Assembly: GCA_025928335.1 (NCBI GenBank)
Contig: JAICJQ010000023.1
Span: forward strand, 1 to 35,808
Source of the DNA: Gemmatimonadaceae bacterium
Lineage (GTDB): Bacteria; Gemmatimonadota; Gemmatimonadetes; Gemmatimonadales; Gemmatimonadaceae
DNA length: 35,808 nucleotides
Reading direction: 5' to 3'
Part shown: positions 1-35,808 of the stretch, piece by piece
Layout: every line of letters begins with the position of its first letter
How positions within the stretch are numbered: position 1 is the stretch's first letter
The notes under the pieces: generated by a model
Databases searched by the model: none
What the model was told of the DNA's origin: nothing
What the model saw: only the letters and a program-made list of their open reading frames with translations
Translations under genes and position numbers: made by a program

Positions 1-1188
1 ATCGTCGAGCGCGGCGACGCCCGGCAGCACTTTGCCCTCGAGGAATTCGAGCGAAGCGCCGCCGCCCGTGGAGACGTGGCTCATCGCATCCTCGAGTCCG
101 AGCTCGGCGACCGCCGCCGCGGAGTCGCCACCACCGACGATCGTCGTCGCTCCTGCCTTGGTCGCGCGCGCCATCGCTTCCGCGACGGCGCGGGTGCCGG
201 CGTCGAACGGCTTCGTTTCGAACACGCCCATCGGCCCGTTCCAAACGACCGTCTTCGCGCCGGCGATCACCGTACCGAATTCGTCGGCCGACTTGGGCCC
301 GATGTCGAACATCGCCTCGTCGGCGGGGATCGCAGTGCGCGAAACAGCATGTGCGCTCCCCGCCGACTGGAGCGACGGCGCGGTGGACGCGTCGCTCGGC
401 AACACGAGCTTGTCGCCACCGCGCTTCAACAGATCCTTTGCCATGTCCACGCGGTCGGCTTCGACGAGCGACTTCCCCGTCTCCAGGCCCATCGCCTTGA
501 AGAAGGTGCACGCCATCGCCCCGCCGATGACCAGCTTGTCCACCTTGGGAAGCAACTGTTCGATGACGTCGATTTTGCCGGAGATTTTTGCACCACCGAG
601 GACCGCGACGAACGGGCGTTTGGGATTTTCCAACGCGCTCCCCAGGTAGTCGAGCTCCTTCTGCATCAGCAGCCCGGCGACGGCGGGCTTGAGATAATGC
701 GCCACGCCGACGGTCGAGGAGTGTGCACGATGTGCCGAACCAAAAGCGTCATTCACGTAGAGATCGCCAAGCTCGGCGAGCCCGCGCGACAACCGCTCGT
801 CATTCTTCTCTTCGCCGCCGAGGAAGCGGGTATTCTCGAGCAGGACGACGCGCGCCGAAGGCTCGTGCGTTTCTTTCATTGCCTCGTCAGTGTCGGTGGA
901 CTCGACGAAGACGACGTGCTCCTTCGGCATCAGCTCGGCGAGGCGACGCGCCACCGGCTCGAGGGAATACTGGGGGTCTGGCTTCCCCTTCGGCCGCCCA
1001 AGATGTGAGAGGAGCACGACCCGCGCGCCTCGATCGAGCAGCGCCTGAATCGTCGGCAGGGCGGCGCGAATGCGCGTGTCGTCACCGACGCGACCATCCT
1101 CGATCGGCACGTTGAAGTCGACGCGCACGAGCGCGCGCTTCCCGCGCAACTCGCTGTCGGACAGATCGCGAATTGTCTTCTTGTTCAT
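1..1188 (-). CDS. pgk: phosphoglycerate kinase (3' end cut by window edge)
   Basis: Transfers phosphate from 1,3-bisphosphoglycerate to ADP in cytosolic glycolysis. Reading the minus strand from the ATG at 1188 gives 396 uninterrupted codons to base 1; the last few residues and the stop lie outside the window. Seen motifs: VRVDFNVP at 21-28, SHLGRPKG at 61-68 (phosphoglycerate side), the GGDS loop at 353-356 and STGGGAS at 373-379 (nucleotide side). Length already equals a typical bacterial Pgk, so little is missing. The start lies 9 bases downstream of the gap stop, so gap and pgk are almost certainly cotranscribed, the usual glycolytic pairing. No independent promoter is visible between them. 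Confidence 0.96.
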
Positions 1189-1197
1189 CGTTTGAGA

Positions 1198-3046
<1,849 letters not shown>

Positions 3047-3848
3047 CGCTCGAACGCGAACGCCGCCTGTTCGACGAGCATGGTGAGCCCATCCATCGCC
3101 CGCCGTCCGCGCGATTGCATTTCGCGAACGAACGCGGTTCCGCCGCGACGATACACGAGGTCGAGCACCGCCGCGGTCGGCGCGAGAAGCCCGGCGTCGA
3201 TAGGACATGCATCATTCGCCAACCCGACCGATGTGGCATTGACGACAAGATCTGATCCGCCGACGATCCCGATGTCATCAACAGCGTGCACGTTGGACCC
3301 GAAGCGCTCGCAGAGCACACGCGCGCGCTCGGGCGTGCGGTTGAAGACGTGCACCACCACACCCGGCCATGTTTCCGCGGCGGCGAGGACCGCAGCCGCC
3401 GCGCCACCCGCACCGAGCACGCCGACCGAGAGGTCGCGCGGCGGACGCGCGAGCTCGAGGAGTTCACGCACGGCAGCGTCGAATCCGGGCACGTCGGTGT
3501 TGTCACCGAGCAACCGTCCATCGGTTTCGACCCACCAGGTGTTGACCGCGCCGACGCGTTGTGCGAGTGGGGATAGTTCGTCGCAGGCGTCGTGCATCCT
3601 CTCCTTGAACGGCACCGTGACATTTCCCGCGGTGCGCGGCTGGCGAAGCCGGGTCAACGTGTCCTCGAACGCATCCGGCTCGATGTCCATCGCCTCGTAG
3701 CTGCCCCGGATCCCCGCGGCCTCGAGTGCCGCGGTTTGGATTCGCGGCGACAAGGAGTGACTGACCGGATGGCCAAGCAGGAGCAGGCGCGACGGTCCCC
3801 TAAGCGGGGGACGCAACCGCGTCCGCGACTCCTCGTCCGGAACGGCGC

Positions 3849-4319
3849 TCACTGAGCGCCTGTACTACGCTCCGCGGTGATACGGTCGAGAACGCGGCGG
3901 ATCTCGTCTTCGAGCTCATCGGCGGTGGCGCGATAGACGTCGAGCTCGGCGCCGATCGGATCGCTGATCGGGCGCGTCGACGCACCGTGCGACGCGTAGT
4001 CGCTCAGGAGAAAAGACTTCCCCGCGCCACCGAGCGCTTCGATTCGTTCGAGGTGGTGCGGGCCCATGGCGAGAATGAGATCCGCCTGACGGACCAGATC
4101 GCGGTTCAGCGTCTGCGCGCGATGCCCGCCGAGGTCCATGTTGCGCTCCATGCCCACGAGGAGCGACCCGTCGCTCGCCGGCGCGCCGTCGTGCGCGCTC
4201 GTGCCGGCGCTCATCGCTTCCACGTCGGTGAGCCCGCGCTCGATCGCGATCTTGCGCGCGATGGCCTCGGAGAGCGGGCTCCGACACGTGTTGCCGGTAC
4301 ACACGAACAGAATTCTCAT
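3849..4319 (-). CDS. low-molecular-weight phosphatase, probable protein-arginine phosphatase (YwlE-like)
   Basis: Cytosolic phosphatase of the LMW-PTP fold, 156 residues. The P-loop is CTGNTCRS at residues 7-14, with nucleophile Cys7 and Arg13; the general acid is Asp120 in SDP. Residue 11 is Thr rather than the Ile/Leu of tyrosine-specific members. In Bacillus YwlE this Thr is the known determinant of phospho-arginine specificity, so I favour arginine phosphatase over tyrosine phosphatase. I chose the ATG at 4319, which gives the canonical MRILFVCTGN start, over an ATG at 4331: there a GGAG would abut the start codon, while from 4319 it sits 12 bases upstream. The gene follows the Sua5 gene, as ywlE follows ywlC in Bacillus. 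No arginine kinase gene is visible here. Confidence 0.85.
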   Translation of the reverse strand: MRILFVCTGNTCRSPLSEAIARKIAIERGLTDVEAMSAGTSAHDGAPASDGSLLVGMERNMDLGGHRAQTLNRDLVRQADLILAMGPHHLERIEALGGAGKSFLLSDYASHGASTRPISDPIGAELDVYRATADELEDEIRRVLDRITAERSTGAQ

Positions 4320-4323
4320 GCCG

Positions 4324-4995
4324 TCATGCATCTCCGATCAGTGTCGGTACGCTTTCCCGCAAAGTGCTCGCCGCGATTGCGCCCGGACGAATCACGCGGG
4401 GATGACGTCCGGTACAGTCGACGACCGTCGACGGCTTCGACGGGGTCAGGGCGCCTCCGTCGAGGACGCGCAGCGTGCCCCGCGCGACGGCATCACCCCA
4501 CTGCGAGAGAATCTCGGCGGCGCGCGTGGCCGGGGGAACCCCCGGCCGGTTGGCACTGGTCGACGTCAAGGCATCGCCGTGGGCACGTATCAGCCGCGCC
4601 ACGGCTGGGTGGCTCGTCCATCGGACAGCGACGCCGCCTTCCGGACCACGCAGTCTGTCCGGCACGCGATGGTCGCCGCCGGGAAGCACGAGCGTCAGTG
4701 GTCCCGGCCAATGGCGCGCGACGAACTGCGCGGCGTAACTCGGCAAACGGAGGTCGAGGCGCTCAATCATGTCGGGGCCGGCGATCAGCAGCAGGAACGG
4801 CTTCCCGGGAGGGCGTTGCTTGAGGTGGACGAGCGCATCCACCGAGTCTCGATCGATCCCGCCCCCGAAGCCGTATACCGTTTCGGTGGGATACCCGAGC
4901 ACGCGACGAGCCGCGATCTGGGCGAGCGCAGGCCGAAGGGCCGCTTCGATCTCCGCCGGCGACCAAAATGGAATCGAGAGAACATCGGTCCTCAT
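4324..4995 (-). CDS. tsaC: L-threonylcarbamoyladenylate synthase (Sua5/YrdC family)
   Basis: Makes threonylcarbamoyl-AMP from threonine, bicarbonate and ATP, the first step of the t6A37 tRNA modification. The 223-residue protein consists of the YrdC domain only, without the extra Sua5 C-terminal domain, so it corresponds to the short TsaC form. Visible motifs: GYPTETVYGFGG at 34-45, KQRPPGKPF at 59-67 and TSTSANRPG at 144-152, which together form the ATP/threonine cavity. The ATG at 4995 overlaps the stop of ispD as ATGA, indicating coupling. The phosphatase start follows its stop by 4 bases. The other t6A genes (tsaB, tsaD, tsaE) are not in the window. Confidence 0.94.
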   Translation of the reverse strand: MRTDVLSIPFWSPAEIEAALRPALAQIAARRVLGYPTETVYGFGGGIDRDSVDALVHLKQRPPGKPFLLLIAGPDMIERLDLRLPSYAAQFVARHWPGPLTLVLPGGDHRVPDRLRGPEGGVAVRWTSHPAVARLIRAHGDALTSTSANRPGVPPATRAAEILSQWGDAVARGTLRVLDGGALTPSKPSTVVDCTGRHPRVIRPGAIAASTLRESVPTLIGDA

Positions 4996-5687
4996 TCAGA
5001 AACTCTGAACAGCGCTTCCGCCCGGGCGAAATCATCGTCATCGGTGATTTTGAGCGTGCGTTCACTCCCGCGAACGACCACCACCGGGATCCCCAACCGC
5101 TCGCAGAGGGCCGCATCGTCGGTCGCCGAAAGCCGTTGTTCGCGCGCGCGGCGGTGGGCCGTGACGATGGTCTCACGCGAAAAGCCCTGGGGCGTCTGGG
5201 CGCGCCACAGCTTTTCCCGCTCGACGGTGCGGACGATGCTTCCGTCTTCGGCCACCTCTTTCAGCGTATCGACGACGGGCAATGCCGCGATCGCCGATCG
5301 GCCGGCTCGCACCTCGGCGACGACTCGGTCAATCGTCGAGTTGTCCACCAACGGGCGCGCCGCGTCGTGCACGAGCACGACGTCGGCGGCGTCGGGAAGA
5401 TCCTCGAGCCCGTTCCACACCGATTCGCTGCGTGTCGCTCCGCCCGGTGCGATCATCAGCCGATCGACGTCGCACTGGAAGATCCAGGGCGGCGGATCTG
5501 CGACGTAGTCGCGCGGGAGCACGACCACGACGCCGACGACATCCGGACGGGCCATGAACGCTTGCAGGCTGTGAAGAAGGACCGGCTTGCCCGCCACCCA
5601 GCGAAACTGTTTGAGCTCACGACCACCGGTGCGGGTGCTGCTTCCGCCGGCAACGATCACCACACCGACGTCGCGCGCCTCGGTCAC
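4992..5687 (-). CDS. ispD: 2-C-methyl-D-erythritol 4-phosphate cytidylyltransferase
   Basis: Transfers CMP from CTP to methylerythritol phosphate in the MEP isoprenoid pathway. The 231-residue sequence has the nucleotide loop VAGGSSTRTGG at 12-22 with Arg19 and the downstream Lys26 that neutralise the triphosphate. It also has VHDAARPL around 110 and RAQTPQGF later, all standard for IspD. The loop is slightly atypical (GGSSTRTGG instead of AGxGxRMG). No IspF domain is fused and ispF is not adjacent, although the two are often neighbours. The start is a GTG that overlaps the radA stop as GTGA; the stop overlaps the tsaC start as ATGA. Confidence 0.94.
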   Translation of the reverse strand: MTEARDVGVVIVAGGSSTRTGGRELKQFRWVAGKPVLLHSLQAFMARPDVVGVVVVLPRDYVADPPPWIFQCDVDRLMIAPGGATRSESVWNGLEDLPDAADVVLVHDAARPLVDNSTIDRVVAEVRAGRSAIAALPVVDTLKEVAEDGSIVRTVEREKLWRAQTPQGFSRETIVTAHRRAREQRLSATDDAALCERLGIPVVVVRGSERTLKITDDDDFARAEALFRVSE

Positions 5688-7078
5688 GCGAAAAGCCGCC
5701 GCAAGAGATCTTGAATGGTTCGGACGCCGACCAACTCGACGTCGCGCGCGCCGCGCCGCGGCACGGCACGTTCGGCGAGGAAGACGCGCTTCATCCCCAT
5801 GTTCGCCGCTTCGGCGATTCGTCGCTCGACCTGCGACACCGGACGCACCTCACCGCCGAGACCCACCTCGCCGACGAACACCGCGTCCACTGGAAGCGCG
5901 CGGTCGTAGACACTGGATGCGAGCGCCGCCGCGACCGCGAGATCGCCCGCGGGTTCCTGCATTCGCACGCCACCGACGACATTCAGAAAGACGTCGAGCT
6001 GGGAGAACGCGAGCCCGGCGCGTTTGTCGAGCACGGCGAGCAAGAGCGCGAGCCTGCGTCCGTCGAAACCCGTCGTCACGCGCTGCGGCGTACCGAAGCC
6101 GGCCTTCGCGGCGAGCGCCTGGATTTCGACGAGCACGGGCCGGGTTCCCTCGAGCAACGCCGTCACCGCGCTTCCCGACGCATGACTCGCGCGATCGCCC
6201 ATGAACAGCTCGGACGGATTGGCGACGGGTTCGAGTCCGCTTTGCGACATGCGGAACACGCCGATTTCGTCGACGCTGCCGAACCGATTTTTTGTCGCGC
6301 GCAGCAGTCGATGGTCGAGTGTGCTCTCGCCCTCGAAGTAGAGGACCGTGTCCACGATGTGCTCGAGTGTCTTCGGACCGGCAATGCCGCCACCCTTCGT
6401 CACATGACCGACGACGAACACGGTTGTCCCGCTTTCCTTCGCGTAGCGCATCAGTCGTGCGGCGCACTCGCGCACCTGACCCACATTTCCTGGGGCGCCC
6501 TCGAGATCGGCTGTGAACACCGTCTGGATCGAATCCACCATCAACACGGCAGGACTCGCGGCGCCTGACGTGGCGAGGACTGTTTCGAGGTTCGTCTCGC
6601 TGAGCAGCGACACGTCGTCGGCCCCACTCCCGATTCGGTCGGCGCGCAGCTTCACCTGAAGCGCCGACTCTTCGCCCGATGCGTACAGTGTCGCGTGACC
6701 GTTTGCCTCGAGCCGCGCGGCGACCTGGAGCAGAATCGTGGATTTGCCGATTCCAGGCTCGCCGCCGATCAGAATCATCGACCCGGGGACGATGCCGCCG
6801 CCGAGGACGAAATCGAATTCGTCGAGCCCTGTCTTCCAACGTTTTGCCTCGGAGCCGTGTACCTCGCGCAGGCGCGGCGTGGCCGCGACGCTCCCGCCTT
6901 CCGCTAACGAGCGCGCACCGGCGATGCGCCGCGACGACCCGCCGCTCACCGCGACCTTCGGAGCGACGACTTCCTCGACGAGTGTATTCCACTCGCCGCA
7001 CGTCTCGCATCGCCCTTGCCAACGGGGATACTCGGCGCCGCATTCGGTGCAGCGATAGACGGTTTTCGACTTCGGCAT
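5684..7078 (-). CDS. radA: DNA repair protein RadA
   Basis: RecA-like ATPase that helps branch migration during recombinational repair. The 464-residue product starts MPKSKTVYRC and contains a C4 zinc finger (Cys10, 13, 24, 27), a Walker A GGEPGIGKST ending near residue 114, and the RadA-specific KNRFG motif at 263-267. It ends with the Lon-protease-like C-terminal domain. I chose the ATG at 7078 because the longer reading (to 7186) adds 36 residues with no similarity to the family. No strong ribosome site precedes it. It heads the radA-ispD-tsaC-phosphatase-aroE-comF-gap-pgk run, so its promoter should lie in the 7079-7197 spacer. I could not pick out a convincing one there. Confidence 0.96.
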   Translation of the reverse strand: MPKSKTVYRCTECGAEYPRWQGRCETCGEWNTLVEEVVAPKVAVSGGSSRRIAGARSLAEGGSVAATPRLREVHGSEAKRWKTGLDEFDFVLGGGIVPGSMILIGGEPGIGKSTILLQVAARLEANGHATLYASGEESALQVKLRADRIGSGADDVSLLSETNLETVLATSGAASPAVLMVDSIQTVFTADLEGAPGNVGQVRECAARLMRYAKESGTTVFVVGHVTKGGGIAGPKTLEHIVDTVLYFEGESTLDHRLLRATKNRFGSVDEIGVFRMSQSGLEPVANPSELFMGDRASHASGSAVTALLEGTRPVLVEIQALAAKAGFGTPQRVTTGFDGRRLALLLAVLDKRAGLAFSQLDVFLNVVGGVRMQEPAGDLAVAAALASSVYDRALPVDAVFVGEVGLGGEVRPVSQVERRIAEAANMGMKRVFLAERAVPRRGARDVELVGVRTIQDLLRRLFA

Positions 7079-7197
7079 GATGAAAGTTACTCGTGAGAGG
7101 AGGCTCACGAATGGGGCGCCCGTCGAGTGCTGAGTCACCGTTCGAGCGCCGAGCGGTACGAATTCACGCACGTTCGGGTTGAGCACTCTGTCGGGAC
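7079..7197. other. radA upstream spacer
   Basis: Non-coding spacer between radA and the inverted repeat. Short frames exist but none resembles a protein. It must hold the radA promoter unless radA is read through from dnaB. I see no clear -35/-10 pair. Confidence 0.5.
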
Positions 7198-7462
7198 GCT
7201 CTGCTGAACTGCTTGGACGCAGAGAGCGCGGAGGTCCGCAGAGTACGCGGAGGGCTGCGTTGAGCGAGTAGAACTCCTCGCCGGACGAACCGGGATTTTT
7301 TTGGGGACTGCCGCTCGGGACCGGGCCGGTGGCAAACCGAGCGGCGGTTCAAAAGAAAAGGCTGTACGCGCTCGTTGGGCGCGGAGTCGTGGTCGCCTTC
7401 CGCGCTCACTCTGCGACCTCCGCGGCTCACTGCGGTCCTGCGTCCAAGCAGCTCAGCAGAGC
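7198..7462. repeat. long imperfect inverted repeat between dnaB and radA
   Basis: The outer 25 bases of the left arm (7198-7222) and the right arm (7438-7462) are reverse complements with one mismatch; the shared outer sequence begins GCTCTGCTGA. Inward of these cores both arms (to about 7253 and from about 7392) continue as degenerate repeats of a roughly 9-base unit like CGCRGAGGT, again inverted. The central ~140 bases hold no recognisable gene but do hold a further hairpin. The right arm ends 28 bases beyond the dnaB stop. I see no target-site duplication and no transposase. It could be a MITE-like or REP-like unit, or a transcribed structured RNA. Confidence 0.75.
7310..7345. repeat. internal hairpin inside the 7198-7462 inverted repeat
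   Basis: Bases 7310-7318 (GCCGCTCGG) and 7337-7345 (CCGAGCGGC) form a perfect 9-base-pair stem with an 18-base loop, and the loop itself holds a small ACCGG/CCGGT palindrome. No T-run follows the stem on either strand, so it does not look like an intrinsic terminator. Confidence 0.55.
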
Positions 7463-7490
7463 CTCCGGATAGAGAGCTATGCGACCCCGA

Positions 7491-8891
7491 TTATCCTCTC
7501 TGCGTGTAACTCTCGAACCGCGTGTACTGTTTGTGAAAGAACAGATTCACAAGCCCGGTCGGTCCGTTGCGTTGCTTGCCGACGATCACCTCGGCCTTTC
7601 CCTCGAGCGAATTCCCGTCCTTGTCCGTCGGACCGTCGTAGAACTCCTGGCGGTAGAGGAACATGATCAGGTCCGCGTCCTGCTCGATGGCGCCCGACTC
7701 ACGGAGGTCGGAAAGTTGTGGGCGCTTGTTGTCGCCGGTGCGTTGCTCGGGAGCACGTGAGAGCTGTGACAGCGCGACGACCGGGACGTTCAGTTCCTTG
7801 GCCAGCGCCTTGAGCCCGCGAGAGATCTGACTGACTTCCTGCTGGCGGCTCTCCGAATTCGCTGGACCCTGCATGAGCTGCAAGTAGTCCACGATCACCA
7901 TCCCGATTCCGGCTTCGGCGCGGAGACGCCGCGCCTTCGATCGCATCTCGAGGAGGGTGATGCCGGGAGTGTCGTCGATCCAGACAGGAGCCGACGCGAG
8001 GATTCCCGCCGCGCGGGCGAGGCGCGGGAAGTCGTCGTCGCGGAGCATGCCCTTGCGGAGGCGTTGGGCGTCGACGCGCGCCTCCGAGGTCAGCATTCGC
8101 TGGACGAGAGATTCCTTGCTCATTTCCAGCGAGAAGAACGCGATCGGCGTGCTGTGCTCAATCGCCGCGTGCTGGGCAATGTTGAGCGTGAACGCGGTCT
8201 TTCCCATCGACGGCCGCGCCGCGACGATGATCAAGTCAGACGGTTGGAAGCCCGACGTCATTTCGTCGAGATCTTTGAAGCCCGTCGCCACACCGGTCAC
8301 CGTGCTGCCTTTGCCCTGGAGCGCTTCGATGCGCTCCATCGTCGGCCAGATCAGTTCCTTGACGCGGGTGAAGCCGTCCTTCGTCTGCTGCTGGCTGACC
8401 TGGAAGATCCGCGATTCGGCATCGTCGAGCAGCTCGCGCGCCGTGATCTTGCCCTCGAACGCCTCGGACACGATGGTCGTCGAGACTTCGATGAGGCGTC
8501 GCAAGATTGCTTTTTCGCGAACGATCTGCGCGTGATACTCGATGTTTGCGGCCGTCGGCACGGCGTCGACGAGGAAGCCGATGTATTCCTTGCCGCCCGA
8601 CGCATCGAGCTCACCGCGCCGGCCAAGCTCCTCGGAGAGAGTGAGCGGATCGACGACGGCGCCGCGCTCGGCGATCGCCACCATGGCGCGAAAGATTCGG
8701 CGGTGACGCTCGGCGTAAAAGCTTGTGTCGTCTACGTACTCGACCGCGCGAAGAACCGCGTCCTGGTCGATGAGCATCGCGGACAACACCGCCTGCTCGG
8801 CGTCCTCCGAGTACGGAGGACGCCGATCCCGATACGGATCACGCGCCGGTAGGTGGGGCGCTATCGAGTATTCGACGGGCGAGTTGGACAT
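7491..8891 (-). CDS. dnaB: replicative DNA helicase DnaB
   Basis: Hexameric 5'-3' helicase that unwinds the chromosome fork. In the 466-residue product the N-terminal primase-interacting domain begins at PPYSEDAEQAVLSAML (25-40). The RecA-like motor has Walker A ARPSMGKTAF with Lys231, a Walker B VIVDYLQLM and the conserved SQLSR and KQRNGPTG segments. No intein interrupts it. The ATG at 8891 gives a 24-residue variable tail before conservation starts. It overlaps the upstream glycosylase gene by 53 bases, which is a lot, but no later in-frame ATG precedes the conserved part. It is the last gene of the pepA-to-dnaB run and ends just before the inverted repeat. Confidence 0.97.
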   Translation of the reverse strand: MSNSPVEYSIAPHLPARDPYRDRRPPYSEDAEQAVLSAMLIDQDAVLRAVEYVDDTSFYAERHRRIFRAMVAIAERGAVVDPLTLSEELGRRGELDASGGKEYIGFLVDAVPTAANIEYHAQIVREKAILRRLIEVSTTIVSEAFEGKITARELLDDAESRIFQVSQQQTKDGFTRVKELIWPTMERIEALQGKGSTVTGVATGFKDLDEMTSGFQPSDLIIVAARPSMGKTAFTLNIAQHAAIEHSTPIAFFSLEMSKESLVQRMLTSEARVDAQRLRKGMLRDDDFPRLARAAGILASAPVWIDDTPGITLLEMRSKARRLRAEAGIGMVIVDYLQLMQGPANSESRQQEVSQISRGLKALAKELNVPVVALSQLSRAPEQRTGDNKRPQLSDLRESGAIEQDADLIMFLYRQEFYDGPTDKDGNSLEGKAEVIVGKQRNGPTGLVNLFFHKQYTRFESYTQRG

Positions 8892-9810
8892 CTTCCCAGG
8901 TCGGGCGCTTCCAGCCCGGATTCCGGAGAAGCGCGGCGGGGTGATACGTCACTACGAGAGGCACACCGTAATACCTGTGCACCTGTCCCCGCAACTTGCC
9001 TATCGACAGCTTCGTGTCCAGTAGCGTTTGCGCGGCAAATGTGCCGAGCGCCAAGATCACTTTCGGGCGGATCAGTTCGATCTGCCGGATGAGATACGGA
9101 CTGCACGCCGTGACCTCTTCCGGGCGCGGATTCCGGTTACCCGGCGGCCGATGCTTGAGGACGTTGCAGATATATACGTCGTCGCGCTTGAAGTCGATCG
9201 CCGCCAGGATCTTCGTCAGGAGTTGACCTGCCGCACCGACGAAGGGTCGGCCCGTTTCGTCTTCCGTTGCGCCCGGGGCTTCGCCCACACACATGAAGTC
9301 GGCGTTCGGATTTCCTTCACCGGGAACGGGGTTTGTCGCCGTCGAATAGAGCGGGCATCGAGTACACGACCCGATGTGCGCTGAGATCTTCTCGAGCGAA
9401 TCGAGCGCCGCCAGCGCGCCGCCGAACAACTCGACACTCGGTGTACCAACGGTTAGCCCAGACTCCGTCTCCGCGCGAGCGGGTTCCGGCGCGGGGGGCT
9501 TTGACGGCTTTGCTGCCACGAGCTCTCCCGGCGCCGCACCGGCGGCGCGCAATGTTTCCCGCCAGTCGCCCGACGGCGGGTTGCCCATCGACGGCTCTCG
9601 ATCAACTGATGTCGCCGACGCCGGCGGTTCGCGCTCGACTCGCGGCGCCGGAACAGGCGCTTCGCGTCGTTCCGGGCCGCGAGCGCTCCCGACACCGACG
9701 CCAAGGATGCGAAGCGCCTCGTCCACACTCAAGGCATCGAGCACGAGCTCGGTCTCGCCCATGTCGCGGCGCTGCTCGAGGTAGCGTTTGAGCTGCTCTC
9801 TAGCGTCCAC
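8839..9810 (-). CDS. uracil-DNA glycosylase, family 4-type (iron-sulfur)
   Basis: Removes uracil from DNA to start base excision repair. The catalytic domain is residues ~140-320 of 323: GEAPGATEDETGRPF at 176-190 (motif A), CNVLKHRPPGNR at 215-226, and TYHPAALLRNP at 288-298 (motif B, His290). Iron-sulfur ligands by family alignment are Cys149, Cys152, a third site and Cys236. The third site, normally Cys in KCRPP, reads His220 here. An N-terminal helix pair (1-40) and a Pro/Ala-rich linker (~45-125) precede the domain, longer than the family norm of about 200 residues. The GTG start overlaps the coaBC stop by 11 bases. The 3' end overlaps dnaB by 53 bases. Confidence 0.92.
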   Translation of the reverse strand: MDAREQLKRYLEQRRDMGETELVLDALSVDEALRILGVGVGSARGPERREAPVPAPRVEREPPASATSVDREPSMGNPPSGDWRETLRAAGAAPGELVAAKPSKPPAPEPARAETESGLTVGTPSVELFGGALAALDSLEKISAHIGSCTRCPLYSTATNPVPGEGNPNADFMCVGEAPGATEDETGRPFVGAAGQLLTKILAAIDFKRDDVYICNVLKHRPPGNRNPRPEEVTACSPYLIRQIELIRPKVILALGTFAAQTLLDTKLSIGKLRGQVHRYYGVPLVVTYHPAALLRNPGWKRPTWEDVQLARRILDSAPPTGA

Positions 9811-11005
9811 TCAGCAGCACCTCCACGCGGTCGAGAATTGCATCGGCGACCTCGGGCTTGCTCATCAACGGAAAGTGCTCCTCGCTGCCGTCGCGCGCGA
9901 TGATGCTCACGCGGTTCGTGTCGACCCCGAATCCCGCTCCCGGCTCCGTCGCATCGTTGACGACGATGAAGTCGAGCTCCTTCGACGCGAGCTTCGCGCG
10001 CGCGTGGGCGACGACGTCGTCCGTCTCGAGCGCGAAGCCGACGATCACGGAGCCCGGCGAGCGCGCGGGCTTCGTCGATGCGAGAATGTCGGGTGTCGGC
10101 GCGAGGGCGATCGCCTCCGGCGCATTGCCCTTCCTGATCTTTGATGAGGCGCGCGACGCCGGCCGGAAATCAGCCGGCGCGGCGGCCATCACGAGCACGT
10201 CGGTGTTCGGCAACCGACTGCCGACCGCATCGGCCATGTCCTGCGTGGAGTCGACGTGGTGCATTCCGACGCCAATCGGCGTGCCGACGCTCAGCGGCCC
10301 CGCCACGAGATCGACCGTCGCCCCACGACGCCAGGCGGCTGCGGCCAAGGCAACCCCCATCTTGCCGCTGCTGTGATTCGAGATGAACCGGACAGGGTCG
10401 ATCGGTTCGCGCGTCGGGCCCGCGGTAACGAGCACTCGCTTACCGGCGAGCGCTCCGTTCTTCTCGAGCAGCCGGCCGGCGTAGGCGAATATCGTCTCAG
10501 GCTCCGGCATTCGTCCCGGCCCGCTTCCCTCACCCGCGGCGAGCATGCCTTCGTCGGGCGGGAGAAGGGTGTAGCCGATCTCTCGAAGATGCGCCGCATT
10601 GTGACGCGTTTGCGGGTGTGCCCACATGTGATCGTTCATCGCCGGAACGAGCAGCACGGGGCACTGAGCGGCGAGAAGACACGCCGTTAGCAGATCTCCC
10701 GCCTGCCCGGTCGCGGCGCGCGCCATGAAATCGGCGGTCGCGGGCGCGACGATGATCGCGTCGGCTTCGCGGGCGAGCTTGATGTGATCGAGCGCGCGCC
10801 CGGGATCAAAAAGTCCGGTGTGAACCGCGCGGCCGGTGAGGGCTTCGAACGTCACCGGGCCCACGAACTCCGTCGCGGCGGGCGTCATCACCACATCCAC
10901 CTGCGCGCCCGCCTTCGAGAGCAGACGCGCCAACCACGCCGCTTTGTAACTCGCGATTCCGCCCGAGACGCCGAGCAGGACGCGTCGATTCGCGTACGGC
11001 CGCAT
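9800..11005 (-). CDS. coaBC: bifunctional phosphopantothenoylcysteine decarboxylase / phosphopantothenate-cysteine ligase
   Basis: Two consecutive coenzyme A synthesis steps in one 401-residue protein. The N-terminal flavin decarboxylase (CoaC, ~1-185) shows GVSGGIASYK (12-21), catalytic His74 in LDHIKLA and PAMNDHMW (121-128). The C-terminal CTP-dependent ligase (CoaB, from ~188) shows AGPTREPIDPVR, FISNHSSGKMG with Asn210, and Lys289 in SSKIRKGN. The CoaC flap normally reads ACGxxGxGRM; here it is LAAGEGSGPGRM (155-166), with Ala157 in place of the catalytic Cys. Both domains otherwise look intact. It sits after rpoZ, a common order (gmk-rpoZ-coaBC) in many bacteria. The ATG at 11005 is the natural start. 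Confidence 0.96.
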   Translation of the reverse strand: MRPYANRRVLLGVSGGIASYKAAWLARLLSKAGAQVDVVMTPAATEFVGPVTFEALTGRAVHTGLFDPGRALDHIKLAREADAIIVAPATADFMARAATGQAGDLLTACLLAAQCPVLLVPAMNDHMWAHPQTRHNAAHLREIGYTLLPPDEGMLAAGEGSGPGRMPEPETIFAYAGRLLEKNGALAGKRVLVTAGPTREPIDPVRFISNHSSGKMGVALAAAAWRRGATVDLVAGPLSVGTPIGVGMHHVDSTQDMADAVGSRLPNTDVLVMAAAPADFRPASRASSKIRKGNAPEAIALAPTPDILASTKPARSPGSVIVGFALETDDVVAHARAKLASKELDFIVVNDATEPGAGFGVDTNRVSIIARDGSEEHFPLMSKPEVADAILDRVEVLLSGR

Positions 11006-11063
11006 GCTGGCTACCGCGCGCCGGGAGTAGGTCTCAGCGGCTCAGCCAGCGGCAATGGAGCGA

Positions 11064-11273
11064 CTACTCCGCGCGTCGGCGCGGAACGACGTGGTATTCG
11101 ATCTCGCCCTTGGCCAGCTCTTCCAGCGCGCGCGTCGTCAACTTCTTTTCGCGCGACGACGAGCGATCGCGGGGAAACTCGTTCAGCACGCGCGCGTACT
11201 TCGCGGCGACGAGGACTCCGAGATACTTGTTCGCGGCGTGGTTGGCGATCTCGCCGGGTGTGAAGACTCGCAT
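11064..11273 (-). CDS. rpoZ: RNA polymerase omega subunit
   Basis: Small chaperone-like subunit that helps assemble RNA polymerase by clasping beta-prime. The 69-residue sequence contains the conserved NKYLGVLVAAKYAR (15-28) and the KLTTRALEELAKGEI block (44-58). It is at the short end for omega. The ATG at 11273 follows the gmk stop by 3 bases. The gmk-rpoZ-coaBC order is conserved across many phyla and supports the call. The 58 bases before coaBC hold nothing I recognise. Confidence 0.9.
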   Translation of the reverse strand: MRVFTPGEIANHAANKYLGVLVAAKYARVLNEFPRDRSSSREKKLTTRALEELAKGEIEYHVVPRRRAE

Positions 11274-11276
11274 GTA

Positions 11277-11939
11277 TCAGCTCGATGATTGAAGATCGAT
11301 TTCAGCCTGCAAACGATGGATCAGCGCTTCGACCTGCAGCCGTAAGCCAAGCACTCGCTCTCGGCTGACGACCTCGGCATCGACGATCGATCCGACGCGG
11401 CGAACCGCCTCGTCGAGATCGTCGTTGACGACGACGTACTCGTACTCCTCTACTGCCTGGAGCTCTTGCAGTGCGGAATTTAATCGAGCCACAAGCTGTT
11501 GGGGGGATTCAGTTTTCCGGGCCTTCAGGCGGTCGAGGAGGACCTCAGCGGACGGGGGCAACACGAAGATTGTCACGGCCTCCGGAAAGGCCCGCCGGAG
11601 CTGTCGTGCCCCCTGAACGTCGATGTCCATCACGACGTGACGCCCGCGCGCCAGGACCTTGGCGATCTCCTCTTTGAGCGTGCCATACAGGTTGCCGTGG
11701 ACTTCCGCCGATTCGGCGAACGCTCCGGCCGAACGCCGCTCCTCAAACTGCTCCCGGGTCAGGAAGTGATAGTCGACCCCATTCCGCTCGCCGCGACGCG
11801 GCTGACGGGTCGTGCAAGACACGGAGTATCCGACGTCGTTTCGCCGGCCGAGGAGATGGCGGGCGATGGTGGTCTTACCGCCACCACTCGGAGCGGAGAG
11901 GATCACGGGAAACGGGTTGGCGAGCGGATTAGCGCTCAC
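11277..11939 (-). CDS. gmk: guanylate kinase
   Basis: Phosphorylates GMP to GDP. In 220 residues the P-loop SAPSGGGKTT is at 15-24, followed by the GMP-binding TTRQPRRGERNGVDYHF and the lid/NMP segments VHGNLYGT and VVMDIDVQGARQLR. The C-terminal ~25 residues extend past the usual end as a helix. The start is a GTG overlapping the yicC stop (GTGA), so it is translationally coupled to yicC. The yicC-gmk-rpoZ order is a classical conserved group. Confidence 0.96.
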   Translation of the reverse strand: MSANPLANPFPVILSAPSGGGKTTIARHLLGRRNDVGYSVSCTTRQPRRGERNGVDYHFLTREQFEERRSAGAFAESAEVHGNLYGTLKEEIAKVLARGRHVVMDIDVQGARQLRRAFPEAVTIFVLPPSAEVLLDRLKARKTESPQQLVARLNSALQELQAVEEYEYVVVNDDLDEAVRRVGSIVDAEVVSRERVLGLRLQVEALIHRLQAEIDLQSSS

Positions 11940-12808
11940 TCGAGGTTTTCTACCTGCTCGCGAATCCGCTCGAGCTCCTCTTTGATCAGGATCACGTCGC
12001 GCACGATGGCCGCGTCATTCGCCTTGCTACCTGTGGTGTTTGCCTCGCGGAGCAGTTCCTGAAGCAGGAATCCGATTCGTTTCCCGACTCCGTCCGCGGG
12101 CGGTGTGGCGAGCGTCGATCCGACGGCGCCGAGATGTGCGTGAAACCGGCTGATTTCCTCGGACACGTCGAGACGATCGGCGAGAATCGCGATTTCCTGC
12201 GCGAGACGCTGATCGTCGATCGTCACGCCCGACGCGAGGTCCTGAACGGCGGTCCGCAGCCGCTCGCGCTGCTCGACGAGCCGTTGAGGCGCGCGCTCGG
12301 CGATCCGCTCGACCGCGTCGGCAATGACCGCGAGGCGTGCTTCGATGTACCCGGCGAGCTTCGCTCCCTCGGCGATTCGCATTCGATCGAGCGCGTCTAC
12401 CGCACGCACGACGATCGCAACGAACTCCTCTGGCGTCCCCGTCGGCTCGTCCGATTCGCTGCAGATGACGTCGGGCAGTCGGAGAATTGCCGCGGCATCG
12501 ATCGGCGAGGTAATGCCGAATCGCTCGTGAAGTTTGCGTACCTGTTCGACGTAGGAGCCGAAACGCTCCTCGTCGATTCGCGCTTCGTCTGTCCTGTTCC
12601 GGTCCACTCGGGCCGTGAGCGTCACGTGTCCCCGCACGACGGCCCGTCGGAGCGCCTCGCGTACCTCAGCCTCCCACCGGCTCAGCTCGTTCGGCAGCTT
12701 GATCGACGGATTGAAGTAGCGGTGGTTGACCGACCGGATCTCAACGGAGACCCGTGCCTCGCCAACCGCTCCGTCGCCGGCGCCGAACCCTGTCATGCTC
12801 TTTATCAT
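11936..12808 (-). CDS. yicC: YicC/YloC family endoribonuclease or RNase adaptor
   Basis: Family linked to RNA turnover; members have been reported as endoribonucleases or as factors that steer sRNA decay. The 290-residue product begins MIKSMTGFGAG, the family signature, and has SVNHRYFNPSIKLP (26-39) in the YicC N-domain. The C-terminal domain carries GKRIGFLLQELLREANT and the terminal KEELERIREQVENLE. The length is typical. The ATG at 12808 matches the usual start. It lies 38 bases after the outer-membrane protein gene and is coupled to gmk. Confidence 0.93.
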   Translation of the reverse strand: MIKSMTGFGAGDGAVGEARVSVEIRSVNHRYFNPSIKLPNELSRWEAEVREALRRAVVRGHVTLTARVDRNRTDEARIDEERFGSYVEQVRKLHERFGITSPIDAAAILRLPDVICSESDEPTGTPEEFVAIVVRAVDALDRMRIAEGAKLAGYIEARLAVIADAVERIAERAPQRLVEQRERLRTAVQDLASGVTIDDQRLAQEIAILADRLDVSEEISRFHAHLGAVGSTLATPPADGVGKRIGFLLQELLREANTTGSKANDAAIVRDVILIKEELERIREQVENLE

Positions 12809-12846
12809 ATTGCGCGAGCCAACCTACGGAGCCACAAGGAGATTTG

Positions 12847-14739
12847 TCAATTGGAGAAGTACCAGCGCACGCCATAGAAATTGGTCTGCCTCGGCATGAC
12901 AAAGCCCGGGAACTGCTGGTACCGTTCGCCGAGCACATTCCGGAACTGCCAGGACAGCGTCGCAGTGACAATCCGGATCTCGAGTAGCGTCGAAATCGTG
13001 CGGTATCCGACCGTCCTGTCGACGCCGCCCCGCACGGTCTGCGAGGGGAACGTCTCGCCCGAGCGATATTCGTGCATCACTCCGGCGTTCAGCCCAAAGT
13101 TGCCCGTCGGAAAGCGATCGAGAAGGTTGGTCCGCACGAACAATTCGCTGCGCGTCTCGTAACGCGGCCGATAAAAGCCCGCGGTGTCGGTCCAGCGAAC
13201 GGCCCAAATATCGGCCTGAATCAAGCGCCACAGGCGGCCGCGAATCGCGGCCGTGATACCAGTGGCCGGCTTGTCGTGAATCAGCGCGAGCGTTGTGTCA
13301 AAAAACACTCGCGGGTGTGCCAGGCGGGCGCTATCGCGTTTGACGACGCCGCCAAGAAACCAGAGTCCGTGAACGCGCAGTCCGGCCTCTCCGCGCACCC
13401 AATTCGTGTTCGTGGTCTGCTTGTCGGACCATTGTTCGGAGGTGTGGCCGACGCCGCCGAGCAACGAGATGAACGACAGCGGTGTGGCGCGAACCGTCAG
13501 CTCGGTCCGCGATGTGGAATCGAACCCCTTCCCTTCCACGAACCCGATCGCGCTCAGCTTCTCACCTTGGTATGTCGCGCGGACACTCGGCCCGAAGCTG
13601 GATTTTCCCCCCGCGTTGCTCTCGCGTGCGCTGGCGCTGAGCGCGAACGGGCCGCGCGTCGAACCGACCGACAGGATGTACTGCGAGCGAAACGCGCCGC
13701 TGTCGAGCGACGTCGTGTTGAACGCGGAATCGAGCGCGTTCTTCGGATTGTTGATGATGAGCGTCCGATTCCCCGTGTACTTGTACGACGATCCGACGGC
13801 CATGGCTTGGGCCCAAAGCGGATCGACGTCGGGATCGCGATACCCGACGCGAACGTACGCATCGGAACGCGATGACTCGACGTGCGGAATCGAATCACCG
13901 GTCACGTCGAATGCCGTCTCGCCCAGAATGACTCCACGGTGGCGTCCGACCCGTACGCCGTAGGCGTCGACGCTCCAGTTTTGACGCGCCCACCCAAGGC
14001 GTCCCATGATCGATGTCTGGTCGCTGGCCTCGCCGAAGAGCGACGGCGGCGTCGTGCCATATTGCTGCGCGCCGAACTGAAATGCGGCGCCATTGTCGTA
14101 CCGCTTGCCGTAGAAGCCGCGATACAGGTTCGTCTGCTGATCGCCGGTACTGACGTCGGTGCGCGTTTCCGGATTCGTGTTGCGCACGCGCCAGCTCCGC
14201 AAATACACGCGCACCTCGTCGGGTGCTTGTTCGACCACCGCGTCTTCGGCCGTCCACAAGCTCACCTGAGTGAGGTCCAACACGTTTCCGGCGCGCGGAT
14301 CGAGTGCCGGCATCTCGAATCCGTCGTAAAAGACGCGGACTCGCTTCACGTCGCCGAGATAGGCGCCGACGGCCGGCGACGCAATCCAGCCACCGCGTGT
14401 CGTGGTCGCGCCCTGGATGCGGTCGATGAGATCCGTGACCGTGATCGCGCCGCTGCCGGCCAGCGAATCCCGCGACCACGATAGCCGGCGTGCGATCGAC
14501 AGCTCTGAGCCCGGGGGAGCGTGGGCCAACGGCGACCGGATCGTGTCGGCGCGAATGCGCGCCCGCAAAATGGAATCGCGCTTCGCCAAGCTGTCGCGCA
14601 AGAGCGAGTCTGCGCGCGTCGGACCCACGGGGACGGCAACCGTGAGGGTCGTATCCTTTTTCTTTGGAATCGTGTCGCGGACTTGCGCCGGCAGTGGGGT
14701 CTGCAAAACGGCCCCGGCCAGCAGGCCGAGGCCGAGCAT
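12847..14739 (-). CDS. TonB-receptor-like outer-membrane beta-barrel protein
   Basis: About 630 residues. From the ATG at 14739 an N-terminal hydrophobic segment (MLGLGLLAGAVL, cleavage near AQ at 18-19) fits Sec export. A low-complexity Asp/Ser/Arg-rich stretch to ~75 follows. Next is a plug-like domain (~85-177) with TVTDLIDRIQGATT and VFYDGFEMP. The rest is alternating beta-barrel sequence ending in GVRWYFSN, the terminal aromatic pattern of outer-membrane barrels. No TonB box is obvious. Substrate unknown. The start is uncertain: the ATG gives a signal lacking the usual basic residues, whereas the codons just upstream encode Arg-rich sequence (RRRDVVRSW) but offer only CTG as a start. It lies between pepA and yicC, 35 bases after pepA. 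Confidence 0.75.
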   Translation of the reverse strand: MLGLGLLAGAVLQTPLPAQVRDTIPKKKDTTLTVAVPVGPTRADSLLRDSLAKRDSILRARIRADTIRSPLAHAPPGSELSIARRLSWSRDSLAGSGAITVTDLIDRIQGATTTRGGWIASPAVGAYLGDVKRVRVFYDGFEMPALDPRAGNVLDLTQVSLWTAEDAVVEQAPDEVRVYLRSWRVRNTNPETRTDVSTGDQQTNLYRGFYGKRYDNGAAFQFGAQQYGTTPPSLFGEASDQTSIMGRLGWARQNWSVDAYGVRVGRHRGVILGETAFDVTGDSIPHVESSRSDAYVRVGYRDPDVDPLWAQAMAVGSSYKYTGNRTLIINNPKNALDSAFNTTSLDSGAFRSQYILSVGSTRGPFALSASARESNAGGKSSFGPSVRATYQGEKLSAIGFVEGKGFDSTSRTELTVRATPLSFISLLGGVGHTSEQWSDKQTTNTNWVRGEAGLRVHGLWFLGGVVKRDSARLAHPRVFFDTTLALIHDKPATGITAAIRGRLWRLIQADIWAVRWTDTAGFYRPRYETRSELFVRTNLLDRFPTGNFGLNAGVMHEYRSGETFPSQTVRGGVDRTVGYRTISTLLEIRIVTATLSWQFRNVLGERYQQFPGFVMPRQTNFYGVRWYFSN

Positions 14740-14774
14740 CGACCACGAGCGAACGACGTCTCGCCGTCGTGCGA

Positions 14775-16253
14775 TCAGCGCACCCGCCCGCGCACGAATT
14801 CGACGAATGTCCCGACGGGCACTCCGGTCGGGCCTCGCGGCACCGTTCCGAGATCCGATTCGGTATACGCCGTTCCTGCGATGTCCAGATGAACCCATGG
14901 ATAGCCTTCAGCAAATTCCTTGAGGAACAGCGCCGCGGTGATCGTCCCCGCGGGACGTCCACCCGAATTCTTTACGTCGGCGATGTCCGATTTGATCAAC
15001 TCTTTATAGTCGTCCCACAGCGGAAGTGGCCAGCCGGGCTCGCCCGACTTTTTCCCCGCGTCCAGCACTTCCTGCACCAATGATTCGTCGTTGCCCATCA
15101 CGCCCGTCGCCGTGTGGCCGAGCGCGATCACGCACGCGCCGGTGAGCGTCGCGGCGTCGACGACCGCCGATGGCGAAAAACGTTTCGCGAACGAGAGCAC
15201 GTCCGCGAGCACGAGCCGACCTTCGGCGTCGGTGTTGATGATCTCGATGTACTTGCCGTTTGACGCCTGCACCACGTCGCCCGGCTTCACCGCCTCGCCG
15301 GACGGCATGTTGGTCGTCGCGCCAATCAGACCCACGACGTTGATCGGAAGTTCCAATCGGCCGATGGCTTCCATGGCGCCCAGCACACCGGCCGCGCCGC
15401 ACATGTCGAACTTCATCCACTCCATCCCCTGCGCGGGCTTGATGGAGATGCCGCCGGAATCGAAGCACAGTCCCTTGCCGACGAGGGCGACCGGCGGCGT
15501 TCCCTTCGTGCCGCCGCGGTACTCGAGGACGATCAACCTCGGATCTTGCGACGTGCCCTGCGCGACCGACAGGAACGATCCCATTTTCTCGCGCGTCATC
15601 GCGGCGCGGTCGAGCGTCGTCACCACCATGCCGAGTCGCTTGGCGATGTCTCGCGCCGTGTCGGCGAGATAATCCGGCGTGCATACGTTTCCGGGCAGCA
15701 TACCGAGACGCCGCGCCAGCGCATGTCCTTCGGCGATCGCGCGCGCAACACCGACGCCGCGATCGGCCGCGGTGCCGTCCGCGGCGAGCAGCGTCGCTTC
15801 GGCCAGCGGCGCGCGCTGCTCGTCGGCGGGTGGTGCAGTTTTGAGTTCTTTAAAATCCCACGAACCCGCGGCGAGTCCGAGCCCCGCGGCCTCCGCGTCG
15901 GCCGCGGTCAGCGGACCGGCGAAGAAGGCAAGCGTGCCGACGCCGAGACGATTCGCCTGCCGCGCGGCGATCGCGCCGGCGCGCCGCAATGCCCCGGCAC
16001 GGTCCGTCACGCCGCCCATCCCGACGAGCAACACGCGCTGAATGCCGCGATCCCCGCCGGCGAGGTGCAGCGTCTCATCGCGCGATCCGCGGAAGTCCCG
16101 GCGGCCAATCACGCGAGCGATCGCCCCGCCGACGGCGGAATCCGCCGCGGCCAGCGCGTCGCTGACGCTCGGCGGACTCGAGAGGGCGACGACGAGCAGC
16201 GGAGTGTCGAGCGTGCCGAAGTTCGGCGCGGCGGTGTTGAGGGATAGCGTCAT
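14775..16253 (-). CDS. pepA: leucyl aminopeptidase (M17)
   Basis: Two-metal cytosolic aminopeptidase that trims N-terminal residues from peptides. The 492-residue protein has an N-terminal macro-like domain and a C-terminal catalytic domain with the metal and active-site residues in place: Lys260 and Asp265 in GKGLCFDSGG, Lys272, Asp283 in KFDMCG, and Asp342, Glu344 and Arg346 in the signature NTDAEGRL (340-347). The ATG at 16253 is the only sensible start. The family can also bind DNA (as XerA/PepA in E. coli), which cannot be judged here. It lies 41 bases after icd. Confidence 0.96.
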   Translation of the reverse strand: MTLSLNTAAPNFGTLDTPLLVVALSSPPSVSDALAAADSAVGGAIARVIGRRDFRGSRDETLHLAGGDRGIQRVLLVGMGGVTDRAGALRRAGAIAARQANRLGVGTLAFFAGPLTAADAEAAGLGLAAGSWDFKELKTAPPADEQRAPLAEATLLAADGTAADRGVGVARAIAEGHALARRLGMLPGNVCTPDYLADTARDIAKRLGMVVTTLDRAAMTREKMGSFLSVAQGTSQDPRLIVLEYRGGTKGTPPVALVGKGLCFDSGGISIKPAQGMEWMKFDMCGAAGVLGAMEAIGRLELPINVVGLIGATTNMPSGEAVKPGDVVQASNGKYIEIINTDAEGRLVLADVLSFAKRFSPSAVVDAATLTGACVIALGHTATGVMGNDESLVQEVLDAGKKSGEPGWPLPLWDDYKELIKSDIADVKNSGGRPAGTITAALFLKEFAEGYPWVHLDIAGTAYTESDLGTVPRGPTGVPVGTFVEFVRGRVR

Positions 16254-16293
16254 GACGGGGTTGTGGGTATGGCGCCGGCATCGGCGCTGGAAG

Positions 16294-17541
16294 TCAGGTC
16301 GTCATGCCTTTGATCATCTGGTCGGCGAACGCCGTCGTCGATACCTCGGTCGCCCCGGGCATCTGCCGCGCGAGGTCGTACGTGACGCGCTTCGACTTGA
16401 TCGCGTTCTCGAGGCCACGCACGATGAGCGCCGCGGCCTCCGTCCAGCCGAGATATTCGAACATCATCACGCCCGAGAGCACGACGCTCCCGGGATTGAT
16501 CTTGTCCTGATTCGCGTATTTCGGCGCCGTCCCGTGCGTGGCTTCGAACACCGCCACACCGTCGCCGACATTGCCGCCCGGCGCGATACCGAGGCCGCCG
16601 ACCTGCGCCGCCGCGGCATCCGAGACGTAGTCCCCGTTGAGGTTCGGCGTCGCGATTACAGAATACTCATCGGGCCTGAGGAGCAGCTGCTGGAACATCG
16701 AATCGGCAATGCGATCCTTGATCACCACAGCGTCGGCGCGAGCGCCCGCGCCGCCCTTCGAGAGATCGGCTTCCGCCACCACGGTCTCCGCGAAGCGATC
16801 GCGCGCCAGCTCGTAGCCCCAGTCGCGGAACGCGCCTTCGGTGAACTTCATGATGTTGCCCTTGTGCATCAGCGTCACTGAGGGCAGACAGTGTTTGAGG
16901 GCGTACCGGATCGCCATCTCGATCAATCGCTTCGAGCCGAACTCGGACATCGGCTTGATGCCGATCGCCGAATCGGGGCGAATGGACTTGCCCAGTTCGC
17001 GCTCGATGAATCCGCGAATCGCTTCGGCCTCGGGCGATCCGGCGCGCCACTCGATGCCGGCGTAAACGTCCTCCGTGTTCTCGCGGAAGACGACGATGTT
17101 GAGTTTCTCCGGCTCCTTCATCGGGCTCCCGACACCCTCGAAGTAGCGCACGGGGCGAATGCACGCGTAGAGGTCGAGGACCTGGCGCAGGGTCACATTC
17201 AGGGAGCGAATGCCGCCGCCGACCGGTGTCGTCAGCGGCCCCTTGATCGACACGCGGAAGTCCTGCATCGCGTCGACCGTCTCTTGCGGCAGCCAGTCCT
17301 TGTATTGCGTGAACGCCTTCTCGCCGGCGAACACTTCCATCCACGCGACGCGCCGTTCGCTTCCGTAGGCCTTTTCGACCGCCGCGTCGAACACGCGTAC
17401 CGACGCACGCCAGATATCCGGTCCGGTTCCGTCTCCCTCGACGTACGGGATGATCGGATGGTTCGGAACGTTGAGAGCGCCGTTCTCGTAGGTGATTCGC
17501 TCACCGTTCGCCGGAACGGTGGCGAGCTTGTATCCGGCCAT
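16294..17541 (-). CDS. icd: isocitrate dehydrogenase (NADP)
   Basis: Oxidative decarboxylation of isocitrate in the TCA cycle. The 415-residue product is of the E. coli type: [20 protein letters not shown] (101-120) carries Ser113, the residue that is phosphorylated in E. coli, with Arg119, Arg129 and Arg153 for substrate binding. NLNGDYVSD and [11 protein letters not shown] follow; Lys341 and Tyr342 match the NADP-specificity pair of E. coli. No AceK kinase gene is visible, so phospho-control is only a possibility. The gene has its own upstream region with a candidate promoter and dyad (17569-17621). Confidence 0.96.
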
Positions 17542-17568
17542 GAATCTCGGGGCGGTTAGAGGCCCTGT

Positions 17569-17594
17569 TTTGGACTTTCGTAACGAAGCCCAAA
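17569..17594. promoter_or_regulatory. imperfect dyad in the icd leader
   Basis: TTTGGACTTTCG and CGAAGCCCAAA around a TAA centre are inverted copies with one mismatch and one extra base. The dyad touches the proposed -10 box of icd and would lie at the transcription start, a typical operator position. It could equally be a leader hairpin. Confidence 0.35.
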
Positions 17595-17621
17595 GCTATT
17601 GGCGACGAGAAAGGCGATCAA
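17593..17621 (-). promoter_or_regulatory. candidate sigma-70-type promoter for icd
   Basis: On the minus strand TTGATC (17616-17621) and TAGCTT (17593-17598) are 17 bases apart, upstream of the icd ATG at 17541. The match to consensus is only moderate. Confidence 0.35.
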
Positions 17622-17639
17622 GCTGAGTAGGTAAACACA

Positions 17640-17662
17640 AGCCGTCGCACGCGGCGACGGCT
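17640..17662 (-). terminator. hairpin terminator downstream of tRNA-Leu
   Basis: A perfect 9-bp stem (AGCCGTCGC with GCGACGGCT) and 5-base loop. On the minus strand it is followed by TGTGTTT. It ends the tRNA transcript about 20 bases after the tRNA 3' end. The T-tract is interrupted, so termination strength is uncertain. Confidence 0.6.
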
Positions 17663-17683
17663 CATTCAAGGATCGTAAGGAAA

Positions 17684-17767
17684 TGCCCGAGGCGAGACTC
17701 GAACTCGCAAGGCCCGAAGGCCGGGGGATTTTGAGTCCCCTGCGTCTACCAATTCCGCCACCCGGGC
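17684..17767 (-). tRNA. tRNA-Leu (anticodon CAA)
   Basis: 84 bases on the minus strand fold as a class II tRNA. The acceptor GCCCGGG pairs with CTCGGGC (one G-T), followed by discriminator A. The D-loop contains GGTAGAC. The anticodon stem GGGGA/TCCCC encloses CTCAAAA, giving anticodon CAA for codon TTG. A long variable arm (CGGCCTTCGGGCC region) marks leucine, and the T-arm contains GTTCGAGTC. CCA is not encoded. It lies 35 bases downstream of the Spy-like gene on the same strand, so cotranscription with the sigma operon is possible. Confidence 0.96.
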
Positions 17768-17802
17768 AAGAGGTACAAACCTAGCGACCGGGCGAAGGGC
17801 GC

Positions 17803-18345
17803 TCAATCGAGCGGAGGCTCCACGGCGCCCCGAGCGCCATTCTGCTGCGCGAGCTCCTGCATGCGACGGTTGAGCCGCTCCTTCATCGCGAAATACTTCG
17901 CACGTTGTAGCGGCGTCAGGAACCCACCGAGCTCCTTTTGCTCGCTCTCGAGCAGATCAGCGCGCGTGCGCTGCGCTTTCACAAGCTGCGACAGGTAGCC
18001 GTCCACCTTGGCCTGATCGACGCTCGTCGAGTCGTCCATCGTGCGCTTCAACCCTTGGCGCGCCTGACGTTCGTCGCGCAGCAGCGCGACCCGTTGGCGC
18101 TCGTACTTGAGATCGACGCTCTGCAGCTTTCGCATCTGATCGTCGCTCAGACTCAACTGGCGCCGCACGGCTTTCGCGAAGGCCTGACGCACCTGACGCT
18201 GTAGCAGTTGTCGTTCAGCCGGCGGTTGGCCGCGCATTCCCGCTCGTCCACCCACCCGCGGCACTCCGCTGTCCGCGCGCTGAGCCTGTATCCCGAACGC
18301 GAAGGCGCCGAGCATCAGAACAACCGCGGACGTACGGACGAACAT
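17803..18345 (-). CDS. Spy/CpxP-like periplasmic stress protein
   Basis: 180 residues. A signal peptide (MFVRTSAVVLMLGAFAFG, cleavage after QAQ near 22) exports it. The mature part is highly charged and helical: a helix with LSLSDDQMRKLQSVDLKYERQ (an LTxxQ-like element), a long Arg/Gln-rich helix, and FLTPLQRAKYFAMKERLNRR (a second LTxxQ-type repeat). This pattern is that of Spy, CpxP and periplasmic metal-sensor/chaperone proteins. It is the third gene of the sigma operon, with its ATG overlapping the anti-sigma stop as TAATG. I infer it is a product of the stress response or a feedback partner that senses envelope damage. No metal ligands are obvious. Confidence 0.7.
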   Translation of the reverse strand: MFVRTSAVVLMLGAFAFGIQAQRADSGVPRVGGRAGMRGQPPAERQLLQRQVRQAFAKAVRRQLSLSDDQMRKLQSVDLKYERQRVALLRDERQARQGLKRTMDDSTSVDQAKVDGYLSQLVKAQRTRADLLESEQKELGGFLTPLQRAKYFAMKERLNRRMQELAQQNGARGAVEPPLD

Positions 18346-19001
18346 TAGAGGCCCTCCGGCGAAGTCGTGCCCTTCGTGTCGACGCGAAGCGTCACCGGAT
18401 CCGGCTCAGTAATGGGAGACGGCGACAGTTGGTCGATCTCGGTGAGGAGCGCCTTGAGCTGCTTCTCGTTCAAATCACCCAAGCGGCTCGTCCCAAGTCC
18501 CGAAGTCTCACTCACCTCGGACGGACCCTCCGCAACGACCTCAGGCCGCGGCGTCGGGGCTTCCGCGGTCCTCGCACTCTCGGCCTGCTGGACCTCCGGT
18601 GTTGCAGACTCGGTCACGGGCGGCGACACCTGGGCCACGAGCGTGTCGCGCACAACAACGCCACCGTGCCGGCCCAACAGCGAGTACGAGCTGCCGCCGG
18701 CGATGAGCAGGACAGCGGCGGCGGCGACTCTCCAATCCGTCCACACGCGACGCCGCGGGACCGACAGTGCGCGTGCACGCGACGGTGCCTTCGGAAGCGC
18801 TTCGACGATGAAATTCAGGTCGACGCGGGGCGTCGCCTTGATCAGTGTGCCGCGCGCCACACGAAGCAGCTCGAGCTCGTCGCGGCAATCGGCGCAGCCG
18901 TCGACATGTGCCATCACCGCCGCACGCGCTGACGCCTCCAGACGCTCATGGAGCAAATCCGGCAATCGGTCGCGCATCTCCGCGTTCAGGCAATCATTCA
19001 T
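18345..19001 (-). CDS. anti-sigma factor with zinc-finger (zf-HC2) domain
   Basis: 218 residues. The cytoplasmic N-domain has the HxxxCxxC motif HVDGCADC (His32, Cys36, Cys39), the zinc-type anti-sigma signature that masks an ECF sigma factor. One membrane helix (~91-109, VAAAAVLLIAGGSSYSLL) follows. The C-terminal ~105 residues are periplasmic and Pro/Glu/Thr-rich with no recognised sensor domain. The ATG at 19001 overlaps the sigma stop by 8 bases, the usual arrangement for a sigma/anti-sigma pair. The partner is presumably the upstream ECF sigma; signal unknown. Confidence 0.85.
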   Translation of the reverse strand: MNDCLNAEMRDRLPDLLHERLEASARAAVMAHVDGCADCRDELELLRVARGTLIKATPRVDLNFIVEALPKAPSRARALSVPRRRVWTDWRVAAAAVLLIAGGSSYSLLGRHGGVVVRDTLVAQVSPPVTESATPEVQQAESARTAEAPTPRPEVVAEGPSEVSETSGLGTSRLGDLNEKQLKALLTEIDQLSPSPITEPDPVTLRVDTKGTTSPEGL

Positions 19002-19578
19002 CGAGAAACTCCTTCACCGCGCGCATTGCGTTGTGGTAGTGCACCCGCGCCGCGCCCTCCGTCGTTCCAACCGCGTCGGCGATTTCCTTGTACGACAACC
19101 CTTCTCCCACTCTCAGCGTAAACACTTCTCGCTGCGTCGGCGACAACCGCGTCACCGCGTCCCGCATTCGGCGCTCCGTCTCATCGGCGACCACCGAGTC
19201 GAGCGCGTCGTACTCCGTGGCCGCGTCGTCCTCCTGAATCTCGAGCCGATCGCGTCGCCGCTTGTCGGCCCGTCGCCGGTCGAGTAGCAGCCGGCGCTCG
19301 ATCGTGAACAGCCATGTCCGAAAGGAGCTATCGCCGCGGAAGCCATCGAGCGAATTGAAGGCTCGAACAAACGTGTCCTGCACCAATTCGTCGACTTCGT
19401 TCCGCTCTCCCGAGGCGACGGCGAATCGAGCGAGCGCTGCGGCATGCCGCTCGACCAGCGCACTCGCCGCGCGTTGGTCGCCAGCCTTCCACTGCGCGAT
19501 GAGCTCGAGGTCCCGTTGGTCGTCGCCACCTCTTCCCCCGCCCCCGCCCGGCCCACTCCCTTGCGGCGCATCGGTCAT
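18994..19578 (-). CDS. ECF-family RNA polymerase sigma factor
   Basis: 194 residues from the ATG at 19578 (a TTG at 19587 would add three). After a Gly-rich N-tail, region 2 shows VDELVQDTFVRAFNSLDGFR and FRTWLFTIERRLLLDRRR (promoter -10 contacts). Region 4 shows LSPTQREVFTLRVGEGLSYK and EIADAVGTTEGAARVHYHNA, a helix-turn-helix for -35 binding. Regions 1.1 and 3 are absent, as in ECF sigmas. It leads a three-gene operon with its anti-sigma and a Spy-like protein, arguing for envelope-stress control. A candidate housekeeping promoter lies upstream at 19669-19677. Confidence 0.93.
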   Translation of the reverse strand: MTDAPQGSGPGGGGGRGGDDQRDLELIAQWKAGDQRAASALVERHAAALARFAVASGERNEVDELVQDTFVRAFNSLDGFRGDSSFRTWLFTIERRLLLDRRRADKRRRDRLEIQEDDAATEYDALDSVVADETERRMRDAVTRLSPTQREVFTLRVGEGLSYKEIADAVGTTEGAARVHYHNAMRAVKEFLDE

Positions 19579-19668
19579 TCGGTTCAAAGGGTAGACGTCA
19601 CGGGAACTAAGCCGTTAAGGTGATGTACCTCCGTCAGATGGCGAGCGGCCGAACGCCCGCCGGGCGGC

Positions 19669-19677
19669 AATATACCA
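19669..19677 (-). promoter_or_regulatory. extended -10 promoter for the sigma operon
   Basis: Minus-strand TGGTATATT fits an extended -10 (TGn plus TATATT) about 90 bases before the sigma ATG. No good -35 is visible. The spacer 19579-19689 also separates the divergent phosphodiesterase gene. Confidence 0.4.
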
Positions 19678-19707
19678 CGCGAGGGCTGTTTGAGGGCCGT
19701 CCGGGCT

Positions 19708-20355
19708 GTGGAGCGAATCGCGCATAGGGGCGCTAAGCGGGAGTTTCCCGAGAACACCCTATCGTCCTTCCGCCGAGCCTTTGAGCTTGGAGCGGACGCC
19801 GTTGAGCTCGACGTCCATGCCACGCGCGATGGGCGGATCGTGGTGCATCACGATCCAACGCTTTCCAAGGATGGGCTCGCCATTAGCGAGCTGACGTGGC
19901 CCGACCTCGAGAAACAGGCGGACGGCCGAATTCCCCTCCTCAGAAGTGTGCTGGAGTCCATCCCGGCGTCGGCGACGGCCTACGTCGAAATCAAGGCACT
20001 CGGAATCGAGCAAGCGATCAGCGAAACGCTCGCCAGCGTCCCGGTCCGCTGCGCGGTACACTCGTTCGACCACGCCACCATCGAACGAATGCGCGAGATC
20101 GCGCCAAAAATTGCTCGCGGCGTGTTGTTCGACGGCTCGCTGGCAACGCTGAATGACGTTCTTGCCCGCAGCGCGGCGCGTGACGTCTGGCCGCACTGGA
20201 AGTTGGTCGACCAAGCCCTTGTCAACCGCGTCCACGCGCGTGGCTGTCGGGTCATCGCCTGGACGGTCAACAGTCGAGAAGAAGCGCGGCGCCTCGCCAC
20301 GCTCGGCGTCGACGGAATCTGCTCCGACGACGTGCGGCTGCTCGAAGAACTCTAG
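19708..20355 (+). CDS. glycerophosphodiester phosphodiesterase
   Basis: Hydrolyses glycerophosphodiesters to glycerol-3-phosphate and an alcohol. The TIM-barrel signature is at the very N-terminus: IAHRGAKREFPENT (catalytic His, Arg, Glu), then ELDVHATRDGRIVVHHDPTL with the metal and second catalytic His. VDGICSDDV near the end closes the barrel. No signal peptide, so cytosolic. It is about 215 residues, slightly short. The GTG at 19708 is chosen because it begins two residues before IAHRG. A TTG at 19690 with GAGGG four bases before it is a fair alternative. One of only two complete plus-strand genes here; its stop overlaps the convergent gene by 4 bases. Confidence 0.92.
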   Translation: MERIAHRGAKREFPENTLSSFRRAFELGADAVELDVHATRDGRIVVHHDPTLSKDGLAISELTWPDLEKQADGRIPLLRSVLESIPASATAYVEIKALGIEQAISETLASVPVRCAVHSFDHATIERMREIAPKIARGVLFDGSLATLNDVLARSAARDVWPHWKLVDQALVNRVHARGCRVIAWTVNSREEARRLATLGVDGICSDDVRLLEEL

Positions 20356-20690
20356 GGCGTCGCGCCGCTCTCACCGGGCGGCGGCGACGCGGGCGGAGTT
20401 TTGTCCGACGAGGCCTCTCCCTTCTGTGCCTGGGCGATGAGGGTTTCGAGGCGCGTCACCTCGGCCTCGGCTGCGGTGAGATTGTTCATATGCGCCGTGT
20501 ACTCCTCGGCGGGCAAGTCGGCGCCGGCTTTCTTCGCGCGGAACACGGCATAGCCGAAGCGCTGCGCGAACTTGTCGACCGACTGGCGCGCGCGAAACAA
20601 GTCGAGTCGTAGTCGCCCCTCGTCGAGTGCGCGTTGCGCCGAGCGTCCCGCGCGATCCAGCTCCTGACGCAACTTGTCGAGCAGTGCCAT
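20352..20690 (-). CDS. hypothetical small helical protein
   Basis: 112 residues, not recognised. Residues 1-95 are predicted to be almost wholly helical with charged heptad-like spacing (LDKLRQELDRAGRSAQRALD, then AAEAEVTRLETLIAQAQK), suggesting a coiled coil. The last ~20 residues are Pro/Ser/Gly-rich. No signal peptide or membrane helix. It follows the rplU-rpmA terminator on the same strand, so it needs its own promoter, which I could not see in the 77-base gap. A weak GGGA site precedes the ATG. Confidence 0.7.
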   Translation of the reverse strand: MALLDKLRQELDRAGRSAQRALDEGRLRLDLFRARQSVDKFAQRFGYAVFRAKKAGADLPAEEYTAHMNNLTAAEAEVTRLETLIAQAQKGEASSDKTPPASPPPGESGATP

Positions 20691-20767
20691 GAGTCGTTTC
20701 CCGGTGATGCGTGTGTGAACCTACGCGAGCCCGGCCTCGCGGGTTGCACGGGGTGTTCCGAAAACTA

Positions 20768-20799
20768 GAACGGCCCCCGGTTTTCGCCGGGGGCCGTTC
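20768..20799 (-). terminator. strong hairpin terminator after rpmA
   Basis: A perfect 13-bp GC-rich stem (GAACGGCCCCCGG with its complement) and a 6-base loop. On the minus strand it is preceded by TTTTT and followed by TAGTTTTC. It lies 17 bases after the rpmA stop and closes the rplU-rpmA transcript. Confidence 0.85.
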
Positions 20800-20816
20800 A
20801 AAAAGCTTCTCTGCGC

Positions 20817-21104
20817 TTACGCGGCGGACGTTGCTTCGGCCTCGCCGGCAGGAGCGGGATACACGCTGACCTTGTACCGGCTTCGGCTCTTATGCTCGAA
20901 TTTCACGACGCCGTCGATCAGGGCAAAGATGGTATAATCGGTGCCGAGGCCGACGTTGTTGCCGGGATGCCATTTCGTGCCGCACTGGCGGACGATGATG
21001 TTGCCGGCGACGACGCGCTCGCCACCGTACTTCTTCACGCCGCGATATTTCGGATTGGAGTCTCGACCGTTGCGGGACGAGCCTACGCCTTTTTTATGAG
21101 CCAT
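20817..21104 (-). CDS. rpmA: 50S ribosomal protein L27
   Basis: Component of the large ribosomal subunit whose N-terminal tail reaches the peptidyl-transferase centre. The 95-residue product starts [19 protein letters not shown] and has [19 protein letters not shown] and [13 protein letters not shown], all diagnostic. The C-terminus ends in an Ala/Glu-rich tail ([10 protein letters not shown]) beyond the usual end. No N-terminal cleavable extension of the Firmicutes type is present. GAGG five bases before the ATG serves as ribosome site. It follows rplU by 11 bases. Confidence 0.98.
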
Positions 21105-21115
21105 TGCGACCTCGA

Positions 21116-21433
21116 TCAGCCGAGGGAGATGTCGTTGATACGAACTTCGGTGAAGCCCTGCCGGTGCCCGCGCTTGCGCGCGTAGTTCTTTCGCCGCTTC
21201 TGCTTGAAGACGATGATCTTCTCACCGCGGCCATGGCGGACGATCTCGCCGGTCACGCTGGCGCCTTTGAGGCCGGGAATGCCGGTTTTGACGTTCTTGC
21301 CGTCGTTGCCGAGGAGAACGTCGTTGAACTCGATCTTCCCGCCCTCTTCGCCGACGACGGAGGGGATCTTGTAGGTGCGACCGGGCTCGACACGGAACTG
21401 CTTGCCGCCGGTTTTGATGATAGCGTAAGGCAT
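21116..21433 (-). CDS. rplU: 50S ribosomal protein L21
   Basis: Large-subunit protein that binds 23S rRNA. The 105-residue product begins [18 protein letters not shown] and contains [15 protein letters not shown] and the basic [20 protein letters not shown] block near the C-terminus. First gene of the rplU-rpmA operon. Its promoter is at 21469-21497, and the heptamer-array element begins just upstream of that. No Shine-Dalgarno sequence is evident. Confidence 0.98.
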
Positions 21434-21468
21434 GGTAGGGCTAAAGTCTGGTGCGGGGTTAGCCTGTA

Positions 21469-21497
21469 AAGCTAGGTAATACGGTGGGTTGTGTCAA
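21469..21497 (-). promoter_or_regulatory. sigma-70-type promoter for rplU-rpmA
   Basis: On the minus strand a perfect TTGACA (21492-21497) and TAGCTT (21469-21474) are spaced by 17 bases, about 35 bases before the rplU ATG. The upstream edge lies 12 bases from the left heptamer array. Confidence 0.65.
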
Positions 21498-21509
21498 CGG
21501 CGGCCTAAG

Positions 21510-21537
21510 GTACTAGATCGTAGATCCTAGGTCCTAG
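21510..21537. repeat. left heptamer array of the S23-type element
   Basis: Four tandem 7-base units, read on the minus strand as CTAGGAC, CTAGGAT, CTACGAT and CTAGTAC. They are the inverted counterpart of the array at 21816-21845. The array supplies the TAG stop of the enclosed reading frame. Confidence 0.85.
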
Positions 21538-21815
21538 ATGGCGTCGGGACGTTCCCTTGCGTCGGATCGGGCTACGGAGCGACTGAGGCTGTGAAGCATC
21601 CGGCCAATCTCGTCTGCCAGAGCGGCAAGGTCGCGATACGTCGCAGCGGTCAAATACCCAACGCGATGCGCAAGCAGCAGCGTCTCGAGCTCGCTCAGCG
21701 ACCCTAGCGCATGCGAAAGGTGATTGAGATAATGGCCTTTGCCGCTCTTTGAGTTTCCCTCGGCGACGTTCGACGGAATCGATACCGCCGACCCCTCCGC
21801 GGTTCGCCGTTTCAT
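21534..21815 (-). CDS. four-helix-bundle (S23/IVS-type) protein, N-terminally truncated
   Basis: 93 residues. AVSIPSNVAEGNSKSGK (10-26) and HALGSLSELETLLLAHRVGYL (35-55) are the hallmarks of the 23S-rRNA intervening-sequence / four-helix-bundle family, whose fold resembles Avd of diversity-generating retroelements. Normal members have about 115-125 residues with a first helix before SIPSN. Here only nine residues precede it, and an in-frame TAG lies immediately before the ATG, so the first helix is missing. Inverted heptamer arrays abut both ends: one begins right after the start codon and the other contains the stop. It is codirectional with rplU, with no terminator between. Family function is unknown; it may be a decayed cargo gene. 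Confidence 0.65.
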   Translation of the reverse strand: MKRRTAEGSAVSIPSNVAEGNSKSGKGHYLNHLSHALGSLSELETLLLAHRVGYLTAATYRDLAALADEIGRMLHSLSRSVARSDARERPDAI

Positions 21816-21845
21816 CTAGGATCTAGGACCCAGGATCTAAGATCT
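21816..21845. repeat. right heptamer array of the S23-type element
   Basis: Plus-strand tandem units CTAGGAT, CTAGGAC, CCAGGAT and CTAAGAT plus CT, directly adjoining the start codon of the enclosed frame. Shifted by one unit it is the near-perfect inverse of the left array. About 50 plain bases separate it from the RNase G stop. Confidence 0.85.
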
Positions 21846-21896
21846 CACCACCTTTTCCGTTCGACCCACGCCATTACCGCTAAGAGCCGGTCGCCC

Positions 21897-23450
21897 CTAC
21901 GCCACAGCGTACTGTCCCGTCACGTCTCGCCCAGCCGACTTCACAAGCAGTTTGAACTCGTCCGGTTTCAACAGCGGATCGTCGCGAAACTCGAGCCCGA
22001 ACCCGACCGCCTTCTCCAGCTTCTTCAGTAGATCCTTCTCGTTCTCCAGGACGTACATCGCTACGTCCGGGTGCAGGCGCACGACGAGTGGGTCCTTGCG
22101 ACCCTCGAGGCCGGCGCGCTTGACGGAGCGCTCGATGCGGCGGGCGATGGTTTCGGCGGTGAAGACGCGGCCCGTTCCGTGACAGGTCGGGCAGGCCTCC
22201 GTCATGTTCTGCAAATGGCTCTGCCGGACCCGCTGGCGCGTCATCTCGATCAGACCGAGGTCGCTCACGGCGAAGGCCTTGGTGCGCGCCCGGTCGCGAC
22301 CCAGATGGGTGCGCAGCTCCTGAAGCACTTTTTCGCGGTTCGCCTTCGTCTCCATGTCGATGAAGTCGCAGACGATGATGCCGCCGAGGTCGCGGAGGCG
22401 CGCCTGACGGGCGACTTCGCGGGCCGCTTCGAGATTCGTACGAAGGATTGTTTTCTCAGGGTCCTTCTTGCCCGTGTAGCGGCCTGAGTTCACGTCGATC
22501 GACACGAGCGCTTCCGTGGGCTCGATGATCAGGTAGCCGCCGGACGGCAGATCGCAGCGACGCTTGAAGAGGTCGCGGATTTCCTGCTCGATCTCGGCCT
22601 TATCAAAGAGCGGCGTGACGTCCTCGTACAGCTTCACGCGATCGATCAGCTCGGGAGCAATGCCCTTCAAGTACTCGAGGATCTCGTTGTGCACCTGCTT
22701 CGAGTCCACGGTGACCTGCTCGACCTTCGTGCTGAACACGTCGCGCATCAAGCCGCGGGTCAGGCTGGTCTCGCGATGGATCAGCGACGGCGCGCGGACG
22801 AAGTGCGTCTTCCGCTTGATCCGCTTCCACTGGCCAATCAGCGTCGTGAGCTCACGCTCGAGGGTCTCTTGGGTGACGTCCTCACCAACCGTGCGCACGA
22901 TGACGCCGCCCGAATTCTTCGGCAGCACTTCCTCGACTTGACCGCGGAGTCGTTTGCGCGCCTCACGGTCGCCGATCTTCCGGCTGACGCCCACGCGCTC
23001 GGCGAAGGGCATGTACACCAGGAAGCGGCCGGCGAGCGACACCTGCGCGGTGACGCGCGGACCCTTCGTGGAGATCGGCTCTTTCGAGACTTGAACGATG
23101 AGGTCCTGGCCGCGCTTGACGACATCCTGAATCGCCGGGGCTTTCGCGCGGCGGCGACGGCCGGGCTCCGAATCGTCGTCGTCCGCGTCGTCGTCGTCAC
23201 TCTCGCCTTCCCCTTCGCCTTCGTCGTACACGACGTCGGAGGCGTGGAGGAATGCGCTCTTTTCGGTGCCGATATTGACGAACGCTGCCTGAATGCCAGG
23301 AAGGACTGCTTCTACTTTGCCCAGATAGATGTCGCCGACCATGCGGCGAGCGTCCGGGCGGTCGACCAGTAGTTCAACGAGCTGGTCGTCCTCGATAATG
23401 GCGACCCGCGTCTCGCGCGGGTTCGCGTTGATCAGAATTTCTCGTTTCAT
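21897..23450 (-). CDS. rng: ribonuclease G/E family endoribonuclease
   Basis: Cleaves single-stranded RNA in rRNA maturation and mRNA decay. The 517-residue product has an S1 domain (~35-150), a 5'-sensor and RNase H-like region, and the DNase I-like catalytic core. Asp319 in SIDVNSGR and Asp362 in CDFIDME are the magnesium ligands. CPTCHGTG (420-427) is the zinc-link. It lacks the long RNase E scaffold tail, so it is RNase G-like. The S1 domain is split by a charged insert (~77-103, Asp/Glu then Arg/Lys). The ATG at 23450 gives the standard MKREILINA start; upstream sequence in frame (to 23750) is not conserved. A long leader precedes it. Confidence 0.95.
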   Translation of the reverse strand: MKREILINANPRETRVAIIEDDQLVELLVDRPDARRMVGDIYLGKVEAVLPGIQAAFVNIGTEKSAFLHASDVVYDEGEGEGESDDDDADDDDSEPGRRRRAKAPAIQDVVKRGQDLIVQVSKEPISTKGPRVTAQVSLAGRFLVYMPFAERVGVSRKIGDREARKRLRGQVEEVLPKNSGGVIVRTVGEDVTQETLERELTTLIGQWKRIKRKTHFVRAPSLIHRETSLTRGLMRDVFSTKVEQVTVDSKQVHNEILEYLKGIAPELIDRVKLYEDVTPLFDKAEIEQEIRDLFKRRCDLPSGGYLIIEPTEALVSIDVNSGRYTGKKDPEKTILRTNLEAAREVARQARLRDLGGIIVCDFIDMETKANREKVLQELRTHLGRDRARTKAFAVSDLGLIEMTRQRVRQSHLQNMTEACPTCHGTGRVFTAETIARRIERSVKRAGLEGRKDPLVVRLHPDVAMYVLENEKDLLKKLEKAVGFGLEFRDDPLLKPDEFKLLVKSAGRDVTGQYAVA

Positions 23451-23835
23451 CGATGTCCGCCATCCAACGCGCGCCCGGCGACTCGGCGGGTGCGGCGTGG
23501 CGGAAAAGCAAAAGGTTGGGGGCGGGTCGTGACCGCGCATTGCGATCGACGACATCACGCGTAAAGGCTGTCCGACGCTCCGGCGTGATCGTCCACACCG
23601 GCTCCGGCTGGTCGCGATGCGCCGATTCTCCCTGCCTCGGAAGATCCGGCACGACGCGCAGCGTGGAACGGAGCGGTGTGCGATCGGCCTGACCCAACAG
23701 GCCTCGCACCAGGAACAGGACGAACGCCCGGACGACAGCGAAAACCGCATCGACCGTCGGTGGGCGCAAGACGCTCACATCCCGCGACGAGTCGCTGCGC
23801 GGAGATGAAGCGAAAGAAAACGTTAGAAGGCTCAC
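23374..23835 (-). CDS. doubtful reading frame in the rng leader
   Basis: A GTG-started frame of 153 codons fills the gap upstream of rng and overlaps its first 77 bases in another frame. A hydrophobic stretch (VFAVVRAFVLFLVRGLL, ~31-47) could be a membrane helix; the rest is Arg/Pro-rich and unrecognised. By hand count about 70% of third codon positions before the rng start are G or C, against about 55% of second positions. This is mildly coding-like but weaker than neighbouring genes. The GTG would lie almost at the predicted transcription start, implying a leaderless message. Equally likely it is a non-coding 5' leader. This is the only content seen in 23451-23890. Confidence 0.28.
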   Translation of the reverse strand: MSLLTFSFASSPRSDSSRDVSVLRPPTVDAVFAVVRAFVLFLVRGLLGQADRTPLRSTLRVVPDLPRQGESAHRDQPEPVWTITPERRTAFTRDVVDRNARSRPAPNLLLFRHAAPAESPGARWMADIDETRNSDQREPARDAGRHYRGRPAR

Positions 23836-23842
23836 TACGAGA

Positions 23843-23872
23843 TAGATAATTGTCGAACGCTGAGATTGCCAA
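23843..23872 (-). promoter_or_regulatory. candidate promoter for rng
   Basis: Minus-strand TTGGCA (23867-23872) lies 17-18 bases from TTATCT/TATCTA (23843-23849). The start would be near 23836, giving an rng leader of roughly 385 bases. Confidence 0.4.
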
Positions 23873-23890
23873 CTCGGCGCGTCGGGCGGG

Positions 23891-25108
23891 TCAATCGCTG
23901 AGCTGTTTCAGCAAATGCCTCGCGATCACGATCCGCTGGATCTCGGAGGTTCCTTCACCGATCTCGCAGATCTTGGCGTCGCGCATGAAGCGTTCGACCG
24001 GATAGTCCTTGGTGTAGCCATAGCCGCCATGTAGCTGCACCGCACCGATGGTAGCTCGCATCGCGAGCTCGGAGCAGAACAGCTTGGCCATAGCGGCTTC
24101 CTTCGAGAACGGGCGGCCGTTCTGGGCAAGCCACGCCGCGTGATACATGAGGTGTTTGCCCGCCTCGATCTCCGTTGCCATGTCGGACAGGCGGAACTGT
24201 ACGCCCTGGAAGTTCGCCACAGGCTGACCGAACTGCTTCCGCACACTCGTATACTGTAGCGCTTGCTCGAACGCGCCTTCCGCGATGCCCAACGAAAGCG
24301 CGGCGATCCCGACGCGCCCGTTGTCGAGGGTCTTCATGAAATTCACGAAGCCCTGCCCTTCGGCCCCGAGCATATTCTCCGCGGGAACCTCGACGTCCTC
24401 CATGATCAACTCGGCGGTGTCCGAGGCGCGCCAGCCCAGTTTGTCCTCCTTCTTCCCGGCGCGGAATCCCTTCATAGCCGGAAGCGAAGGCTCGTGTCCC
24501 ACCCCGACCCGCTTCGTGGCCTCCAGCTCATTCGTCGGCTTGGTCAGGATGAAGGAGCTGATTCCCTTCGTCCCCTGCGAACGATCCGTGACCGCCGTGA
24601 CGACGAAGATCTCACCGACGCTGCCGTGGGTGATGAACCGCTTTACCCCATTGAGGACGTAGTGGCCGTTGCGGCGGACTGCTGTCGTCCGCGTCCCGCC
24701 CGCGTCGCTTCCGGCCTCAGGTTCGGTGAGACCGAATCCACCCATTACGCGACCCGTCGCGAGAACCGGCACGTAGCGCTGCTTCTGCTCCGGCGTTCCG
24801 AACTTGACGATCGGCGAGGTGCCGAGCGTGGTGTGCGCCGAGATGGTGAGCGCGTGTGAGGCATCGACTTTTCCGAGCTCGTGGATCACGATCATGTAGC
24901 TGATCAAATCCAGTCCGGCGCCGCCCAACTCTTCCGGCCAGGGCACGCCGAGCAGTCCGAGCTCTCCCATCTTCCGGATGCTTTCCCAGGGAAACTTCGC
25001 CTCGGCGTCGTATTTCGCCGCGATTGGTGCGACTTCGTCGCGCGCGAATTGGCGCACCATTTCGCGGGTGGCGAGATGCTGTTCAGAGAAGTAAAGCGCG
25101 TCGTCCAT
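23891..25108 (-). CDS. acyl-CoA dehydrogenase (short-chain type)
   Basis: FAD enzyme that introduces the 2,3-double bond into acyl-CoA. The 405-residue product has the N-terminal helical domain, [19 protein letters not shown] (FAD-contacting beta domain), the conserved [20 protein letters not shown] and [20 protein letters not shown]. It ends in [18 protein letters not shown], with Glu385 in the position of the catalytic base of short-chain enzymes (usual motif YEGTSEIQ; Tyr is Gly here). Chain-length preference cannot be told. It is the last gene of the methyltransferase-to-acyl-CoA dehydrogenase run and may act with the acyl-CoA carboxyltransferase upstream. It starts 11 bases after recQ. 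Confidence 0.94.
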
Positions 25109-25119
25109 TATGTATCTCG

Positions 25120-27189
25120 TTAAGCGGCTTCCGTCTCGTCCACGGATCGCAGGAGGTCGAGGAAGCGCTCTCCATATCGTTCGAGTTTGACTGGGCCTAT
25201 GCCACGAATCTTACCAAGGGCCGCCGCGTTCGTGGGCCTTCGCACCGCCATTTCGGCGAGGGTGCGGTCAGGAAACACGACATACGCCGGGACCTGCTCT
25301 TCGCGCGAAATGTTTCGTCGCAGGTCGCGCAGCCGCGCGAGCAGCGCTTCATCAGCGCCCGACAGCACCGGGAGGTCGTCCGCCGGCACCTCCCGTTTCG
25401 CCTTCGCGCCCCCACCGTCTCGTTTGGACTTCGACGACTGCCGCAACGACGGCGCGCCCCCCGCTTCGACGTCTACCCGAACGTCCAGACAGTTGTCGCA
25501 GCCGCCGCACGAGGTCCGCGCGGCCGGATCGCCGAAGTAGCGCAGGACGAACCCGCGGCGACAGCCTTTCGTATACGCGTACTGCTGCATCGCCTCGAGC
25601 TTCTGCATGTCGGCGCGGCGGCGCCGGTCGATCATCGTCCAATCAATCTTGAACGCCGTCAGCGGTTTCTTCGGCGCCGTGAGCGACGCGCCCGCGCCCG
25701 CACGCTTCCACTGGACGAACTGCCGCGATTGCAGCGAATCGAGAAGCCGCAGCTTGCTCGCCGAACCACCCAGACCGTGCGGAAGCCCCTCGAGATCGAT
25801 CGCGGCGCCGTCATTGAGGGCATCGCCGGCGACGCGCCACATCGCGCGAAGCAACCCCAGCTCGAGGGAATCCTGTCCGCCGAGCTCACGCTTGATTCGC
25901 TCGGGTGTCGCGAGAAGTCTCACCTCGACGCGGGCGCTTCCCTCCTGATCTACGCTGTAAGCCCCGCCTTGTTTCAGAATTCGCAACGCCGACTCGACGT
26001 CGCGACCTCCGGCCTTCGACTTGAGCCGTGTCGCGATCTCGTCTGCCGACAGCGACACGGCGCCCATTTTGTCGGCGGTCCGGCGAAGCACGTCGTACAC
26101 CTCTTCGACGAGGGGTCGCTCCGGATATGCACCCTTGATGAAGAACTCGTGGGTGAAGCGGTCGGGGAACGCGTGCAGGAGATAACACACCGCGGGAAGT
26201 CCATCGCGTCCGGCGCGCCCGGCCTCCTGGTAGTACGCCTCGAGCGTTCCAGGCATCGCGTAATGGATGACCAGGCGAACGTTCGGCTTATCAATCCCCA
26301 TTCCAAACGCGTTCGTCGCGACGATGGCGCGCACGTCCTCGTGCATGAATGCGTCCTGCACACGATGACGATGGTCGTCGTCGAGCCCCGCGTGATACGC
26401 CGCCGCTGGGATGCGAGCCTTTTCCAAGAGCAGCGTGATGCGCTCGACGGCACGCCGCGTCGAGGCGTACACCACGGCCAGTCCTTCATTCTTACGCAGC
26501 AGATGGACCAGCGCATCGTCCTTGTCGCGGTCTGTCTTCGTCGGAATGACGTGGTAGCTCAGATTCTTGCGATCGAACCCGGTGATGATCGTCGTCGGGT
26601 TGTCGAGCTTGAGCTGCGTGACGATATCGGTTCGAACATGCGGCGTCGCCGTCGCCGTCAGCGCGACGGTCGGCGGCCAACCCAGCCGCTCTCGCACGCT
26701 CGCGATGCGCAGATAGCTCGGCCGAAAGTCGTGTCCCCATTCGCTGATGCAGTGCGCTTCGTCCACCGCGAGCAGAGAGACGCCCGCGTCGCGCAATCGC
26801 TCGGCCGTCGTCCCAAAGTCGAAGCGCTCCGGCGCGACGTAGAGGAGCTTCACGTCGCCGCGAACGGCGCGCGACAGTCGGTCGGAGACTTGAGACGGAG
26901 TCAGCGTGCTATTGACGAATGTCGCCGGAAGGCCGCGCGCTTCGAGCGCGTCCACCTGGTCCTTCATCAGCGAGATGAGCGGCGAGATGACGACAGTCAG
27001 CTTGGGCAGAATGAGCGCCGGCACTTGGTAGCACAGCGACTTTCCGCCGCCCGTGGGCAGCACGACCAGCGTATCGCGACCCGACAGGACCGACTCGACG
27101 GCCGCCTCCTGCCCGGCGCGAAACACTGGGTAGCCGAAGTGTTGCTGTAACGCGCCGCGTGCCTGCTCGATCGATGGCACCGTTGTCAT
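25120..27189 (-). CDS. recQ: ATP-dependent DNA helicase RecQ
   Basis: 3'-5' helicase for recombination and fork repair. From the ATG at 27189 it has 689 residues. Helicase domain: [13 protein letters not shown] (Q-motif side), Walker A LPTGGGKS with Lys50, DEAH at 143-146, the aromatic-rich loop [12 protein letters not shown], and motif [12 protein letters not shown]. The RecQ zinc domain has [12 protein letters not shown] followed by CGGCDNCL. A charged linker then leads to a C-terminal HRDC domain, as in E. coli RecQ. I chose this ATG ([10 protein letters not shown]) over one at 27240, which adds 17 non-conserved residues and overlaps no ribosome site. Confidence 0.96.
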
Positions 27190-27249
27190 GCGACTAGCCT
27201 GCGGACCAGAGAGCGCAACCGCGTCATCGAGTCGACGCATGGCGGCGCA

Positions 27250-29736
27250 TTACACTGCGCGCGCAAAATGGCCGCGCGTGAACTGCGAGCCAAATAGGTC
27301 GCGCACCGACGCGACGTCCGGCGTCGAGCCGGCCGACAGCGCGTCCAACGCGGCCCGATATCGCGCGACGATCTGCCCAACGTCGTCCTGCGGAACGTTG
27401 AACAGCAGATGGAATCCGCGAATCCCCGAGGTCCACAACGACGGCAGAAATTCCGACCCCTCGATTGGACGCGAGTGCAGCAAGCGGTTTCGACAGGCCG
27501 AATCTGTCGCCACCGGGAAGGTGTAGCCGGCCGGATCGGTCAGCTCGACATTCGGGTGCTTTTGCACGCACAGATCGCGGCAAGTAGTCGCTTCGCGATC
27601 GAACGCCGCCGACAGCGTGCAATGCTCGATCGTCATCCCCTCCGGGCGGCCGTAGAGGAGAACGTCGAACCCTGCCCCGCCCCACGGTGCGACCACCTCG
27701 GCGAGCTCATTGGTGGTGAGCTCCACCGACGCGACGATTCGCGACGCACCAACGCCGAACACTTGCGCCGCCGAATGCGCGTTGAAGACGTTCGTCGCGT
27801 AGTCGGCGATCACATCGCGCCCCTCCCGCGACAGCTCCGCCACGAGGCCGAGGTGGCCAGAGAGAATCGGCAAACCGACGTCGAGCCATTTGTCGAGCGT
27901 GCGGCGCTCTTCAGGACGGACGATGGTCGGCGTCCGCAGACGGAGCGCGATTCCCCGCTCCGCCAGTCGATCCCGCAGCGCCTTGAGTCGCGATACCGGC
28001 GGCGCGGGATGGCGCAAGAACGGATCGAAGCAAATCTCCGTGGCGCCGGCTTCGGCTGCCGCGTCGGCGTCCTCGAGCCGATAGACGTGCGCCGTCAACC
28101 GAAATGCGACGTCGGTCATTTCGCGCGGTTCAAGCGGCACTTCTGCCACCGCATCCCGAATGCGCATCTCGCGCTCCGCAAGCGCGGCGTGTCGTGCCCA
28201 ATCGCGATTCACCATCAGCTGTTCAACGGCCTGCTGGCGCAGGTGGTTCTGCTCACTCACCGGGAGGAAGAGCCCCGGTGCCAATCCGTCGGCCTCGAGC
28301 GAGCCGAGCACAAACGGCGTTTCGCCAAGACGCGAGAACTGCTCGCGAAGCGCGGGAACATCGAGCGCGCGCTTCGTCGCGGGCGCGAGGGTCAGCTCCG
28401 TGCGAACCGTGACGGACTCGCCGTCCGCGGTGAACACAGCTTTCAGCGGAGTTCCCGCGGCGCCAAACAGGCGCACGTCGAGGCGGCTCTTTCGCGCACG
28501 CATGGCGCTCGGCAAACTCGCATAACTCGCGCGAGCGCGGTCGAGCAACTGCGACTGGGAGGTTCGGACCACGCGCCACCCTGCTTGGACGCGCGTGCGC
28601 GTTTCGATCGCCTGACGCACAATGCCGCGCGACGAGAGGGTGCGGACCGCACTGACCGAGAAGCCGACCGTGGGGCCGCCCACACTGTCCGGCGCCTCGA
28701 AACCGAGCCCGTCGCCCACCTGCAACGGCTGCGAGACCTCGACGACGAGAGCGCCTCGCTCATACCCGACGACCGTGCCGAGCACCGTGCCTCGATTGTC
28801 CGGCTGAGTGCGCGTCACGTAGTCGCGCCCCTGGCGGCCCCCATACATGCCGCCGGTGAATCCTCGGCTGTAAATCTGAACGAGTGGTTGAATCTCCTGT
28901 TCCGTGGGCGCGGCATCTTCACCACGCTCGGCACGATCGAGCAGATCGCGATACGTCTTGGTGACCGTGGCGACATACTCAGGTCGCTTCTTTCGTCCTT
29001 CGACCTTGAGGCAAACGATGCCGACGTCGGCGATGGCCGGCAGATGCTCGTAGGCGCCGAGGTCTTTGGCCGAGATGAGATAGCCGCGATCCAACTCATC
29101 GCCGGATGCGGCATCCGTCAGCACGTAGTCCTTTCGGCACGACTGAGCGCACGAGCCACGATTCGCGCTTCGCTCCGAGATCATTCCCGACATGAAGCAC
29201 TGGCCGGAGTACGAGATGCAGAGCGCGCCGTGCACGAAACTCTCGAGCCCGAGATTTGGCACCGCCGCTCGAATCTCGCGGATGTCGTCGAGGGTGTTCT
29301 CCCGGGCCAGCACCACCCGGTGGACGCCGAGCGCTTCGACCACCGCCGCCCCCGCGCCGTCGTGCACCGTCATCTGCGTCGAGCCGTGCACCTCGAGCGA
29401 CGGAAACAGCTTCCGGATGAGTGTGATCAAGCCCACGTCCTGGACGATTACCGCGTCAATACCGAGGTCGACCGCTTCGCCCAAAAACATCAAGGCATCG
29501 ACGACCTCGCCGGGCTTGATGAGGACGTTCAGCGTGAGGTAGATGCGCCTGCCCCGCTCGTGCGCGATGCGGCAGGCCTCGCCGAGCTCCTCGAGGCTCA
29601 GCTGCGCACCCTCGTCGCGGGCGTTGAAACGAGAGGCGCCGAGATAGACGGCATCGGCGCCATTCGCCACAGCCGCGCGAACGGCGTCCAACGACCCGGC
29701 CGGGGCCAGGAGCTCCGGTATTCGACGACGCACCAT
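27250..29736 (-). CDS. U32 family protein, long form (RlhA/YegQ-like)
   Basis: 828 residues. The N-terminal U32 TIM barrel (~5-330) starts IPELLAPAGSLDAVRAAVANG. It carries the iron-sulfur cysteines Cys173 and Cys180 (CISYSGQC), Cys196/Cys200 and Cys242 (VCLKVEGRKK). A DUF3656-like part follows (~380-500). The C-terminal third resembles a second barrel half with its own cysteines (706, 719, 723, 748). Although named peptidases, characterised U32 members (RlhA, TrhP, UbiU/V) act in prephenate- or oxygen-independent hydroxylation of RNA or ubiquinone. I favour RNA (23S rRNA or tRNA) hydroxylation, given the length and the DUF3656-like part; the substrate is not shown. It starts 46 bases after the small membrane protein gene. 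Confidence 0.88.
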   Translation of the reverse strand: MVRRRIPELLAPAGSLDAVRAAVANGADAVYLGASRFNARDEGAQLSLEELGEACRIAHERGRRIYLTLNVLIKPGEVVDALMFLGEAVDLGIDAVIVQDVGLITLIRKLFPSLEVHGSTQMTVHDGAGAAVVEALGVHRVVLARENTLDDIREIRAAVPNLGLESFVHGALCISYSGQCFMSGMISERSANRGSCAQSCRKDYVLTDAASGDELDRGYLISAKDLGAYEHLPAIADVGIVCLKVEGRKKRPEYVATVTKTYRDLLDRAERGEDAAPTEQEIQPLVQIYSRGFTGGMYGGRQGRDYVTRTQPDNRGTVLGTVVGYERGALVVEVSQPLQVGDGLGFEAPDSVGGPTVGFSVSAVRTLSSRGIVRQAIETRTRVQAGWRVVRTSQSQLLDRARASYASLPSAMRARKSRLDVRLFGAAGTPLKAVFTADGESVTVRTELTLAPATKRALDVPALREQFSRLGETPFVLGSLEADGLAPGLFLPVSEQNHLRQQAVEQLMVNRDWARHAALAEREMRIRDAVAEVPLEPREMTDVAFRLTAHVYRLEDADAAAEAGATEICFDPFLRHPAPPVSRLKALRDRLAERGIALRLRTPTIVRPEERRTLDKWLDVGLPILSGHLGLVAELSREGRDVIADYATNVFNAHSAAQVFGVGASRIVASVELTTNELAEVVAPWGGAGFDVLLYGRPEGMTIEHCTLSAAFDREATTCRDLCVQKHPNVELTDPAGYTFPVATDSACRNRLLHSRPIEGSEFLPSLWTSGIRGFHLLFNVPQDDVGQIVARYRAALDALSAGSTPDVASVRDLFGSQFTRGHFARAV

Positions 29737-29782
29737 AACCCTTGAAGTATAACGGCTTAGGGCGCTCGATTGGAGACGCCGT

Positions 29783-29962
29783 CTAAGGTTCCTGCTCTGG
29801 GTCGTGCTCGGGCCGCTTCTTGAATAATCGAAGGACGGTGGCAGCGGCGAAAAACGCGAGACCGATCCACGTAAGCCGCGAGTCGTCCCTACGCTGACCG
29901 TAGCCCCAGACGATCAGGCCCATCACCACGAGTGCGAGCTGAATTTCCGTCCGGCGCTTCAT
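29783..29962 (-). CDS. small two-helix membrane protein
   Basis: 59 residues, not recognised. Two predicted membrane helices (~7-21, LALVVMGLIVWGYG, and ~31-46, WIGLAFFAAATVLRLF) are joined by a short charged loop, with a basic N-terminus (MKRR) and a charged tail (KKRPEHDPEQEP). Both ends are likely cytoplasmic by the positive-inside rule. The ATG at 29962 overlaps the preceding stop as ATGA, which argues for a genuine coupled gene. Its place at the end of the AtuA cluster gives no clear role. Confidence 0.7.
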   Translation of the reverse strand: MKRRTEIQLALVVMGLIVWGYGQRRDDSRLTWIGLAFFAAATVLRLFKKRPEHDPEQEP

Positions 29963-30345
29963 TCCTTGGGCGAGCGTTGATACGTCGGCCACTGTTTCGA
30001 GCCCGGCAGCTTCAGCGCTCTCGCCTCCTCGTCCGGAATGTCGAGCACCATTCGGAGCATCGCCGTCGAGAACACTTTTCCCTGGGCATCGGTCTTGAGC
30101 GACAACGTGCCGCCGCCGTCGAGCGCGCCGTGCAGGAGAAAGTTAAGCGCGTTCAAATTCGGAAGCTCATATCGCTCGACTTTTCCCGTAATGATGCCAC
30201 GAAAATGCGCGGCAACGCGTTCCCGGGTCACGTAGCGCTCGAGCACGCGATACCACGACGGATCGATGGCGATCAGTCCGACGTTGGCGGTATCGCCCTT
30301 GTCCCCCGACCGCGCATGCGCGATGTCCAGCAGGCGAACGTTCAT
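29959..30345 (-). CDS. AtuA C-terminal-domain-like protein (stand-alone)
   Basis: 128 residues from the ATG at 30345. [20 protein letters not shown] (4-23) is the signature of the ferredoxin-fold-like domain found at the C-terminus of AtuA proteins. [17 protein letters not shown] lies in the middle. In many AtuA proteins this domain is fused to the large domain; here the large part is the separate upstream gene, and the two overlap as ATGA. They probably form a complex equivalent to the fused protein. Biochemical role unknown. Confidence 0.82.
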
Positions 30346-31721
30346 CCGAGCACCTCCACGCGCGTCTGCACTACACTCTTGTCGACCAGGGCCGGCCAAT
30401 AGGCCACAATCTCCTCGACTTTGGGCCGTCCGCCGGCGAACCCCGTCACGCTGGGCGGCCCATTGAGGACAAGTGGCGCGATCTCGCGGGTGAACCGCTC
30501 GACGGCGCTCTTGTCTTCGCCGCGGACGCCGAAGCGCAGTTGGACTTCGGGCGGATCGCCCGGGTCGCCGGCCAGCGGTCCGTGCGTCGCCGACGCGCCG
30601 ACGAACTCACTCAGCACCTTGTCGAAGCGGAGCCCGAGATTATCGAGCCGTTCGCGCAGAACGCGGTCGGCGAGCTGCGCCTTGGGCAGCGCATCCGGCC
30701 ACGAGTACACCAGCGTTCCGACAGCCTTGAAGCCGGCGCGGTAGGCGATCGAGACCTTCAGCTTGTCCGTCGGCGGTCGGCCCTTGATCCCGAACACACG
30801 CACTCGATTCTCACCCGTATCCTCGAGACGAATCGACGTAAAGTCGGCGACGACATCGGGCGTGATGTACGAGTGCGGGTCACCCATCTCGTAGACGAGT
30901 TGCTCGGTCACTGAACGGATGGAAATTCGTCCGCCTGTGTTCGGATGCTTGGCGATGACGAACGTTCCGTCCGCCGAGGCTTCGACGATCGGATAGCCGA
31001 CGTTCGCAAGATCGGGAATGTTCTGCCAGTCGTAGAGGCAGTTGCCGCCGGAGCATTGCGCTCCGCACTCGATGATGTGGCCGGCGATGATTCCCGCGGC
31101 GAGACGATCCCAGTCCTCGGCGCCCCACCCGAACTCGAAGCGGAGCGGCGCCATGGTGAGCGCCGTATCCGTCGAGCGGCCCGTGATGACGATGTTGGCC
31201 TTTTTCGAAAGCGCCTCGACAATCGGCGTCGAGCCGATGTAGGCATTGGCCGAGAGCACACGATCGCGGACGGCAGACAGCGGCTCGCCGGTTTCCATGT
31301 TGGCGAGCACGTGGCCGCCGGCGATCAACTCATCGAGACGCGGCAGCAGGTCATCGCCCGTCACGACGCCGATGCGAACGGACTTCGACACGCCCGCACG
31401 CTCGGCCGATTGGCGCACCGCGTCGGCGCAGGCCGGAGGATTCACCCCGCCCGCGTTGGCGATGACACGAACCCCGCGCTCGGCGATCGCCGGCCAGATG
31501 CTCTCGACCGCACCGATGAAGTCGCGCGCGTACCCCATCTTCGGGTCGCGCTCCTTCTGCTTTTGCAGGATGCTCATCGTGACTTCGGCGAGGTAGTCGA
31601 GCATCAGGTAGTCGATCGGGCCGCCCTCGGCCTGACGCCGCGGCGCCTCGAGCCAGTCACCCCAGAAGCCCTGTCCCGCAGCCACGCGGACGATGCGATT
31701 GGAATTGTCGGATGTGCTCAT
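30342..31721 (-). CDS. atuA: AtuA-family (DUF1446) acyclic terpene utilisation protein
   Basis: 459 residues. [16 protein letters not shown] (12-27) and [18 protein letters not shown] (35-52) open the DUF1446 domain. [34 protein letters not shown] and [15 protein letters not shown] follow, all typical of the family. In Pseudomonas atuA belongs to the citronellol/geraniol catabolic cluster beside geranyl-CoA carboxylase, but its reaction is unknown. The start is the ATG at 31721 (ATGA overlap with the carboxyltransferase); upstream in-frame sequence is not conserved. The adjacent carboxyltransferase suggests a related branched acyl-CoA pathway, although other atu genes are missing here. Confidence 0.86.
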
Positions 31722-33319
31722 GCGTCGCCGAAGTGCGCGGGAAGGACGAAGGGCCCGAGATGTGGCCCGTGATTCTGGAGAGCCGATGTCAGCGCGATAT
31801 GGAGCACCTCGCGCGTATCCTCGGGATACACGATGGCGTCGATGAAGCCGCGCGCGCCGGCGAACCGGGCGTCGAGCTGATGCTCGTAATCGGCACGCAT
31901 CTCGTCGACCGCGGTGGCCACATCTCGTGGCAAGGGCTGCTTCTTGGTTTTGGCTGCGTCGATCGCCGGACCGTGCACGGCGTGCACCGCGGATTCGCCT
32001 TCCATCACCGCCATGCGACCGGTCGGCCAACTGAAAATGAAATCGGGGTCGAAGCCCTGGCCCGCCATCGCGTAGTAGCCGGCGCCCGACGCGTGATTCA
32101 CCGTCAGCACGATCTTCGGCACGCGGGCCGTCGCCATGGCTTCGACGAATCGCGCGCCGGCGCGAATGATGCCCTCGTGCTCCGCCTCCGGCCCGACCAT
32201 GAAGCCCGAGACGTCCTGCACGAACAACAGAGGAATGCGCTCACGATCGCAGCGATCGATGAAATACGCGACCTTTTCCGCGCTCTCGGCGTACACGATG
32301 CCCCCGAAGCGTGGCTTCTCGCCGGGCCGGCCCTTGATCAACCCGCGCTGGTTGGCGATGACGCCGACGGGAATGCCCATGACGCGCGCATCACCGCAGA
32401 TCATCTCGCGCGCGAGATTGCCCTGGAACTCGTCGAGGACGGCGTCATCGACGATCACGCGAAGCAGCTCGTGCATGTCGTATGACATGCGGTGATCCGC
32501 CGGGAGAAGGTCGTACAGCTGTTCGGTGCTGCCACTCGCCACGGATGAACCGGCGAGCGCCTGCGCCGGCAGACGAGCGATGAGGTCGCGGAGCTTCGTG
32601 ATGCAGGCTTCATCGTTGTCCGCGGCGTAGTGCGCCACGCCGCTCACCTCAGTGTGCGTCACCGCGCCGCCCAAGGTCTCACCGTCGATGCTCTGTCCCG
32701 TCGCGCCTTTGACGAGGTTCGGACCGCCGAGCCCCATGAACGACGTGCCCTTCACCATCACGATGAGATCGGACAGCGCGGGCAAATATGCGCCGCCGGC
32801 GATGCACGGCCCCATGACGGCCGCCAGCTGCGGAATTCGCAGATAGCGACGCATGATCGAGTTGTAGTAGAACAGCCGACTCGCGCCGTACTGTCCCGGA
32901 AAGACGCCGCCCTGATACGGGAGATTCACACCCGCCGAGTCGACGAGATAGATGATCGGGATGCGACAGCGCATCGCGATCTCCTGGGCGCGGAGCATCT
33001 TCTTGATCGTCTCGGGCCACCAGGAGCCTGCTTTGACGGTCGCATCGTTCGCGATGACGACGGCGCGGCGCCCTTCCACGGTCAGGATGCCCGTCACGAC
33101 ACCCGCCGCGGGGGCTTGGCCCTCGTACTCGTCGTATGCGACGAGAAGCCCGATCTCGACGAAGCGCGTGTCCTTGTCGCAGAGGAGCGCGATGCGCTCG
33201 CGAGCGGTCAGTTTCCCCTGCTTGTGCTGCCGCGCGATCTTGTCTTCGCCGCCGCCTTGCTTGAGTCGTGCCTCGAGCTGTCGGACTTCGTCACTCAGTT
33301 CGCGAAGTCGGCTGCTCAC
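31718..33319 (-). CDS. acyl-CoA carboxylase carboxyltransferase (beta) subunit
   Basis: 533 residues. The carboxyltransferase half-domains are recognisable: [12 protein letters not shown], the acyl-CoA site [13 protein letters not shown] with [15 protein letters not shown], and in the C-half [36 protein letters not shown] and [13 protein letters not shown]. The sequence is of the methylcrotonyl/geranyl/propionyl-CoA carboxylase type; which substrate cannot be decided by eye. It needs a biotin carboxylase / biotin carrier partner, which is absent from the window. The GTG start overlaps the B12 gene stop as GTGA, and its stop overlaps atuA as ATGA. Context with atuA favours geranyl- or methylcrotonyl-like substrates; context with the B12 protein favours propionyl-CoA. 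Confidence 0.92.
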
Positions 33320-33726
33320 GCTTCCTGCCGTTCGCGCTCGGCGAACCAGTCGCGGATGTAGTCGATCAGATCGGTCGTGCGCGTTCCGGGTCCGAACAGT
33401 TGCCCGATGCCGTGTTCCCGGAGCGCGTCCATGTCTTCCTTCGGGATGATACCGCCGCCGGTGATCAGAATGTCGTCGCGCCCTTGTTGATGCAGGAGCT
33501 CACGCACCCGCGGGAACAGCGTCATGTGGGCGCCGCTGAGGATCGACAGACCAACGACGTCGACGTCTTCCTGAATGGCCGCGGCGGCGATCATCTCGGG
33601 CGTTTGGTGCAGCCCGGTGTATATGACTTCCATCCCGGCATCGCGGAGCGCCGCCGCGACGACTTTCGCGCCGCGGTCATGGCCGTCGAGACCGGGTTTG
33701 GCAACGAGGACGCGAATTGGACGCAT
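33316..33726 (-). CDS. stand-alone cobalamin-binding domain (methylmalonyl-CoA mutase small-subunit type)
   Basis: 136 residues. [10 protein letters not shown] (10-19) gives the DxHxxG cobalamin motif (Asp14, His16, Gly19). LSILSG and [10 protein letters not shown] complete the B12-binding Rossmann fold. It equals the C-terminal domain of methylmalonyl-CoA mutase, or the separate small subunit found in archaeal-type and isobutyryl-CoA-type mutases. The catalytic subunit is not in the window. I chose the ATG at 33726 over a GTG at 33735. It follows the methyltransferase by 12 bases and is coupled to the carboxyltransferase. Propionyl-CoA carboxylase followed by methylmalonyl-CoA mutase is one reading of the pair. 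Confidence 0.92.
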
Positions 33727-33738
33727 AGCGATCACAAG

Positions 33739-34530
33739 CTAGCGGGATCGCCGCAAGGCGGGCAACGGAGTTGTCTTCCGCGCGACGAGCATCATCTCGC
33801 CCGAGCTGCGCGCGAGCGGTTTTTCGGTAAATCCGTCGTAGGCTTCTTCGACGACGAGTCCGGCGTCCGCGCATAGTTCGGCGAGGTGGGTCGGCGAATA
33901 GAGCCGGATCCGGTGCTCGCGTGATCCCATACCCTTCGGTCCGCGCCATACGGACTCCACGGTCAACTGCCCGGAGAGTGGATCGAAGGACCGTTCTTGC
34001 GCGATCAGTGTCTTGTTCCGCGTCGTCCACCAATCGCGACCGAGAAAGCGCGCCATTACTCCGTCACGACTGGCGCCGTGCCATACGAGGACGCCACCCG
34101 GTCGGAGAACCCGCGCGAACTCCCGTATGACGTCGCGGTCGTCTCTCGGACTGACAAAAAAGCCGAACGACGTGAACAGGTTGACCACGGCATCGAAACG
34201 TCCGCGCCATTGCGCGGGCATCCGTTTCATGTTCCCGCGACGGTAGCGGAGCCGGGGCCCGGTTCCGCGACCTCGCGCACGCGCCAGCAAGTCGGCCGAG
34301 TAGTCGAGTCCCACGACGTCGAACCCTGCTTCCGCGAGCAGATGGGCGTGCCGCCCCTGGCCACAGGGAACGTCCAACACGCGGCTCCCGGACGGCAACC
34401 CGAGAACGTCGAGAAGGCGCGCGACTTCCGCGCGATCACGCTCGAGGGAAAGCAACGGCTCGTACTCGAGGAGATACTGCGCGTCGAAATAGCTCTTCCA
34501 CCACTCCATCGGTTGCGCGCGTTTCGGCAT
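33739..34530 (-). CDS. class I SAM-dependent methyltransferase
   Basis: 263 residues. The SAM-binding motif I VLDVPCGQGRHAHLLAEAG lies near residues 51-69, the acidic VGLDYSADLL at the end of strand 2, FDAVVNLFTSFGFF (motif II) and EFARVLRPGGVLVWHG (motif III). The N-terminal MEWWKSYFD and W-rich start occur in many small-molecule methyltransferases of this type. The substrate is unknown. It is the first gene of the B12/carboxyltransferase/AtuA run. Upstream, 98 bases separate it from the divergent aldo/keto reductase gene. Confidence 0.88.
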   Translation of the reverse strand: MPKRAQPMEWWKSYFDAQYLLEYEPLLSLERDRAEVARLLDVLGLPSGSRVLDVPCGQGRHAHLLAEAGFDVVGLDYSADLLARARGRGTGPRLRYRRGNMKRMPAQWRGRFDAVVNLFTSFGFFVSPRDDRDVIREFARVLRPGGVLVWHGASRDGVMARFLGRDWWTTRNKTLIAQERSFDPLSGQLTVESVWRGPKGMGSREHRIRLYSPTHLAELCADAGLVVEEAYDGFTEKPLARSSGEMMLVARKTTPLPALRRSR

Positions 34531-34548
34531 GCGATGAAGATAAGAGCC

Positions 34549-34574
34549 GTCATCCTGAGGAGCGGAGCGACGAA
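34549..34574. repeat. dispersed intergenic repeat-like sequence
   Basis: Begins GTCATCCTGAGGAGCGGAGC and continues CGACGAA. I recall this pattern as a widespread intergenic repeat in high-GC genomes; only one copy lies in this window, so it cannot be confirmed here. Confidence 0.4.
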
Positions 34575-34628
34575 CGGCCTTTATCCCCTGCTCGTGGCCG
34601 GTCTCCTGCCGGTCAGACTGGAGCTCGC

Positions 34629-35594
34629 ATGTCCTACGATCAATCCATCAGCCGTCGTGACGCGCTCAAGCGCGGCCTCAGCGCGAGCGCGTTCCTGACG
34701 CTCGCGCGGGGTCGGGCGTTCGCTCTTCCGTCCCCGTGGGGACATGGCGAGCAAACGGGTGCTCTGATTGAGCGACCCATCCCGTCGAGCGGTGAGAGAT
34801 TGCCGATTGTCGGCGTCGGGACCGCCGTGATCTATCAGAACCCGAAACCGGAGGAGTTGCCGCCCCTCCGCGAGACGTTGAAGGCCTTTCCGGCGCTCGG
34901 CGGACGGATCATCGATACCGCGCCGTCGTACGGCCGTGCCGAGTCGGTTGTTGGCGCTTTACTCTCCGAACTGAAGAACCGGGACAAGTACTTCATCGCC
35001 ACAAAAGTGTCCGTCCGTGGCGGCGGCGACCGTGCCGCCGCGATGGCGCAGATGGAGAACTCGTTCAAGGCGCTCCAGACCGACAAGATCGATTTGATGC
35101 AGATCTGGAACGTCTCGAACCCCGAGTTGCTCGGTCCAGTTCTGGACGAAATGAAGAAGTCGGGCCGAATCCGTTACACAGGGATTACGAGCAGCTTCAA
35201 GGGCCAGTACGCCGATCTCGAGGCCGCGATGAAGAAGCACAAGTACGACGTCGTGCAGATCGACCTCGCGATCGACAACCGGAGCGCCGAGGAGCGCGTC
35301 ATTCCGCTTGCCAAAGACCTCGGCATGGGCGTCCTCGTGAACAGTCCCTTCGGCCGAAATCGCGTGCTCTCGAAAGTGATGAGCAAACCGCTGCCCGATT
35401 GGGCCAAAGAGTTCGACGCCGCCACGTGGCCGCAGTTCTGCCTGAAGTGGATCGTGTCACACCCTGCCGTGACCGCGGCGATCCCGGGCATCGGTCGCGT
35501 CGATTATCTGACTGACGACCTTGCCGCCGCTCGCGGTCGTTTGCCCGATGAGAAGACGCGGGCACGCATGGCGGCCTACGTCGAAAGTCTCTAG
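34629..35594 (+). CDS. aldo/keto reductase with Tat signal
   Basis: 321 residues. The twin-arginine leader SRRDALKRGLSASAFLTLA (8-26) directs folded export. The TIM barrel (from ~55) has catalytic-type Asp96 and Tyr101 in IDTAPSYG and Lys126 in ATKVS. The fourth tetrad position, normally His, appears as Trp160 in DLMQIWNVSN. GITSSFKGQYADLE and PGIGRVDYL resemble the NADPH-binding side of periplasmic-type AKRs. The ATG at 34629 has GGAG five bases before it. The stop TAG coincides with a CTAG at the edge of the insertion sequence, so the original 3' flank is unknown. Substrate unknown. Confidence 0.9.
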   Translation: MSYDQSISRRDALKRGLSASAFLTLARGRAFALPSPWGHGEQTGALIERPIPSSGERLPIVGVGTAVIYQNPKPEELPPLRETLKAFPALGGRIIDTAPSYGRAESVVGALLSELKNRDKYFIATKVSVRGGGDRAAAMAQMENSFKALQTDKIDLMQIWNVSNPELLGPVLDEMKKSGRIRYTGITSSFKGQYADLEAAMKKHKYDVVQIDLAIDNRSAEERVIPLAKDLGMGVLVNSPFGRNRVLSKVMSKPLPDWAKEFDAATWPQFCLKWIVSHPAVTAAIPGIGRVDYLTDDLAAARGRLPDEKTRARMAAYVESL

Positions 35595-35808
35595 CAGGCT
35601 GCGGAAAAATGGATGAACTCGACGGGTGAAGCACTCGCGAAGCAGGATTCGGCAGGCTGGATCGGCCTTTCCACCGGTTCGAACTCGGCGTCGAGTGACA
35701 CGACGCCGGCGAAACGACCGGTGCTCACGTGCACGCCCCGACGCGGATCAGCGTCCGCATTCGGACCAGGTTGTACGCGGCGTTCGTGAAGGTGAAAATC
35801 CAACTCAC
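35591..35808. mobile_element. insertion sequence, 3' end (continues beyond window)
   Basis: From 35595 the sequence CAGGCTGCGGAAAAA has the form of an IS5-superfamily terminal inverted repeat. It is preceded by CTAG (35591-35594), a target duplication used by that group. A transposase C-terminus is encoded on the minus strand at 35725-35808. The 130 bases between the transposase stop and the IS end are non-coding. The other end, and so the second target copy, lies outside the window. Confidence 0.7.
35725..35808 (-). CDS. IS transposase, C-terminal fragment (5' part outside window)
   Basis: Twenty-seven codons read VSWIFTFTNAAYNLVRMRTL and then IRVGACT before a TGA. The phrase FTFxxAAYNLVRxRxL is the standard C-terminus of IS5/IS1182-like transposases. 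The catalytic DDE residues lie upstream, beyond the right edge. The frame is open at the edge. Whether the element is intact cannot be said. Confidence 0.75.
   Translation of the reverse strand: MSWIFTFTNAAYNLVRMRTLIRVGACT

Follow-up and report, generated by a model that had tools for sequence, protein, structure and literature searches.

RAYT (TnpA-REP) systems are made of one coding copy flanked by inverted repeats and of many coding-free inverted pairs, located between genes. Short repeats of another sort are the heptameric arrays that Rehm 2015 (PMC4692102) describes from the intergenic DNA of Xanthomonas and Nostoc; those with the unit GGGAATC often form inverted pairs. In the portions of the literature used here, no protein partner is named for the heptamer arrays of Xanthomonas, Nostoc and Beggiatoaceae, and Rehm 2015 (PMC4692102) has no occurrence of S23 and, in the portion on which we draw, proposes no protein partner. 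The S23 (or IVP) protein family, present in many phyla (among the at least 591 public matches), is described as functionally uncharacterised in the excerpts of PMC4990558 and PMC11270868 considered here. According to the same excerpts, in the intervening sequence (IVS) of Coxiella 23S rRNA the S23 frame is preceded by tandem heptamers and the ends pair in a 28-bp stem (PMC4990558), and IVP frames are found in 16S and 23S insertions of CPR bacteria (PMC11270868). In the open-access literature (most subscription journals lying outside that scope), we found no account that connects S23 genes with heptamer arrays as a general rule; that of the Coxiella IVS (PMC4990558) comes closest.

The window analysed here is the whole stretch of 35,808 nucleotides of a Gemmatimonadaceae contig (JAICJQ010000023.1), in which an S23 frame is enclosed by two facing heptamer arrays. 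Such elements resemble RAYT-REPIN systems in having a coding copy set in inverted repeats and many coding-free pairs, of genome-specific sequence and in intergenic DNA. They differ from them in that the enclosed protein, a PF05635 four-helix bundle, is without the HUH Y1 domain encoded by a RAYT-REPIN element, in that the repeats are mostly tandem arrays of 7- or 8-mers, and in that 16 of 20 genomes lack Y1. Another RAYT-REPIN trait, the presence of inverted copies that have no gene but resemble the coding copy of the same genome, was found in the window genome and in others, and not in a sample from Bosea. With the 23S rRNA IVS, these elements have in common the protein family and, in the window as well as in our survey, an S23 ORF inside terminal inverted repeats; the window locus differs in lying between two protein genes, rng and rplU, and genome-wide coding-free families are not described for the IVS in the excerpts used here. 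The Avd protein of diversity-generating retroelements has a similar fold, but the sequences are 13-14% identical and its reverse transcriptase (RT) partner is missing at cut-off in 16 of the 20 genomes. As for MITEs and foldback elements, the likeness is clearest in one genome, G009, where near-palindromes of about 195 nt bear the arms of an S23 element; the difference is that no transposase partner is known, that the ends of the G009 copies look fuzzy and that no target-site duplication was seen by eye. We hold this class of S23 elements to be new, since they did not qualify as members of any known family; counting the IVS as their parent would alter that. Given the tandem heptamers and the stem described in part for the Coxiella IVS (PMC4990558), we suspect that rRNA intervening sequences are probably the rRNA-resident subset of S23 elements.

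The S23 element of the window and its array-only relatives

The features of the locus are as follows:

21510..21537, minus strand: 3' arm of the element (inverted array 1), made of four degenerate CTAGGAY heptamers and holding the S23 stop codon
21538..21540, no strand given: triplet adjoining array 1, which together with CAT 21813-21815 beside array 2 extends the inverted match by ATG/CAT
21534..21815, minus strand: S23/IVP four-helix-bundle frame of 93 aa, apparently truncated at its N-terminus (ORF list, PF05635 and TIGR02436 profiles)
21816..21843, plus strand: 5' arm of the element (inverted array 2), made of four CTAGGAY-like heptamers and immediately preceding the ATG
21116..21433, minus strand: rplU, neighbour outside the element
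21897..23750, minus strand: rng, neighbour outside the element (longest open frame, true start probably later; named by eye and from the earlier sequence-only reading)

That sequence-only reading had proposed two facing arrays of four degenerate heptamers each, enclosing a frame of the S23/IVS family between rng and rplU. All of this was borne out: the arrays lie where listed above, the frame matches PF05635 (E 4.3e-17, 62.7 bits, cut-off 33.8) and TIGR02436 (63.6 bits, above the cut-off of 24), with weak Avd profile matches below cut-off, and rng stops near 21897, on the other side of the element from rplU. A repeat search gave arms of 25 nt that are 92% complementary (23/25) and, in the other register, of 27 nt at 85%, ATG/CAT included; the inverted repeat scores 41, compared with a maximum of 26 across 200 shuffles of the region. 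The TAG stop codon (21534-21536) does lie inside the left array, as had been claimed, while the right array, thought to start at the codon after the ATG, is in fact directly upstream of it.

The window protein aligns with positions 37-105 of the 106 of the PF05635 profile, so that helix 1 of the four-helix domain is absent; the codon preceding the ATG is TAG, and by eye no ribosome-binding site is seen upstream of it. On these grounds, the copy looks truncated, with helix 1 gone and the array now abutting the remainder. No other ORF of at least 40 aa is found within the frame. The idea of a minimal mobile or self-maintaining unit thus stands in so far as gene and arrays belong together and are element-like, and as S23 is absent from this interval in three of six genomes of the genus; it falls short in that this copy is incomplete. 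The best explanation of the locus, which we regard as reasonably probable when taken jointly with the trans-acting role of S23 discussed below, is that it belongs, in decayed form, to a class of small intergenic elements that is widespread.

A pattern search of the window genome returned five further inverted CTAGGAY pairs (contigs C39, C56, C112, C162, and C220) and two single arrays (C35 and C280). The middles of the five pairs are about 20-30 nt long and hold no S23. By eye, GAAACGGCG adjoins the array at one inner end in two of them and resembles the start of the window frame, ATGAAACGGCG; the other three are similar, not identical, and in four of the five the array continues into an ATG or a CAT at one end or at both. 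The remaining two-mismatch hits may be due to chance. As CTAGGAY read backwards is a rotation of itself, a reversed-pattern control is uninformative for this unit, and we relied instead on inverted pairs and on near absence from relatives: among 39 of these (five from the same genus), none has a CTAGGAY array pair and three have one imperfect hit each.

Whether the CTAGGAY arrays of this genome flank S23 genes, as the sequence-only reading asked, has a divided answer: the window pair does, and the five other pairs and two single arrays do not. That reading had named arrays found mostly without S23 as an outcome that would tell against it, and this outcome did occur in the host genome. We do not consider the idea refuted by it, since several genomes have coding-free copies whose unit is that of an S23 gene of the same genome; we read the arrays lacking S23 as many coding-free copies beside one coding copy. 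The window genome has ten PF05635 matches at eight loci, two of which, L018 (C62, between GGCGGGC arrays) and L071 (C126), are broken by frame changes and split into two frames each; S23 decay is, thus, common in this genome.

Architecture, breadth, and placement of S23 elements

PF05635 matches were found in 48 of 59 genomes (window genome included), a genome of this order holding as many as 12 of them; 14 control genomes gave no match. We added a public set made of the best 80 of at least 591 matched stretches, 590 of which encode relatives. Both flanks of each S23 domain were then aligned against each other, one of them inverted, with a threshold score of 30. This score was reached in 111 of 130 loci (75 public ones from the best 80 of at least 591, plus 55 from relatives; 8 of 138 were dropped for short flanks) and in 10 of 552 windows of the same geometry elsewhere in those loci; in the public set taken with its short flanks, it was reached by 64 of the best 80 of at least 591 and by none of 80 shuffled controls. 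Across all sets (7 of 178 loci dropped for short flanks), 147 of 171 S23 loci lie inside inverted repeats scoring at least 30, with arms within 260 nt of the S23 domain, and 24 have no inverted repeat at threshold. The proposed association of S23 with arrays, therefore, held and is far wider than the window. One of the 147, L352, is a long fused frame with an unconvincing repeat. This locus (G020:C2:4973452) and G044:C3:65950 carry their S23 domain in frames of 538 and 617 aa and may be fusions that left the element.

The sequence of the repeated unit differs between S23 loci, its length being mostly 7 or 8 nt. In the 130-locus set, the self-identity of the arms is 0.58 at lag 7 and 0.56 at lag 14, compared with 0.33 at lags 8 and 16 and 0.25-0.29 at other lags. 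Among the 147, the period is 7 in 89, 8 in 18, and 9 to 11 in 5; the other 35 show no period from 4 to 12 at a threshold of 0.5, several being by eye long non-periodic repeats or repeats of 13- to 16-nt units. Arms of period 7 or 8 have a median of 4.7 units, and the tree tool assigns their hosts to 15 phyla, including an archaeal one. Read on the coding strand, G outnumbers C in the 5' arm of 131 loci, the opposite being true of 11.

Several loci have a particular organization. Two S23 frames lie within a few kb of each other in L144, L184, L187, L189, L196, and G052:C181:2890-3970, almost in tandem in L144 and G052. At L370 and L220 (G023), each flanking arm is itself a near-palindrome, and this foldback repeat is also found alone in the genome, as if S23 sat between two copies of it. 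The S23 genes of L140 (a record named Chitinophaga) and L188 (Betaproteobacteria) are sisters (support 100/98) and both have the unit AGGATTG, which suggests that gene and arrays were transferred together between phyla. In Pedobacter, a Flavo-1 RNA (RF01705) is present at L199:5453-5606, about 2 kb from the S23 gene.

As regards the protein, dN/dS was tried on seven pairs of near relatives, three of which gave no value. One unsaturated pair gave 0.10 (dS 0.30), and three others 0.08 to 0.14 but at dS values of 1.8 to 3.3 that make them unsafe; S23 is, thus, under purifying selection in one clear pair. The net charge is positive in 157 of 178 S23 domains. The predicted structure of an intact member, L133 (mean pLDDT 95.9), retrieved with Foldseek, in this order, XCC0516 (2gsc), BT_0352 (2rld), then Avd and subunits of diversity-generating retroelement particles, the comparison with Avd 4dwl and 8ub chains giving TM 0.68-0.71, E 0.02-0.2 and the low identity already mentioned. 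Periods 7 and 8 are grouped on the S23 tree, with 12 changes compared with a mean of 16.0 after shuffling and a count this low in 1 of 500 shuffles, a result to which near relatives contribute and for which the bootstrap was not settled. At the family cut-off, 16 of 20 genomes, S23-rich ones included, have no RT (PF00078/RVT_1), and the window genome (79% complete) has no RVT_1 match; the Y1 transposase (PF01797) is likewise missing in 16 of the 20, the window genome having one, located elsewhere than the element. G004, G005, G009, G010, and G011 have neither, yet 7 to 10 S23 matches each. RT and Y1 were, thus, both rejected as a general partner of S23.

S23 elements fit between genes. The median gap between array and neighbouring gene is 6 nt on the upstream side and 5 nt on the downstream side (gaps below 400 nt counted), and by eye several elements sit between genes that are usually co-transcribed. 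Counted with a crude ORF caller, the neighbours of 129 elements run in the same direction as S23 in 45 cases, are convergent in 42, run in the opposite direction in 24, and are divergent in nine, with a neighbour missing in nine. The two sources differ: public loci (n = 58, from the best 80 of at least 591) comprise 37 sense, 6 antisense, 11 convergent, and 0 divergent cases, and loci of relatives (n = 71) 8, 18, 31, and 9, respectively. Insertion in the RNA sense was, thus, rejected as a rule, within the limits of this ORF caller. We liken this placement to that of the Xanthomonas GGGAATC arrays, which, in the portion of Rehm 2015 (PMC4692102) used here, are described as near stop codons, under-represented between divergent genes, and preferentially made of four units. 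A 2013 survey, also seen through an excerpt, lists 18 IVP genes in cas loci, one of them between cmr3 and cmr2 (PMC3936711), which fits insertion of S23 elements between genes. An Rfam scan of 18 other S23 loci, mostly weak-repeat ones, placed none of them in rRNA.

Own-genome repeat families and the rng-rplU site

The central result of this analysis is that the specificity of arrays for the S23 genes of their own genome holds in several genomes. In G009, a 78-nt arm of one S23 element has 60 matches, and it has none in the window genome (G000), G010, G023, and G024. Apart from the S23 element, these 60 matches make up 26 inverted pairs, each spanning about 160-230 nt, with four unpaired arms and two further pieces left over. 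The 26 pairs are too short to hold S23; the coding-free copies are the near-palindromes mentioned above, and 20 of them read by eye showed no obvious target-site duplication and ends that look fuzzy. A 2.3-kb stretch around one copy, searched against ten genomes of that genus, gave 21 to 37 matches in five of them and one to three in the other five, those among the matches listed falling in the flanking genes. At the site of this copy, nine genomes of the genus were compared: the copy is present in four, present but partly masked in one, and absent in three, and one has another neighbour.

In Xanthomonas arboricola, an S23 gene (L200) is flanked by GGGAATC arrays, and 393 overlapping GGGAATC dimer hits are found in the genome (0 for the reversed pattern); in Pseudoxanthomonas wuyuanensis, the arrays beside the S23 gene are of GGGGACC, of which the genome has 143 dimer hits (reversed 1), along with 55 of GGGAATC. 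GGGGACC dimers number 0 in X. arboricola (reversed 1), 0 in Bosea, 2 in Nostoc, and 0 in Thiobacillus, and GGGAATC dimers 1, 15, and 1 in the latter three. Twenty Pseudoxanthomonas sites, picked from the hit lists mostly for closely spaced opposite hits, are nearly all inverted array pairs with differing middles between neighbouring genes, and one holds S23. The accB-accC gap (genes named by eye) is occupied in Pseudoxanthomonas by a GGGGACC pair without S23 (L296) and in Xanthomonas by the GGGAATC pair with S23 (L200).

We also used 150 S23 arm pairs as blastn queries against five 400-kb samples, three from genomes with S23 (G020, G023, and Bosea G070) and two from genomes without a PF05635 match (G030 and G008). 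Among own S23 elements, 6 of the 7 from G020 and 3 of the 5 from G023 found at least one place, compared with 2 of 143 and 3 of 145 foreign elements, at one place each; in the two S23-free samples, none of the 150 queries gave a place. Under a strict count (two strands at separate, non-overlapping positions), inverted places were found for 5 of 7 elements of G020, 1 of 5 of G023, and no foreign element in any sample; two further G023 elements with self-palindromic arms, at 5 and 2 places, were left out of this count. Foreign-arm matches are single and non-inverted (2 elements in G020, 3 in G023, 1 in G070). Searched de novo, inverted array pairs number 36 in G020, 1 in G023, 1 in Bosea, and 0 in the 800 kb of G030 and G008 together. 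Twelve of the 36 G020 pairs have an own S23 element as best match at a score of at least 40, namely 9 of 10 with period 7 and 3 of 5 with period 8. At 23 hand-picked sites, 22 of which had an own S23 in the set, this S23 came first in 16, a figure to be read together with the blastn samples and with the de novo pairs.

One has to keep in mind that some results go against a simple picture. The other 24 of the 36 G020 pairs, all 9-, 10-, and 11-mers among them, match no S23 of G020 that was compared (two S23 matches of this genome being outside the comparison), and our prior prediction that three more G020 S23 loci would carry the orphan 9-, 11-, or 8-mer units failed, as none did. The Bosea sample has no S23-matching family: its sole array pair is unlike the Bosea S23, the own arms have no place in it, and one foreign element has one. 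Also to be set on this side are the single foreign-arm matches, the 24 of 171 loci that have no inverted repeat at threshold, the 55 GGGAATC dimer hits of Pseudoxanthomonas, and the differing arrays at the rng-rplU site. Besides, what appears as array spread could be conversion at fixed sites and not movement. In the G020 sample (L333, L335, L337, L343, and others), inverted arrays of the 11-mer GGACTGAAGAA and of the 9-mers CACAGAGGA and CGCAGAGGA are common, with no match among the S23 loci compared.

Regarding the site of the window element, S23 is found between rng and rplU in three of six genomes of the genus and is absent from this interval in the other three. This comparison of sister genomes, suggested by the sequence-only reading, could be carried out to that extent and not to the nucleotide: an exact empty site was sought for the window and G009 copies and given up, the flanks being too diverged. 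The three rng-rplU S23 proteins are 48-51% identical and form one clade (support 90/91, in 92% of 200 bootstrap trees); a larger tree with two of the three leaves these two unresolved. Their arrays differ, with CTAGGAY in the window, TCACCGG in G004, and nothing above threshold in G001; unit and protein, thus, need not travel together. In 7 of 21 measurable rplU loci, the rng-rplU interval has a foldback score of at least 30. Five of these foldbacks lack S23: those of G009, G010, and G033 match an S23 element of their own genome first among 153, that of G029 does not, and G011 has no own S23 in the comparison set. From these comparisons, we conclude that the site is reused, or kept while the unit changes. 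Copy number and presence/absence suggest that the elements are mobile; neither a transposition event nor a target-site duplication was seen in this analysis.

A putative trans-acting partner of repeat families and its rivals

The reading that we favour, and to which we lend somewhat more than even credence, is that S23 is the trans-acting partner of genome-specific inverted-array repeat families, acting in the manner of RAYT-REPIN but with no known catalytic domain. In each element, a single S23/IVP gene is enclosed by inverted arrays whose unit measures 7 or 8 nt or, less often, by arrays of a longer unit or a long inverted repeat, and for many of these elements coding-free copies that share the unit or the arms form a family in the same genome. 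The protein is a four-helix bundle, in most cases positively charged, and has the fold of XCC0516 and Avd; it would recognise its cognate folded array in trans, and this recognition would let the array spread or be homogenised, probably with the help of host enzymes. Specificity, copy number, and conservation point to such cognate binding, trans action, and mobility. A bolder version, which we put forward tentatively, would make S23 proteins non-catalytic, sequence-specific array propagators that copy or convert their own unit into inverted arrays at gene boundaries throughout the genome, both arms being replaceable together at fixed sites; the Xanthomonas GGGAATC arrays, and perhaps the cyanobacterial tandem heptamers, would be their products, and the rRNA IVS their rRNA-resident form.

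S23 might instead be cargo, the arrays being terminal repeats of miniature elements moved by a host transposase and the gene having been captured early and kept for another function. Coding-free copies far outnumber S23 copies, S23 has no known catalytic motif, and the mobility profiles searched were those of RT (PF00078) and Y1 (PF01797), DDE and serine transposases being outside the set, all of which would suit a passenger. We nevertheless hold this to be rather unlikely, as one and the same protein family recurs in such repeats in hosts labelled with 15 phyla, with arms so close to the domain in 147 of 171 loci that little room is left for a second gene. Several S23 elements of one genome can have separate repeat families, unit length clusters on the S23 tree, and the unit differs between genomes, unlike the ends bound by a transposase, which are usually conserved. 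In quite another direction, the arrays may act as RNA, through an IVS-like transcript hairpin cut by RNase III that S23 binds or tolerates, spread occurring at the RNA level or being rare. The Coxiella 23S IVS is indeed RNase III-cut, with its heptamers before the S23 frame and its stem, as described in part in PMC4990558; public tandem gene pairs are mostly sense (37 versus 6, from the best 80 of at least 591), several elements lie between genes usually co-transcribed (by eye), and the fold is that of Avd, itself part of an RNA-protein particle. Against this stand the relatives, where antisense exceeds sense (18 to 8), the lack of an RT at cut-off in 16 of 20 genomes, where an RNA-to-DNA route would be left without its enzyme, and the stems of the 130-locus set, in which G-U pairs show no excess over A-C (134 versus 157; 38 loci versus 35) and so lend no support to selection on an RNA stem; we find an RNA-level explanation quite improbable. 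The arrays could finally be products of slippage selected as spacers or gene-end hairpins, with S23 merely happening to lie within such spacers, and heptamers are reported to be over-represented among long simple repeats in many bacteria, for which slippage has been proposed (PMC4692102 and PMC4679880, in the portions used here). Slippage alone gives neither the inverted order of units around a gene nor dozens of one-unit sites per genome, and S23 loci exceed their controls (111 of 130 versus 10 of 552), which makes this account very hard to believe.

If S23 is indeed the trans-acting partner of these families, the consequences go beyond the window. Linking S23 to the arrays supplies a protein partner for the repeats and a substrate for the protein, both directly testable. 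Should it be true that S23 propagates arrays without a known catalytic domain, this would be a new way for short repeats to spread, and the change of unit at a shared site would amount to genome-wide concerted evolution in bacteria.
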